Assembly: GCF_002379365.1 (NCBI RefSeq) | Contig: NZ_JQIU01000008.1 | Coordinates: 690,540 to 744,046 of the forward strand | DNA: 53,507 nucleotides | Reading direction: 5' to 3' | Origin: Brachyspira sp. G79 | Lineage (GTDB): Bacteria > Spirochaetota > Brachyspiria > Brachyspirales > Brachyspiraceae | Shown here: positions 1 through 53,507 of the stretch, piece after piece | Numbering within the stretch: position 1 is the first letter of the stretch | Layout: the number at the start of each line of letters is the position of its first letter | Notes under the pieces: model-generated | Database searches by the model: none | What the model was told of the DNA's origin: nothing | The model's input: the letters and a program-made list of their open reading frames with translations, nothing else | Position numbers and translations under genes: made by a program

Positions 1-1184
1 TTATCAGTAACAGATGAAAGTTCTTCACTAAACTCGCTTTCTAATCTCTTTTTTAATGACAAAATTTTTTTATTTGTATCTTTTGATATTAAATCATATA
101 CTTCTTTGACATTATCTTTTGTAATAGTTAAATAATCTTTATAAGAACCATAAAATGCCTGAAGATATGCTTTGATTTTTAACGGAAGTTCTTCATACCT
201 ACTAAAGCATAAATTACTCATTTCTGATACTTTGTTTAAATCCCAATTTGCTAATGAATCAAAACAATTATAACCTTTAGCAAAATCAAATATTCCAAAC
301 ATTGTTTTTAATTTTTTTGTATCCCATTTATCTAAAGGCTGATTAAAAGCTTCAGTACTGCGAAACATAGATTCCATAGTTTTTACATTGGATACATTCC
401 AGCTATTTAAAGGCTGATTAAAGCTGTTACATTGACTAAACATCTCATTCATATTTTCAACCTTTGAAGTATTCCATTTATCTAAAGGCTGATTGAATTT
501 AAAAGCACTTCTAAACATACCCTCCATAGTTTTTACTTTAGATACGTCCCAATCATTAAGAGGCTGATTAAAATTAACGCATATACTAAACATATAACCC
601 ATATCTTCAACTTTACTAACATTCCAATTGCTTATATCTTGATTAAACGCTTTAGCATAATTAAACATAGCCCTCATAGTTGTAACATTAGAAACGTCCC
701 ATTTGTCTAAAGGCTGATTGAAACTTTCCGCTACCTGAAACATACCGCTCATATTTGTTACATTGGATACATTCCAAGTATTTAAAGGCTGATTGAACTT
801 TTTACAATTATCAAACATTCTAAACATATCCTGAACATTTGAAACGTCCCATTTATCTAAAGGCTGATTAAAGTCATGACAATAATAAAACATGAAACTC
901 ATATGCTTAACTTTGGATACATTCCAATTATTAAGATTACGATTAAACTTAGCTTTAGAACGGTTTTCAAAACTATCATAACTCATATATGCAAACATAT
1001 ATGACATATCCTCTACATTAGAAACGTCCCAGTCTTCTATGCCTTCAAAATCTTTTCTGCTGCTTTTATAAAAAAGTTCACTCATATCAGTAATAAGGCT
1101 TGTATCTACATCATAAAGTTTTATTCCGTCAGTATATACTAATTTTTCTAATTCTTCTTTTGTTTCTGGTTTGTATTTCTTCAT
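1..1184 (-). CDS. DUF285 / BspA-type leucine-rich repeat protein (3' end outside window)
   Basis: The open frame begins with ATG at 1184, preceded by AAGGAG five bases upstream, and runs off the left edge without a stop, so the C-terminus is missing. After a short N-terminal segment (MKKYKPETKEELEKLV) it holds about eleven copies of a 25-residue repeat of the form FNQPLDKWDVSNVTNMSGMF, visible in the DNA as a 75-base period between about 330 and 1030. This is the BspA/DUF285 repeat found in large numbers in Brachyspira. There is no signal peptide or lipobox at this start, so export is not supported by sequence. The C-terminal visible part (about residue 320 on) is lysine-rich and predicted helical. 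Function is unknown; ligand or host binding is only a family-level guess. Confidence 0.85.
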   Translation of the reverse strand, partial: MKKYKPETKEELEKLVYTDGIKLYDVDTSLITDMSELFYKSSRKDFEGIEDWDVSNVEDMSYMFAYMSYDSFENRSKAKFNRNLNNWNVSKVKHMSFMFYYCHDFNQPLDKWDVSNVQDMFRMFDNCKKFNQPLNTWNVSNVTNMSGMFQVAESFNQPLDKWDVSNVTTMRAMFNYAKAFNQDISNWNVSKVEDMGYMFSICVNFNQPLNDWDVSKVKTMEGMFRSAFKFNQPLDKWNTSKVENMNEMFSQCNSFNQPLNSWNVSNVKTMESMFRSTEAFNQPLDKWDTKKLKTMFGIFDFAKGYNCFDSLANWDLNKVSEMSNLCFSRYEELPLKIKAYLQAFYGSYKDYLTITKDNVKEVYDLISKDTNKKILSLKKRLESEFSEELSSVTD

Positions 1185-1440
1185 ATATGCTCCTTAATAA
1201 GTTTAGATAATTTAAAATTGTATATGCAGTATAATATATATTGTATAAATTTCTATATAAAAAATAATTTTATTGATATAATCTATTACAGTATACTATT
1301 TATACCAATCTGCTAATTTATTTTAAATTGAAGAATAATTATATTTAAACTATTCATTTTTTATTATTAAACTAATCAAAAAATTTTATATTTAATTTTT
1401 AAAGAAAGTTTGAAATTAAGTATAATTTTAATAACTTTTA

Positions 1441-2607
1441 TTAGCTGTTTAACTCTAAATGTTTAATAGCCCATTCGCTCATAAGCACAGAAGGCTGATA
1501 CAATTTTGATTCATCTATTTCAAATTTGCTGTTATGATGAGGTATATTTTTTTCTGTGGCTGTAGAAAATAATATAAAAGCTCCGTTAATTTTATCTAAA
1601 TAATCAGCAAAATCCTCACCTGCCATGGAAAGTTCATAATAAGAAGCCTTTTTAAAGTTTAAGCTGCTACACACTTCATCAAGCTCTTTATATATGTCAG
1701 CATTATTGATAACAGGAGCACCACGCCTTTTTATTATAACTTGAGCTTCTGCCCTATTGGCACTTGCAATAGAATTAACTACTTCTTTTATTCTCTCAGT
1801 TATAAAAACTCTAGTATCTTCACTAAATGTTCTAAAAGTTCCTTCGATATTAACTTCAGATGGTATTATATTATACTGACTTCCTGCATGAACCATACAT
1901 ATAGAAATTATTATTGGATCTGTTGCTGGTATTTCTCTGTTTTTAATATTATATATTGCCTGTATTATCTGGCTTGCTGTTAATATAGGGTCAACAGAAA
2001 GATGAGGATAAGCACCATGTGAACCTTTCCCTATAACCTTTATAAATATTCTATCATTAGAAGCCATTAAAGCACCCTCTTTTAATACAAACTCTCCACT
2101 TGGAACATTAGCAGCCAAAGTTCCTATATGAGTACCAACTATTGCATTAACTCCGTCAAGCAAACCAGAATTAAGCATATTATGTGCTCCTACTGCCAAT
2201 TCTTCCGCTGCCTGAAAAACTAACCTTACAGTGCCTTTTATTCTTGATTTATTTTCAGCCAAATAATAAGCAGCCCCAAGCAGACATGCAGTATGGGCAT
2301 CATGTCCGCATGCATGCATATTACCGTTTTTAGAAGCATAATCAAATTCTGTTTCCTCTTCTATAGGCAAAGCATCCATATCCGCTCTAATAGCCGCTAT
2401 ATTTTTTATGCTTTTATTATCATCATTATTTCCTATATCACATACAAGTCCGCTGTCGATTGAAGATTCTTTATAAGAAAGTCCTAATTCTTTTAATTTA
2501 TTTATAACATAGTTTTTTGTCTCAGGAAGTTCTGTACCCACTTCTGGTATTTTATGCAAATCTCTTCTCATAGAAATAATAATATCATTTAGTTTATTGT
2601 AATCCAT
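1441..2607 (-). CDS. M20 family amidohydrolase (N-acyl amino acid / hippurate hydrolase type)
   Basis: A 388-residue zinc-dependent amidohydrolase of the M20D group, which cleaves N-acyl or amide-conjugated amino acids in the cytoplasm. Visible family marks are RADMDALPI (about 74-82), the metal-binding HACGHD (98-103), an EE pair near residue 135, and AGEDFADY in the C-terminal third. A lid domain lies between, around residues 185-290. Length is normal for the family and there is no signal peptide. It stands alone, with its own promoter at 2653-2681. Substrate cannot be read from sequence; hippurate hydrolase, IAA-amino acid hydrolase and N-acetyl-L,L-diaminopimelate deacetylase are all members of this group. 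Confidence 0.88.
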   Translation of the reverse strand: MDYNKLNDIIISMRRDLHKIPEVGTELPETKNYVINKLKELGLSYKESSIDSGLVCDIGNNDDNKSIKNIAAIRADMDALPIEEETEFDYASKNGNMHACGHDAHTACLLGAAYYLAENKSRIKGTVRLVFQAAEELAVGAHNMLNSGLLDGVNAIVGTHIGTLAANVPSGEFVLKEGALMASNDRIFIKVIGKGSHGAYPHLSVDPILTASQIIQAIYNIKNREIPATDPIIISICMVHAGSQYNIIPSEVNIEGTFRTFSEDTRVFITERIKEVVNSIASANRAEAQVIIKRRGAPVINNADIYKELDEVCSSLNFKKASYYELSMAGEDFADYLDKINGAFILFSTATEKNIPHHNSKFEIDESKLYQPSVLMSEWAIKHLELNS

Positions 2608-2652
2608 TTTTTATTAATATCCATTATTCATATTTTTTGTTTTAATATATTT

Positions 2653-2681
2653 AGTATATTAAGTAATCATCATTAAGTCAA
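2653..2681 (-). promoter_or_regulatory. Predicted sigma-70-type promoter for the M20 amidohydrolase
   Basis: Reading the minus strand, TTGACT (2681-2676) and TATACT (2658-2653) are separated by 17 bases, a near-consensus housekeeping promoter. It lies about 45 bases upstream of the ATG at 2607. No operator-like dyad is obvious. Confidence 0.6.
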
Positions 2682-2797
2682 GAATTATAACTTAATATTA
2701 CAATTTTGTTTAATAATGATATAAAATTAAAATATAGTTGTTTGAAAACTAGTTACTATAATTAATTATAATTTTTTACTTACAAAATAAATTTATT

Positions 2798-3092
2798 AAA
2801 CTTGTTCCAAAAGTATTTAATAAAAATTTTAGGATTTTATTTTATAATATAAATGTTTTAAATATTGTATAAAGTATATATTTAAGTTATATAAATACAG
2901 TTTTTTCATATAATATGTACCACGCCATGCCTCTTAGGTAGCAAGCGAATTTTTTTTGGGTGTTACGAGGTATGCAAAGCGGCATGACAGTATACTTCTC
3001 AGAGCAAAGACAGCAAATATTTTAAATTAAAAAAATTAATTTTGATAAACTATATTTGTTTAGGTATATACTAAAAATTTTTAAGTTTGTCA
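2798..3092 (-). repeat. Copy 1 of a dispersed intergenic repeat family (inverse orientation)
   Basis: Begins with AAACTTGTTCCAAAAGTATT, which resembles the terminal repeat of the better preserved copy at 33970-34201 (AGACTTGTTTCAAAACTA). It continues with an AAATGTTTTAAATATTGTAT stretch matching the reverse complement of the ACAACATGTAAAACATTTT stretch of that copy. A GC-richer core follows (about 2918-3000) containing CGGCATGACAGTAT, matching CGGCACGACTGTAT on the reverse strand of the 34-kb copy. Ends are approximate because similarity fades. Confidence 0.5.
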
Positions 3093-3174
3093 ACAAAAAG
3101 ATATACTTTCATATTTATTCTGTTAAAGAATATATTTTTAACAAAACCTAAAAATTTTTAGATATTGTAATAAT

Positions 3175-3218
3175 AAAAAATGGGGCACGCTATTTTTTAT
3201 AGTATGCCCTTTATAAAA
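3175..3218 (-). terminator. Predicted intrinsic terminator after the envelope gene cluster
   Basis: On the minus strand GGGCATACTA pairs with TAGCGTGCCCC across a short A-rich loop, with one mismatch and one wobble, and is followed by a run of T. It lies just past the stop codon at 3250. Confidence 0.6.
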
Positions 3219-3249
3219 AACAGAAATATGATTATTGAATATATCTTAA

Positions 3250-3918
3250 TTAAAACTTTGGTCCGAATCTGTATCCTACCTGAACACCAACATCTAAGTT
3301 TCCAAATGTTTCATTTTTTACAACATCAGCACTAGCATATGTATCTGACCATGCGAATCCCCAGTCATAACCTATATATAACCCAACATTAATAGCCATA
3401 TTATCTTTGAAAAATACAGAATAATCAAAAGTACCCCTTATATATGTTCTAGGCTTAACTTTATTATTAATATCTTCAGAAACAGATGAAGTTTCATAGT
3501 GTAATTTTGAACTTACATCAAATTTTACTCCAGTATTGATACCAATAGAAAATCCAGATATATTGAATTTAGGATAAAAACCTATATAAATATCATGAAC
3601 AGTATTTTTATAATTCTCTGTATTATTATTTTTTGAATAATTAAAACCAGTAAAATCATACCCAATAGAACCAAGAAGGCTTACTCCCATATTATCCATT
3701 ATTTGAAACATATATCCTATATCAGTCTCTACTCCTATTTGAAAATTTCCTCCTAATTTAGGATTACCAGCAACTGATACATTTTTATTGACTAAAGTAA
3801 TACCAGCACCTATAGGAACATTAACTATCAATTCAAATCCGCCAATTTTGGCATATGAAATTTGCTGAACTAATATCAATAAACTGCTTATTAGAACAAT
3901 CTTTGATAATTTAAACAT
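3250..3918 (-). CDS. Predicted outer-membrane beta-barrel protein
   Basis: 222 residues. An N-terminal signal peptide of about 23 residues (hydrophobic run, then SYA before KIGGF) is followed by alternating hydrophobic/polar stretches with many Gly and aromatic residues. The chain ends in VGVQVGYRFGPKF, a barrel-like C-terminus with a near-terminal Phe. This pattern fits an eight- to ten-strand outer-membrane barrel. It is the last gene of the 3250-7534 cluster, 18 bases after the OmpA-type gene. No conserved family could be named. The pairing with an OmpA-type lipoprotein suggests an envelope-structural or surface role, which is inference. Confidence 0.7.
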   Translation of the reverse strand: MFKLSKIVLISSLLILVQQISYAKIGGFELIVNVPIGAGITLVNKNVSVAGNPKLGGNFQIGVETDIGYMFQIMDNMGVSLLGSIGYDFTGFNYSKNNNTENYKNTVHDIYIGFYPKFNISGFSIGINTGVKFDVSSKLHYETSSVSEDINNKVKPRTYIRGTFDYSVFFKDNMAINVGLYIGYDWGFAWSDTYASADVVKNETFGNLDVGVQVGYRFGPKF

Positions 3919-3936
3919 AATATAACTCCTAAAAAA

Positions 3937-4536
3937 TTATTCAGTAATATTACTCCTAAATGCTGTAATATTGCTGTAATAATTACTATAATAATTAAGA
4001 TAATTACTTAATTCTCTCTCACATTTAAGGACCACAAAATCAACTCTTCTATTTTGTGAAGTATTAGTAATATACTTAGGAATTATATCACTATAAGGAA
4101 AAATTTGAACTCTTTTATAAAAAAAACCTGAAGAAAGTATAACATCTCTTATAACACTAGCCCTCCTTTCTGATAATCTGTAATTAATATCTCCATTACT
4201 ATGACCTATAATATCAGCATGACCTTCTACTATCAAAATACAGTTTCTATTATTACTCATAAAAGTCATAACTTCATTCATAACATAATAATAATCATCT
4301 ATATTATAAGGCTTTTCTTCTCCAAGCCTATAATATATTTCTTTATCTGTATCAAGTAAATATCCTCTTTCTGTTTTGATTAATAAAACATTAGTATTCA
4401 CATTAAACTCATAATCACATGCGTCTTTAACATCATGAGGTCTATTCCAAGAGAAATATAATCTTCTTTCAGGTATGAAACAGGCAGTAAGAATAAAAGG
4501 AATAATTATAATCAAAAAAATTTTTATATATTTCAT
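3937..4536 (-). CDS. OmpA-family lipoprotein (peptidoglycan-associated)
   Basis: 199 residues. The N-terminus is a lipoprotein signal with lipobox LTAC, predicting lipid attachment at Cys19. The C-terminal half is an OmpA-like domain: ILIVEGHADIIG, then NYRLSERRASVIRDVIL, then NRRVDFVVL, the segments that form the peptidoglycan-binding fold in the Pal/OmpA family. The region between the lipobox and the domain is short (about 60 residues). It probably ties the outer membrane to the cell wall. It sits between two predicted barrel genes with gaps of 18 and 12 bases, so it is almost certainly cotranscribed with them. Confidence 0.85.
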   Translation of the reverse strand: MKYIKIFLIIIIPFILTACFIPERRLYFSWNRPHDVKDACDYEFNVNTNVLLIKTERGYLLDTDKEIYYRLGEEKPYNIDDYYYVMNEVMTFMSNNRNCILIVEGHADIIGHSNGDINYRLSERRASVIRDVILSSGFFYKRVQIFPYSDIIPKYITNTSQNRRVDFVVLKCERELSNYLNYYSNYYSNITAFRSNITE

Positions 4537-4548
4537 AATACCGCCTTA

Positions 4549-5799
4549 TTAAAATCTTATATTTATAGGTATAAATGAAACTGCGAATTGCTTTGTAAAT
4601 ATACCGTATTCTATAGCTAATGACTGATAGAATATATCAAAATGAAAACCCACTCTCATATCATAAAGTTTATAAGATTGCTTATCGCTGGAATTAGGTA
4701 TATATAAATCATTTGCTATTATCTCATGTCCTACTATATTGGCATAACTCCCAATACCATTTACGCCTACTGTTGATTGCATACTTCCAAAAGTTATATC
4801 TGCCCCAACTGAAAAATATGCAGCTAAATATTGTATGACTGGAACTTTTTCTTTCATTTTAAATCCAAATACCAATTTAGGACTTAAAGCAAAAGTTTTC
4901 CATTTACTTCTTAAAAAAGCATTTCCATTGAAAACTACTCCAGTTTCAGTACCGCCATTGTATCCCAAATATAAAGGCACATATATATTTCTATTTCTAA
5001 CATCCAAATTTAAATTACCAACATCATAATTAAAATCAAATCTTAAATCTCCAAAAAAATATTTAGTTCTAAATAAATAAGCCTTGAGTGAAGCTCCTAT
5101 ATTCCACCCCATAGATTCTATTTCAACATCATTAACAACCGCCCCATAAATCTCTTTAAATCCCAAAGAAATGCCTCCTCTAAGAGTTAAAGCCAAAGGT
5201 ATAGGTCCTAAATTTACCTGCAAATATGCATTGACATGAGGTATAGGCAATATATCCAATGCCTTTGATAAAGCCTCATAATCATTTTGAGTTCTTGTAG
5301 GATTTTTTATATAATCAATATGAAGCAATGGAACATCACTATATAAATTGATTCCAAAACTTCCTATAGGAGTATGCATAGGTATAAGAAGACCTGTATT
5401 ATTTCCAGAAGCGGCATTAAAAGCAGTCTTATTTTTTAAAGCATTAAGTACAGCAGATGCCGTCCCCTGCTGCATATTGGCTACTTCCAAAAAACCTAAT
5501 GTGGTACCAACCAATAATATTACAGATTCATTAGTTGTAGTATCCAAAACTTTTTCTGGATTTTGAGCTATTGATATGAGCTCCCCAAATGTAAAAGATT
5601 TTATTCCGTCATCAAATAATTTATTCATTTGTTCGCTTGATGTCAAAATATCTAATGTTTCTTTTGGTATATTATTATACATTCCAGTATAGTCTATATA
5701 TGCATTAATAAATGTATTATAATTAAGTCCAGGAAACTGAGAATACAGATTTAAGACTGATAAAATCATTATAAAAAATATAAAAATAGTTTTTCTCAT
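4549..5799 (-). CDS. Predicted outer-membrane barrel protein, family not recognised
   Basis: 416 residues from the ATG at 5799. The frame is open up to 5868, but that extension overlaps the upstream gene and lacks a signal sequence, whereas MRKTIFIFFIMILSVLNLYS is a clear signal peptide at 5799. The mature part begins with a helical region (about 25-120), then many Gly/Phe/Tyr-rich amphipathic strands, and ends NIRF with a terminal Phe, typical of outer-membrane barrels. A Leu/Ala/Asn-rich stretch (about 105-135) may form a plug or periplasmic helix. It starts 16 bases after the stop of the large lipoprotein gene. Role unknown; transport or adhesion are both possible. Confidence 0.65.
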   Translation of the reverse strand: MRKTIFIFFIMILSVLNLYSQFPGLNYNTFINAYIDYTGMYNNIPKETLDILTSSEQMNKLFDDGIKSFTFGELISIAQNPEKVLDTTTNESVILLVGTTLGFLEVANMQQGTASAVLNALKNKTAFNAASGNNTGLLIPMHTPIGSFGINLYSDVPLLHIDYIKNPTRTQNDYEALSKALDILPIPHVNAYLQVNLGPIPLALTLRGGISLGFKEIYGAVVNDVEIESMGWNIGASLKAYLFRTKYFFGDLRFDFNYDVGNLNLDVRNRNIYVPLYLGYNGGTETGVVFNGNAFLRSKWKTFALSPKLVFGFKMKEKVPVIQYLAAYFSVGADITFGSMQSTVGVNGIGSYANIVGHEIIANDLYIPNSSDKQSYKLYDMRVGFHFDIFYQSLAIEYGIFTKQFAVSFIPINIRF

Positions 5800-5815
5800 A
5801 AAAAATAATCCAAAA

Positions 5816-7534
5816 TTATAATTCAAAAGTATAATGAGTATAGGCCTTATCTGGAAGGAAATAATCATTGCCTTTATCTTTTATCATTTTAATCATATCA
5901 GACATTGACTTATAATACAAGAAATAATAATCATATTTTTTATAATCTTCCATAGTTTTTGCCTTTATAAGCAGAGCATAATATCTCTCTGATAAGTTTA
6001 ATGCTGTTTCGTACTGAGTATTAAGCTGAAATTCTCTATCATAATCGACCAAACGCACTATTTTATTATTAAATGTAAACAAATCTCCTCCTCCGCTTTC
6101 CCAGCCTATAAAAGAAGTAATATCATTATTTGGTACAATATTAATCCAATCTGATTCCTGTGCCTTATCTGGAGAAATATCAGATACCTGTAATTGATAA
6201 CTTCCAGACTTTCTTATATGTTCCTCTGTAATAGTAAAATTAGTCTCAAATTTATCAACGGTCTCCATTATTTCTTTTATAGGCGGTATAGGATAAGTAA
6301 GATTTAAAGTTCTATAATATTTACCGTTAAGAAAGGTATATGAAGGTTCTAAAGGTGTAGGAGGTGTCTGAGGCAAACTGCTCATAGCTATCATTTCATC
6401 ACCTATATAATCAGCTGCATCATAATTTGCTGATGATGTTTCTTTTACCCAATTCTTACCGTCTTCAGTAGACCATATACCGTCAGAGTTATTAAAATAT
6501 TTAACTCCATATCCCCAATAAGGAGCATTATAATAGAACCAATTTGAAACTCCTCCTGTAACATAAAGTTTCTTTCCGTCCGTTTTTATATCATAACCGT
6601 CTCTGCTTCCAAATGGATTTTGATTTGTTGTCCAAGTTTTTAACTCTAAAGAGGAATCATTCAAATCATTAACATAATAATACCCATCTGAAGTAGTAAA
6701 TATTTTATCATTAGGATCTCTGTATCCTGTAGGGCTTAAATCATATACTGAATACCATCTATTAAACGCATACAATTTATCTTTAAAAAATACTATTTCT
6801 ATTCTAGTACAGCCTATTCTTCCTTGCCAGTTATTTGGATTATTATAATTTGTTTCTGGAAGTTTATATATCTTATCAATATCTTTTGAATTCTGCCAAT
6901 TAATAAGTGTATCCGAAGAAACACTATGTATATATGTTCTAACTTCATAATAATATTCTATATTATATAATGTATCTTTAAAATTACTCGGCTTTATTTC
7001 GAATGTTACATCTTTATAAGGAACTTCATATGATCTATTAGTTAATTCTATATATACTCTATCTGTATCAATAATTAATTTAGGAGAATGAAGATTAGTC
7101 CAATATTGAACTTTACTTAAATCTTCATTTGGTGATAAGCTATGTATTTTTACTATTGTATTTCCATTATCAGTTATTTTTAATACTGCCCCTTTTCCTG
7201 TTTTGTCTAATTGTTTTTTATTAGGATCATACTTATATTCACTAGCAGCTAATACATACCATTCATTTTTATATATAAATCTTTTTGAAAATCCTCCAAA
7301 TACTGTGCCATCTTGAACTATTTCTGGATTTATTTCTATATGTTTTTCTTCTGTTTCTTCAGGTGGCAGAGGCAAAGGACTTGGATTAGGATAATCTGGT
7401 ATATTTTCCTCTTTATCATTATCAGGTGGAAATGCTGTAGGTGGAGGAATATGAACAGGGCTTAATATATTTATCTTTTTACAAGAAAATATAATAATCA
7501 CAACTAACAAAATAAGAAAAAATAGTTTTTTCAT
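5816..7534 (-). CDS. Large surface lipoprotein with proline-rich linker, function unknown
   Basis: 572 residues. Signal peptide with lipobox IFSC predicts lipid attachment at Cys18. Residues about 25-65 are rich in Pro and acidic residues (PNPSPLPLPPEETEE), a flexible stalk. The rest contains short repeated aromatic/Gly motifs (SDGIWSTEDGKNWVKE, TSDGYYYVNDLND, FGGFSKRFIYKNEWYVLAA) of the kind seen in beta-propeller or sialidase-like repeat proteins. I see no Asp-box set complete enough to call an enzyme. It is the first gene of the four-gene envelope cluster and so may define its function, perhaps as a surface-exposed partner of the two barrels. Confidence 0.65.
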   Translation of the reverse strand: MKKLFFLILLVVIIIFSCKKINILSPVHIPPPTAFPPDNDKEENIPDYPNPSPLPLPPEETEEKHIEINPEIVQDGTVFGGFSKRFIYKNEWYVLAASEYKYDPNKKQLDKTGKGAVLKITDNGNTIVKIHSLSPNEDLSKVQYWTNLHSPKLIIDTDRVYIELTNRSYEVPYKDVTFEIKPSNFKDTLYNIEYYYEVRTYIHSVSSDTLINWQNSKDIDKIYKLPETNYNNPNNWQGRIGCTRIEIVFFKDKLYAFNRWYSVYDLSPTGYRDPNDKIFTTSDGYYYVNDLNDSSLELKTWTTNQNPFGSRDGYDIKTDGKKLYVTGGVSNWFYYNAPYWGYGVKYFNNSDGIWSTEDGKNWVKETSSANYDAADYIGDEMIAMSSLPQTPPTPLEPSYTFLNGKYYRTLNLTYPIPPIKEIMETVDKFETNFTITEEHIRKSGSYQLQVSDISPDKAQESDWINIVPNNDITSFIGWESGGGDLFTFNNKIVRLVDYDREFQLNTQYETALNLSERYYALLIKAKTMEDYKKYDYYFLYYKSMSDMIKMIKDKGNDYFLPDKAYTHYTFEL

Positions 7535-8104
7535 AATAAAATTCCAAATAATATATTTTCTCTTATAAATACGTAAAAATTGAAAAACATTCGTAAAATA
7601 TATTATTTTTTTATTTTATTATACTAATATTATTATAGATATGTAATTTAGCTTATTGATAAATCATTATTAATATACAAGATATCTATTAGTTAATTTA
7701 AAATTACTATTAATAATATTTATTATAACTTTATTTTTTATAAAGTAAATATATTTTATATTAATTAATAATTATTTTTAATAAAAATAAATTTATAGCG
7801 GCATAAATAAAATGAATAATATATAAATATCATTCATTTTTATATAATAATATAACATTTAAAAATATTATATTTATTAATTTAAAATATATAAAAACTA
7901 TATATAATAATGTATTTAAAATATAATGTTTTATTATTAATCTATTATATTTTTTGTAAACATAATTTATGTAGTGTAAAAGTTTTTTAAATAAAATTTT
8001 AATATTTCTATTAGTAGTTAAAAACAAAAAAATGTGGACTTCTATTTACTTGTTGTGATTTTTGTATATATTATATAGTATAAACATTAATTTAGGAGAA
8101 ATGC
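7535..8104. other. Intergenic region between divergent envelope and symporter genes
   Basis: 570 bases, extremely AT-rich. I see no protein gene. A short AT-rich open frame at 7830-8027 lacks a ribosome-binding site and family features. An inverted repeat AAAATGAAT/ATTCATTTT lies at 7809-7840. Promoters for both flanking genes must lie here; a TTGTTG with TATAGT (about 8050-8079) is the best candidate for the symporter but its spacing (18) and match are only fair. Confidence 0.4.
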
Positions 8105-9307
8105 ATGGAAAAAAAATTTAAACTTGGATTAGTACCTAGACTAATCATCGGAATTCTACTTGGTATATTCTTTGGACAGCACTTTATACCAGAAGTAATA
8201 TCAAGAATTATTGTTACGGCATCTGGAATATTCAGTTCTTATTTAAAGTTCGTAATACCGCTAATGATAGTTTCCTATGTGTCTATGGGTATAGCTGATT
8301 TAAAAGAAGGCTCGGGATTCTTGCTTCTTGTAACTTGTATATTGGCATATGGTTCTACATTAATCGCTGGGTCAGCATCTTTTTTAGTAGCTTATAATCT
8401 ATTTCCTAGTTTTATGAATCCTGATGATATTCAAAAAATAGCTGCTGCTGCTGGAAACTCTGTTGCTCCTTATCTATCAATAACAGTAACCCCACTTTTA
8501 GATACTTTGGCAGCTGTTTTATTTGCATTCATAATAGGACTTGGTATTTCCACTATGAGAGGAAAAGAAATAGGTGATTATTTGTACAATGTTTTTAAAG
8601 AGTTATCAACTATTATAGATAAAGTTTTAAGAGTATCTATAATTCCTCTTTTACCTCTTTACATTTGTGGTACTTTTGTAGATATGACTAGATCTGGAAA
8701 AACTTTTGTAATTTTAGGAATATTATGGAAAGTATTTATAGTGGTAATAATAATGCATTTACTTTATTTATTAATAGCATTCTTAGTATCTGGTACAATA
8801 GGAAAGAAAAATCCTTTTATGCTTATGAAAAATCAAATAGCAGGATATGCTACAGCTTTAGGTACTCAGTCATCAGCTGCTACAATACCTGTAAATTTGC
8901 AATGTGCTGAAAAAGACGGAATATCTGAACAAATAAGAAATTTTGTAGTACCTCTTTGTGCTAATATTCACATGGCAGGCTCTATGATAACAATTACAGC
9001 CTGTGCCACTGCCGTATGTTTAATGCATCAAATACCTATTTCTTACACTACAGTACTTCCTTTCATTGCTATGCTTGGTATAGCTATGATAGCTTCTCCT
9101 GGTGCTCCTGGCGGTTCTATAATGACAGCTTTGCCTTTCCTTTATATGGTTGGATTAGGTACTCCAGATAGTCCTTTATGTGCTATAATGGTTGCTTTAT
9201 ACATTACTCAAGACTCATTCGGTACTGCATGCAATGTTTCTGGAGACAATGCTTTAGGTGTTATAGTAGATACTATATACAAGAAAAAAGTTGTAAAATC
9301 TGCATAA
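8105..9307 (+). CDS. Dicarboxylate/amino acid:cation symporter, SstT-like
   Basis: 400 residues, multi-pass inner-membrane secondary transporter of the DAACS (SLC1) family, which imports amino acids or dicarboxylates with Na+ or H+. Family marks are the hairpin-loop motif QSSAATIPVNL, then VPLCANIHMAGSMITIT, a Gly/Pro-rich APGGS hairpin, and NVSGDNALGVIVD at the C-terminus. The order and wording resemble the serine/threonine transporter SstT (SSAANIPVN, INMAGAAITI) more than glutamate carriers, which have NMDGT at the second position. ATG at 8105 follows GGAGAA. Substrate is therefore probably a small neutral amino acid such as serine or threonine, but this is inference. A terminator follows. 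Confidence 0.85.
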   Translation: MEKKFKLGLVPRLIIGILLGIFFGQHFIPEVISRIIVTASGIFSSYLKFVIPLMIVSYVSMGIADLKEGSGFLLLVTCILAYGSTLIAGSASFLVAYNLFPSFMNPDDIQKIAAAAGNSVAPYLSITVTPLLDTLAAVLFAFIIGLGISTMRGKEIGDYLYNVFKELSTIIDKVLRVSIIPLLPLYICGTFVDMTRSGKTFVILGILWKVFIVVIIMHLLYLLIAFLVSGTIGKKNPFMLMKNQIAGYATALGTQSSAATIPVNLQCAEKDGISEQIRNFVVPLCANIHMAGSMITITACATAVCLMHQIPISYTTVLPFIAMLGIAMIASPGAPGGSIMTALPFLYMVGLGTPDSPLCAIMVALYITQDSFGTACNVSGDNALGVIVDTIYKKKVVKSA

Positions 9308-9338
9308 AACAGACATATAATAAAATTGCCATATAATC

Positions 9339-9375
9339 AAGCCGTCTATAAAGTATTTTATAGGCGGTTTTATTT
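9339..9375 (+). terminator. Intrinsic terminator of the SstT-like symporter gene
   Basis: AAGCCGTCTATAAA pairs with TTTATAGGCGGTTTT around a GTAT loop, using wobble pairs, and is followed by TATTTTTA. Confidence 0.8.
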
Positions 9376-9543
9376 TTATATAATCTAAAAATAAATAACA
9401 TAGCTCTTCAATTTTGTATTTTTATATAGTTAATATTAAAATAATAAAAGCACTTGCTGTTTGCGTAAATATAAAACATATTTTATAAAAAATTGTATTA
9501 CTAATTTTTTAAAACACATTTAAAACTTATATAATTATTTATA

Positions 9544-9587
9544 ATAAAAGAGCTGACAACTCAAATAGTAAGTCATCAGCTTTTATT
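9544..9587 (-). terminator. Intrinsic terminator of the pgsA operon
   Basis: On the minus strand AAAAGCTGATGACT pairs with AGTTGTCAGCTCTTTT, followed by a T-rich run. It lies 30 bases after the pgsA stop. Confidence 0.75.
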
Positions 9588-9618
9588 ATAATACTAAAAA
9601 TTAATTAAATGAGTTAAA

Positions 9619-10176
9619 TTATTTTTTAGTCGACTTTCCAGTTATTAAAGGCATATAATCAAAGAATGAATATATAGTTATTATTGTAACTACTAATAAA
9701 CTATAGTATATTATTTCATTATAAGGTAAAACTATAGAAGTATGCTTTAATATTTTTATTAAGAATATTATAACAACAGCCGCAGCCCTTGAAGCTGTTT
9801 TTAATTTTCCGCTAAACTTGGCTGCAACAGCAAAGCCTTTAAGCCCTCCTAATATTCTTATAAACATAGAAAACATATCCCTATAAAGCGAAATTATATA
9901 CATCCATATAGGCATAGAACCTTCATACAAAAATATCGTAAACATAGTTATATGAAATACAGTATCCGCAAAAGGATCTAATACCTTACCTAAATCACTA
10001 ACTAAATTCAGTTTTCTAGCCATAGCCCCATCTAAAGCATCAGTTATCTCCAATAATATAAGAAATATCAAAGCAAGTACTGCACTTATCATAGAATTAT
10101 AAAAATATAAAAATATAACAAGCGGTGATAAAACTATTCTGCTAATACTTAGTAAATTAGGTATTTGCTTTTTCAT
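9619..10176 (-). CDS. pgsA: CDP-diacylglycerol--glycerol-3-phosphate 3-phosphatidyltransferase
   Basis: 185-residue integral membrane enzyme of the CDP-alcohol phosphatidyltransferase family, which joins CDP-diacylglycerol and glycerol 3-phosphate in the first committed step to phosphatidylglycerol. The full catalytic signature is present: D46-x2-D49-G50-x2-A53-R54-x8-G63-x3-D67-x3-D71. About six hydrophobic segments and the length match PgsA. It is the last gene of the operon with the DUF4340 protein and ABC-2 exporter, 22 bases after DUF4340. Other CDP-alcohol transferases share the signature, but the DPFAD ending and size favour PgsA. Confidence 0.88.
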   Translation of the reverse strand: MKKQIPNLLSISRIVLSPLVIFLYFYNSMISAVLALIFLILLEITDALDGAMARKLNLVSDLGKVLDPFADTVFHITMFTIFLYEGSMPIWMYIISLYRDMFSMFIRILGGLKGFAVAAKFSGKLKTASRAAAVVIIFLIKILKHTSIVLPYNEIIYYSLLVVTIITIYSFFDYMPLITGKSTKK

Positions 10177-10198
10177 AATTTGCTCCTATAATATAAAA

Positions 10199-11215
10199 TT
10201 ATTGCTGAATATTTTCATCTAATCTAATATTATCATCTTCTGTCATATCTGTATCATTATTAGCAGCGTTTTGTTCATCTTCTTCTGTTTTTATGTAGTA
10301 GCTTCTGTCACGCATAGCAGCAGCATATATAGAATAATCAACTTCATATATTATTCCGCTTTCTGGTTTTACATATACTCTGTTATCATTATTATCGTAT
10401 ACTATTTCATAGCTTTTTTTGGTATTATCTTCCATATATACTGTAACTGCTGCATCTGGTATTCTAAATAATCTCTCCAAATATTTTATCATATTATCAT
10501 CATATACAAATCCTGCTGCCTTAACTAAAGATAAAGTTTCAAAATCTCTATAAGCCTTATCTAAGTTGATCTCTTCCTCTACTCCGTCAACAGCCCAATT
10601 AGTTCGGTTTTCTTTTCTTATAATATTAGTATAATCTCTTACATTGCTTTCTGTTTTGATTACTGAATCTATATATATAGGTCTGTCAAATATCTGTTTA
10701 TCTCTTAGCATATCAATAGTTTTTTTAAGTGCCTCTATATATATAAGCTCAACACTGAAATATTCATCATTATATTTTACATAGTATCTTTCTTCATCTG
10801 GAGTTTTATTTCCAACAAATATCTTATACTCCTTATTTCCTTCCCAAACTGTAAACTCATTACTTGGATTTTCAAGTCCGAATGATTCAAGCTCAGTAAG
10901 ATTAGTAATAGTCATGTCAATATTAAGTGTATTAAAGTTTTTAACATTAGCAAAAGCCTCTAACTGATCTATTTTATAATTATTAGAAGGCGAAATTACC
11001 TTCCAAGTTTCATCTATTTTTTCTACTATAATAGGTTCTTTAGCATATTTTAATTCATATTTTGTAACATTTGTTTCATTAAGTTCAAAAAGCTGAGTTC
11101 TAGGCTTATTGGCTTCAATTTGTATACGTTTTTGTTTTGTAGTAATAAAAGCTATAACACTTATTGCAGCTAATATCACGAGTAAAACTATAATTTTAGT
11201 AATATTCTTTTTCAT
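10199..11215 (-). CDS. DUF4340 domain protein, partner of ABC-2 exporter
   Basis: 338 residues with one N-terminal membrane segment (about 7-25) and a large soluble domain outside the membrane. The order of short motifs (KYELKYAKEPIIVEKIDETWKV, FGLENPSNEFTV, FVGNKTPDEERYYVKY) fits the DUF4340 family, which is usually found in GldF/GldG-type ABC loci. The C-terminus is acidic and low in complexity (DEQNAANNDTDMTEDDN). It follows the permease gene after 41 bases. Its role in the exporter is unknown. A GldG-type extracellular subunit, commonly found between permease and DUF4340, is absent here. Confidence 0.78.
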   Translation of the reverse strand: MKKNITKIIVLLVILAAISVIAFITTKQKRIQIEANKPRTQLFELNETNVTKYELKYAKEPIIVEKIDETWKVISPSNNYKIDQLEAFANVKNFNTLNIDMTITNLTELESFGLENPSNEFTVWEGNKEYKIFVGNKTPDEERYYVKYNDEYFSVELIYIEALKKTIDMLRDKQIFDRPIYIDSVIKTESNVRDYTNIIRKENRTNWAVDGVEEEINLDKAYRDFETLSLVKAAGFVYDDNMIKYLERLFRIPDAAVTVYMEDNTKKSYEIVYDNNDNRVYVKPESGIIYEVDYSIYAAAMRDRSYYIKTEEDEQNAANNDTDMTEDDNIRLDENIQQ

Positions 11216-11256
11216 TTATATAATCCCTATTTTAATTTAATTTCTAATATCGTAAA

Positions 11257-12000
11257 TTATTTTCTATTTTCCAGCATAATATTTGATAAATACAAAAATA
11301 TTACTGTAACGGACAAGAAATAAACAATATCTCTCAAATCTAATACTCCTCTTGCAATATTAGCAAAATGATAATCACCGCTTATAACTTCTATAATATT
11401 AACAGAGGCTGGAAAAAGCAAAGTTAAATACCTTAAAAACATGTTTAATGATATCATAATAGCAAGCCCTACTATCAAAGCTACAATCTGATTTTTAGTA
11501 GTTGATGAGGCAAATATACCAATAGCACATAATGCCATAATAAGAAACACGCTTCCTATATACCCAGCTATTACAGGACCTATATCAAGTCTTCCTAAAA
11601 ACATTAATGTTATAGGATATAGTATAGTAGGAATTAAGGCAAAAAGCATAAATATGACAGCTGATAAAAATTTGCCTATTATAATTTCTAAAGGCGAAAC
11701 TGACTGAGTACTTATAAGCTCATAAGAACCGCTTGAAAACTCACTTGATAATAAACCCATTGTTATAGGAGGTATTATTAAAGATAGTATTAAAGGCAGA
11801 ATGCTGAAGAAATCCTGCATATCATTCTGCTGAAGTATAAAAAATCTTGAGAAAAAATATACTCCGCTTACTATCAAAAATATTGCTGAAAATATATATG
11901 CTATAGGCGAAAAGAAAATATGTCTTAATTCTTTTTTTAGTATAACAATAGATTTATTTATAATATGATTTATTTTACTTACTGAAAAAACATTCTCCAC
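11257..12000 (-). CDS. ABC-2 type transporter permease (GldF-like)
   Basis: 247 residues with six predicted membrane helices, the typical ABC-2 permease fold. The motif SSEFSSGSYELISTQSVSPLEIIIGKFLSA is the GldF/NosY-type cytoplasmic loop, quoted here in part: EFSSGSYELI. The start is GTG at 12000, directly after the TAA of the ATPase gene. AAAGGAG sits nine bases upstream inside the ATPase coding end, so the two genes are translationally linked. It forms the membrane pore for the ATPase encoded upstream. Cargo unknown. Confidence 0.83.
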   Translation of the reverse strand: MENVFSVSKINHIINKSIVILKKELRHIFFSPIAYIFSAIFLIVSGVYFFSRFFILQQNDMQDFFSILPLILSLIIPPITMGLLSSEFSSGSYELISTQSVSPLEIIIGKFLSAVIFMLFALIPTILYPITLMFLGRLDIGPVIAGYIGSVFLIMALCAIGIFASSTTKNQIVALIVGLAIMISLNMFLRYLTLLFPASVNIIEVISGDYHFANIARGVLDLRDIVYFLSVTVIFLYLSNIMLENRK

Positions 12001-12948
12001 TTATTTATCTCCTTTTGTAAGTGTATGGAACACCTCTTCTAAATTTTCTCTTTCTTTCATCATTTCATATATTATCCAATCTGTACTTTTTATAAATGAG
12101 TAAATTTTCTCTCTAGGCTCTTCATCATTAGAATAAACTACTATATCTTTCAAATTATCATTGTTTTCTATTTTCACATCATAAACATTTTCTATTTTTT
12201 TTAGTTTTTCTATTATTTTATTATTATCATCATTAGTTTTAATAGATAATTTTATTCTTGAAGATATTTTATTTTCTTTACCGTTATTTAAAGTTAAATG
12301 TTTAGGGTCAGCATCTGCAATGACATTACCCTGATTAATAATTATAGCCCTAGAACAAGTAGCTTCAACTTCGCTTAATATATGAGTTGATATAAGTACA
12401 GTTTTTTCTTTACCTAATTCTTTTATAAGCTCTCTTATTTCAACTATCTGATTTGGGTCAAGCCCATTTGTAGGTTCATCTAATATAAGTATTTTAGGAT
12501 CATGGATTATAGCCCCTGCAATACCAACTCTCTGCTTATAACCCTTTGAAAGCTCCCCTATTGATTTTGATATAACATCTTTCAAACTGCATGCTTCTAC
12601 GACATATTTTAGTCTTTCATTTAATCTGCTTCTTTCAAGTTCTTGTATCTCAGCCATATAAACTAGATAATCAAACACACTCATATCATCATAAAGCGGT
12701 GCTGATTCTGGTAAATATCCTATAATTTTTTTTACTTCCATCTCATTATCTAATATGCTTTTTCCGTCAATAACAGCATTTCCGCTTGTAGGAGAAAGAT
12801 AACAGGTAAGTATTCTCAAAGTAGTAGACTTTCCAGCACCATTAGGACCTAATATTCCTACTATTTCACCTGCATTTATTTCAAAACTCACGCCTTTCAA
12901 AGCATGAAAATCACCATAGTATTTACTTAAATTTTCTACTGATATCAT
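12001..12948 (-). CDS. ABC transporter ATP-binding protein (GldA/NatA-like)
   Basis: 315 residues. Nucleotide-binding domain in the first 220 residues with Walker A GPNGAGKST (about 36-44), signature LSKGYKQR, and Walker B ILILDEPTNGLDP. A C-terminal extension of about 95 residues with alternating charged strands is typical of ABC-2 exporter ATPases. It energises the adjacent permease. It is the first gene of the operon, with a promoter at 13013-13040. Confidence 0.88.
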   Translation of the reverse strand: MISVENLSKYYGDFHALKGVSFEINAGEIVGILGPNGAGKSTTLRILTCYLSPTSGNAVIDGKSILDNEMEVKKIIGYLPESAPLYDDMSVFDYLVYMAEIQELERSRLNERLKYVVEACSLKDVISKSIGELSKGYKQRVGIAGAIIHDPKILILDEPTNGLDPNQIVEIRELIKELGKEKTVLISTHILSEVEATCSRAIIINQGNVIADADPKHLTLNNGKENKISSRIKLSIKTNDDNNKIIEKLKKIENVYDVKIENNDNLKDIVVYSNDEEPREKIYSFIKSTDWIIYEMMKERENLEEVFHTLTKGDK

Positions 12949-13012
12949 TTTATTCCTTTTACATACTAAATAAATATTAAATAAAATAATTTTATTTATG
13001 AATTAAAAAAAC

Positions 13013-13040
13013 ATTATAATATATATAAAGTAAAAAACAA
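13013..13040 (-). promoter_or_regulatory. Predicted promoter of the ABC-2 / pgsA operon
   Basis: On the minus strand TTGTTT (13040-13035) and TATAAT (13018-13013) with a 16-base spacer, about 65 bases upstream of the ATPase start. Confidence 0.5.
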
Positions 13041-13153
13041 TAATACATTTTAATTAACTTTGTTTAAGAGCCATAAATATTGCACACTTTTTAGTTTAAA
13101 AAAATCAGATATTTCTTATAATTTAAATTAACACAAATAAAAAAAGAATACCT

Positions 13154-13725
13154 ATGAAACAATATAATACAAATCAGAAAAAAAAGATAGTATTAATTAT
13201 TAATAAACTTAAAAATAAAAGAATTCAAAATTTAATATTAGTATTCGAACTTATTACTATTGGAAGAAAAAATTCGAAGAAACATATGCTATATAAAATA
13301 AAAGCATGAAACCAAAAAATAGTCCTAATAAGGTTAAGAAGCGTACCTCTGCTAAAAAATTTAAAATTAATAAAAAGTACACTTTTTTACTAAAATACGC
13401 TATTATCAGTTAACGACGGTTAATTTAACTATAAGAATATAATTTATATACTGAAAAAACACCAGAAATCATTATTGATTTTATCAATCATATGCTTAAA
13501 TATTTTCCTTTTCGTATTTATTGTATTCAGACAGACAATGGTACAAAATTTACTTACAGAAAAATTTTATTTGAAAGAGAACACACATTATATATATTTT
13601 ATAAAAAGAAACATATTCAGGAGTTTATAGCCCAGCTACAAAGTGACCTGTAGGTTTCTTCATCTTGGTATAATTGGGTAGTAGAAAGCACAATCACTGC
13701 TGCCAGAAAAAAATTTATGACTTTA
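13154..13725 (+). pseudogene. Decayed DDE transposase (IS481/IS3-like integrase core)
   Basis: No long open frame, but fragments in different frames read as a transposase. The start MKQYNTNQKKK is followed, after a frame change, by RTYYYWKKKFEETYA (about 13250-13300) and KRTSAKKFKINKKYTF (about 13336-13385). Last comes TEKTPEIIIDFINHMLKYFP, continuing to YCIQTDNGTKFTY (about 13450-13557). The QTDNGxxFT segment is the second catalytic Asp region of the rve/DDE integrase core. Stops and frameshifts break every part. No inverted repeats or target duplication remain that I can see. This is an old, inactive insertion. Confidence 0.72.
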
Positions 13726-13748
13726 TAATCAGTAATTAACTTTAGAGA

Positions 13749-14070
13749 AAGCTAATCAAAAATGTGGAAGAAGTACTTTCGGTCTTGATGCTTCAGGATG
13801 TGTTATGAAATATTTATAAGAAATAAATATTGGTTTTGATGTAGGAATTACAAAGGGGCTTTAGTTTGTTAGTATTGTATATTTGATTTATGTGTTTGTG
13901 ATTATAGAGTACATCCTTATATTAATATGAGTATTGGAAATATTAATGCTAGTTTGGATTCAGTTGGAACTTTTGCGGCAACGGTTATGTGTAGGGCTAT
14001 TAATAATACTGTAAAAAGTGCTGAGCATTCTTATGATTTTAAATCTTATGATAATATACTAAAAAATTAA
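13749..14070 (+). pseudogene. Remnant of a P1-family (DmpA-type) peptidase gene
   Basis: The frame from about 13752 reads CGRSTFGLDASGCVMKYL, stop, EINIGFDVGITK, which matches the P1/S58 peptidase pattern GGSAFGLDAA-GVM-YLEE-IGFDVGVTK. After a frame change, CIFDLCVCDYRVHPY (about 13878-13922) matches the next family block (LFDL-GD-RP). The sequence then jumps to INASLDSVGTFAATVMCRAI, followed by NNTVKSAEHSYDFKSY, which is the family's C-terminal block containing the region around the nucleophile (VNVVGTLAADVMA-AI-NAVKSAE). About half the gene has been deleted and stops are present, so it is not functional. Confidence 0.7.
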
Positions 14071-14344
14071 AAAATTAATTTAAATATTTTATTAAAAACA
14101 AACTAGAAGTGATTATTAAATTTGCACTTGTAGTTTTTTAATTTTGTTTATTGAAAAAATAGATTTTTGCGACGGGTAAGCAGATAAAATAGATTAATAA
14201 AAAACACTAAATCCAAGTATTTTTGCAACTTTTTTTGAAGAAAAAAATTGATGAAAGATTTAATATTACAAATACTCAAATATTTATAATATATACCTAA
14301 AAAATATAGTTTTTCAAAAATAAAATTATATTTTTTTTATTTCT

Positions 14345-14480
14345 GGAACTTTGCTGTGAAGTACACAATTGTACACACTCCCAGTTCTTTTGTGACGCTG
14401 TACCGCGACTAAAACATAAGTATAATCATACATTTAAAACTTGTATAATTAATAATACTTTATCCTATAATAAGTTCATT
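14345..14480 (+). repeat. Copy 2 of the dispersed intergenic repeat family (diverged)
   Basis: The GC-richer core ATTGTACACACTCCCAGTTC followed by TTTTGTGACGCTGTACC resembles GGTTGTACGCCCAAACTTC followed by TTTTGCTGTCCGCTCTGC at about 42662-42710. A following CATTTAAAACTTGTATAATT stretch parallels the AT-rich flank of other copies. Ends cannot be fixed. Confidence 0.35.
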
Positions 14481-14555
14481 TATAAATAAGTAAAATTTGA
14501 CAAAATATAATTGTTTAGGTATAAATATAAGATTATACAGTTTACTCAAAAAATT

Positions 14556-15251
14556 TTAATTTTGACCATAGTATGAATTTTTTCCATGTTTTCTGAAATA
14601 ATGTTTATCAAGCAAATACTGTTCTACTCTTGTTATTTCAGGGTTAATCTGTATAGTTCTGTAAGCCATTTTAGCTACTTCTTCAAGTACAACAGCATTA
14701 TGTACTGCATTATGAACATCTTTACCCCAAGCAAAAGGTCCATGAGATGATAATATTATTCCGGGTATATCCATAGGATTAATCTTTCTTTCTTTTAAAG
14801 TCTCTATTATAACTAATCCAGTATTTTTTTCATAATCCGATTCTATCTCTTTTTTAGTTAAAGCTCTGGCACAAGGTATATCTCCATAGAAATAATCTGC
14901 ATGAGTTGTTCCGAATGCTTTTATATCTTTTCTTGCTTGTGCCCAACTAGCAGCATAACTTGAATGAGTATGAACTACAGCACCTATTTCTGGAAAAGCC
15001 TTATACAATTCTATATGAGTAGCAGTATCAGATGACGGCTTATACTTGCCTTCTTTTTTATTTCCTTCTAAATCCAATACAACCATATCATCAAATTTCA
15101 TTGTATCATAATCAACACCGCTTGGTTTTATAGCGAAAAGACCGCTTTCTCTGTCAATACCGCTTACATTACCCCAAGTGTAAATAACTAGATTTCTTCT
15201 TACAAGTTCAATATTACCGTCAAATACTATTTTTTTTAATTCATCAAGCAT
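14556..15251 (-). CDS. araD: L-ribulose-5-phosphate 4-epimerase
   Basis: 231 residues, class II aldolase fold. Converts L-ribulose 5-phosphate to D-xylulose 5-phosphate, the last step of L-arabinose entry into the pentose phosphate pathway. Visible marks are SGxD phosphate-binding residues (KPSGVDYD), the zinc ligands in [13 protein letters not shown] (about 95-107), [18 protein letters not shown], and a third zinc His in [11 protein letters not shown]. Length equals the E. coli enzyme. The last gene of the arabinose operon, 92 bases after araA, with a strong hairpin in that gap. Start ATG at 15251. Confidence 0.95.
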
Positions 15252-15281
15252 ATGTATGCCCCTTTAATGATTATAAGATAT

Positions 15282-15325
15282 ATTTTCTATTATGAAATAA
15301 ATAATATATTATCATAATAGAAAAT
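15282..15325 (-). promoter_or_regulatory. Perfect 14-bp inverted repeat in the araA-araD gap
   Basis: ATTTTCTATTATGA (15282-15295) and TCATAATAGAAAAT (15312-15325) are exact reverse complements around a 16-base AT-rich loop. There is no T-run after it, so it does not look like an intrinsic terminator. A likely role is an mRNA-stabilising or processing hairpin between araA and araD, or a binding site for a dimeric regulator. Confidence 0.6.
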
Positions 15326-15343
15326 AAATATCATATAATAATA

Positions 15344-16837
15344 TTATCTCATATTCCAATAAGCTTCATTCCATCTCATTTCTTTTCTAAATTCATTAAT
15401 TTTAGTATTTTCATCTATTACCAAAAGTTCTATTTGAGCAATTTCAGCATAGTCTGTTAAATAATCAACATTAATTGCATTAGAATAAACAGTATGATGC
15501 CCGCCTCCAGCCAATATCCAAGCCTCAGCAGCAGTAGTTAAATTAGGTGCTGGTTTCCAAAGCACTCTAGCCACAGGCAATTTAGGGAATTTATTTTCTT
15601 CTATTTTGACAGCATTAACTACATTAACTGACATTCTGAATCTATTTTTCATTTCTACTATTGAAGTACATAAAGCAGGACCAGCCTGACCATTAAATAC
15701 TAAACGTGCAGGTGCTTCTTTATCACCTATACCAAGTTCATGAACTTCTATATTAGGCTTAGACTCTGCTATAGAAGGACAAACTTCAAGCATATGAGCT
15801 CCTAAATTCATCATATTATTTTCTTCAAAATGATAAGTATAGTCTTCCATAAAAGAAGTGCCGCCTTTCAAACCATTACCCATAACTTTTATAGTTCTCA
15901 CCAAAGCAGATAATTTCCAATCACCTTCAGCACCAAATCCGTATCCGTCTTCCATTAATCTTTGAGTAGCAAGACCTGGTAATTGTTTCATTCCATACAA
16001 ATCTTGGAATGTATTTGTAAATGCTTTTGCATTTTTATCTTTTAAAAATGCTCTTATAGCTATTTCTGTTTTAGCCTGTTCTTTTATATGAGATATTGTA
16101 TATTCTTTATTATCTCCATAAACTATATTATAAGTATCTTCATACTCTTTCATAAGTTTATCTATTTCAGCATCAGTAACCTGACTCATATATTTTACTA
16201 AATCACCAACAGCATAATACTGAACAGACCAGCCGAATTTTATCATAGCCTCAACTTTATCACCATCAGTAACAGCAACATCTCTCATATTATCGCCGAA
16301 TCTTACAATAGTCATGTCCGTACCGTCAATATAAGCAACAGCAGCTCTCATCCATACAGCTATTCTATTCTGTACATTTTTACTAGACCAGTGCCCTGCT
16401 ATAACTTTACGAGGTATATTCATTCTTGATGTAGCAAAACCAAATTCTCTGTCGCCATGTGCAGATTGATTTAAATTCATAAAATCCATATCTATTTTGT
16501 CATAAGGTATTTCTACATTGAACTGAGTATTTAATTCAAGCATAGGTTTCTTTAATACACTGAGCCCTTTTATCCAAGTTTTTGCTGGGGAAAATGTATG
16601 CATCCAGCATATTACCCCTGCACAATTAACGCTTGAATTTGCTTCATTTAATTGTGCTAATATTTTATCAGAATCTGTCAATATTTCTTTACATACCACT
16701 TTATATGGAAGTCCGCTATTATTTAACGCTTCTGCTATTTTTTTTGAATTAGCTCTTACATCTTTTAAAGTTTCTTCTCCATATAAATACTGACTGCCTG
16801 TCAAAAACCAAAATTCATATTTAGATAAATCTATCAT
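15344..16837 (-). CDS. araA: L-arabinose isomerase
   Basis: 497 residues, interconverts L-arabinose and L-ribulose using Mn2+. The start is ATG at 16837 (MIDLSKYEFWFLTGSQ), with GGAGG nine bases upstream. The frame extends six codons further to a TTG, but that extension contains the ribosome-binding site. Family marks include FWFLTGSQYLYGEE at the N-terminus, MHTFSPAKTW near residue 85, the metal-site region FGAEGDWKLSA (Glu near 305), a second Glu in FMEDYTYHF, and the C-terminal AGGGHHTVYS. Length matches E. coli AraA (500). It lies 19 bases after araB. Confidence 0.96.
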   Translation of the reverse strand: MIDLSKYEFWFLTGSQYLYGEETLKDVRANSKKIAEALNNSGLPYKVVCKEILTDSDKILAQLNEANSSVNCAGVICWMHTFSPAKTWIKGLSVLKKPMLELNTQFNVEIPYDKIDMDFMNLNQSAHGDREFGFATSRMNIPRKVIAGHWSSKNVQNRIAVWMRAAVAYIDGTDMTIVRFGDNMRDVAVTDGDKVEAMIKFGWSVQYYAVGDLVKYMSQVTDAEIDKLMKEYEDTYNIVYGDNKEYTISHIKEQAKTEIAIRAFLKDKNAKAFTNTFQDLYGMKQLPGLATQRLMEDGYGFGAEGDWKLSALVRTIKVMGNGLKGGTSFMEDYTYHFEENNMMNLGAHMLEVCPSIAESKPNIEVHELGIGDKEAPARLVFNGQAGPALCTSIVEMKNRFRMSVNVVNAVKIEENKFPKLPVARVLWKPAPNLTTAAEAWILAGGGHHTVYSNAINVDYLTDYAEIAQIELLVIDENTKINEFRKEMRWNEAYWNMR

Positions 16838-16856
16838 AATACTTATCCTCCACAAA

Positions 16857-18533
16857 TTAATTATTATTAATTAATTTCTCACTAAAATTAGCAAGCTCTT
16901 TATATTTTTTGTATAATATTTCATATACTTTTACATTTTCTTCTATAGGCTTATGCACTCTGTCTATTCCAGCAGACAAAGCATTTTGAGCCTCAAAAAC
17001 ACTATCATATAAACCATAAGCCTTAGCCGCAAATACAGCAGCCCCAATAGCAGGAGCCTGATCGCCTTTAGTTACATATATTTCTCTATTTGTAACATCC
17101 GCCAATATCTGCATTCCCAATACACTTTTTCTAGCAACACCGCCTATAGCCATAACTTTTTTAATCTCTATACCGCCATCTTCAAAACATTCTATTATAG
17201 CCCTAGCTCCATATGCTGTTGACTCTAAAAGCATTTTCATAAAAATAGGAGCATCTACCCCTAATGACATTCCAAATATAGAAGCTTTTAAATTTTGATT
17301 AGCAAAAGGAGTTCTCCTTCCATTAATCCAATCCACAGCAAAAGGAGAGTCTTCTGTTGTTTTTATTTTACTAGCCTCTTCTTCTAATAAAGGCAGTATT
17401 TTCTTCTCAAACATTTCTGTCTCTTCTTCAGATGTTTTTAATATATTTTTATAAGGCCACATTAACAAACTTCTAAACCAAGAATAATAATCCCCATAAG
17501 CAGACTGACCTGCTTCATAACCTATATATCCTTCAACAACAGAACTATCTACCTGACCGCATATTCCTTTTACTAACTTTTCTTCCCCGTTTGGTAAATT
17601 TCCAATAGTAACATCGCAGGTGGAAGTACCTATACTTTTTACCAAAACTCCTACATCAACCAAACCGCCTACAGCACCTATATGTGCATCATAAGCTCCT
17701 ACACATACTAATATACCTTCATTAAGTCCTAATTTATCAGCCCATTCTTTTGTTAAATATCCCTCAATAGTTTCAGTTGAATATGTTTCAATTCCTAATG
17801 ATTCTCTTATATCGCCTAGTTTAGAATCGAATTTATCAAAGAAACTTCTAGGCGGATATCCTCCCCAGCTTTTATGCCACATGCATTTATGACCTGCTGC
17901 ACATCTGCTTCTTTTTATAGTGTTTGGATTTGTATTTCCGCATAATACCGCTGTTATCCAATCGCAATGCTCCATAACTGTATACACTGCTTCTTTTACA
18001 TCTTTATTATTTCTAATCACATGCAAAGTTTTTGCCCAAAACCATTCGGTAGAATAAACTCCTCCAAGATATTGAGTATAATCCACATCATTGCTATGAG
18101 AAACTCTGTTAATCTCATCTGCCTCTTTTACTGAAGTATGATCTTTCCAAAGTATAAACATAGCATCGGGATCATCTTTAAACTTTTCACTCATAGCTAA
18201 AGGCATTCCGTTTTTATCACATAAACATGGAGTAGAGCCAGTTGTATCTATACATATACCTCTAATCTTTTCAGATACATTATTAAAATTTTTATCAGCC
18301 TCTTTAACAGCATTATTAACAGCCTCTGTTAAACTTTCAATATAGTCTAAAGGATGCTGTCTGAATTGGTTTATTTGTTTATTGCAGTAAAGTCCTTTCT
18401 TCCACCTTTGATAATAGCTTACATGACTGCCAACAACGTTTCCATCTCTTGCATCTAAGATAACAACTCTAACAGAATCAGAACCAAAATCTGCCCCTAA
18501 TACATAATGCTCGCCAACATTAAAGTTTTTCAT
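16857..18533 (-). CDS. araB: Ribulokinase
   Basis: 558 residues, FGGY carbohydrate kinase that phosphorylates L-ribulose to L-ribulose 5-phosphate with ATP. The ATG at 18533 (MKNFNVGEHYVLGADFGSDS) is preferred over the TTG at 18548, because the TTG lies within the TTGGAG that serves as ribosome-binding site. Motifs: N-terminal phosphate loop GADFGSDSVRVVI, CIDTTGSTPC, VGAYDAHIGAVGG with the catalytic Asp, and C-terminal AIGGVARKS for ATP binding. Length is typical for AraB, longer than xylulokinase. It lies between the sugar permease and araA in one operon. Confidence 0.94.
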   Translation of the reverse strand: MKNFNVGEHYVLGADFGSDSVRVVILDARDGNVVGSHVSYYQRWKKGLYCNKQINQFRQHPLDYIESLTEAVNNAVKEADKNFNNVSEKIRGICIDTTGSTPCLCDKNGMPLAMSEKFKDDPDAMFILWKDHTSVKEADEINRVSHSNDVDYTQYLGGVYSTEWFWAKTLHVIRNNKDVKEAVYTVMEHCDWITAVLCGNTNPNTIKRSRCAAGHKCMWHKSWGGYPPRSFFDKFDSKLGDIRESLGIETYSTETIEGYLTKEWADKLGLNEGILVCVGAYDAHIGAVGGLVDVGVLVKSIGTSTCDVTIGNLPNGEEKLVKGICGQVDSSVVEGYIGYEAGQSAYGDYYSWFRSLLMWPYKNILKTSEEETEMFEKKILPLLEEEASKIKTTEDSPFAVDWINGRRTPFANQNLKASIFGMSLGVDAPIFMKMLLESTAYGARAIIECFEDGGIEIKKVMAIGGVARKSVLGMQILADVTNREIYVTKGDQAPAIGAAVFAAKAYGLYDSVFEAQNALSAGIDRVHKPIEENVKVYEILYKKYKELANFSEKLINNN

Positions 18534-18564
18534 TTTATTTATCTCCAAAATTAATTAGAATATT

Positions 18565-19749
18565 TTATGCATTTTTCCTTTGTTTTGACAATAAGTCAAA
18601 TGTAACTGCTCCTAATAAAACTAAACCTTTAACTATCTTTTGTATGTCTGTAGATAACCCAACAAGAGACATACCATTATTTAATATACCCATAGTAAAA
18701 GCCCCTACTACAGCACCAATAATAGTGCCTATACCTCCTGAAGTTGCCGCACCTCCTATATAACAAGCTGCTATAGCGTCCATTTCAAAACCGTCACCTG
18801 CTTTAGGAGTTGCTGATGCATTTCTTGCTGATAATACTATTCCAGCTATTGCAGATAACAGTCCCATATTGGCATAAACCCAGAAAAATACAAGTTTAGT
18901 ATTAATACCTGATAATTTAGCTGCTTTAGCATTTCCGCCCAAAGCATATATTTGTCTTCCTGCTATAGTTTTTGTTGTAATAAAATGATATATAGCAATA
19001 AGAACTGACATTAATATTAATACAACAGGTATACCGTTATATCTAGCAAGTTTATACAAGAAGAACCATAATATAGCTAATATTACAAAAATAACTATAG
19101 CCTGCTGCCATTTTACTACTGTAGGAAAACCATATTTAGCTCTTTCTTTATCTTTTTTAATTACTGATAATATTATAAATACTGTTATTATCAAAGCTAT
19201 TATTATAGGAACCAAATCTAATTTTACTGTTCCTAATGTAACTTCTATATTAGGTAAAAATCCAATTGCTAAAAAAGTGTAATCTTTAGGCAAAGGACCT
19301 TTTGTCTGAGCTTGAAGCATGGTATAAGTTAAACCTCTTCCCATTAACATAGTAGCCAAAGTTACAATAAATGGAGGTATTGATAAAACAGATACGAAAA
19401 ATCCAACTATAACACCTGATAATGTACCGATAACTATTGCAGCTAAAAATGCAACTGGGGTGGGCATTCCTAAATCAACTACAAATATAGCACTAGTAGC
19501 ACCGCAAAGGGCAACTATGGAACCTACACCCAAATCTATATTACCAGTTAAAACACATAAAAGCATACCTATTGATAATATAACTATGTAACCATTTTGC
19601 ATTATTAAATTGTTTATATTAGTAGGAGATGCATTTTTACCTCCTGTAAGAATATAAAATAAAAAGAATATAGCTATAAGTGCTATTATCATGCCGTATT
19701 GTTTAATATCAATATTAATATATTTGTTAGCTGTATTTTTTGTATCCAT
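18565..19749 (-). CDS. gguB: Sugar ABC transporter permease (GguB/XylH type)
   Basis: 394 residues with about ten membrane helices, BPD_transp_2 family, the inner-membrane channel of CUT2-type sugar importers. The motifs TLATMLMGRGLTY and IYALGGNAKAAKLSGINTK, and the C-terminal GAVTFDLLS, are those of multiple-sugar permeases GguB/MmsB/XylH. The size and an insertion of charged residues around 195-215 (KKDKERAKYGF) fit the GguB/XylH branch. It works with the ATPase encoded 47 bases upstream and the binding lipoprotein. The context says the substrate is L-arabinose, perhaps also xylose, galactose or glucose. Start ATG 19749 follows GGAGGC. Confidence 0.87.
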   Translation of the reverse strand: MDTKNTANKYINIDIKQYGMIIALIAIFFLFYILTGGKNASPTNINNLIMQNGYIVILSIGMLLCVLTGNIDLGVGSIVALCGATSAIFVVDLGMPTPVAFLAAIVIGTLSGVIVGFFVSVLSIPPFIVTLATMLMGRGLTYTMLQAQTKGPLPKDYTFLAIGFLPNIEVTLGTVKLDLVPIIIALIITVFIILSVIKKDKERAKYGFPTVVKWQQAIVIFVILAILWFFLYKLARYNGIPVVLILMSVLIAIYHFITTKTIAGRQIYALGGNAKAAKLSGINTKLVFFWVYANMGLLSAIAGIVLSARNASATPKAGDGFEMDAIAACYIGGAATSGGIGTIIGAVVGAFTMGILNNGMSLVGLSTDIQKIVKGLVLLGAVTFDLLSKQRKNA

Positions 19750-19796
19750 ATAAAAATGCCTCCATTTTTTTATATTTTTATTTATTAATTTTATAA

Positions 19797-21326
19797 TTAA
19801 TTATCTTGAATAATACACTTCATTATATTTACTTGATTAATATCTTCTTTCAACTCACCGACAATTTTTCCATCATTTAATACATATACTCTATCTGACA
19901 TTCCTATTACTTCAGGCAATTCCGAAGATATTATTATTACAGCTTTACCCATTTTTACCAAATCATTAATAACACAATATATTTCATATTTAGCACCAAC
20001 ATCTATACCTCTGGTAGGTTCATCTAAGATAAGAACATCTGGATTAGAAAGCATCCATTTTGCTAAAACTACCTTTTGCTGATTTCCACCAGATAAAGAT
20101 CCTACAACCTGATTTATTGAATTAGATTTTAAATTTAATAAATTTTTATATTCATGTGATTTTAATATTTCTTCATTATCATTAACAACACCAAATTTAG
20201 AAAAAACATTTTTAAGACTTGCCATTGTCATATTATGTTTTATATCATCTATAAGTACCAAACCATAAGTTTTTCTATCTTCTGAAGTATATGCAATTTT
20301 ATTATCTATTGCATCTTTAACACTTTTTATAAATACTTCTTTTTCATGAATCTTCATATTTCCGCTAATTCGATCTCCATAAGTCCTTCCAAATATACTC
20401 ATAGCAAGTTCTGTTCTTCCGCTACCCATTAATCCTGCAATACCAACTACTTCTCCAGCTCTTACGTTTAATGATATATCTTTTAAAACATGTTTATTAC
20501 CCTTATATACATTCCAATTATTTATTTCAAATATAACTTTACCTATAGGACAATTCTCCCTCTTTGGATATCTATTTGTTAATTCTCTTCCAACCATACC
20601 TTTAATTATTGTGTCTTCATCAAAACTATCCTTTCCTTTATGTAAAGTTTGTATACTTTGTCCGTCTCTAATAATAGTTATAGAATCTGCTATATAACTG
20701 ATTTCATTTAATTTATGAGATATAATAATACAAGTAATACCTTCATTCTTTAACTGTTTAATAATCTCAAGCAAGTTCATACTTTCTTTATCATTAAGAG
20801 AAGCTGTAGGTTCATCTAATATTAAAAGTTCTACTTTCTTCGCTAATGCTTTTGATATTTCAACTAATTGCTGCTTGCCCACACCTATAGTATAAATAGG
20901 ATCCATTACATTTTCATTTTCTAATCCTACAACTTTAAGCATTTCTACAGCTTTTTCTCTGGTTTTATTCCAATCTATGACACCTTTAAAAGAAACCTGT
21001 TCATTACCTAAAAATATGTTTTCAGCTATTGAAAGATAAGGTATTAACGCTAATTCCTGCTGTATTATAACTATTCCATTATGCTCACTGTCTTTAATTT
21101 TTTTAAACTTACACTTCTCTCCCTTATAGTATATATTACCGCTATAACTACCATAAGGATAAACTCCAGAGAGGACATTCATAAGCGTTGATTTACCTGC
21201 CCCATTTTCTCCGCATAGAGCATGTATTTCACCTTTTTTCACCTTTAAATTAACATTATCAAGAGCTTTTACGGATGAAAATTCTTTTGTAATATTTTCC
21301 ATTACTAAAATATAATCATTATCCAT
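19797..21326 (-). CDS. gguA: Sugar ABC transporter ATP-binding protein, two tandem ATPase domains (GguA type)
   Basis: 509 residues with two nucleotide-binding domains, as in MglA/XylG/GguA. Domain 1 has Walker [10 protein letters not shown] (about 37-45) and Walker [12 protein letters not shown]. Domain 2 has the altered loop GLMGSGRTE, signature LSGGNQQKV and Walker [19 protein letters not shown], the CUT2 pattern. The start is ATG at 21326 with AGGAGG six bases upstream; the 25-codon upstream extension overlaps the end of the binding-protein gene. It energises the adjacent permease. Position between binding protein and permease is the usual chvE-gguA-gguB order. Confidence 0.9.
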
Positions 21327-21354
21327 GAATGTCCTCCTAATTTTAATTGGAATA

Positions 21355-22431
21355 TTAATTAACTTGAAGTTGTTCTTCTGTATAATAACCGCTATCAACA
21401 ATTATGCTTTGGTAATTATTTTTATCAATAGCAATAGGTTCGCATAAATAAGTAGGAACTACTTTTACATTATTATTGTATTGAGTAGTATCATTTATTT
21501 CTGGTTCACCGCCTTTTAATACAGCATCAACCATAGCTGCACATTTTTCTGCTAATATTCTAGTATCTTTAAATATAGTCATAGTTTGATGACCTGAAAT
21601 AATATTTTTTATAGCCATTAATTCAGCATCCTGACCAGATATTAAAGGCCAATCTTCACCAACTTTATATCCTGATGCTTCCAAGGCAGAACGTATACCA
21701 TAGGCAAATCCGTCAAAAGCACTGCAAGCTATATCTAATTTTTGATTATTATAATAACCAGAAAGATAATTTTCAGCCCATTGCTGTGCTGTTTCCTGAG
21801 ACCATCTCAATATACAAGTATCCTGAAAACTTGTTCTTCCTGTTTTGCATACTAATACACCATTATCAAGATATGGCTGTAAAACTTCCATTATACCGTT
21901 ATATAAAAATAAAGCATTATTATCATCTGGAGATCCCATAAAGAACTCTACAGTATAGCTTCTGTTTTCTTGTTTAGCTGTTTCTAAATTTTTAGCTTTT
22001 ACTATATATTCTGCTATTTTAGTTCCTACACCTTTATTATCAAATGTAGCGTAGTATGAAACAGAATCAGTATCCATCAATAATCTGTCATAAGCTATTA
22101 CTGGTATACCATTATTTTTTGCCTGATCCAAAACATTTACTAACGCTTGAGAATCTACAGAAGCAACTACCAAACATTTAACACCTTTTGCTATAAAATT
22201 TTCGATTTGAGATACCTGAGTTTGAACATCATCTTCAGCAAACTGAATATCAACTGCATATCCTAATTTTTCTAAATTAGCTTTCATATTAGCGGCATCA
22301 TTTATCCATCTTTCTGATGACTGAGTAGGCATGGCAACACCAACTAAAATTTTATCGCTGTCATTTCCTCCAGAACAAGAAATTATAAAGAACATTAAAG
22401 AACAAATGATAATAGATATTTTTTTTATCAT
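21355..22431 (-). CDS. chvE: Periplasmic sugar-binding lipoprotein (ChvE/XylF-like)
   Basis: 358 residues. Lipoprotein signal with lipobox IISC predicts lipid attachment at Cys19. The mature part is a type I periplasmic sugar-binding fold: [13 protein letters not shown], then [39 protein letters not shown] and VLISGQD-like segments ([10 protein letters not shown]). These are close in pattern to ChvE, which binds arabinose, galactose, glucose and xylose. Solute binding protein of the importer encoded downstream. Its leader carries an unusual G-rich ribosome-binding site (GGGGGC). The specific sugar is inferred from the araBAD genes in the same operon. Confidence 0.88.
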
Positions 22432-22541
22432 AGTTAAGCCCCCAAAATATTTATTTTATTTATATATTTAGACTAGGAAAAAATTGGGGCATTATATACT
22501 ATAATTATTACTTTTATACTACAAATTTGATTTTTTAAAAA

Positions 22542-23690
22542 TTATTTATTTTTTATACCATATTCATCTCTAAATTTCTTTGGAGTTGTACCAGTCCATT
22601 TCTTAAATATTTTTATATAATGACTTTGAGAATAAAAAGAAAAATATTGTGCTATCTCCCCAAAAGAATATTCGTAATATATAAGCATATTTTTTGAAAA
22701 TGTAATCTTTTCTCTTTGTATATAATCTTTTATCGTAATACCTTCCTGTTTACTAAATACCCTTGAAAGATATTCAGAATTGGTATAAAGTTTTTTTGCT
22801 ATATCTTTAACAACTATTTTTTTATTAATATTTTTGATAATTATTTCTTTACATTGATTTATTAAATAATTTTTATTGTCTATATGCTCATTATTTTTTT
22901 CATTGTATACCAACTGAGTAAAATAAAACTGTGCCTCTCTTTCTATAGATTGTATATGTTCTATTTTGTTAGTATCTTCCAATTTTCTTACAAAGTTATC
23001 GCAAATTGAAAAAGAAACTTCTGAAGAAATACCTCCATCTATAGCCGCCCTGCTTGATAAACATATATGACATATAGCTACATTTTTATAAGAACGAATT
23101 TTATCCTTAGCCATAACCCCATACTGACCTATAAACTTTTCATCTAAACTCTGCTTTAAACTATTTAAATCTCCATTTCTGATGCTTTCCAATATTCTAA
23201 GCTCTCTGTCATAGGGATTATGAAATACATTATTAGAATATGTATTTATATATGTATCAGTAATTTCCTTATTTATTTTATGAATTAATTCTTCATTAAT
23301 AAAATTATTAATAAGCATTTCATCATAAGATACTTCTGTATTATTATATAAATTATGAATAAATAAAATCTCTTCACAAAATATATCTAGCGGTATCTCT
23401 AACATATTTTTAGAATCATTTGATATACTATTTATACAATTAGGACCTACTATGATCTTTTTATCTGATAAAACAATAGAAGAATAAACTATATTATCTC
23501 TATCTATACTTAATATAGGATAATCTATATTGGCGTTTACAAGAAGAAAATTCTGAAGTCTTATATCTATAGAATCTTTACAATCTTCATAAATTCCTAT
23601 AGTTTTTTCTAAAATATTGTTTGAATTATATATTCTTACAGGAGACTGAATCATTTTTAAAATATGGCTGCATATATATTCTATATTCAT
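22542..23690 (-). CDS. AraC-family transcriptional regulator
   Basis: 382 residues. The C-terminal 100 residues form the two helix-turn-helix units of the AraC/XylS family (VVKDIAKKLYTNSEYLSRVF, then SFYSQSHYIKIFKKWTGTTP with KKFRDEYG). The N-terminal 270 residues are not an AraC cupin. They contain a PAS/GAF-like sensor portion (PVRIYNSNNILEKTIGIYED) and a helical block (REAQFYFTQLV, CHICLSSRAAIDGG). That arrangement is seen in regulators related to YSIRK-type and LytTR-linked AraC proteins. It lies 110 bases upstream of the sugar-binding gene on the same strand, so it probably controls the arabinose operon. The ATG at 23690 has no visible Shine-Dalgarno sequence. Confidence 0.82.
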   Translation of the reverse strand: MNIEYICSHILKMIQSPVRIYNSNNILEKTIGIYEDCKDSIDIRLQNFLLVNANIDYPILSIDRDNIVYSSIVLSDKKIIVGPNCINSISNDSKNMLEIPLDIFCEEILFIHNLYNNTEVSYDEMLINNFINEELIHKINKEITDTYINTYSNNVFHNPYDRELRILESIRNGDLNSLKQSLDEKFIGQYGVMAKDKIRSYKNVAICHICLSSRAAIDGGISSEVSFSICDNFVRKLEDTNKIEHIQSIEREAQFYFTQLVYNEKNNEHIDNKNYLINQCKEIIIKNINKKIVVKDIAKKLYTNSEYLSRVFSKQEGITIKDYIQREKITFSKNMLIYYEYSFGEIAQYFSFYSQSHYIKIFKKWTGTTPKKFRDEYGIKNK

Positions 23691-23702
23691 AGTATATATT
23701 TT

Positions 23703-23730
23703 AGTATATAAATTTATAAATAATATTCAA
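23703..23730 (-). promoter_or_regulatory. Predicted promoter of the AraC-family regulator
   Basis: On the minus strand TTGAAT (23730-23725) and TATACT (23708-23703), spacer 16. The implied transcript would start only about five to ten bases before the ATG at 23690, giving an almost leaderless mRNA. Confidence 0.45.
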
Positions 23731-23827
23731 TATGATATAAAAATAAAAACTATTTTTTAATATAACAATCTTTACAAATAAATATATTTTAATACATATT
23801 CCATAAAATATAAAAAATAAGCGATGA

Positions 23828-24634
23828 TTACATTCCAAACAATCCAAGTATAGAAACTAAAAGATAGTCAGTAATAAGTATTAGCATAAAACTATAAACC
23901 ACACTTGTAGTAGTAGCTTTACCTACACCCTCTGCACCACCCGAAGTTCTAAAACCATAAAAACAGGATATAAGCATAACTTCAGCACCAAATATGGTTG
24001 ATTTAATTAAACTTCCTATAAAATCCCCTAGTGATATAACAGATATGGCACTATCAAAATAATGAATAGGATCACTCCTAAGCACAAATACTGTAACTAT
24101 AGCTCCTCCCAAAACACCTATAATATCGGCAGAAACTGTGAGCATAGGAAGCGATATAACAGCAGCCCAAAAGCGTGGAACAGCAACATATTCTATAGGA
24201 TTAGTATATAAAGTTTTCAAAGCATCTAACTGCTCGCTAACCTGCATAGTACCTATTTCAGCTGTAACAGAACTTCCCACCCTTCCTGCAAATATCAAAG
24301 CAAGAAGCATAGGCGATAGCTCCTTAACCATAGCCTTACCAACCATAGATCCTACAAACTGAGAAATACCTTTCAATACACTATCAAGTACTACAGCTAT
24401 CTGTAAAGACATAACCATACCAGTACACAGAACTGTAACAGCAGCAACAACAAATGAATCAACACCCATTCTTACTATCTGCTCTCTTAAAAGTTTAAAA
24501 GAGAAAGAAGATCTAAAAGTATATTTAAATACCTCTATAAGAAGAGAAGCAAATTCACCCAAAGTTGCAAGAAAATAGTTTATTTTATTTTTAACGCCTT
24601 TTCGTAATTCTATTTTTACATCAAATAATTCCAT
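23828..24634 (-). CDS. mlaE: MlaE-family lipid ABC transporter permease
   Basis: 268 residues, five or six membrane helices, MlaE/YrbE permease family, which moves phospholipids between the membranes with MlaF ATPase and MCE-domain MlaD. Family marks are the central ELSPMLLALIFAGRVGSSVTAEIGTMQVSEQLDAL stretch, of which LIFAGRVGSSVTAEIGTM is the hallmark, and ALKTLYTNPIEY. Length matches E. coli MlaE (260). No MlaF or MCE gene is in the window, so its partners lie elsewhere. It follows dnaB by 23 bases and may be cotranscribed with rplI-dnaB. Confidence 0.9.
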   Translation of the reverse strand: MELFDVKIELRKGVKNKINYFLATLGEFASLLIEVFKYTFRSSFSFKLLREQIVRMGVDSFVVAAVTVLCTGMVMSLQIAVVLDSVLKGISQFVGSMVGKAMVKELSPMLLALIFAGRVGSSVTAEIGTMQVSEQLDALKTLYTNPIEYVAVPRFWAAVISLPMLTVSADIIGVLGGAIVTVFVLRSDPIHYFDSAISVISLGDFIGSLIKSTIFGAEVMLISCFYGFRTSGGAEGVGKATTTSVVYSFMLILITDYLLVSILGLFGM

Positions 24635-24657
24635 AATAAAATTACCCCTATAATATA

Positions 24658-26061
24658 TTATGCATCATTACTGTTATTATATATGTTTTCAAATCTGGTT
24701 TGATCAGCTATAAAATGAAGCGGTATACCATCATGTATAGCACCATTTCTATGTTTTGCAAGTATTACTTCAACCTGATTAGTTTTGTCATCTATAACTT
24801 CATCATCTTTTTCTTCTTTATTAGGCTTTTGTCTATGAAGAAACATAACAATATCCGCGTCCTGTTCTATAGAACCAGATTCCCTAAGGTCTGAAAGTCT
24901 GGGTTTGTCCTGTCTCTGTTCAACAGCCCTAGATAACTGAGCCAAAGATATAACAGGCACATTAAGCTCCTTAGCCAATGCCTTAAGCCCTCTTGAAATA
25001 TCCGCTATTTCCTGCTCTCTTGTACCATTTCTTCTAGTCTGAACGCCAGAATGAATAAGCTGAAGATAATCTACAACTATCAATTTTAAATCAATTTCTT
25101 TTCCAGAAGTTTTACTCATCTCAGCAAATCTATACTTCATCTGCCTAGCTATACCACGTATTTCCATTATAGTTAATTGGCTTGAATCATCTATCAAAAG
25201 ATTAGCCTGAGATAAACTATTAAAAGTCTGTCCTAGTTTAGTCCATTCCTGCTTTTCCAAATCCCCAGACCTTATTCTTGATAAACTAATTCTAGCCTTA
25301 CTAGCTATTAACCTTTCTACAAGCTGCATTCTGCTCATCTCAAGAGAGAAAAAACCTATACCAAAACCTGTAGTTTCTATATTAGTAATAACATGCTCCA
25401 CTATATTAAGTGCAAAACTTGTTTTACCTACAGAAGGTCTTGCCGCTAATATAATCAAATCCGAAGGCTGAAAACCATGAGTAATTTTATCAAGAGATAT
25501 AAAACCAGAAGGAACTCCAGTTACAGTACCTTTATGCTTTTTTCGGCTCTCTATAGTAGTTAAAGCTTCATAAAGCAGCTCCCGTATATGAATAAAATCA
25601 TTGCTTAATCTTCTTTGAGTAACCTCAAATATTTTTTTCTCAGCAAAATCAGCTATTTCTTTAGTTTCTGCATCCTTTGCCTCATAAGCTGATTTTTGTA
25701 TATCCTGAGTTGCTGTTATTAAATCTCTAAGTAATGATTTTTCAGCGATAATTTCAGCATAATATTTGGCATTCTGATGAAAAGGCGTACCATCTATTAT
25801 ACGCATTAAATATGCTTCATCATTTTGAATAATTTTTTCAAATAAACCATTTTCTTTAAGATATCTTAAAGTGGTCTCAGCATTAACCGCTATGCCCCTA
25901 TTATTCATCTCTATGATACTTTCATAAAGCAGTCTATTTCTTTCACTATAAAAATCTGTGGATTTTATTTTGGATAAAGCTGCAGATATAGCCTGAGAGT
26001 TTTGAAGCATCGCCCCCAATAGAGACTCTTCAGCCTCTATTGAGCAGGGTGTATTATTCAT
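24658..26061 (-). CDS. dnaB: Replicative DNA helicase
   Basis: 467 residues, hexameric helicase that unwinds DNA at the replication fork. N-terminal DnaB domain (residues about 5-105, starting PCSIEAEESLLGAML), linker, and RecA-like domain with Walker A ARPSVGKTS (207-215), Walker B region LIVVDYLQLI, and the arginine-finger segment SRAVEQRQDKPRLSDLRESG. Length is typical, with no intein. It follows rplI by 37 bases, the common rplI-dnaB arrangement. Confidence 0.97.
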   Translation of the reverse strand: MNNTPCSIEAEESLLGAMLQNSQAISAALSKIKSTDFYSERNRLLYESIIEMNNRGIAVNAETTLRYLKENGLFEKIIQNDEAYLMRIIDGTPFHQNAKYYAEIIAEKSLLRDLITATQDIQKSAYEAKDAETKEIADFAEKKIFEVTQRRLSNDFIHIRELLYEALTTIESRKKHKGTVTGVPSGFISLDKITHGFQPSDLIILAARPSVGKTSFALNIVEHVITNIETTGFGIGFFSLEMSRMQLVERLIASKARISLSRIRSGDLEKQEWTKLGQTFNSLSQANLLIDDSSQLTIMEIRGIARQMKYRFAEMSKTSGKEIDLKLIVVDYLQLIHSGVQTRRNGTREQEIADISRGLKALAKELNVPVISLAQLSRAVEQRQDKPRLSDLRESGSIEQDADIVMFLHRQKPNKEEKDDEVIDDKTNQVEVILAKHRNGAIHDGIPLHFIADQTRFENIYNNSNDA

Positions 26062-26098
26062 AAATATTATGCCTATTAATTGATACTAAGCCTTAATT

Positions 26099-26617
26099 TC
26101 AAGCTTGTACTGTTTCAGAAGTATTATTGTTTTCTTCTTTTATTTCCTCTGTTACTTCTACAACTTCTTTATCATCTATATTGACAACTTTAATTTTGAT
26201 AACAGCATTAACACTGTGATATAATTTTATTTCAACATCAAACTCGCCAAGTTCTTTAATATGTTTTTCCATATGAACATCGCGTTTATTTATATCAATT
26301 TCTTTTTCTTTTAAAGCATCAACTATAGTCTGCTGGCTAACAGAACCGTATAATTTACCATTTTCAGCAACTTTCATAGGTATAACTACACTAATATCAA
26401 CAATTTTACCTTTTAATATTTCAGCTTCCATTTTTCTTTTAGCTCTTTTTTTCTCCAAACTTTTCTGCATTTGAGCTAAAGTTTTTAAATTAGCTGCATT
26501 TTTTATTACAGCTATATTTCTTGGAATAAGGTAATTTCTTGCATAGCCGTCTTTTACTTTACATATATCACCTTCATAACCTAATGATATAAAATCTTTT
26601 TTTAAGATAACTTCCAT
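26099..26617 (-). CDS. rplI: 50S ribosomal protein L9
   Basis: 172 residues. The N-terminal domain has the L9 signature (MEVILKKDFISLGYEGDICK, then KDGYARNYLIPRNIA), followed by the long connecting helix (about 40-75) and the C-terminal rRNA-binding domain. It carries a C-terminal tail of about 25 residues rich in Glu, Val and Asn (EEIKEENNNTSE) beyond the usual 148-150 residues. First gene of the rplI-dnaB-mlaE run, with promoter at 26679-26707 and GGAGAAGG before the ATG. Confidence 0.97.
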   Translation of the reverse strand: MEVILKKDFISLGYEGDICKVKDGYARNYLIPRNIAVIKNAANLKTLAQMQKSLEKKRAKRKMEAEILKGKIVDISVVIPMKVAENGKLYGSVSQQTIVDALKEKEIDINKRDVHMEKHIKELGEFDVEIKLYHSVNAVIKIKVVNIDDKEVVEVTEEIKEENNNTSETVQA

Positions 26618-26678
26618 TTGCCTTCTCCTTCATATCGCTATTAAATAATATAATAAATTTCTAGTTTACAATTTACAT

Positions 26679-26707
26679 ATTATATCATATTACACATATT
26701 ATAGCAA
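26679..26707 (-). promoter_or_regulatory. Predicted promoter of rplI-dnaB
   Basis: On the minus strand TTGCTA (26707-26702) and TATAAT (26684-26679) with a 17-base spacer, about 62 bases upstream of the rplI ATG. Confidence 0.55.
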
Positions 26708-26740
26708 GTACTTTACAGCCAAATACATCTATATAGTATA

Positions 26741-26776
26741 TTGATTTTTTTTATTCTTATGTTATAATAATTAGAG
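26741..26776 (+). promoter_or_regulatory. Flavodoxin promoter with overlapping PerR/Fur-like box
   Basis: TTGATT (26741-26746) and TATAAT (26763-26768), spacer 16. The segment TTATAATAATTAGAG (26762-26776) overlaps the -10 and matches the PerR-type consensus TTATAATnATTATAA at all but two positions. In so AT-rich a genome such a match can arise by chance. Confidence 0.45.
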
Positions 26777-26803
26777 TATTCTAACATAAGGAGTTAATTT
26801 AAT

Positions 26804-27319
26804 ATGAAATATTCTATAGTTTATACTAGCAAAAGCGGTAATACAGAAAAATTAGCATTAGCTATAAAAGAATCTGCTAACGGAGAATGTCTACAATGCG
26901 TAAAAGCTGATGCAGTAGATGCTAATAAAATTGGTGAATCTGACTTAGTATTTGTAGGTGCTGGAAGTTATAAAGGTACTTGCGATGAGGCTGCTGGTAA
27001 GTTTATGCAGACATTAAAAAACAAAAAGGTATTTTTATTTATGACTGTAGGCTATGGTAATAATCAAGAATATTATGATAAAATGCTTAATCCTGCAAAA
27101 ACTTTCCTAGATTCTTCTAATACATTAGTTGGTACTTATGCTTGTCAAGGTCAATGGATAGACGGACAAAAGAAAAATTTAGAAAACATGCTTGAAAAAG
27201 CTGCAACTGATGATGAGAAAAAAGTTGTTCAGGATAAATTAGCTAATTATGACAATGCCATGGGACACCCTAATGCTGATGATTTAAACAAATTGAAAGA
27301 AGCTATTAAAACTCTATAA
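26804..27319 (+). CDS. Flavodoxin-family protein
   Basis: 171 residues, flavodoxin fold that carries FMN and transfers single electrons, or acts as an NAD(P)H-quinone-type reductase. The FMN phosphate loop is at the very N-terminus (YTSKSGNTEKLA, residues 7-18). SDLVFVGAGSYKGTCDEAAGKF supplies the second flavin-contact region, and there is no signal peptide. The C-terminal 45 residues (GQKKNLENMLEKAA onward) are charged and helical, a variable extension. It stands alone between divergent promoters and a strong terminator. GGAG lies 10 bases upstream of the ATG. In anaerobes such proteins serve pyruvate oxidoreductases or oxygen and redox stress; the role here is not fixed. Confidence 0.85.
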   Translation: MKYSIVYTSKSGNTEKLALAIKESANGECLQCVKADAVDANKIGESDLVFVGAGSYKGTCDEAAGKFMQTLKNKKVFLFMTVGYGNNQEYYDKMLNPAKTFLDSSNTLVGTYACQGQWIDGQKKNLENMLEKAATDDEKKVVQDKLANYDNAMGHPNADDLNKLKEAIKTL

Positions 27320-27337
27320 TATTTACCCATAAAAATT

Positions 27338-27388
27338 AACCCTCTATAATAGAAATAGACATATTAATTCTATTACAGAGGGTTTTTA
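27338..27388. terminator. Bidirectional intrinsic terminator between flavodoxin and tatD
   Basis: AACCCTCTATAATAGAA pairs with TTCTATTACAGAGGGTT (one A-C mismatch) and T-runs flank both sides (TTTTTATATTT on the plus strand). It serves the flavodoxin gene (+) and the tatD/HIT operon (-). Confidence 0.85.
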
Positions 27389-27402
27389 TATTTTTATACA
27401 AA

Positions 27403-28215
27403 TTAAATTCTATTCAAATCTATAGGAAGCTCCAAAACTCTAACAGTATTTTCTAAAGCTCTTCTCATAATATCTTCACTTTTTTCACCGCTTGCCTCAG
27501 CCAATACTTCAACCGTATATGGTATAAATGATGGCTCATTTGCCCTACCCCTTACTTTCTGAGGAGTTAAATACGGAGCATCAGTTTCTATTGTAAACAT
27601 ATCCTTTGGAACATACTTAAAAGCCTCTCTTATAAAATCATTTTTTATATATGTAGATGACCCTGAAAAAGAAAGTATATATCCCAAATCCAAAGCATTT
27701 TTTGCATCTTCAACATTTCCACTGAAACAATGAAATATCCCTCTTTTTGGTATATCTGCTTCTCTAAGAATTTTAAAAGTATCTTTAAATGCATTTCTGC
27801 TATGTATCAATATAGGAAGGTCTGTATTTTTAGCAGCCTCGCATAAAGCCAAGAAAAACTCACGCTGCTCATTTTTATTTGAATCATCATGATAATAGTC
27901 AAGCCCTATTTCACCCACAGCATATATTGACTTATTTTGATTTTTTAATGTTTTTTTATTTAAATTTTTTATTTTTAATTCAAAAGCCTTTAATGTATCC
28001 TCATCATTTTCATTTGCATAGTCTGGATAATATCCCATACTAAAAAATACACCCTCAGCATCAGAAAGTATAAACATACGCTCGTCTATGTCATTAGGGT
28101 GCACTCCTATATCAACAAAATAAAATATACCTGCCTTATTAGCTCTATCTAAAACTTCTTCTAATTCTTTACTCTTCTTTGATATGTATGTAAGATGGCA
28201 ATGACTGTCTATCAT
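27403..28215 (-). CDS. tatD: TatD-family metal-dependent DNase/hydrolase
   Basis: 270 residues, TIM-barrel amidohydrolase-like nuclease. Metal ligands are visible: MIDSHCHL (His5, His7), GEIGLDYYHD (Glu near 103), LIHSRNAF, FHCFSG and ETDAPYLTP with the final Asp. The motif order and length equal TatD/YcfH/YabD proteins, which have 3'-5' exonuclease or D-tyrosyl-type activity in different studies. It follows the HIT gene after 21 bases. Exact substrate not known. Confidence 0.92.
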   Translation of the reverse strand: MIDSHCHLTYISKKSKELEEVLDRANKAGIFYFVDIGVHPNDIDERMFILSDAEGVFFSMGYYPDYANENDEDTLKAFELKIKNLNKKTLKNQNKSIYAVGEIGLDYYHDDSNKNEQREFFLALCEAAKNTDLPILIHSRNAFKDTFKILREADIPKRGIFHCFSGNVEDAKNALDLGYILSFSGSSTYIKNDFIREAFKYVPKDMFTIETDAPYLTPQKVRGRANEPSFIPYTVEVLAEASGEKSEDIMRRALENTVRVLELPIDLNRI

Positions 28216-28236
28216 TATGTTAACTCCAATTATTAT

Positions 28237-28587
28237 TTATTCTTCCAAATTATCGCCTGAAAGTATATGAAAATGCACATGAAATACGCTTTGTCCTGCA
28301 CCTTTTCCGCAATTATTTATAACTCTGAAAGATTCTAAGTTCTGTTCTTTCGCAACTTCCTTTATAGTTTCTAAAACTTTATTCATCAAAAAATCATCTG
28401 TTTCCAATATATTTTTTACATGCGGTTTTGGTACAACAAGCAAATGTATTTTAGCTTTCGGGTTTAAATCCGCAAATACAACACAGTATTCATTTTCTTT
28501 TATAAAATTTGAAGGAATCTCTCCTTTAATTATTTTACAGAATATACAGTCTTTATCAAAATATTTATCATCATTATAATTACTCAT
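28237..28587 (-). CDS. HIT-family (HinT-like) nucleotide hydrolase
   Basis: 116 residues, purine nucleoside phosphoramidase of the HINT branch. N-terminal DCIFCKIIKGEIPS is the HinT signature, KIHLLVVPKPHVKN follows, and the catalytic histidine triad HVHFHIL is near residue 103. Complete and normal in length. First gene of the HIT-tatD pair. Hydrolyses adenosine phosphoramidates such as aminoacyl-AMP in characterised members. Confidence 0.93.
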   Translation of the reverse strand: MSNYNDDKYFDKDCIFCKIIKGEIPSNFIKENEYCVVFADLNPKAKIHLLVVPKPHVKNILETDDFLMNKVLETIKEVAKEQNLESFRVINNCGKGAGQSVFHVHFHILSGDNLEE

Positions 28588-28696
28588 AAAAAACTCCCAT
28601 AGAAATATTATAAAATCATTTAATAATATAAACTAAAATAGAAAATTAATCTATATATTATTATACCCTATTTAATAAAAATAAGCTAATTAAAAA

Positions 28697-28724
28697 TTGA
28701 AATTAATCTTATTGTGTATATAAT
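28697..28724 (+). promoter_or_regulatory. Predicted promoter of the ZIP transporter gene
   Basis: TTGAAA (28697-28702) and TATAAT (28719-28724), spacer 16, about 40 bases before the ATG. I see no obvious Zur or Fur dyad. Confidence 0.55.
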
Positions 28725-28762
28725 ATATAAATCAAAAAATTATATTTATTTAAGGTTATAAA

Positions 28763-29569
28763 ATGATGGAAAATATACACCCAGCATTACTTGCATTATT
28801 TGGCGGAACTATAACATTTACTTTTACAGCATTAGGCTCAGCACTTGTATTTTTCTTTTCAAAGGAAATCAAACATAAAGTATTTGCTTCTATGTACGGA
28901 TTTGCGGCAGGAGTTATGATGGCTGCTAGTTTTTGGTCATTGCTTGCTCCTTCTATAGAGCTATCAAAAAATACTAATCTGCCAAATTGGGTTATACCTG
29001 CTTTTGGATTTTTATTCGGATCATTTTTTATATGGATGCTAGATAAAATACTTCCTCATATGCATATAATAAATGGAAGCGAACAAAAAGAAGGAACAAA
29101 CACAAAACTTTCAAAAAATATACTTCTATTCTTAGCAGTAACTTTGCATAATATACCAGAAGGTTTGGCTGTAGGAATAACATTTGGAGCTTTCTCTATA
29201 GGAAATTCTGATGTAACTTTTAATGCTGCTTTGGTATTAGCATTGGCTATAGGTTTGCAGAACTTTCCAGAGGGAGCTGCAGTATCTCTTCCTCTTAAAA
29301 CAAATGGTGTATCAAATATAAAATCTTTCCTATTCGGTGCTATATCTGGAATAGTAGAACCCATTGCTGCTGTTATAGGTGCTTTGGCTGTTACTAAACT
29401 TACACTTATACTTCCTATAGCATTATCTTTTTCTGCTGGTGCTATGATATACGTTGTTGTAGAAGAGCTTGTACCTGAGGCTGTAGCTGAGGAACATAAT
29501 CACTTTGGGGTATTTGGTTTTATAATTGGTTTTACTGTGATGATGGTTCTTGATGTAGCTTTAGGGTAA
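28763..29569 (+). CDS. zupT: ZIP-family metal transporter (ZupT-like)
   Basis: 268 residues with eight predicted membrane segments, imports Zn2+ and other divalent cations. The two metal-site helices carry HNIPEGLAVG (about 130-139) and QNFPEGAAVS (about 171-180), the canonical ZIP binuclear-site motifs. The usual His-rich loop between helices 3 and 4 is replaced by a short charged loop (GSEQKEGTNTKLS) with HMH just before it (LPHMHI). Length matches ZupT. Followed after 22 bases by the alpha/beta hydrolase gene. Confidence 0.92.
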   Translation: MMENIHPALLALFGGTITFTFTALGSALVFFFSKEIKHKVFASMYGFAAGVMMAASFWSLLAPSIELSKNTNLPNWVIPAFGFLFGSFFIWMLDKILPHMHIINGSEQKEGTNTKLSKNILLFLAVTLHNIPEGLAVGITFGAFSIGNSDVTFNAALVLALAIGLQNFPEGAAVSLPLKTNGVSNIKSFLFGAISGIVEPIAAVIGALAVTKLTLILPIALSFSAGAMIYVVVEELVPEAVAEEHNHFGVFGFIIGFTVMMVLDVALG

Positions 29570-29591
29570 AATTTATAAAAAGGATTATTTT

Positions 29592-30542
29592 ATGATAATA
29601 GTATTATATGTGATACTATCTGTAATAATTATAACTGCCTTAATTCTAATAATCATAGCAAATCATTTTGTAAATAAACTCCTTATAAAAACTAATAAAA
29701 AACTTTTTGAAAGAAAAGAAAAAACAAAAGAAGAAGATGAAGAAAAAAAATTAATAAAAGAAAAAAGAAAAATATGGTTTGAAGAAAATCAAAAAGATGT
29801 ATACACAGTTTCAAGTGATAATTTAAAACTTCATGCTCATTTAATAAATAATAACAGCAATGTATATATAATAATAGTTCATCCATATGAAGGCAGAGGT
29901 TCTTATATGAAATATTTTATGGAAAAATTTTATAATATGGGATTTAATGTACTTGCTATAGATTTAAGAAGTCATGGAGAAAGTGAAGGAAAAATATATT
30001 CATTAGGATATTTAGAGAGGCTTGATGTATTAGCTTGGATTAAGTATATCAATAATAATTATAATAATGCTAAAATTATTCTATACGGAATTTCAATGGG
30101 AGCAAATGCTGTTATGATGTGCAGTTGTGAAAATTTAAATGAAGATTCAAATAAAGATTTAAATAATGTAAAAGCAATTATAGAAGATGCAGGATTCACG
30201 AATGCATATGAACAGTTAAAAGAAAGACTTGATATAGCATATAAATTTTCTTTTCTTCCAATAGTAGAATTAACTTCCATAATGGCAAAAATCAGACTTA
30301 GGTTTTCATTTGATGATATTAATGTTCAAAAAAGCGTATCAAAATCAAAAGTACCTATACTCTTTATACATGGCGATAAAGATGAGTTAGTAAATTGTGA
30401 TATGGTACATAAACTTTATAATTCATGCTCTTCAGAAAAAGAAAAGCTAATAATTAAAAACGGCGGGCATATATCAGCAGTAATGAAAAATGAAAGTTTA
30501 TACTGGAATACTATTAATAATTTTATAAATAAATATATTTAA
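29592..30542 (+). CDS. Membrane-anchored alpha/beta hydrolase
   Basis: 316 residues. One N-terminal membrane helix (about 2-24) is followed by a highly charged linker (FERKEKTKEEDEEKK), then an alpha/beta hydrolase domain. Oxyanion loop HPYEGRGS (about 97-104), LAIDLRSHGES, nucleophile elbow GISMGAN (Ser about 168), the acid in IHGDKDELV, and catalytic His in NGGHISA form a complete triad. The pattern is that of serine aminopeptidase/FrsA-like hydrolases. Substrate unknown. It lies 22 bases after zupT and is probably cotranscribed. Confidence 0.82.
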   Translation: MIIVLYVILSVIIITALILIIIANHFVNKLLIKTNKKLFERKEKTKEEDEEKKLIKEKRKIWFEENQKDVYTVSSDNLKLHAHLINNNSNVYIIIVHPYEGRGSYMKYFMEKFYNMGFNVLAIDLRSHGESEGKIYSLGYLERLDVLAWIKYINNNYNNAKIILYGISMGANAVMMCSCENLNEDSNKDLNNVKAIIEDAGFTNAYEQLKERLDIAYKFSFLPIVELTSIMAKIRLRFSFDDINVQKSVSKSKVPILFIHGDKDELVNCDMVHKLYNSCSSEKEKLIIKNGGHISAVMKNESLYWNTINNFINKYI

Positions 30543-30575
30543 TTAATAGTTTTGTATATTAAATAGTTTTATGAA

Positions 30576-30755
30576 TTATAACTCTTCTATCTCCTTTATA
30601 CTAAGTCCAGTAATATCGCTTATCAGTGATAAATCTATATTTTTATTTTTCATATTTTTTGCAGTTAATATTTGATTTTCTTTTATACCTTTCTCTATAC
30701 CTTTCTCTATACCTTTCTCTATACCTTTCTCTATACCTTTCTCTATACCTTTTTG
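30576..30755 (-). pseudogene. Frameshifted C-terminal tail of the Rpn-family nuclease
   Basis: Directly past the frame break at about 30752 the other frame reads GIEKGIEKGIEKG repeats and then IKENQILTAKNMKNKNIDLS, with LISDITGLSIKEIEEL to a TAA at 30576-30578. This is the typical tail of Brachyspira Rpn/PD-(D/E)XK proteins. One extra A in the run at about 30752-30757 would join it to the upstream frame and give a protein of about 303 residues. Whether it is a mutation, a sequencing error or a switch cannot be told here. Confidence 0.7.
30684..30752 (-). repeat. 12-base tandem repeat coding for Gly-Ile-Glu-Lys
   Basis: TATACCTTTCTC (plus strand) occurs five times in tandem from 30684 to 30743, followed by a partial sixth. 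The period is a multiple of three, so copy-number change keeps the frame and would only lengthen or shorten the GIEK stretch. Confidence 0.9.
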
Positions 30756-31486
30756 AAACCTTCTTCAATGCCTAATCTTCTTTCTTCTTCTAACATTATT
30801 TGATTACCATATAGATAAGCCTCTCTTTTATCGTATTCATTCATCATTAGTCTATCTTTAATAAAGTTATTGTATCTTCTTTGTACTTCTTCCATTATAG
30901 GTTTTTCTTTAACTAATTCTGACATAATTACCTCCCTATTATCTTTTTCTTTTATAGTAAAAAATTTAAGCCAACAATTTAAATTAGGCTCAAGCAAATT
31001 ATATTTAAACTTCTTTAATTCTATTATATGTATTTGCAAATGATCCGTTAATAATCTTTTATTTTTAGTGTCATAAATCATATAGCAGGAATGTATACAG
31101 TCATTATCATCTAAATTGAAATTAAGCAAATTTATACTAATTACGGGAGTTAAAGCATCATACTTTTCACCCTGCTTTAAAAGTCTGCTGTAATTAGAAG
31201 CCCAATAATATAATATGCGTTCTGGAAATCTTGAATTGCCTTGAAGCTGAATCTCTATTATAACAACTGTTCCATTTTGTGTAATACATTTAACGTCAAC
31301 GATACTTTCTTTATCATCATAATTTTCTTTATAGTTAAAAGGTGTCAAAATCTCTACACTTCTAAAAGTTTTCATATTAGCATCAAGCATTGTAGAATTA
31401 ATAAAATCAAGTAATATAAAATTACTATCTTTAGATGAGAATAAATATCTCACAAAATAATCATTTAATACATTAATATCTCTCAT
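30743..31486 (-). CDS. Rpn family recombination-promoting nuclease / PD-(D/E)XK transposase-like protein
   Basis: 247 residues as it stands. The N-terminal PD-(D/E)XK nuclease domain is intact: MRDINVLNDYFVRYLFSSKD, the acidic residue in IVDVK (Asp64), EIQ (78-80) after VVIIEIQL, and ERILYYWASNYSRLL. Family members (RpnA-like, PDDEXK_2) cut DNA and promote RecA-independent recombination in E. coli. The frame ends early at GFKKV because of a one-base shift just before the GIEK repeats (see the separate tail entry). Brachyspira genomes carry many such genes. It stands alone, with a weakly defined ribosome-binding site. Confidence 0.82.
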   Translation of the reverse strand: MRDINVLNDYFVRYLFSSKDSNFILLDFINSTMLDANMKTFRSVEILTPFNYKENYDDKESIVDVKCITQNGTVVIIEIQLQGNSRFPERILYYWASNYSRLLKQGEKYDALTPVISINLLNFNLDDNDCIHSCYMIYDTKNKRLLTDHLQIHIIELKKFKYNLLEPNLNCWLKFFTIKEKDNREVIMSELVKEKPIMEEVQRRYNNFIKDRLMMNEYDKREAYLYGNQIMLEEERRLGIEEGFKKV

Positions 31487-31550
31487 GATATTATTATACT
31501 AAAATTAATTATAAATGTAAAGCAGTATAATTTTTATAAATAGAAGTCTA

Positions 31551-32888
31551 TCATTTTTTCATTTTAAAAGCGTACTTATGAAAATAAATACAACTAGGAA
31601 TTATACCTATAGCCCAGCCAACTGGATTAGCAAACCATATACCAACATATCCAAAAGGTATAGATAAAAATACAGAGCCTCCTACCTTAATAATAAGCTC
31701 CGCTATTCCAGACATTAGAGGAATAAAAGCATTTCCTATAGCTCTTATAGAATTATTATATAAAAGTATTATAGCCAAAAACGGATAAAATAATGATGAT
31801 ATTCTTAAATAGCCTCGGCATATATCTTTTATCGTATCTATATACATATCATTCTTTGATATAAAAAGTTCTATTAAATGATCTCCAAACAAAAATATAA
31901 TAACAGCTGCTAATATACTTAAAGAGAGAGAAAGTATTATTATACTTTTAAAACCTTCTTTAATCCTTTCAAATTTACGAGCTCCGAAATTTTGTGCCAC
32001 ATAAACAGCAAAAGCCTCTGATATAACAAAATAAGCCATAGACGCAAACTGACTTATTCTGTTTCCAGTAGTATATGATGCCACAACATTAGTACCAAAA
32101 GTATTAACTACTCCGCTTATAATCATCTCACCAATAGATAAAAATACAGCCTGAATACTCATAGAAAAACCTATTTTTATTATCATAAATAAATTATCAA
32201 AATCAAAAACTCTGTCATCTTTATTTAATTTTAACATAGGAAATTTTTTTATGATATATAATACGCTTAAAAAAGCAGAAATCATCTGGGATATTACTGT
32301 AGCTATAGCAACTCCTGCCACATTCATATTCAATAAAGCAACAAATACCAAATCTAATATAATATTAACAATAGTTGTAAGTATAAGAAAATATAAAGGT
32401 GTCTTGCTGTCGCCTAAAGCTCTTAATATACTTGCAGCTCCGTTATAAATAAGCTGGCCAAATGATAAGCCAACACATATTTGCAAATAGAGCACCGAAT
32501 TATTTATAATATCATCAGGAGTTTTTAATAATACCATAAGAGGTCTTGAAAAAAATAAGCCTAATATTAATAATATAACAGAACTAAATAATGTAACATA
32601 TATAGAGTTTAAAAAAGTTCTTTTAAGCATAGTATCATTTTTAGCCCCAAAGAACTGACCCATTACTATAGAAAATGCATTGGTAAATCCTATAGCAAAT
32701 GATAAAAAGAAAAACATAGTTGAAGTAGTAGCACCTATTGCAGCCAAAGCCCTAGAACCTACAAACTTACCTATTATAATTGTATCTGCAACTCCATAAA
32801 ACTGCTGAAATATTCCTCCTACAAGCATAGGTATGGAGAAATATATTATAGTTTTGAACGGACTTCCAACCGTCATATCTTTTGTCAT
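31551..32888 (-). CDS. MATE-family multidrug efflux transporter
   Basis: 445 residues, twelve membrane helices in two matching halves of six. Na+- or H+-driven export of drugs or metabolites. The N-terminus TVGSPFKTIIYFSIPMLVGG and then FYGVADTIIIGKFVG, ALAAIG, and the second-half motif with YTTGNRIS are standard MATE/NorM-DinF family marks. Length is typical. It follows the DUF58 gene after 92 bases on the same strand. Substrate unknown. Confidence 0.9.
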   Translation of the reverse strand: MTKDMTVGSPFKTIIYFSIPMLVGGIFQQFYGVADTIIIGKFVGSRALAAIGATTSTMFFFLSFAIGFTNAFSIVMGQFFGAKNDTMLKRTFLNSIYVTLFSSVILLILGLFFSRPLMVLLKTPDDIINNSVLYLQICVGLSFGQLIYNGAASILRALGDSKTPLYFLILTTIVNIILDLVFVALLNMNVAGVAIATVISQMISAFLSVLYIIKKFPMLKLNKDDRVFDFDNLFMIIKIGFSMSIQAVFLSIGEMIISGVVNTFGTNVVASYTTGNRISQFASMAYFVISEAFAVYVAQNFGARKFERIKEGFKSIIILSLSLSILAAVIIFLFGDHLIELFISKNDMYIDTIKDICRGYLRISSLFYPFLAIILLYNNSIRAIGNAFIPLMSGIAELIIKVGGSVFLSIPFGYVGIWFANPVGWAIGIIPSCIYFHKYAFKMKK

Positions 32889-32980
32889 AATAAAACTCTA
32901 AAAAAATATAGAGAATATTATATATTATTAATAAAAAATAAAAATAGATTAATATTATAAATAATATAAAAAAATAAAAA

Positions 32981-33868
32981 TTATCTTCTTCTCTTAACAA
33001 AAAACTTCATAACTTCAGTAACATAATCACTAGAAGTATCTAAAACTATTTTTTCTATAGAATTTTTTTTAAGGAAATTAAGCCTATCTTCCATAATATT
33101 ATTTTGTTCATTAAAATACTCTTCTCTTATACGTTTATTAGACATGTCAAAGTAAACATAATCTTCATTTTCTAAATCGGATAATACCAAAGTGCCTCCC
33201 AAATTAGGAAGATTATATTCCAAATCATCATTAACCAAGCATACAATAAAATCATGGCGTTTTCTTGTAATATCTATTTCTTTTTTAGGCAAATCAGCAC
33301 AAGCATCGGTTATTAAAAATGTTATGCTGTCTCTTTTTTGTATTCGGTTAAAATATTCTAAAGCATTTGCTATATTTGTATTTGCACTTTTAGGTTCAAA
33401 CTCTATAAGCTCTCTTATTATTCTAAGTACATGATTTCTGCCTTTGTTTAAAGGAATAAATTTTTCTACTGTATCGGTAAATATTAAAAGCCCAACTTTA
33501 TCATTATTTTTTAAAGCTGAAAAACTAAGCAAAGCACTAAGCTCTACAATCAAATTATGCTTTGTTTTTGTAAACCCAAAATCAGTGGAAGCAGAAAAAT
33601 CAGCAAGTATTATAACGCTTAATTCCCTCTCTTCTCTGAAACGTTTAATAAAAGGTTCATTATATCTTGCACTTACCTTCCAATCCATAGCCCTAACATC
33701 ATCACCAACAGTATATTTTCTCACTTCATCAAACTCTATACCCTGTCCCTTAAAAGCGGAGTGATACTGTCCTGCAAAATATGAGTTAACTATTTTTGAA
33801 GTTTTTATCTCTATTTGTCTTACCGATTTTAATAATTCGGAAGTTGTCATATTATTATTTGTAAACAT
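32981..33868 (-). CDS. DUF58 domain protein
   Basis: 295 residues. Contains the DUF58 core GQGIEFDEVRKYTVGDD followed by VRAMDWKVSARYNEPFIKRF (about 40-78), then a von Willebrand A-like region with the MIDAS-type DxSxS motif (LADFSASTDFG) and ITDACADLP. DUF58 proteins normally act with a MoxR AAA+ ATPase and VWA/BatA-type membrane proteins in envelope homeostasis; in this window none is adjacent. Its only same-strand neighbour is the MATE gene. No membrane helix, so it is cytoplasmic or peripheral. Confidence 0.88.
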   Translation of the reverse strand: MFTNNNMTTSELLKSVRQIEIKTSKIVNSYFAGQYHSAFKGQGIEFDEVRKYTVGDDVRAMDWKVSARYNEPFIKRFREERELSVIILADFSASTDFGFTKTKHNLIVELSALLSFSALKNNDKVGLLIFTDTVEKFIPLNKGRNHVLRIIRELIEFEPKSANTNIANALEYFNRIQKRDSITFLITDACADLPKKEIDITRKRHDFIVCLVNDDLEYNLPNLGGTLVLSDLENEDYVYFDMSNKRIREEYFNEQNNIMEDRLNFLKKNSIEKIVLDTSSDYVTEVMKFFVKRRR

Positions 33869-33969
33869 ATGTAACCTATTTTTTAAATATTTATTATGGA
33901 TTAATATTATATTATCAGAGAATAAAAAACAATACTATTATAAGGCATTATTATTTTAATAAAAATAGC

Positions 33970-34201
33970 AGACTTGTTGCAAAACTAATTTTATTTATTA
34001 TAAAGGGAACAACCTCCGCAAAACATACAGTCGTGCCGCACCATCTTCTTTTGAAATCCGCTATGCGTGCCGTAGTCAAGCGAAAGACTGCATGTTTATA
34101 TATTAAAATGATAGTGTATACAACATGTAAAACATTTTGTCTGTAATTTTAAAATAAATAACTTTATACTCAATCTTGTCAAGTAGTTTTGAAACAAGTC
34201 T
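33970..34201 (+). repeat. Copy 3 of dispersed repeat family; MITE-like element with terminal inverted repeats
   Basis: The left end AGACTTGTTGCAAAACTA (33970-33987) and the reverse complement of the right end AGACTTGTTTCAAAACTA (34184-34201) agree at 17 of 18 bases. Inside is a second inverted pair, AAACATACAGTC (34021-34032) against GACTGCATGTTT (34086-34097), enclosing the GC-richer core. The element is 232 bases, has no open frame, and no clear target duplication is visible. Confidence 0.7.
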
Positions 34202-34216
34202 AATCTTTATATATGT

Positions 34217-34250
34217 AAAAAGGAGCTTTATATTAAAAGCCCCTTTCATT
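34217..34250 (-). terminator. Intrinsic terminator of pyrH-floA
   Basis: On the minus strand AAAGGGGCTTT pairs with AAAGCTCCTTTTT around TAATAT, followed by T-rich sequence. It sits 40 bases after the floA stop. Confidence 0.75.
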
Positions 34251-34289
34251 TATAAAATTTTATTAAAACTAACCCATTAAATTATTTAC

Positions 34290-35306
34290 TTATTGTTTTG
34301 TAGGCTGTGAATTATTATTTTTGCTCATTGAATCCATACCAGATATACTGTAACGCATTTCAGTATCAGCCATAATATTTTTCATATTATAATAATCAAG
34401 CACCCCAATATTTCCTTTTTTAAGTGCCTCAGCAATAGCAAGAGGAAGCTGAGATTCTGCCTCTACAACTTTAGCTTTCATCTCTTCAACTTGGGCACGC
34501 ATTTCCTGTTCACGTGCTATAGCCATAACTCTTCTCTCTTCAGCTTTAGCCTGAGCAATCTTTTTGTCAGCCTCAGCTTGGTCAATCTGTAAGAAAGCAC
34601 CAATATTGCTTCCAACATCAACATCAGCAATATCAATAGAAAGTATCTCAAAAGCAGTGCCAGAATCAAGACCTTTAGCAAGTACAACCTGAGAAATTCT
34701 ATCTGGATTTTCTAAAACTTCCTTGTGAGAAGAAGAACTACCTATAGTGGTAACAATACCCTCACCTACTCTAGCAATAATAGTTTCCTCTCCAGCTCCG
34801 CCAACAAGACGGTTAATATTTGTTCTAACAGTAACCCTAGCAGTAGCCTTTACTTGTATACCATCTTTAGCAACAGCAGCAATTAAAGGAGTAGCTATAA
34901 CTCTAGGCGAAACAGAAGTTCTTATAGCATCAACTAAATCTCTTCCAGCCAAATCTATAGCAGCAGCACGCTCAAAACTTAAATCCAAAGAAGCCTTATC
35001 CGCAGCAATCAAAGCGTCAGCAACAGCAGTAGGATTTCCCCCCGCTAAATAATGTGCCTCAAGCTCATTTGTACCTATTTTTAAACCTGCTTTCCATAGT
35101 TTTATTTGATTTAATACTATAAGCGAAGGATTAACTCTTCTAAGACGCATAGTAATTAATGTTATCATATTTATTCTTACACCAGAAAACAAAGCTGTAA
35201 TCCAAAGTCCCATAGGGAAAAAATGTAAGAAAATAAATAAAAGTATCAGTATTACAACAATACCAACAAACATAGGAATAACTGGAATATACCCAAAATC
35301 AAACAT
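34290..35306 (-). CDS. floA: Flotillin-like protein FloA
   Basis: 338 residues. A hydrophobic N-terminal hairpin (about 8-45), then an SPFH domain ([41 protein letters not shown]), then an Ala/Glu-rich coiled coil ([20 protein letters not shown]). These are the marks of the YqfA/FloA flotillins that organise membrane microdomains. The ATG at 35306 has AGGAGG seven bases upstream; a TTG two codons earlier would abut the ribosome-binding site. It follows pyrH after 23 bases. Length equals B. subtilis FloA (331). Confidence 0.92.
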
Positions 35307-35329
35307 ATACAAACCTCCTAAAAATATTA

Positions 35330-36034
35330 TTAATTATGTACATAAGTTCCTATATCTTCTCCAGAAATAGCCTTAGTAATATTTCCTTTTTCATTCATGT
35401 TAAATACTCTTATAGGCATGTCATTATCATTAGCCATAGCAAAAGCTGTCATATCCATAACACGAAGATTTTGACTAATAGCTTCTCTAAAAGTAATATC
35501 TTTATACATTTTGGCATCTTTATTTACTCTAGGGTCTTTATCATAAACTCCATCAACATTAGTACCTTTTAATACTATAGAAGCACCTATCTCCAAAGAC
35601 CTTAATATAGCAGTACTGTCAGTTGTGAAATAAGGATTTGAAGTGCCTCCTGCTATTATCAAAACATTCCCGCGTTCTAGTATACGAATAGCTTTATCTC
35701 TCTCAAACCCCTCTATCATACCTTCTATATTAAAAGCGGATAATATTTGAGTAGGCGTTCCTGCTGCCATAAACCTGTCTTTTAAAGCTATGGCGTTCAT
35801 AATAGTGGCAAGCATACCCATAGAATCAGCTGTAGCCCTCACCATTCCAGTTTTATTTGATAACTGCATTCCTCTAAATATATTACCTCCGCCCACAACA
35901 ACTGCTATTTGTGTATCATTTCCAGCAGCTTTCATCTCTAATGCTATTCTGTCAACAACATTATTATCAATACCGTATTCTTTCTCTCCAAGCAGTGCTT
36001 CACCCGATATCTTAAGCAACACTCTTTTTTCCAT
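35330..36034 (-). CDS. pyrH: UMP kinase
   Basis: 234 residues, amino acid kinase fold, phosphorylates UMP to UDP. Family marks are [12 protein letters not shown] at the N-terminus, [11 protein letters not shown] (about 46-56), [33 protein letters not shown] and [17 protein letters not shown] at 36034 has GAGG seven bases upstream; the TTG just before it is within the spacing. A promoter is at 36074-36102. No tsf or frr gene is adjacent, unlike the common rpsB-tsf-pyrH-frr order. Confidence 0.96.
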
Positions 36035-36073
36035 CAATTGACCTCTTCATTTTTGATATTAGATATTTTCTAT

Positions 36074-36102
36074 ATTATACTATTTTTTTTACATATAATC
36101 AA
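36074..36102 (-). promoter_or_regulatory. Predicted promoter of pyrH-floA
   Basis: On the minus strand TTGATT (36102-36097) and TATAAT (36079-36074), spacer 17, about 40 bases upstream of the pyrH start. Confidence 0.6.
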
Positions 36103-36156
36103 GATTAAATAATTTATATAATATAAAATATTTAAAATATATCTGATAATAGCCAT

Positions 36157-36356
36157 ATTTCAAAACCAATTTTATTTATAATTGTGTATGCTAAATTTGC
36201 AACTGTAGTAATCCTATTATTCTAAAGTATTGAAAAAAGTAGAAAAAACTGCATTTTGCCATATTGAATACGTATTTTATACAACATATAAAACATAATC
36301 TTTATAAGTTAAAATCAAATAATTTTATATATAATCTGTAAAGTACTTTTGAAAAA
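36157..36356 (+). repeat. Copy 4 of the dispersed repeat family (diverged)
   Basis: Left end ATTTCAAAACCAATTTTATT parallels TTGCAAAACTAATTTTATT of the 34-kb copy. The right part ACAACATATAAAACATAATC and then TAATCTGTAAAGTACTTTTG parallels ACAACATGTAAAACATTTTG and CAATCTTGTCAAGTAGTTTTG. The core has lost most of its GC-rich sequence. Confidence 0.5.
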
Positions 36357-36421
36357 TATATAATATAAGTTCTATAATTAAATATTTATTTTCAAATTTA
36401 TAAAAAAATAATAATATTTTC

Positions 36422-36449
36422 TTGACTGTATTTTTTTTCATTGTATCAT
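36422..36449 (+). promoter_or_regulatory. Predicted promoter of rnc-rpe
   Basis: TTGACT (36422-36427) and TATCAT (36444-36449), spacer 16, about 30 bases before the rnc ATG. Confidence 0.5.
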
Positions 36450-36478
36450 AATGGCTATATTGTTAGGCAGAATGTATT

Positions 36479-37219
36479 ATGAACATTATAAATATAGAAG
36501 AAATTTTAAATAATTGTCAAACGGCTATAAAATATGAGTTTAGAAATAAGTCTTATCTTTTAGAGGCTATTACTCATAGAACTTATGCCAATGAATCAAA
36601 AAATAAAATGAAATATAATCAAAGGCTTGAGTTTTTGGGAGACTCTGTTCTTTCTCTTATTATATCAGATTATTTGTTTAAAAAATACAATACAAGTAAA
36701 GAGGGCTTGCTTTCCAAAGTAAAATCATCTTTGGTTTCTCAAAAAAGTTTAGCTGATATTTCAAAAGAATTAAAACTTGGAGATTTTCTTCTTTTAGGAC
36801 ATGGAGAAGAGGTTTCAGGAGGACGCTATAGAGATAATATGCTTGAAGATTTATTTGAGGCAATAGTAGGTGCTATATATTTGGATTCTGGTATTAATAA
36901 TGCTGCTAAATTTGTTATGGCGGCATATAAAAATAGACTTACTAACCTTGATATAGAAAATTTTGATAAAGACTATAAGACTATATTTCAAGAACTTATA
37001 CAAAAAAAACATAAAACAAGCCCAGTATATAAATCGTATGAATATCATGATGAAAATAATCATGAGATGTTTAAAGCAGAAGTTTATGTCAATGATAAAA
37101 ACTTTTCTTCTGGAATAGGAAAAAGCAAAAAAGAAGCGGAAACTGAAGCTGCTAAAAAAGCATTAGAAAATATAGAAAGAGTAAGCAGAACAATAAAGAA
37201 AAATAAACAAAATAAATAA
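36479..37219 (+). CDS. rnc: Ribonuclease III
   Basis: 246 residues, double-strand-specific endoribonuclease that processes rRNA and mRNA. The catalytic RNase III signature NQRLEFLGDSVLS (about 47-59) and the second acidic helix NMLEDLFEAIVGAIYLD (about 120-136) are present. The C-terminal double-stranded-RNA-binding domain occupies about 163-235, ending GIGKSKKEAETEAAKKAL. A short Lys/Asn tail follows. No strong Shine-Dalgarno sequence. It is followed by rpe after 50 bases. Confidence 0.96.
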   Translation: MNIINIEEILNNCQTAIKYEFRNKSYLLEAITHRTYANESKNKMKYNQRLEFLGDSVLSLIISDYLFKKYNTSKEGLLSKVKSSLVSQKSLADISKELKLGDFLLLGHGEEVSGGRYRDNMLEDLFEAIVGAIYLDSGINNAAKFVMAAYKNRLTNLDIENFDKDYKTIFQELIQKKHKTSPVYKSYEYHDENNHEMFKAEVYVNDKNFSSGIGKSKKEAETEAAKKALENIERVSRTIKKNKQNK

Positions 37220-37269
37220 TAATATAATTTTAATAAATTCTTAATAAAAATACAATATAAGGAAAATAT

Positions 37270-37920
37270 ATGAATAAAATTATGATAGCACCTTCAATAT
37301 TAACTTCTTCATTTTTAAATTTGGAAAGTGTGATAAAAGAACTAGAAGAAGTTGAAAGCGATTATCTTCATTTGGATATAATGGACGGAGTATTTGTTCC
37401 TCAAATTACTTTTGGTGCTAAAATAGTTTCTGATATAAAAAAATCAAGCAGTATTCCGCTTGACGTTCATCTTATGATAGTAAATCCAGAAAAACATATT
37501 GATGATTTTGCCAAAGCTGGTGCTGATATTATAAGTGTGCATTATGAAGGAAATATTCATATACATAAAATTATTCATCAAATAAAATCGTATAATATAA
37601 AAGCAGGTATTGTACTTAATCCGCATACTAGAGTTGATGTTATAGAGCCTATTATAGAGGATATTGATTATGTTCTTATTATGAGCGTAAATCCGGGATT
37701 TGGGGGACAGAAGTTTATAGAATCATCTGTAAAAAAAATAAGAGAAGCTAAAAAATTGATTAGTAATAGAGATATAATTCTTGCAGTAGACGGAGGAGTT
37801 AATCTTAATACATGTAATATAGTAATAGAAGCAGGAGCAAATTTTCTTGTGGCAGGAAGTGCAATAATTGACAGCGATAATAAAAAAGATACTATTAATA
37901 AACTTAGGGGAAATAAATAA
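37270..37920 (+). CDS. rpe: Ribulose-phosphate 3-epimerase
   Basis: 216 residues, TIM-barrel enzyme interconverting D-ribulose 5-phosphate and D-xylulose 5-phosphate in the pentose phosphate pathway. Motifs: IAPSILTSSF at the N-terminus, LHLDIMDGVFVPQITFG (metal His and catalytic Asp), DVHLMIVNP, VLIMSVNPGFGGQKFI, and AVDGGVN with the second catalytic Asp, and AGSAI for phosphate binding. Length is typical. It shares its intermediate with the product of the arabinose pathway encoded at 14556-23690. Confidence 0.97.
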   Translation: MNKIMIAPSILTSSFLNLESVIKELEEVESDYLHLDIMDGVFVPQITFGAKIVSDIKKSSSIPLDVHLMIVNPEKHIDDFAKAGADIISVHYEGNIHIHKIIHQIKSYNIKAGIVLNPHTRVDVIEPIIEDIDYVLIMSVNPGFGGQKFIESSVKKIREAKKLISNRDIILAVDGGVNLNTCNIVIEAGANFLVAGSAIIDSDNKKDTINKLRGNK

Positions 37921-38034
37921 TTTAAATAATTATATTCAAAAATTATTTTTATAAAAATATTTGTATTTAATATATTATTATAATATTAAATTTTATAATA
38001 TTCTATAAAAATATTATTTTTTTCACATTATAAC

Positions 38035-38062
38035 TTGACATCATATTTTTATATAGTATAAT
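38035..38062 (+). promoter_or_regulatory. Strong promoter of lexA
   Basis: Consensus TTGACA (38035-38040) and TATAAT (38057-38062), spacer 16. It is one of the best promoters in the window, about 38 bases before the ATG. Confidence 0.75.
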
Positions 38063-38071
38063 AACAAATAC

Positions 38072-38079
38072 TACATGTA
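38072..38079 (+). promoter_or_regulatory. Candidate LexA operator in the lexA leader
   Basis: The perfect palindrome TACATGTA lies about ten bases past the -10 box, where an autorepressor would act. Half-site similarity to known SOS boxes is too small to be sure. Confidence 0.3.
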
Positions 38080-38098
38080 AATATAAAGAGGTATAAAT

Positions 38099-38725
38099 AT
38101 GACTGAATTAACTGACAAACAAAGAGATATTTTTAATTTTTTGCAAAGATTTACCAATGAAAATGGATATCCGCCAACAGTAAAAGAAATTATGGTTCAT
38201 TTTAACTTCGCTTCACCAACAGCAGTAACGACACATCTTACAGCCTTAGAAAAAAAGGGATACGTAAAAAAAACTGGTAAAAGAGCAAGAGGAAGTGTAC
38301 CTATAGATACATCAGAAAAAGGCAATCATAATATGGTAAGAATACCGCTTTTATCAAATGAAGTTAAAGCAGGTCTTTTAATGGACGTAGCTGATGAAAC
38401 TGTAGAAGAAACATACTCTCTGCCAAAATCAATAGCTCAAGATGAAGGTAATTTCCTTATGAAAGTTATGGGTGATTCTATGATAAATGCTCACATAAAA
38501 GAAGGAGATATGGTATTAGTACACCCAACTAATCAGGCTGATAACGGAGATATAGTAGTAGCAAAAATTGATGATAATGGAAATGAAGAGATAACAATCA
38601 AAAGATTTTTCAGAGAAAAAGACCATATAAAACTTATGCCAGAAAATAAGAATTATCAGCCTATAATAAAAGAAAGTATTTCTTTAGTAGGAAAAGTTGT
38701 AGGACTTATAAGGTTAAAAGTATGA
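38099..38725 (+). CDS. lexA: LexA repressor
   Basis: 208 residues, repressor of the SOS response that self-cleaves on RecA filaments. Winged helix domain in residues 1-70 (LTDKQRDIFNFLQRFTNENG; ASPTAVTTHLTALEKKGYV). Cleavage bond Ala91-Gly92 (EVKAGLLM), catalytic Ser127 (MGDSMIN) and Lys168 (ITIKRFF) are all present, so autocleavage should be functional. Expressed alone from a strong promoter and ended by a strong bidirectional terminator. Ribosome-binding site AGAGG is eight bases upstream. Confidence 0.96.
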   Translation: MTELTDKQRDIFNFLQRFTNENGYPPTVKEIMVHFNFASPTAVTTHLTALEKKGYVKKTGKRARGSVPIDTSEKGNHNMVRIPLLSNEVKAGLLMDVADETVEETYSLPKSIAQDEGNFLMKVMGDSMINAHIKEGDMVLVHPTNQADNGDIVVAKIDDNGNEEITIKRFFREKDHIKLMPENKNYQPIIKESISLVGKVVGLIRLKV

Positions 38726-38739
38726 TTACATATATTGTG

Positions 38740-38771
38740 AAAAAAGAGGGATTTATAAATCCCTCTTTTTA
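38740..38771. terminator. Bidirectional terminator between lexA and yajQ
   Basis: AAAAAGAGGGATTTAT pairs perfectly with ATAAATCCCTCTTTTT, with A and T runs on each side, serving lexA (+) and the minus-strand yajQ gene ending at 38800. Confidence 0.9.
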
Positions 38772-38799
38772 TTGCATAATAATTATATAAAAAAATTAA

Positions 38800-39297
38800 T
38801 TATCTATAATTTGTAAACTGCAAAGGTATAGGATAATCTTTACCTTTAAGCATTGTTATTACAGACTGCAAATCATCTTTTTTAGCCCCAGACACCCTTA
38901 CCTGCTCATCTTGTATACTCGCTTGCACTTTTAATTTCATATCTTTAATATCTTTTACTATCTGTTTAGCCAAATCTTTGTCTATACCATGCACTATTTC
39001 ATTAATCTCTCTAACTGCATCACCTGCTGCTTTTTCTTTTTTCTTTTCTCTAAGGCATTTTTGATTTAAGCCCCTTTTAATAAATTTCTGAAATAGAATA
39101 TCTTTTACCTGATTAAGTACAAAATCTGCAGGGGCAACTATAGTAATAGTTTTTTCTCCTTTATTGAGTTCAATCTGTATATTTTGTCCCTTAAAATCAA
39201 ATCTATTATCTATTTCCTTAGTAGCAACATTAACGCAGTCATCAATAACCTGCATATCAACCTCAGAAACTATATCAAAACTTGGATCTTTTGCCAT
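38800..39297 (-). CDS. yajQ: YajQ-family nucleotide-binding protein
   Basis: 165 residues, YajQ/DUF520 family. N-terminal [20 protein letters not shown], then [28 protein letters not shown] and C-terminal [26 protein letters not shown]-type ending (quoted in part: [10 protein letters not shown]) are diagnostic. Some family members bind cyclic di-GMP or nucleic acid; the function here is not established. It follows glgA on the same strand after 39 bases. Confidence 0.95.
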
Positions 39298-39336
39298 AAT
39301 TAACTCCTTTGTAAATTTGTAAATTTAATTTTTCTA

Positions 39337-40842
39337 TTATTTATTACTTAACAATTTTTTGTAAAGTTTAGTATATTCCAAAGCACATTTATGAAGCGAA
39401 TAATCTTTACTCATAGCATTAGCCACTAATTTATCCCATATATCTTTTTTATTATAATATAAATCAAAAGCTAAATCCATAGTGTGAACAAAACTTTTAA
39501 TACAATATTCATTAAATACAAACCCAGTTGCTTTATTAGCAGTTTTTATCCCATTATAATTTATAACAGTATCTTTAAGCCCGCCTACCGAATGCACTAT
39601 AGGAATACTTCCATATTTCATACTGTATATCTGATTAAGTCCGCAAGGCTCAAATCTGCTTGGCATCAAATACATATCGCTTCCTGCTGTAAGTCTATGT
39701 GCTAATGATTCATCAAAAGTAAATAATACCTTTATATTTTTTGCTCTGACAGCTCTATCAATAAAATCTTCTTCAAAATCTTTAAAATAATTATTCTTAC
39801 TAAAAAGAAAAATAAAATTAGCATTATAAGTAGAAATCTCAAAAAAAGACTGGTATATCAAATCAAGCCCTTTCTGCGGGTCAAACCTAGAAATCATAGT
39901 TACAAGAGGACAAGATTTATTAACAAAACCAAACTCTTTATATAATGAATTTCTTATAATTTTTTTCTTTGAAAAAGTATTTATATCATAATTATTTTTT
40001 ATATATTTGTCTGTTTTAGGGTCCCAATCTTTATCATGACCACCGTTAAGTATACCGTATAATTTTGAAGATAAATCAGAAAGTAAATTATTAAGACCGC
40101 ATCCAAACTCTTCTCCCTGTATCTCTTTAGCATATGATGGGCTTACAGTTGTAACGATATCAGATAGTATAATTCCAGACTTTATAAAACTAACATTGCC
40201 GTAAAACTCCAATCTGCTATGTACAAAAAACTTCCAAGAAACATTTAATAGACCGTAAATATCAACAGAAAAATTACCTTGATATGCCAAATTATGTATA
40301 GTAAAAATTACTTTTAATTTTTTTAATGCTTCCTCTCCATTAAATACTTCTTTTATATATAAAGCTATCAAAGCAGTCTGCCAATCATGTATATGTACTA
40401 TATCTAGTTTAAAATTTTCTTTTTCATATAAATATATTATAAGTTTAACAGCCGCTTTTGAAAACAATATAAATCTGCTTGCATTATCATTATAATCAAT
40501 ACCATTTTCTGAATAAATACCATTTCTTTTAAATGAATTATCTTCTTTTATGAAATAAACATTTATATCATCATTATTAGGATGCTTAATTCTAACAATA
40601 TCAACTTTGATTATATTTTTACCATGTTCTATTTCTAATGTAGTTAATATATCTTTTTTGTTTATGAGTTTATAATTTTGTTTATATAATGGTATAATCA
40701 AGGAAACATTAATATTTAAAGTCTTTCCAGTATTCATAGTATTTATAGAAGAAAGCTCCAAAGGCAGACTTCCTGCAATATCACCTAGCCCTCCCGTTTT
40801 AGAAAATGGATAGGCTTCGCTAGATACCATAAATATATTCAT
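39337..40842 (-). CDS. glgA: Glycogen synthase
   Basis: 501 residues, GT5 glycosyltransferase that extends alpha-1,4-glucan from ADP-glucose. The substrate-binding KTGGLGDIAGSLP (about 15-27) is at the N-terminus. Other marks are VHIHDWQTALIALY, FTIHNLAYQG, TVSPSYAKEI, and the C-terminal donor-binding MPSRFEPCGLNQIYSMKYG with GGLKDTV. Full-length. No other glycogen genes are near, so storage metabolism is scattered. The ATG at 40842 faces murE across a divergent region. Confidence 0.95.
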   Translation of the reverse strand: MNIFMVSSEAYPFSKTGGLGDIAGSLPLELSSINTMNTGKTLNINVSLIIPLYKQNYKLINKKDILTTLEIEHGKNIIKVDIVRIKHPNNDDINVYFIKEDNSFKRNGIYSENGIDYNDNASRFILFSKAAVKLIIYLYEKENFKLDIVHIHDWQTALIALYIKEVFNGEEALKKLKVIFTIHNLAYQGNFSVDIYGLLNVSWKFFVHSRLEFYGNVSFIKSGIILSDIVTTVSPSYAKEIQGEEFGCGLNNLLSDLSSKLYGILNGGHDKDWDPKTDKYIKNNYDINTFSKKKIIRNSLYKEFGFVNKSCPLVTMISRFDPQKGLDLIYQSFFEISTYNANFIFLFSKNNYFKDFEEDFIDRAVRAKNIKVLFTFDESLAHRLTAGSDMYLMPSRFEPCGLNQIYSMKYGSIPIVHSVGGLKDTVINYNGIKTANKATGFVFNEYCIKSFVHTMDLAFDLYYNKKDIWDKLVANAMSKDYSLHKCALEYTKLYKKLLSNK

Positions 40843-40975
40843 AATATAATTCCATATAATAAAAAAGTTTTCACTATAATATAGTTATATATCTTTTACG
40901 CCTAAAAATCAAGCTATTTATTTATATAATATAGTACAAAAAAAGAATATATTTTTTACTATAAAATTTAAAAAA

Positions 40976-41005
40976 TTGTTTTATTTTCTATATATGAAAT
41001 ATAAT
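40976..41005 (+). promoter_or_regulatory. Predicted promoter of murE
   Basis: TTGTTT (40976-40981) and TATAAT (41000-41005), spacer 18, about 22 bases before the ATG at 41028. Confidence 0.45.
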
Positions 41006-41027
41006 AAATAAAAAATGGGACTAAATT

Positions 41028-42554
41028 ATGAAACTTTTTAAAGAACTTATCAAAGGATATAAAGTATCAAAAGAAAAGCAATTAACAAAAGAATGTTTAA
41101 ATACTGAAGTAAAAGGCATAGCCTATAATTCCAAATTAATAAAGAAAAACTATATTTTTGCAGCAATAAAGGGATTAAAAGATGACGGACATAAGTATAT
41201 AGAAAGTGCTATTAATAATAAATCAAGTATAATAATATATGATAATACAGCTGATAAAAACTTTATAAAAGAATTAGAAAATAAATACTCACATGTATAT
41301 TTTATAGCAGTAAAAAATCCTAGAGAATGTCTAGCTTATATTTCAGCAAAATTTTTTAATGAGCCTACTAAAAAGATTAATACTATAGCAATTACTGGAA
41401 CTAACGGCAAAACAACTACAACATATTTATTAAAATCTGTACTTGAAGCCAATAAAAATAAAACAGCTTTAATAGGTACAATTAAAAATATGATAGGAAA
41501 AACAGAAATAAAAACTAATCTCACAACCCCAGAATCTGCTGACTTGGAAAACATATTTGATAAGGCATTAAAAAAAGAAGTGTCTCATATAGTGATGGAA
41601 GCATCATCTCAGGCACTAGCTATGGATAGATGCGATTATTTAAATTATGATACAGCTATTTTTACTAATATCACAGAAGACCATCTTGATTATCATGGAG
41701 ATATGAAAAATTATCTTAAAGCAAAATTAAAATTATTCTCACTTCTAAAAGAAAGCAGCAAAAAGAAAAAATTAGCAATAGTAAATATAGACACTGATAA
41801 TTTTAAGCAAATATCAAATTATATAAAAAAACTCGGTATAAAAATGGTCACTTACGGACTTAATGAAAAAGCTGATTATTACGGAAAAATAATTTCTCTT
41901 AATTCAAAAAATACAGAATATGAGTTTTATGCTAAGGGCAAATTTATATCAAAAGTAAAATTATCAATGCTTGGAAGATTTAATATTTTAAACTCTTTAT
42001 CTGTATTAGCTTATGTATGTGAATATAAATTAGACATAGAAAAATCAATTAAAGCTATGAGAAAGGTTCAGGTGGCAGGAAGATTTGAAATAGTAACAAA
42101 AGAAAAACACACTTTCATTGCAGCAGTTGATTACTCTCATACACCAGACAGTTTAGAAAATATATTAAGAGAGGCTAGAAAATTAAATCCAAACAGAGTA
42201 ATAGTTGTATTCGGATGCGGAGGAGACAGAGACAGAAAAAAACGTCCTATAATGGCTGGCATTGCAGAAAAATATGCTGATATTTCTATACTTACTACAG
42301 ACAATCAAAGAACAGAAGACATTAATCAGATAATGAATGATATTGAAAAAGGATTTAAAAATAAAGATTATAAAAAAATTATAGACAGAAAAGATGCAAT
42401 ATTTGAAGCTATAAAAGAAGCAAAAGAAAATGATATAGTTATAATAGCAGGCAAAGGTCATGAAACTTACCAAATATTTCCAGATAAAACAATACATTTT
42501 GATGACAGAGAAATAGTAAGAGAAGCGTTAAAAGAATTTTTTAAAGATATATAA
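41028..42554 (+). CDS. murE: UDP-N-acetylmuramoyl-L-alanyl-D-glutamate--diamino acid ligase
   Basis: 508 residues, adds the third amino acid of the peptidoglycan stem peptide. ATP loop AITGTNGKTTT (121-131), central-domain motifs TTPESADLENIF, MEASSQALAMDRCD, FTNITEDHLDYHG, and C-terminal GCGGDRDRKKRP and AGKGHETYQ. The residue-selecting motif reads DNQR (425-428); enzymes for meso-diaminopimelate have DNPR and lysine enzymes have DDPN or similar. This suggests a diaminopimelate- or related diamino-acid-adding enzyme. It is a single gene away from any mur cluster. Start ATG at 41028. Confidence 0.93.
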   Translation: MKLFKELIKGYKVSKEKQLTKECLNTEVKGIAYNSKLIKKNYIFAAIKGLKDDGHKYIESAINNKSSIIIYDNTADKNFIKELENKYSHVYFIAVKNPRECLAYISAKFFNEPTKKINTIAITGTNGKTTTTYLLKSVLEANKNKTALIGTIKNMIGKTEIKTNLTTPESADLENIFDKALKKEVSHIVMEASSQALAMDRCDYLNYDTAIFTNITEDHLDYHGDMKNYLKAKLKLFSLLKESSKKKKLAIVNIDTDNFKQISNYIKKLGIKMVTYGLNEKADYYGKIISLNSKNTEYEFYAKGKFISKVKLSMLGRFNILNSLSVLAYVCEYKLDIEKSIKAMRKVQVAGRFEIVTKEKHTFIAAVDYSHTPDSLENILREARKLNPNRVIVVFGCGGDRDRKKRPIMAGIAEKYADISILTTDNQRTEDINQIMNDIEKGFKNKDYKKIIDRKDAIFEAIKEAKENDIVIIAGKGHETYQIFPDKTIHFDDREIVREALKEFFKDI

Positions 42555-42584
42555 AAATAAGTGAACTGTATAATTTTAGAATAT

Positions 42585-42916
42585 ATACTGAAAATTTTTA
42601 AGTTTATCAAAAATGTATTTTAAAATCTTATTTATTTGTGTGGACTATACCTGCAAAGCATGCGGTTGTACGCCCAAACTTCTTTTGCTGTCCGCTCTGC
42701 TGCATGGAAAAGAACATACTGGTGATGCCACATAAAAGTACGTCTCACCCTGTGCGACTTCAGCAGATGAGAAGCAGGCACTGTTTGATGATACAAAGTA
42801 CAACATATTTATATACTAAAATAACAAGTTATATAATATGTAAAACATTATTTTCATAATTGATAAATTACTAAATTTTAATATATAATCTTATCAAGCA
42901 CTTTTGAAACAAATCT
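42585..42916 (+). repeat. Copy 5 of the dispersed repeat family (long core)
   Basis: The right end AAGCACTTTTGAAACAAATC matches AAGTAGTTTTGAAACAAGTC of the 34-kb copy. The preceding ATATGTAAAACATTATTTTC matches ACATGTAAAACATTTTGTC. The core has ACTTCTTTTGCTGTCCGCT against ATCTTCTTTTGAAATCCGCT. The core is about 70 bases longer than in copy 3 (additional sequence about 42715-42790). The left end contains TACTGAAAATTTTTAAGTTT, also present near 3070. Confidence 0.55.
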
Positions 42917-42995
42917 ATTATATAAATAAATATTTACATACTGTGTAAATACTTAAGATATAAAAAATGAAGCTTTTTTATGAATATGTATTCAT

Positions 42996-43097
42996 ATGGA
43001 TCAACACCTATCATACACCCGAGGTAAAAAACGGTATCCAACAAAGTACACAGGAGAATACTATTTATATTATTCAAATGGCAAAATCAAATTATAA
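42996..43097 (+). pseudogene. Possible C-terminal scrap of a YwqK/MORN-like repeat protein
   Basis: A 33-codon frame ends GKKRYPTKYTGEYYLYYSNG and KIKL. The YTGEYYxYYSNGKIK wording resembles the repeat of YwqK-type and MORN-like proteins common in Brachyspira. It has no ribosome-binding site, so it is probably the remains of a lost gene. Weak evidence because it is short. Confidence 0.3.
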
Positions 43098-43116
43098 AAT
43101 AAAAAATACCATAAAA

Positions 43117-43611
43117 TTACATACCAGCAAATTCTTTTAATTTTTCATGACTAAGCCTATAGGAAATCCAACCTTTCATTTCTATAGCATTGAGTGATAA
43201 ATAAAAATCAATACTAGACTTATTCCAATCTAAACACTGCCAATCAAGCCTTTCGCATCCTCTTTCAACAGCAATTTTAGCAATTTCTTTTAAAAGCTTT
43301 TTACCATATCCAAGCCTCCTGTAATTAGGAGTTATGTATAAATCTTCTAAATATATTCCAGCTTTTCCCAAAAAAGTAGAAAAATTATGAAAAAATAATG
43401 CATACCCTATTTCAGTATTATTTTCTAATGCTATCAATACTTCACATTTATTTTTTTCAAATACCCATTCTCTTAATATATCCTCAGTTGCAGTAACTTC
43501 ATTTTCTAATTTTTCGTATGCCGCAAGCTCTCTTATAAACTTTAATATAGTAGGTATATCATCAGGAGATGCAAACCTTACAGCAAATTTATTATTTATT
43601 TTATCACTCAT
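43117..43611 (-). CDS. GNAT-family N-acetyltransferase
   Basis: 164 residues, single GNAT domain that transfers an acetyl group from acetyl-CoA. Motifs: FAVRFASPDDIPTILKFIRE at the N-terminus, IGYALFFHNFSTF, LEDLYITPNYRRLGYGKKLL (the RRxGxG acetyl-CoA loop, about 95-102) and WQCLDWNKSSIDFY. The pattern is close to diamine/spermidine acetyltransferases of the SAT family (VLEDLYVxPxYRGxGIG, CxRxxWxVLDWN). Polyamines or thialysine are plausible substrates. It follows the M29 aminopeptidase gene after 12 bases. Confidence 0.87.
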   Translation of the reverse strand: MSDKINNKFAVRFASPDDIPTILKFIRELAAYEKLENEVTATEDILREWVFEKNKCEVLIALENNTEIGYALFFHNFSTFLGKAGIYLEDLYITPNYRRLGYGKKLLKEIAKIAVERGCERLDWQCLDWNKSSIDFYLSLNAIEMKGWISYRLSHEKLKEFAGM

Positions 43612-43623
43612 ATATATGCCTTA

Positions 43624-44748
43624 TTATTTTAAATTATTAGGATTTAAGCATTTAAGACTATCAATAACAAATATTCCATCTTTTCTTATAAGTTTATCAT
43701 CAAAATAAATCTCACCGCCTCCGTATTTTTTAGTCTGAATACATACCAAATCCCAATGCACAGAAGAGTTATTTCCATTAGGAGCTTCATCATAACAAGC
43801 CCCCGGTGTAAAATGAAAACTTCCCATAATTTTTTCATCAAATAATATATCTTTCATAGGCTCTGTTATATAAGGATTAACTCCTATAGCAAACTCCCCT
43901 ATATATCTTGAACCGCTGTCAGTATCTAATATCTTATTTATTCTTTTAGTATCATTACAAGAAGCATTAACTATTTTACCATTTTTAAACTCAAACCTTA
44001 CATTTTCATAAGTAAAACCATCGCTATATAAAGAAGGAGTATTATAAGTTAAAACTCCATTAACAGAATTTTTTACAGGTGCCGTAAATACTTCGCCGTC
44101 TGGAATATTAAGCTCTCCTGCACATTTTATAGCTGGTATATTTTTAATAGAAAAAGTCAAATCCGTACCATTTCCTACTATTCTAACTTTATCAGTTTTA
44201 TTCATAAGAGAAACCAAACTATCCATAGCTTTAGACATTTTTGAATAATCTAAATTGCATACTTTGAAATAAAAATCTTCAAACTCATCAGTACTCATAG
44301 AAGCCTGCTGAGCCATTGCTGGTGTAGGATAATTCATCACAACCCACTTTGTATTTTTTACTCTCTCTTTCATATGCACTGGATTTAGATAAAACTTTTC
44401 ATATATTTTATTATTTTCTATCTTTACTGAAGAGTTTTCAGCACTGTTTAATCCTCCCCATATACCTATATAAGCGTCCATTTCCTTCATAAGCATTAAA
44501 TCTGATTTAGCCCAAATTTTCATCTGCTCTTCATTACACTGTTTTAATAATTCTCTCATTATATAGGGATCATGATTCCAAACAAATGGACTAGCACCTG
44601 CTTTATAGACTTCATTTATAATGGCTGTAACTAAATTACGCTCATCTCCTACTCCATATGATTTTATAAGAACTTTTTCACCTTTTTTTAATTTGCATGA
44701 ATAATTAACTATTGTTTTTGCAAGCTTCTCTATTCTTGGGTCTTTCAT
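43624..44748 (-). CDS. M29-family aminopeptidase
   Basis: 374 residues from ATG 44748 (MKDPRIEKLAKTIVNYSCKL), which has AAGGAG ten bases upstream; the frame extends 12 codons upstream without a ribosome-binding site. Family M29 (AmpS/aminopeptidase T), metal-dependent removal of N-terminal residues. Family blocks visible are GEKVLIKSYG, PTPAMAQQASM, VRIVGNGTDLTFS, RYIGEFAIGVNP (metal Glu), and GSFHFTPGACYDEAPNGN with SSVHWDLV (metal His and His-x-Asp). Length slightly below the 400-410 typical of AmpS. Forms a two-gene unit with the acetyltransferase. Confidence 0.88.
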   Translation of the reverse strand: MKDPRIEKLAKTIVNYSCKLKKGEKVLIKSYGVGDERNLVTAIINEVYKAGASPFVWNHDPYIMRELLKQCNEEQMKIWAKSDLMLMKEMDAYIGIWGGLNSAENSSVKIENNKIYEKFYLNPVHMKERVKNTKWVVMNYPTPAMAQQASMSTDEFEDFYFKVCNLDYSKMSKAMDSLVSLMNKTDKVRIVGNGTDLTFSIKNIPAIKCAGELNIPDGEVFTAPVKNSVNGVLTYNTPSLYSDGFTYENVRFEFKNGKIVNASCNDTKRINKILDTDSGSRYIGEFAIGVNPYITEPMKDILFDEKIMGSFHFTPGACYDEAPNGNNSSVHWDLVCIQTKKYGGGEIYFDDKLIRKDGIFVIDSLKCLNPNNLK

Positions 44749-44892
44749 AAATACACAACTCCTTATAGCAATTTTATTAATCAATTTTACACAATTACTT
44801 AATAATAATCAATAAAATCAATAGTATATATAGTAAAAAATTATTTAAATTGTATAATAAAATATATAAAAAAATTACTTTAGGTTATAAAA

Positions 44893-45405
44893 ATGAAAAA
44901 AAATATATTATTAATTTTATTTTCTGTTTTATTTGCATCTTCAGTATATGCAGTGAATAATGCAAAAGATGCTGAAGGATTTTGGGCTATGCCAGAAAAA
45001 CCAAAAGGAAGAATGAAAACAGTAAAAATAATAGTTATAGATAATAAAGTTTATGCCTATGCTGTAGAATTACGTAATGATGTAAAAACTACATTAGATA
45101 TACATAATCCAAATAAAAGCCTAAGAGATAAAGAACTTATAGGACTAATATTTATATATGATATAGTATTTGAAAATGGAAAATGGACTACTGGAAGAAT
45201 ATACCATACAGACCAAGGAAGCACATACTATGCTAATATAAACCTTACTGAAGATAAAAATACATTGCTATTAAAGGCATCGCTTGACAAATCAGGAGTT
45301 GTAGGAGCAACTGTAAAATGGAGAAGATTATCAAAAAAGGAATCCTCAAAATATAATGATATACCTATAAACAAACTTCGCACTGTAGAAGGCAAAGGAA
45401 TATAA
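44893..45405 (+). CDS. DUF2147 domain protein, secreted
   Basis: 170 residues with an N-terminal signal peptide (cleavage after VYA, about residue 20) and a DUF2147-type domain: AEGFWAMPEKPKGRMKTVKI, then ELIGLIFIYDIVFENGKWTTG, GRIYHTDQGSTYYANINL and the C-terminal VKWRRL. DUF2147 proteins are small periplasmic proteins of unknown function; the usual WxxxD/G-K-Y blocks are recognisable but diverged. It stands alone before the phosphate locus. Confidence 0.75.
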   Translation: MKKNILLILFSVLFASSVYAVNNAKDAEGFWAMPEKPKGRMKTVKIIVIDNKVYAYAVELRNDVKTTLDIHNPNKSLRDKELIGLIFIYDIVFENGKWTTGRIYHTDQGSTYYANINLTEDKNTLLLKASLDKSGVVGATVKWRRLSKKESSKYNDIPINKLRTVEGKGI

Positions 45406-45547
45406 AAAATATATTAATACTTGAAAAATCTATATATAAGTATACATAATATAGTTAACATATTTTAATATTATGTTAATTTATAACATAGCTAGGTATA
45501 GTTTATGTAAAAAATTAAAAAATTAAAATTAAATTTCATTTTTGTTA

Positions 45548-45576
45548 TTGACATAATCTTTTTTCTAGTATATAAG
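45548..45576 (+). promoter_or_regulatory. Predicted promoter of the pst-phoU locus
   Basis: TTGACA (45548-45553) and TATAAG (45571-45576) with a 17-base spacer, about 55 bases before pstS. Confidence 0.65.
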
Positions 45577-45582
45577 AATTGC

Positions 45583-45601
45583 GTTAATTTTGAGAATTAA
45601 C
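45583..45601 (+). promoter_or_regulatory. Inverted repeat at the pst transcription start
   Basis: GTTAATT (45583-45589) and AATTAAC (45595-45601) are exact reverse complements around TTGAG, placed right at the expected transcription start. It is a candidate operator or 5' hairpin. It does not look like the direct-repeat Pho box of PhoB. Confidence 0.45.
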
Positions 45602-45630
45602 AAAAAACTATTTCGGAGTGAATCAATATT

Positions 45631-46437
45631 ATGAAAAAGATTTTGATTTTCCTAATCCTTTCAAGCATGTTCATGCTTATTTCCTGCTCAGGCGGTGCTT
45701 CAAATCCAAATGACATAGTAATCACAGGTTCTTCTTCAGTTTCTCCGCTAATGTTTAAATTGGCTGCAAAGTTTGAAGAGCTTAATCCTGATTATACAGT
45801 CATAGTAGAGACTTCTGATTCCACCATAGGAATTCAGGACACTGTAAACGGAAATAACAATATAGGAATGGCTTCAAGAAATTTAAAAGAAGATGAGCTT
45901 TCTGGTCTTGATACTTACTTATTATGTCAGGACGGCATAGTAATTATAGCAAATAACGATGCTAATATAAGTCAGATAAGCGAGGAAGAACTGTATAATC
46001 TTTATATGATGAATACCGCAGTAAATGGTATAACAAAATCAATATCAAGAGAAGATGGTTCTGGTACTAGAAGTGCTTTTACAGATTTAACTTTAATAGG
46101 TAAAGATAACCCTCTTCCGTCAACAGTAGAAATACTTGACGCTACGGGAAAGGTAAAAACTTCCATTATGAGCGATGCATCAAAAATAGGCTATATATCT
46201 TTAGGTTCTATTGATGATACAATAAAGCCTCTGGCATACAAAGCAAAAGGACAAGATGAATATGTTACAGCTTCTGTAGAGAATATACAGAATAATTCAT
46301 ATAAACTCTACCGTCCTTTCTACATATTCACCAAAAAGGGAATTGAGCTTGATGCTGGGACTAAGGCTTTCTTAGATTTTATAAACAGTGAAACAGGAAA
46401 AACGGTTATAAATGAAAACGGGTATGTAGCTAGTTAA
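45631..46437 (+). CDS. pstS: Phosphate ABC transporter substrate-binding lipoprotein
   Basis: 268 residues, lipoprotein with lipobox ISCS (Cys about 20). Phosphate-binding fold: ITGSSSVSPLMFKLAAKFEE (the SSSV loop binds phosphate), NIGMASRNLKEDEL, SREDGSGTRSAFTDL (second phosphate loop) and KTSIMSDASKIGYISLGSI. Shorter and of the Gram-positive/spirochaete type rather than the 346-residue E. coli type. GGAGTG lies 10 bases upstream. It is separated from the permease gene by a terminator-like hairpin. Confidence 0.95.
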   Translation: MKKILIFLILSSMFMLISCSGGASNPNDIVITGSSSVSPLMFKLAAKFEELNPDYTVIVETSDSTIGIQDTVNGNNNIGMASRNLKEDELSGLDTYLLCQDGIVIIANNDANISQISEEELYNLYMMNTAVNGITKSISREDGSGTRSAFTDLTLIGKDNPLPSTVEILDATGKVKTSIMSDASKIGYISLGSIDDTIKPLAYKAKGQDEYVTASVENIQNNSYKLYRPFYIFTKKGIELDAGTKAFLDFINSETGKTVINENGYVAS

Positions 46438-46445
46438 TAAAAAGC

Positions 46446-46492
46446 AAAGTCGGTATACAAGCAATTAATATTTGTATATCGGCTTTTTTATT
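46446..46492 (+). terminator. Hairpin terminator/attenuator between pstS and pstCA
   Basis: AAAGTCGGTATACAA pairs with TTGTATATCGGCTTT, followed by TTTTATTA. The placement inside the operon would lower permease expression relative to PstS. Confidence 0.8.
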
Positions 46493-46539
46493 ACTACAAA
46501 TTTTTTAATAAAAATTAAAAACAAAATAGGATATATATT

Positions 46540-48330
46540 TTGAACAGCAATATTAATAAACATATATTTAATGAAATTGCAGATAATATTATGAGATATA
46601 TATTTTTTATATGTTCTATATTTTCAGTTATAGTTGTATTTTCAATATGTATTTTTATATTTATCTACAGCATTCCAATATTTAAAGAAGTAGGATTTTT
46701 AAATTTTGTTTTTGGTATGAATTGGTCGCCTTCATCAAAAGAGTTTGGAATATTTCCGATGATAGTAGGCTCTGTATACATAACAATTCTCTCTACAACT
46801 CTTGGAGGGGGATTCGGATTTTTTACAGCAGTTTATATATCTATGTTTGCACCATCAAAATTAAAAACAATACTATCGCAGGTTATAGATTTGCTTGCAG
46901 GTATACCTTCAATAGTTTACGGATTTTTTGGAATGGCAGTATTAGTGCCATTTCTAAAAAACATATCTCCAAATAACATCGGCGAAGGAGTTTTAGCAGG
47001 TTCTATAATACTTGCAGTTATGATACTTCCTACAATAACATCTATTACAAAATATAATTTAGAGGCAGTATACAAATATTACTATGACGGAGCTATAGCA
47101 CTGGGTAACACTCATTCTCAGGCTGTTTTTGGTGTTATAGTAAAAGCTGCAAAATCTGGTATATTTTCTGCTATAGTGCTTGGTATGGGAAGAGCTATAG
47201 GAGAAACTATGGCTGTTATGATGGTTGCTGGAAATGCCCCTTTTATACCTAAAGATTTATTCTCATATTTTAGAACTATGACTATTAATATAGCTTTAGA
47301 AATGGGGTATGCTACTGGTATTCATAGGTCGGCATTGATTGCAACGGCATTTGTGCTTCTTATTTTTATACTTATAATAAATATTATACTTTCTCTATTA
47401 AAAAGAAATAATTTATATTTTTCATTTTCTTTAAGCAGTTTATTTAATAAAAATAAAGAATTAAAAAATGATATAAGTAATTTCTCTTTTAAAAATATAG
47501 ATATGAGAGTGTCAACTATAAAAGCTGATATACTTAAATATATTTCTATAATAGCTTCTACAATAGCAACGCTTTTTCTTGTATTTATAGTAGTATTTAT
47601 ACTTGTAAGAGGATTGCCTCATATTAACTTTAATCTCTTATTTGGAAAAAGTAACAATTCTCAAATGACGCTTCTACCCGCTATAGTTTCTACTGCTATG
47701 ATACTTTTTATGTCATTAATAATAGCAATACCGCTTGGAGTTTTTGCCGCTATTTATTTGACAGAATATTCAAAAGCTAAAAGTAAATTAATATCAGTTA
47801 TAAGAATATTTACAGATAGTTTGTCTGGTATACCTTCAATAGTATTCGGGCTTTTTGGTATGCTGGTATTTGCAAATCTTTTTGGTATAGGAAGAAGTAT
47901 ATTAGCAGGTTCTTTAACATTGGTTTTGATAATACTTCCTTCTATAATAAGGCAGACTGAAGAGACACTATTATCAATTCCTTCAAGTCTTCGTGAGGGA
48001 AGTTTGGCACTTGGAGCTTCTAAAGTGAGAACTATATTTAAGATAGTACTTCCTTGCGGTTTTTCTGGAATAATGACTTCTGTTATACTAAGCATTGGAA
48101 GAATAGTAGGAGAAAGTGCGGCATTGATATACACTGCTGGTGCAGTAAGGTATATGCCTAGAGGATATTTAAGTTCTGGAAGTACATTTTCTGTTATGAT
48201 GTGGATGTTTTCAAGTGAGGGGCTTTATATAAATCAAACCTTTGCTACGGCAAGTATTCTTCTTATTATGGTTATATTTCTTAATGCTTTATTATTCTTT
48301 GTAAATAAAAAGCTGAAAAAAGATTATTAA
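46540..48330 (+). CDS. pstCA: Fused phosphate ABC transporter permease PstC-PstA
   Basis: 596 residues with two complete permease halves. Residues about 1-285 are PstC-like (GSVYITILSTTLGGGFGFFT, LLAGIPSIVYGFFGM, MGRAIGETMAVMMVAGN). Residues about 320-596 are PstA-like (LPAIVSTAMILFMSLIIAIP, LSGIPSIVFGLFGM, GRIVGESAALIYTAGA). A charged linker of about 40 residues joins them. In most bacteria these are separate proteins that form the heterodimeric channel of the phosphate importer. About twelve membrane helices. The start is TTG at 46540 with AGGA eight bases upstream. No stop or frameshift lies at the junction, so the fusion is real in this sequence. Confidence 0.92.
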   Translation: MNSNINKHIFNEIADNIMRYIFFICSIFSVIVVFSICIFIFIYSIPIFKEVGFLNFVFGMNWSPSSKEFGIFPMIVGSVYITILSTTLGGGFGFFTAVYISMFAPSKLKTILSQVIDLLAGIPSIVYGFFGMAVLVPFLKNISPNNIGEGVLAGSIILAVMILPTITSITKYNLEAVYKYYYDGAIALGNTHSQAVFGVIVKAAKSGIFSAIVLGMGRAIGETMAVMMVAGNAPFIPKDLFSYFRTMTINIALEMGYATGIHRSALIATAFVLLIFILIINIILSLLKRNNLYFSFSLSSLFNKNKELKNDISNFSFKNIDMRVSTIKADILKYISIIASTIATLFLVFIVVFILVRGLPHINFNLLFGKSNNSQMTLLPAIVSTAMILFMSLIIAIPLGVFAAIYLTEYSKAKSKLISVIRIFTDSLSGIPSIVFGLFGMLVFANLFGIGRSILAGSLTLVLIILPSIIRQTEETLLSIPSSLREGSLALGASKVRTIFKIVLPCGFSGIMTSVILSIGRIVGESAALIYTAGAVRYMPRGYLSSGSTFSVMMWMFSSEGLYINQTFATASILLIMVIFLNALLFFVNKKLKKDY

Positions 48331-48363
48331 GAATATTAATAAATGGAGGTTAATATATATCAT

Positions 48364-49161
48364 ATGACTAAAGAATTAAACTCTAATATAAACTTTGATT
48401 TTAATATTGATAAAGTTATAAGAACTAAAAATTTAAATCTGTATTACGAAAGTTTTCAGGCTTTAAAAAATATTAATATAGATATAAACAAAAACAGCAC
48501 AACTGCATTTATAGGGCCTTCAGGCTGCGGTAAGTCTACCCTATTAAAAACTTTTAACAGAATGAATGATTTAGTTGCCAACTGCAAAATAGAAGGCGAT
48601 ATAGAAATAGCAGGAGTTAATATTTACAATAAAAATATTAATGTCTCATATTTAAGAAAGAATGTAGGAATGGTATTTCAAAAGTCAAATCTTTTTGCTA
48701 TGAGTGTTTATGATAATATAGCTTACGGACCTAGAACATTTGGAATAAAAAAGAAATCAGAACTTGATGATATAGTAGAATACAGTTTAACAAAAGCAGC
48801 CATTTGGGACGATATAAAAGACAGGCTTAATAAAAATGCTTTAGGACTTTCTGGTGGACAGCAGCAGAGATTATGCATAGCAAGAGCGTTATCCGTAAAT
48901 CCTAAAATACTTCTTATGGACGAACCTACAAGTGCATTAGACCCTATAAGTACAGGTAAGATAGAAGACCTTATTAATGAACTTAAAAATGAATATACTA
49001 TAGTAATAGTTACACATAATATGCAGCAGGCTATGAGAGTATCCGATAAAACTGCATTCTTTCTATTTGGTGAAATAGTGGAATATGATGATACAGAAGA
49101 AATATTTTCTAAACCAAAAGATGAAAGAACAGAAAAATATATTACTGGAAGATTCGGATAA
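48364..49161 (+). CDS. pstB: Phosphate ABC transporter ATP-binding protein
   Basis: 265 residues from ATG 48364; an ATG at 48343 in the same frame is possible but overlaps the GGAGG that would serve as ribosome-binding site. The chosen start leaves a long 14-base spacing. ATPase of the phosphate importer: Walker [10 protein letters not shown], PstB-typical [30 protein letters not shown], signature [15 protein letters not shown], Walker [14 protein letters not shown]. It follows pstCA after about 33 bases. Confidence 0.95.
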
Positions 49162-49212
49162 TTTATATTTTTTATATTATTTATTTTATAAAAACAAATG
49201 GAGAAATAATAA

Positions 49213-49857
49213 ATGAAAAAATTTGAAGAAGAATTAAATAAATTAACTGATTATGTTGCTGAAGCTGGAGATATGATACTCGAGGCTTTAAGAAACTCAT
49301 CTAATGCCTTGATAAACGGAGACATTGAACTAGCTAATAATGTAATAGAAAATGACAGAAATATAAACAGAATATCATACAAAATAGAAAGTGCATCTTT
49401 AAAAATGCTTTTATTAGAACACCCTGTAGCAACAGATTTGAGGATAGTTTCTGCTGCATTAAAAATAGCTACTGACCTAGAGAGAATAGGAGATCAGGCT
49501 AAAGATATATGCGATTTGATTAGATTTTTACTAGAAGGTAATCTATATAAAAATAATCTTGATACAATAATAGAGATGTCAAAAATTATAGACTATATGG
49601 TTACAAACTGTATTAAGGCTTTCAGAGAAAAGGACTCTCAATTATCAAGAGATGTTATAGAAAGAGATGATAAAGTAGATAAACTGTTTTATAAAATGCG
49701 TGATGCCATGGTTGAGCTCATAAAAAGCGGTGCTGAGAATGCCGACCAAGCTATATATTTAATGATGATAGCAAAATATTTTGAGAAAATGGGAGACCAT
49801 GCTGAAAATATAGCCAAATGGGTTTATTATTACACAACAGGAGAAAGATTTAAATAA
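49213..49857 (+). CDS. phoU: Phosphate signalling/uptake regulator
   Basis: 214 residues, all-helical protein of two PhoU repeats, each with an E/D-x3-D metal-site motif (ATDLERIGDQAKDICD in the first, KMGDHAENIAKW in the second). It lowers Pst activity and couples the transporter to the phosphate response in characterised bacteria. Last gene of the pst locus; a terminator follows. No PhoR/PhoB pair is in the window. Confidence 0.94.
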   Translation: MKKFEEELNKLTDYVAEAGDMILEALRNSSNALINGDIELANNVIENDRNINRISYKIESASLKMLLLEHPVATDLRIVSAALKIATDLERIGDQAKDICDLIRFLLEGNLYKNNLDTIIEMSKIIDYMVTNCIKAFREKDSQLSRDVIERDDKVDKLFYKMRDAMVELIKSGAENADQAIYLMMIAKYFEKMGDHAENIAKWVYYYTTGERFK

Positions 49858-49891
49858 TATAATTGTTTAAAACTAAATTAATAAATATTAT

Positions 49892-49938
49892 AAAAAGTTC
49901 TTATACTATGATTATTTTTTAGTATGAGAACTTTTTTA
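49892..49938 (+). terminator. Intrinsic terminator of the pst-phoU operon
   Basis: AAAAAGTTCTTATACTA pairs with TAGTATGAGAACTTTTT around a short T-rich loop, followed by a T-run. Confidence 0.85.
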
Positions 49939-49987
49939 TTTATATATAATTTATTTCTATAATATCAAAAAAATTCTAATTTACATA

Positions 49988-50018
49988 TTGCACCTTGAGT
50001 TAACTTCAATGATATAAT
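49988..50018 (+). promoter_or_regulatory. MerR-type promoter of the MFS transporter
   Basis: TTGCAC (49988-49993) and TATAAT (50013-50018) are 19 bases apart. The over-long spacer is filled by CTTGAGTTAACTTCAATG with inverted TTGA and TCAA arms. Long spacer plus central dyad is the hallmark of promoters activated by MerR-family regulators. Confidence 0.5.
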
Positions 50019-50053
50019 TCTCAAAAATTAATAATACTAGGAGAATTATTATA

Positions 50054-51226
50054 ATGAAAAAACAAAATAATATTTTAGTATTAATATTGGCATTTGCTAT
50101 ATTTGCAATATTAAATACAGAAATAGGAATAGTAGGAGTGCTTCCTATAATTGCAGAAACTTTTAATGTAACTATAGAAAAATCAGGAATTTTAGTTAGT
50201 GCTTTTGCCTTTACAATAGCTATATCTGGTATAATAATGCCTTTATTATTTTCTGGTATCAATAAAAAAATATCCATGCTTATAGTAATTGGAGTATTTA
50301 TAATAAGCAATATAGTATCAGCATTTACAAATAGTTTTAATATTCTTTTAATATTTAGAATAATACCAGCTATTTTTCACCCTATATACTGCTCTATGTC
50401 ATTTACTGTAGCTTCAGAAACTGCTGAAGAAAAAGATATTCCTAAAGTTGTATCTATAATAATGATGGGTGTTTCTGCTGGAATAGTAATAGGTACTCCT
50501 GCATCAAATTTTTTTGCTGAAACTTATTCTTATAAAGTATCAATGTTGTTTGCGGCAGTTTTAAATATAGTATCATTTATAGCGATAATATTTTTAGTTC
50601 CTTCAATGCCTATAAGCAAAAGGCTTTCTTATGGCTCTCAGCTTTCTGTATTAAAACTTCCTATCACTTGGATATCACTTGCAGCTGTTGCTTTGATTGC
50701 CGCTTCTATGTCATCAGTATACAGTTATTTTGCTCAATATATAAAAGATGTATCAAATATTACTGGAAAATATTCAAGCATTATACTTTTTATATTTGGT
50801 ATATCAAGTATAATAGGAAATTTTTTAGCAGGAAAGTTTTTATCCAAAAATGCTATAAAATTTGTTACGGCATATCCATTTATATTTATTCTAATATATA
50901 TTTTAGTATTTCTTTTAGGAGGTATATCCGCTTTAATGTTTGCAATATCATTTATTTGGGGAATAGTATACGGAATGGGTAATAATATTCAGCAGTATTG
51001 GATTACATCGGCACTTCCTCAAGCTCCTGAATTTTCAAATGGACTTTTCATATCTTTTGGAAATCTTGGAATAACAATAGGAACTTCTTTAGGAGGACTC
51101 TTTATAACAAATACAACAATTAATAATCTGCCTATATGCGGAATAATATTTTTGATATTGACATTTATATTTATAATAATAAGACTTTTAATTGATAAAA
51201 AATATATTAAAGAATCATTGGCTTAA
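50054..51226 (+). CDS. MFS transporter, DHA1 family efflux (AraJ/NepI-like)
   Basis: 390 residues, twelve membrane helices, major facilitator superfamily. The N-terminus LAFAIFAILNTEIGIVGVLP, followed by IAETFNVTIEKSGILVSAFA, and the loop IPAIFHPIYCSMSFTVA fit the DHA1 drug/sugar/nucleoside exporters such as AraJ, YdhP and NepI. Exports small molecules by proton antiport; substrate unknown. AGGAGAA lies eight bases upstream. A MerR-like promoter precedes it and a bidirectional terminator follows, so it is a single-gene, probably inducible unit. Confidence 0.86.
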   Translation: MKKQNNILVLILAFAIFAILNTEIGIVGVLPIIAETFNVTIEKSGILVSAFAFTIAISGIIMPLLFSGINKKISMLIVIGVFIISNIVSAFTNSFNILLIFRIIPAIFHPIYCSMSFTVASETAEEKDIPKVVSIIMMGVSAGIVIGTPASNFFAETYSYKVSMLFAAVLNIVSFIAIIFLVPSMPISKRLSYGSQLSVLKLPITWISLAAVALIAASMSSVYSYFAQYIKDVSNITGKYSSIILFIFGISSIIGNFLAGKFLSKNAIKFVTAYPFIFILIYILVFLLGGISALMFAISFIWGIVYGMGNNIQQYWITSALPQAPEFSNGLFISFGNLGITIGTSLGGLFITNTTINNLPICGIIFLILTFIFIIIRLLIDKKYIKESLA

Positions 51227-51243
51227 AATAAAGTTAATAAATT

Positions 51244-51280
51244 ATAAGCAGATTATATAATAATATATAAGTCTGCTTAT
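51244..51280. terminator. Bidirectional terminator between MFS gene and minus-strand lipoprotein gene
   Basis: ATAAGCAGATTATATA pairs with TATATAAGTCTGCTTAT (one bulge). It separates convergent stops at 51226 and 51285. The T-tracts are weak. Confidence 0.6.
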
Positions 51281-51284
51281 ATAA

Positions 51285-51914
51285 TTAATTATCAATAGTT
51301 TCTACGACTACATTATATTCATTAGAACTGTAGCTTTCTTCTAATATATAAGCCTCATTGGTTAAACTCACTGCTTTATTAACTTCTATATTATTACTAA
51401 GCAATACTTTAAACAAAGATTCATACGCCCTTTTTAAAGCATTTTGTGTAAGAATTTGTCTAGTATATGCATTTAATTTGGCATTTTCTGATATTTCTAT
51501 TGAGGCATTAGCTCTAAAAATTTTATCATCTATACTGCCCTCTTTTTTTAATCTCTTTAATACTTCTACAGTTCTGTCATATATAGTATCATCTTTTAAT
51601 TTTATCTCTGTATAAAAATTATCATCTTTTTTATATTCTTTAAAAGTTACAATATCATTATTAGAGAAATCTATAAGATTACTGTCTTTTAATGAAACTG
51701 CAACTATATTAAAATCATTTCTATTAATTAAAGGTGCAGTTTGTTCAGCTATATAATAATACATAGCATCTTCTGCCTTCATTCTGCTTACTTCAAAACT
51801 TATATCTGTGTATGCTTTTGAATATAATGAGCCTCTTCTTATATTATTACCTGAACATGATATTATAATTATTAATAACAATATAATAAAAATATATAGC
51901 TTGTTTTTTTTCAT
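51285..51914 (-). CDS. Lipoprotein of unknown function
   Basis: 209 residues. Lipoprotein signal with lipobox IISC (Cys20) and a short polar start (SGNNIRRGSLYSK). The rest mixes strands and helices, with RMKAEDAMYYYIAEQTAPLI and an ISENAKLNAYTRQILTQNAL block, and ends in EYNVVVETID. The block ASIEISENAKLNAYTRQIL loosely recalls LPP20/LPxA-type lipoproteins but I cannot assign a family. Predicted to sit on the inner or outer membrane facing the periplasm. It is a single gene divergent from the next lipoprotein. Confidence 0.6.
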   Translation of the reverse strand: MKKNKLYIFIILLLIIIISCSGNNIRRGSLYSKAYTDISFEVSRMKAEDAMYYYIAEQTAPLINRNDFNIVAVSLKDSNLIDFSNNDIVTFKEYKKDDNFYTEIKLKDDTIYDRTVEVLKRLKKEGSIDDKIFRANASIEISENAKLNAYTRQILTQNALKRAYESLFKVLLSNNIEVNKAVSLTNEAYILEESYSSNEYNVVVETIDN

Positions 51915-52037
51915 GATTTATAATAAATTATCCTTTAATGTATTAACTATTTTAACTTATCATAGTTAATATTTGTAAAATCATAATTTGAAATACTTTT
52001 AAATTAATAGATAAAATTAAATATTGGAGACTTTATA

Positions 52038-52781
52038 TTGAATATTAAAGCATTTATATTGTTATTACTATTAATTATGTTTGCATCTTGTCAAAAAAAA
52101 CAGGATAATTTTTTAGAAGATATGGCTTCTCTGGATAAGGCATATATGGATACATTATTGATTATAAGAGATGTTAATAATAATGACAGAAAGGTGGCTA
52201 TAGAAAAATTTATTATAGTGTGGAATGACTTTAAGAAAAAATACTACAATATCAATACAGAAGACCCACAATGGAAAACTGATTTTGACAGTTTGCAGGA
52301 TATATTAATACGCTCTCACTACTATATATCAAGCAAAGAAGATGAAAGTGCAGGGTATTCCATACTACATGATATTAAATATGTATTATCCGATTTAAGA
52401 AAAAGAAATAATGTTAATTGGTTTTTTGATAATTTAAACTCCATATACAAAATAGCATACAGAATGGGAGAACTATCAAAAATATATAATACATCTAATA
52501 CAGTACTTACTCAGGAAGAAGAAGAAAAATTAATTGTAGTTTATTATCTGCTTGATGAAGCTACTAAAACCACAATAGCTGAATTTGATAAAAGCAATAT
52601 ACATCTGCTTCATCTTTCTCAGCAGCAGCTTGGAACGCTTAAACATAATATAGAAACTATAGATGATTTAGTTAAATCAATAGGAAATGATTTGTTCTCA
52701 AAAAAATATAATAATATATCCAATATATCTGAAAGTATTTTAAATATATATTTTAACTCTCTTCAAATAATAAGAGGTTAA
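52038..52781 (+). CDS. Helical lipoprotein of unknown function
   Basis: 247 residues starting from TTG at 52038 (GGAGA seven bases upstream). Lipobox FASC puts lipid attachment at about Cys17. The mature part is almost entirely helical (DMASLDKAYMDTLLII, HDIKYVLSDLRKRNNVNWFF, LHLSQQQLGTLKHNIETIDD), consistent with a four-helix bundle in the periplasm. No cofactor motif such as CxxCH is present. No family recognised. It stands 31 bases before truB, so the two may be cotranscribed. Confidence 0.6.
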   Translation: MNIKAFILLLLLIMFASCQKKQDNFLEDMASLDKAYMDTLLIIRDVNNNDRKVAIEKFIIVWNDFKKKYYNINTEDPQWKTDFDSLQDILIRSHYYISSKEDESAGYSILHDIKYVLSDLRKRNNVNWFFDNLNSIYKIAYRMGELSKIYNTSNTVLTQEEEEKLIVVYYLLDEATKTTIAEFDKSNIHLLHLSQQQLGTLKHNIETIDDLVKSIGNDLFSKKYNNISNISESILNIYFNSLQIIRG

Positions 52782-52812
52782 ATAAATATATAATCTATAA
52801 GGAATAATATTT

Positions 52813-53507
52813 ATGAAAGGTTTTTGCATTGTAAATAAACCTATAGGCATAACTTCATTTGACGCTATAAGACAGGTAAAAAAGATATTAAGGGAAAAAG
52901 AAAACATAATAGAAAAAAAAATAGGTCATGCAGGTACATTAGACCCTTTTGCAAATGGAGTTTTAATACTGGCATTTGGAAGATATACTAAATTATTTTT
53001 CTTATTTGATGACATGCCTAAGGAATATACTGCATTGGGAGTATTTGGTGAAATGAGAGATACCGATGATGTAGAAGGTAATATAATAAAAAAATCTGAT
53101 ATAAATAATAAATTAAGTTTTGAAGAATTAGAAAAAATTATAAAAGAAAATTTTAAAGGAAATATTTTGCAGAAACCTCCTACATATAGTGCTAAAAAAA
53201 TTAATGGAAAAAGAGCTTATGATTTGGCAAGGGATAATCAAAGTTTTGAATTGAAAGCTTCTGAAGTATGTATTAACAGCATTGAATTATTAGAATATGA
53301 TTATCCATATTTCAAAATAAAAACTTCAGTAAGCAAAGGTACTTATATAAGGTCTATAATAAGGGATATAGGAAATATAACAGGTAACTTAGCCTATACA
53401 AAAGAATTAACAAGAGTATCTATAGGAAATTACAATATCAATATAGCCTGCACTATAGAGGATATAGAAAAAACAAAATACTCTCATTTTTTGAAATGTT
53501 CAATGAC
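52813..53507 (+). CDS. truB: tRNA pseudouridine-55 synthase (3' end outside window)
   Basis: 231 codons are visible from ATG 52813; the stop lies beyond the right edge. TruB makes pseudouridine 55 in the T-loop of tRNAs. Motif I GFCIVNKPIGITSFDAI is at the N-terminus, motif II with the catalytic Asp44 is GHAGTLDPFANGVL, and PPTYSAKKINGKRAYDLAR and VSKGTYIRSIIRDIG follow. AAGGA is nine bases upstream. Complete so far, with no frameshift. Confidence 0.95.
   Translation, partial: MKGFCIVNKPIGITSFDAIRQVKKILREKENIIEKKIGHAGTLDPFANGVLILAFGRYTKLFFLFDDMPKEYTALGVFGEMRDTDDVEGNIIKKSDINNKLSFEELEKIIKENFKGNILQKPPTYSAKKINGKRAYDLARDNQSFELKASEVCINSIELLEYDYPYFKIKTSVSKGTYIRSIIRDIGNITGNLAYTKELTRVSIGNYNINIACTIEDIEKTKYSHFLKCSM

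Follow-up and report, generated by a model that had tools for sequence, protein, structure and literature searches.

An IS5-derived MITE family of Brachyspira and a moved 79-kb chromosomal segment bounded by two of its copies

In Brachyspira sp. G79, a short intergenic element separates a DUF58/VWA protein gene from the flotillin-like gene floA, two genes that a flank search finds as neighbours only in this genome. The locus poses two questions: what the element is, and how these genes came to lie on either side of it. The window analysed here is a stretch of 53,507 nucleotides from this genome (G000, 3.29 Mb), and the features of the element and its surroundings are collected in Table 1. The original prediction had described a 232-base element with inverted ends matching at 17 of 18 positions, a nested inverted pair around a GC-richer core and no coding capacity, which it read as either a non-autonomous transposable element or a large structured RNA of no recognised family. 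Its guess that the genus is Brachyspira fits the relatives identified here. Its structural description is borne out: in inverted orientation, the terminal repeats AGACTTGTTGCAAAACTA and TAGTTTTGAAACAAGTCT agree at 17 of 18 positions, the nested pair borders the core, and no open reading frame of 60 or more amino acids overlaps the element. Matches to the end sequence with up to three mismatches number six in the window, where 0.39 are expected.

Table 1. Features of the element and its surroundings, in window coordinates
Feature	Position	Strand	Remarks
MITE_w, MITE copy	33970..34201	.	232 bp, without coding capacity
Terminal inverted repeat, L-type end	33970..33987	+	AGACTTGTTGCAAAACTA; subterminal AATTTTATTTA
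Terminal inverted repeat, R-type end	34184..34201	-	TAGTTTTGAAACAAGTCT
Subterminal ACTTGACAA-type motif of R end	34175..34183	-	also present in the B. pilosicoli IS, at its left end
Nested inverted pair, left arm AAACATACAGTC	34021..34032	+	borders GC-richer core
Nested inverted pair, right arm GACTGCATGTTT	34086..34097	+	opens 120-bp R half common to many copies
AAT flanking trinucleotide, DUF58 side	33964..33966	+	partner AAT now beside ankyrin gene, G000:C8 ~374717
Extra AGC, small insertion	33967..33969	+	between left AAT and terminal repeat
AAT flanking trinucleotide, floA side	34202..34204	+	equals AAT at G000:C8:645283-645285, across the moved segment
DUF58/VWA protein gene	32981..33868	-	last gene within the moved segment; named by Pfam
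floA flotillin-like gene	34290..35312	-	outside the moved segment; named by Pfam
Degenerate second copy of the studied MITE family	42804..42916	.	R half and R end

The end sequence recurs throughout the genome. With at most two mismatches it gives 98 matches (50 + 48), against 0 + 2 for the reversed control, and a BLAST search with the window element returns about 50 matches. Pairing the ends in the fetched loci yields ~35 elements of about 160-360 bp, mostly 190-320 bp, in this genome, and as many in the relatives. The two ends can be told apart, the R end continuing into ACTTGACAA and the L end into AATTTTATT or a similar sequence. The same trinucleotide stands on both sides in 57 of the 69 distinct elements from this genome and its relatives (AAT in 34, ATT in 21 and ATA in 2), compared with a mean of 30 and a maximum of 43 matching elements in 2000 shuffles of the flank pairing; trinucleotides displaced by a few bases match in four elements. 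With one mismatch allowed, 22 of 25 Brachyspira genomes contain the ends (none to 193 matches per genome), the 16 genomes tested from the order and phylum outside the genus have none, and a search of phages and plasmids with a MITE copy gave no match. The family is confined to the genus Brachyspira.

A genus-wide search for DDE_Tnp_1 domains was used to look for an autonomous partner and returned two loci in which a transposase frame stops near the studied terminal repeat. In B. pilosicoli PC5538III-hc (G041), the frame ends ~10 bp inside a terminal repeat that reads ...GACTTTTGAAACAAGTCT|AAT. The product matches Pfam DDE_Tnp_1 (PF01609) above the cut-off (E 1.3e-19) and NCBIfam transpos_IS5_4 (NF033581) with E 1e-27; the recovered sequence comprises just the C-terminal half, and for this reason the NF033581 match stays under the cut-off set for the full length. 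A further 11 right ends in this assembly, identical over 128 bp, start at contig breaks, with AAT or ATT as the next three bases in every case except one, and thirteen or so left ends (AGACTTGTTTCAAAAGTACTTGACAA...), each reaching 246 bp from a contig break and including the start of the reading frame, are nearly all preceded by AAT or ATT. The IS ends at contig breaks thus have AAT or ATT beside AGACTTGTTTCAAAA in nearly all cases, which is the look of a recent multicopy IS in a short-read assembly. Decayed copies of the IS are present in genomes G023 and G020. No complete autonomous IS was recovered, as the G041 assembly breaks and the other copies are decayed, so that neither the length of the IS nor its full pair of terminal repeats is read from a single piece.

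The R ends of the MITEs correspond to the left end of this IS over ~26 bp, ACTTGACAA included, and the L ends resemble its right end. The first 15 bases of both tips and the preference for AWT are also alike, whereas the IS encodes a transposase and the MITE resembles it over no more than about 25-45 bp at the termini, with an unrelated interior. The window element is thus short and non-coding, has terminal inverted repeats, dispersed copies and target duplications, and shares its ends with an autonomous element: it is a MITE, a non-autonomous IS5-family derivative that keeps two IS ends around a hairpin-rich non-coding core. Other transposases found in the genus were rejected as partners, namely those of G021 (loci L132, L134 and L135), which are without the studied ends, and a PF01609 match in G024 (L130), which has no matching ends, lies among IS110-like, GC-richer genes and is taken as unrelated or as contamination. 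In B. pilosicoli PC5538III-hc (L131), IS3-type (rve) transposase genes at 466-1392 and 2059-3009 flank the broken IS5-type transposase, which the upstream one appears to have cut.

From the shared ends and the target preference we infer that an IS5-type transposase mobilised the MITEs in trans, by binding the ends common to both and moving them by cut-and-paste into AWT sites of AT-rich intergenic DNA. A profile search of the window's genome at E<=1 found neither PF01609 nor PF13359, and a search with the G041 transposase found nothing there either, so the MITEs of this genome are orphans unless some strain carries the IS; the transposase was probably lost from this lineage at a later time. 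The G041 transposase was likewise searched for in viral contigs and not found.

The second question is answered by gene order. The window copy forms the right edge of a ~79-kb segment (G000:C8:645286-724740) that is bounded by two inverted MITE copies and has moved relative to the two nearest relatives, G017 and G018, with which it was compared. G018 is the nearest by floA identity (96%) and has the same arrangement as G017. In both relatives a zinc-finger-like gene, X, adjoins floA, and an ankyrin-repeat gene, Y, precedes DUF58; in G000, X (C8:644874-645234) and Y (C8:374358-374720) lie far apart, and both adjoin further copies of the studied MITE. Save for a 45-kb island, G000 C8:645540-724506 is collinear with G017 C1:263313-297222, the collinear parts in G000 being 645540-668695 and 714366-724506. 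The block lies in G017 between Z1 (259863) and Y (297229), and the sequences flanking it there correspond in G000 to those up to 374712 and those from 375122 onward. In G000, Z1 and Y are joined via a MITE (MITE3) at this donor site, and the block is found between X (645256) and floA (724731), which are adjacent in G017, 116 bp apart. As a point against the explanation given below, G017 has a 3.4-kb stretch with a MurF-like gene between Z1 and ftsK that the donor site of G000 lacks (ftsK, Z1 and the MurF-like gene are named from their translations alone). The 45-kb island (G000:C8 ~668700-714400, window 1 to ~23830) is absent from G017 and partly shared with G018.

The junctions then reveal the order of events. 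On the left, X runs as ...TTATAAT directly into MITE6 (645286-645534), whose R end is outermost; on the right, the R end of the window MITE at 34201 is followed by AATCTTTATATA...floA. When the X and floA flanks are joined with a single AAT, the result is the X-floA sequence that G017 and G018 have without interruption, and when the DUF58 and Y flanks are joined with one AAT, the DUF58-Y sequence of G017 results. These single-AAT joins indicate that the window MITE first entered between DUF58 and Y, where AAT was duplicated, and that the AAT on the floA side derives from a second event, by which the 79-kb block came to lie between X and floA together with MITE6 and the window MITE. The two AATs of the window copy therefore stem from two different insertions, and this copy alone is no proof of duplication. 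Its reading as a clean simple insertion with an AAT on each side was rejected, given that its two flanks are not neighbours in the relatives. A decayed target duplication with flanks AGC and AAT was also rejected, since the relatives show AAT plus an AGC insertion; the AGC beside the left terminal repeat hides the AAT, and the flanks consequently mimic a missing duplication. With precise empty sites reconstructed in the relatives, the checks that the original prediction proposed all come out in its favour, the others being further genomic copies with matching ends, target duplications (3-bp AAT or ATT, rarely ATA) and a transposase-bearing element with the same ends.

The segment lies between two copies and went in as one unit with duplication of its target, and it has the anatomy of a composite transposon: the copies are inverted with their R ends outward, an AAT stands on each outer side and the target in the relatives holds one AAT. 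The AAT match carries limited weight alone, since AT-rich DNA is full of AWT triplets. The window MITE and MITE6 may have acted together as the ends of such a transposon, after which the donor site would have been closed by recombination between MITEs, leaving MITE3 as a chimeric copy. The R half of MITE3 is identical to that of the window copy at 116 of 120 positions (96.7%) and the L half is not shared, which indicates that recombination acted at the donor site. The composite-transposon step is not the only way to such an outcome, as segments can also be shifted by homologous recombination among MITEs. The segment might accordingly have been carried by successive homologous recombinations between copies that served as passive repeats, a course for which the chimeric MITE3 provides an actual instance of MITE-MITE exchange and the ~35 dispersed copies ample substrate. 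However, X and floA are adjacent around one AAT in G017 and G018, and here they touch the R-type ends of two different MITEs; as homologous exchange leaves each flank with its former end, and a MITE has a single R end, the crossover would need to lie inside the 18-bp terminal repeats, and recombination as the sole agent is considered rather unlikely. As judged from these sequence comparisons, composite transposition is probably the better account of the two, by a modest preference. An IS5-derived MITE with shared ends, together with a moved MITE-bounded segment, is with high confidence the best explanation overall.

The RNA reading of the original prediction, by which the element would be a structured RNA gene or cis-regulatory RNA repeated by coincidence, must be weighed against the hairpins of the core. 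In many copies a hairpin of the form GGGG..CCCC is accompanied by another stem, CTTCTTTTG..CAAAGAAG, with a closing pair that is either C-G (18 copies) or G-C (9 copies). The folds of three intact copies are far better than those of shuffled sequences (z -6.8 to -7.4). Other places in the genome have the same core between different ends, which would suit an RNA. On the other side, the core of the window copy is degraded and its fold is weak (z -2.4 with flanks), an Rfam search for a described RNA family gave no match, the copies occupy unrelated sites with target duplications, the hairpins form part of a mobile unit, and the terminal repeats alone explain part of the fold. This reading is very improbable: although copies carry conserved hairpins, a structured-RNA gene is not supported as the primary identity of the window element, and of the two forms first proposed the transposable element is the one upheld, by its dispersed copies, duplications, empty sites and transposase partner. 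A chance inverted repeat, for which the AT-rich background might speak, is refuted by copy number (end matches across the genome number 98 and those of the reversed control 2, with an expectation of 0.39 in the window at three mismatches) and is to be dismissed as practically impossible.

A second MITE-like family, with ends TATATACCTAAACAA...TTTGACAAA and the same GC-rich hairpin core, is represented in the window at 14290-14525 and at further loci of the genome (L284, L286, L288, L289, L293, L295 and L296). The element at window 2798-3070 looks hybrid, having one AGACTTGTT-family end and one TATATACCTAAACAA-family end with a GC-richer core between them. The shared core and the hybrid-like element hint at an exchange of ends between families. 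It is tentatively suggested that Brachyspira may possess a modular MITE system, in which a hairpin core is set between at least two unrelated sets of ends, ends are exchanged by recombination and pairs of copies move very large segments (here 79 kb), with no matching transposase in the genome today.

An IS5-type MITE is an ordinary, known kind of element. The ISL2-like MITEs of the IS5 family are characterised by an ANT target duplication (ISfinder groups), and the 3-bp AWT duplication observed here fits the ANT pattern of the ISL2 group, as judged on the duplication alone. The Brachyspira element is like these MITEs in being short and non-coding, in its IS5-family terminal repeats and 3-bp AWT duplication and in its presumed mobilisation in trans; it differs in its end sequence, in its confinement to one genus and in a core that also occurs between unrelated ends. 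The family itself is apparently undescribed, in keeping with the original prediction: none of the papers searched describes MITEs proper to Brachyspira or connects the genus with IS5. Segments bounded by two MITEs, with a target duplication and a transposase supplied in trans, are comparable to those of Acinetobacter, where 439-bp MITEs surround class 1 integrons (PMC3934969), and to the TIME-COMPs, which are MITE-bounded composites from Tn3 (PMC13367494). Those structures carry resistance genes and belong to families other than IS5, whereas the Brachyspira structure consists of 79 kb of ordinary chromosome, including the 45-kb island, between IS5-type MITEs.

Genome rearrangement in B. pilosicoli has been tied to conventional mobile genes in a comparison (PMC3532143). 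The MITE family has no genes and is therefore invisible to gene-based annotation. It is present in high copy number, varies between species from near absence to ~190 end matches, and here stands at the exact breakpoints of a large move, making it a concrete candidate cause, to be tested, of the strong rearrangement in Brachyspira genomes as well as a set of markers for strain typing. The window provides an unusually clear case of a large, MITE-bounded chromosomal segment that has moved.

The surroundings of floA differ among the genomes in other ways. Its 3' neighbour varies by species group, being X, the gene found in G017 after the MurF-like one, or yet another gene (loci L255 and L257 in G008 and G012, and L254 and L256 in G003 and G024), and the site is therefore a recurrent rearrangement point. 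Beyond floA-pyrH, a ~7-kb segment (window ~36141-43185, G000:C8 726680-733724) is absent at that place in G017, and part of it is found in contig C130:28000-31110 of G018. The degenerate MITE copy of Table 1 is located near the right edge of this segment.
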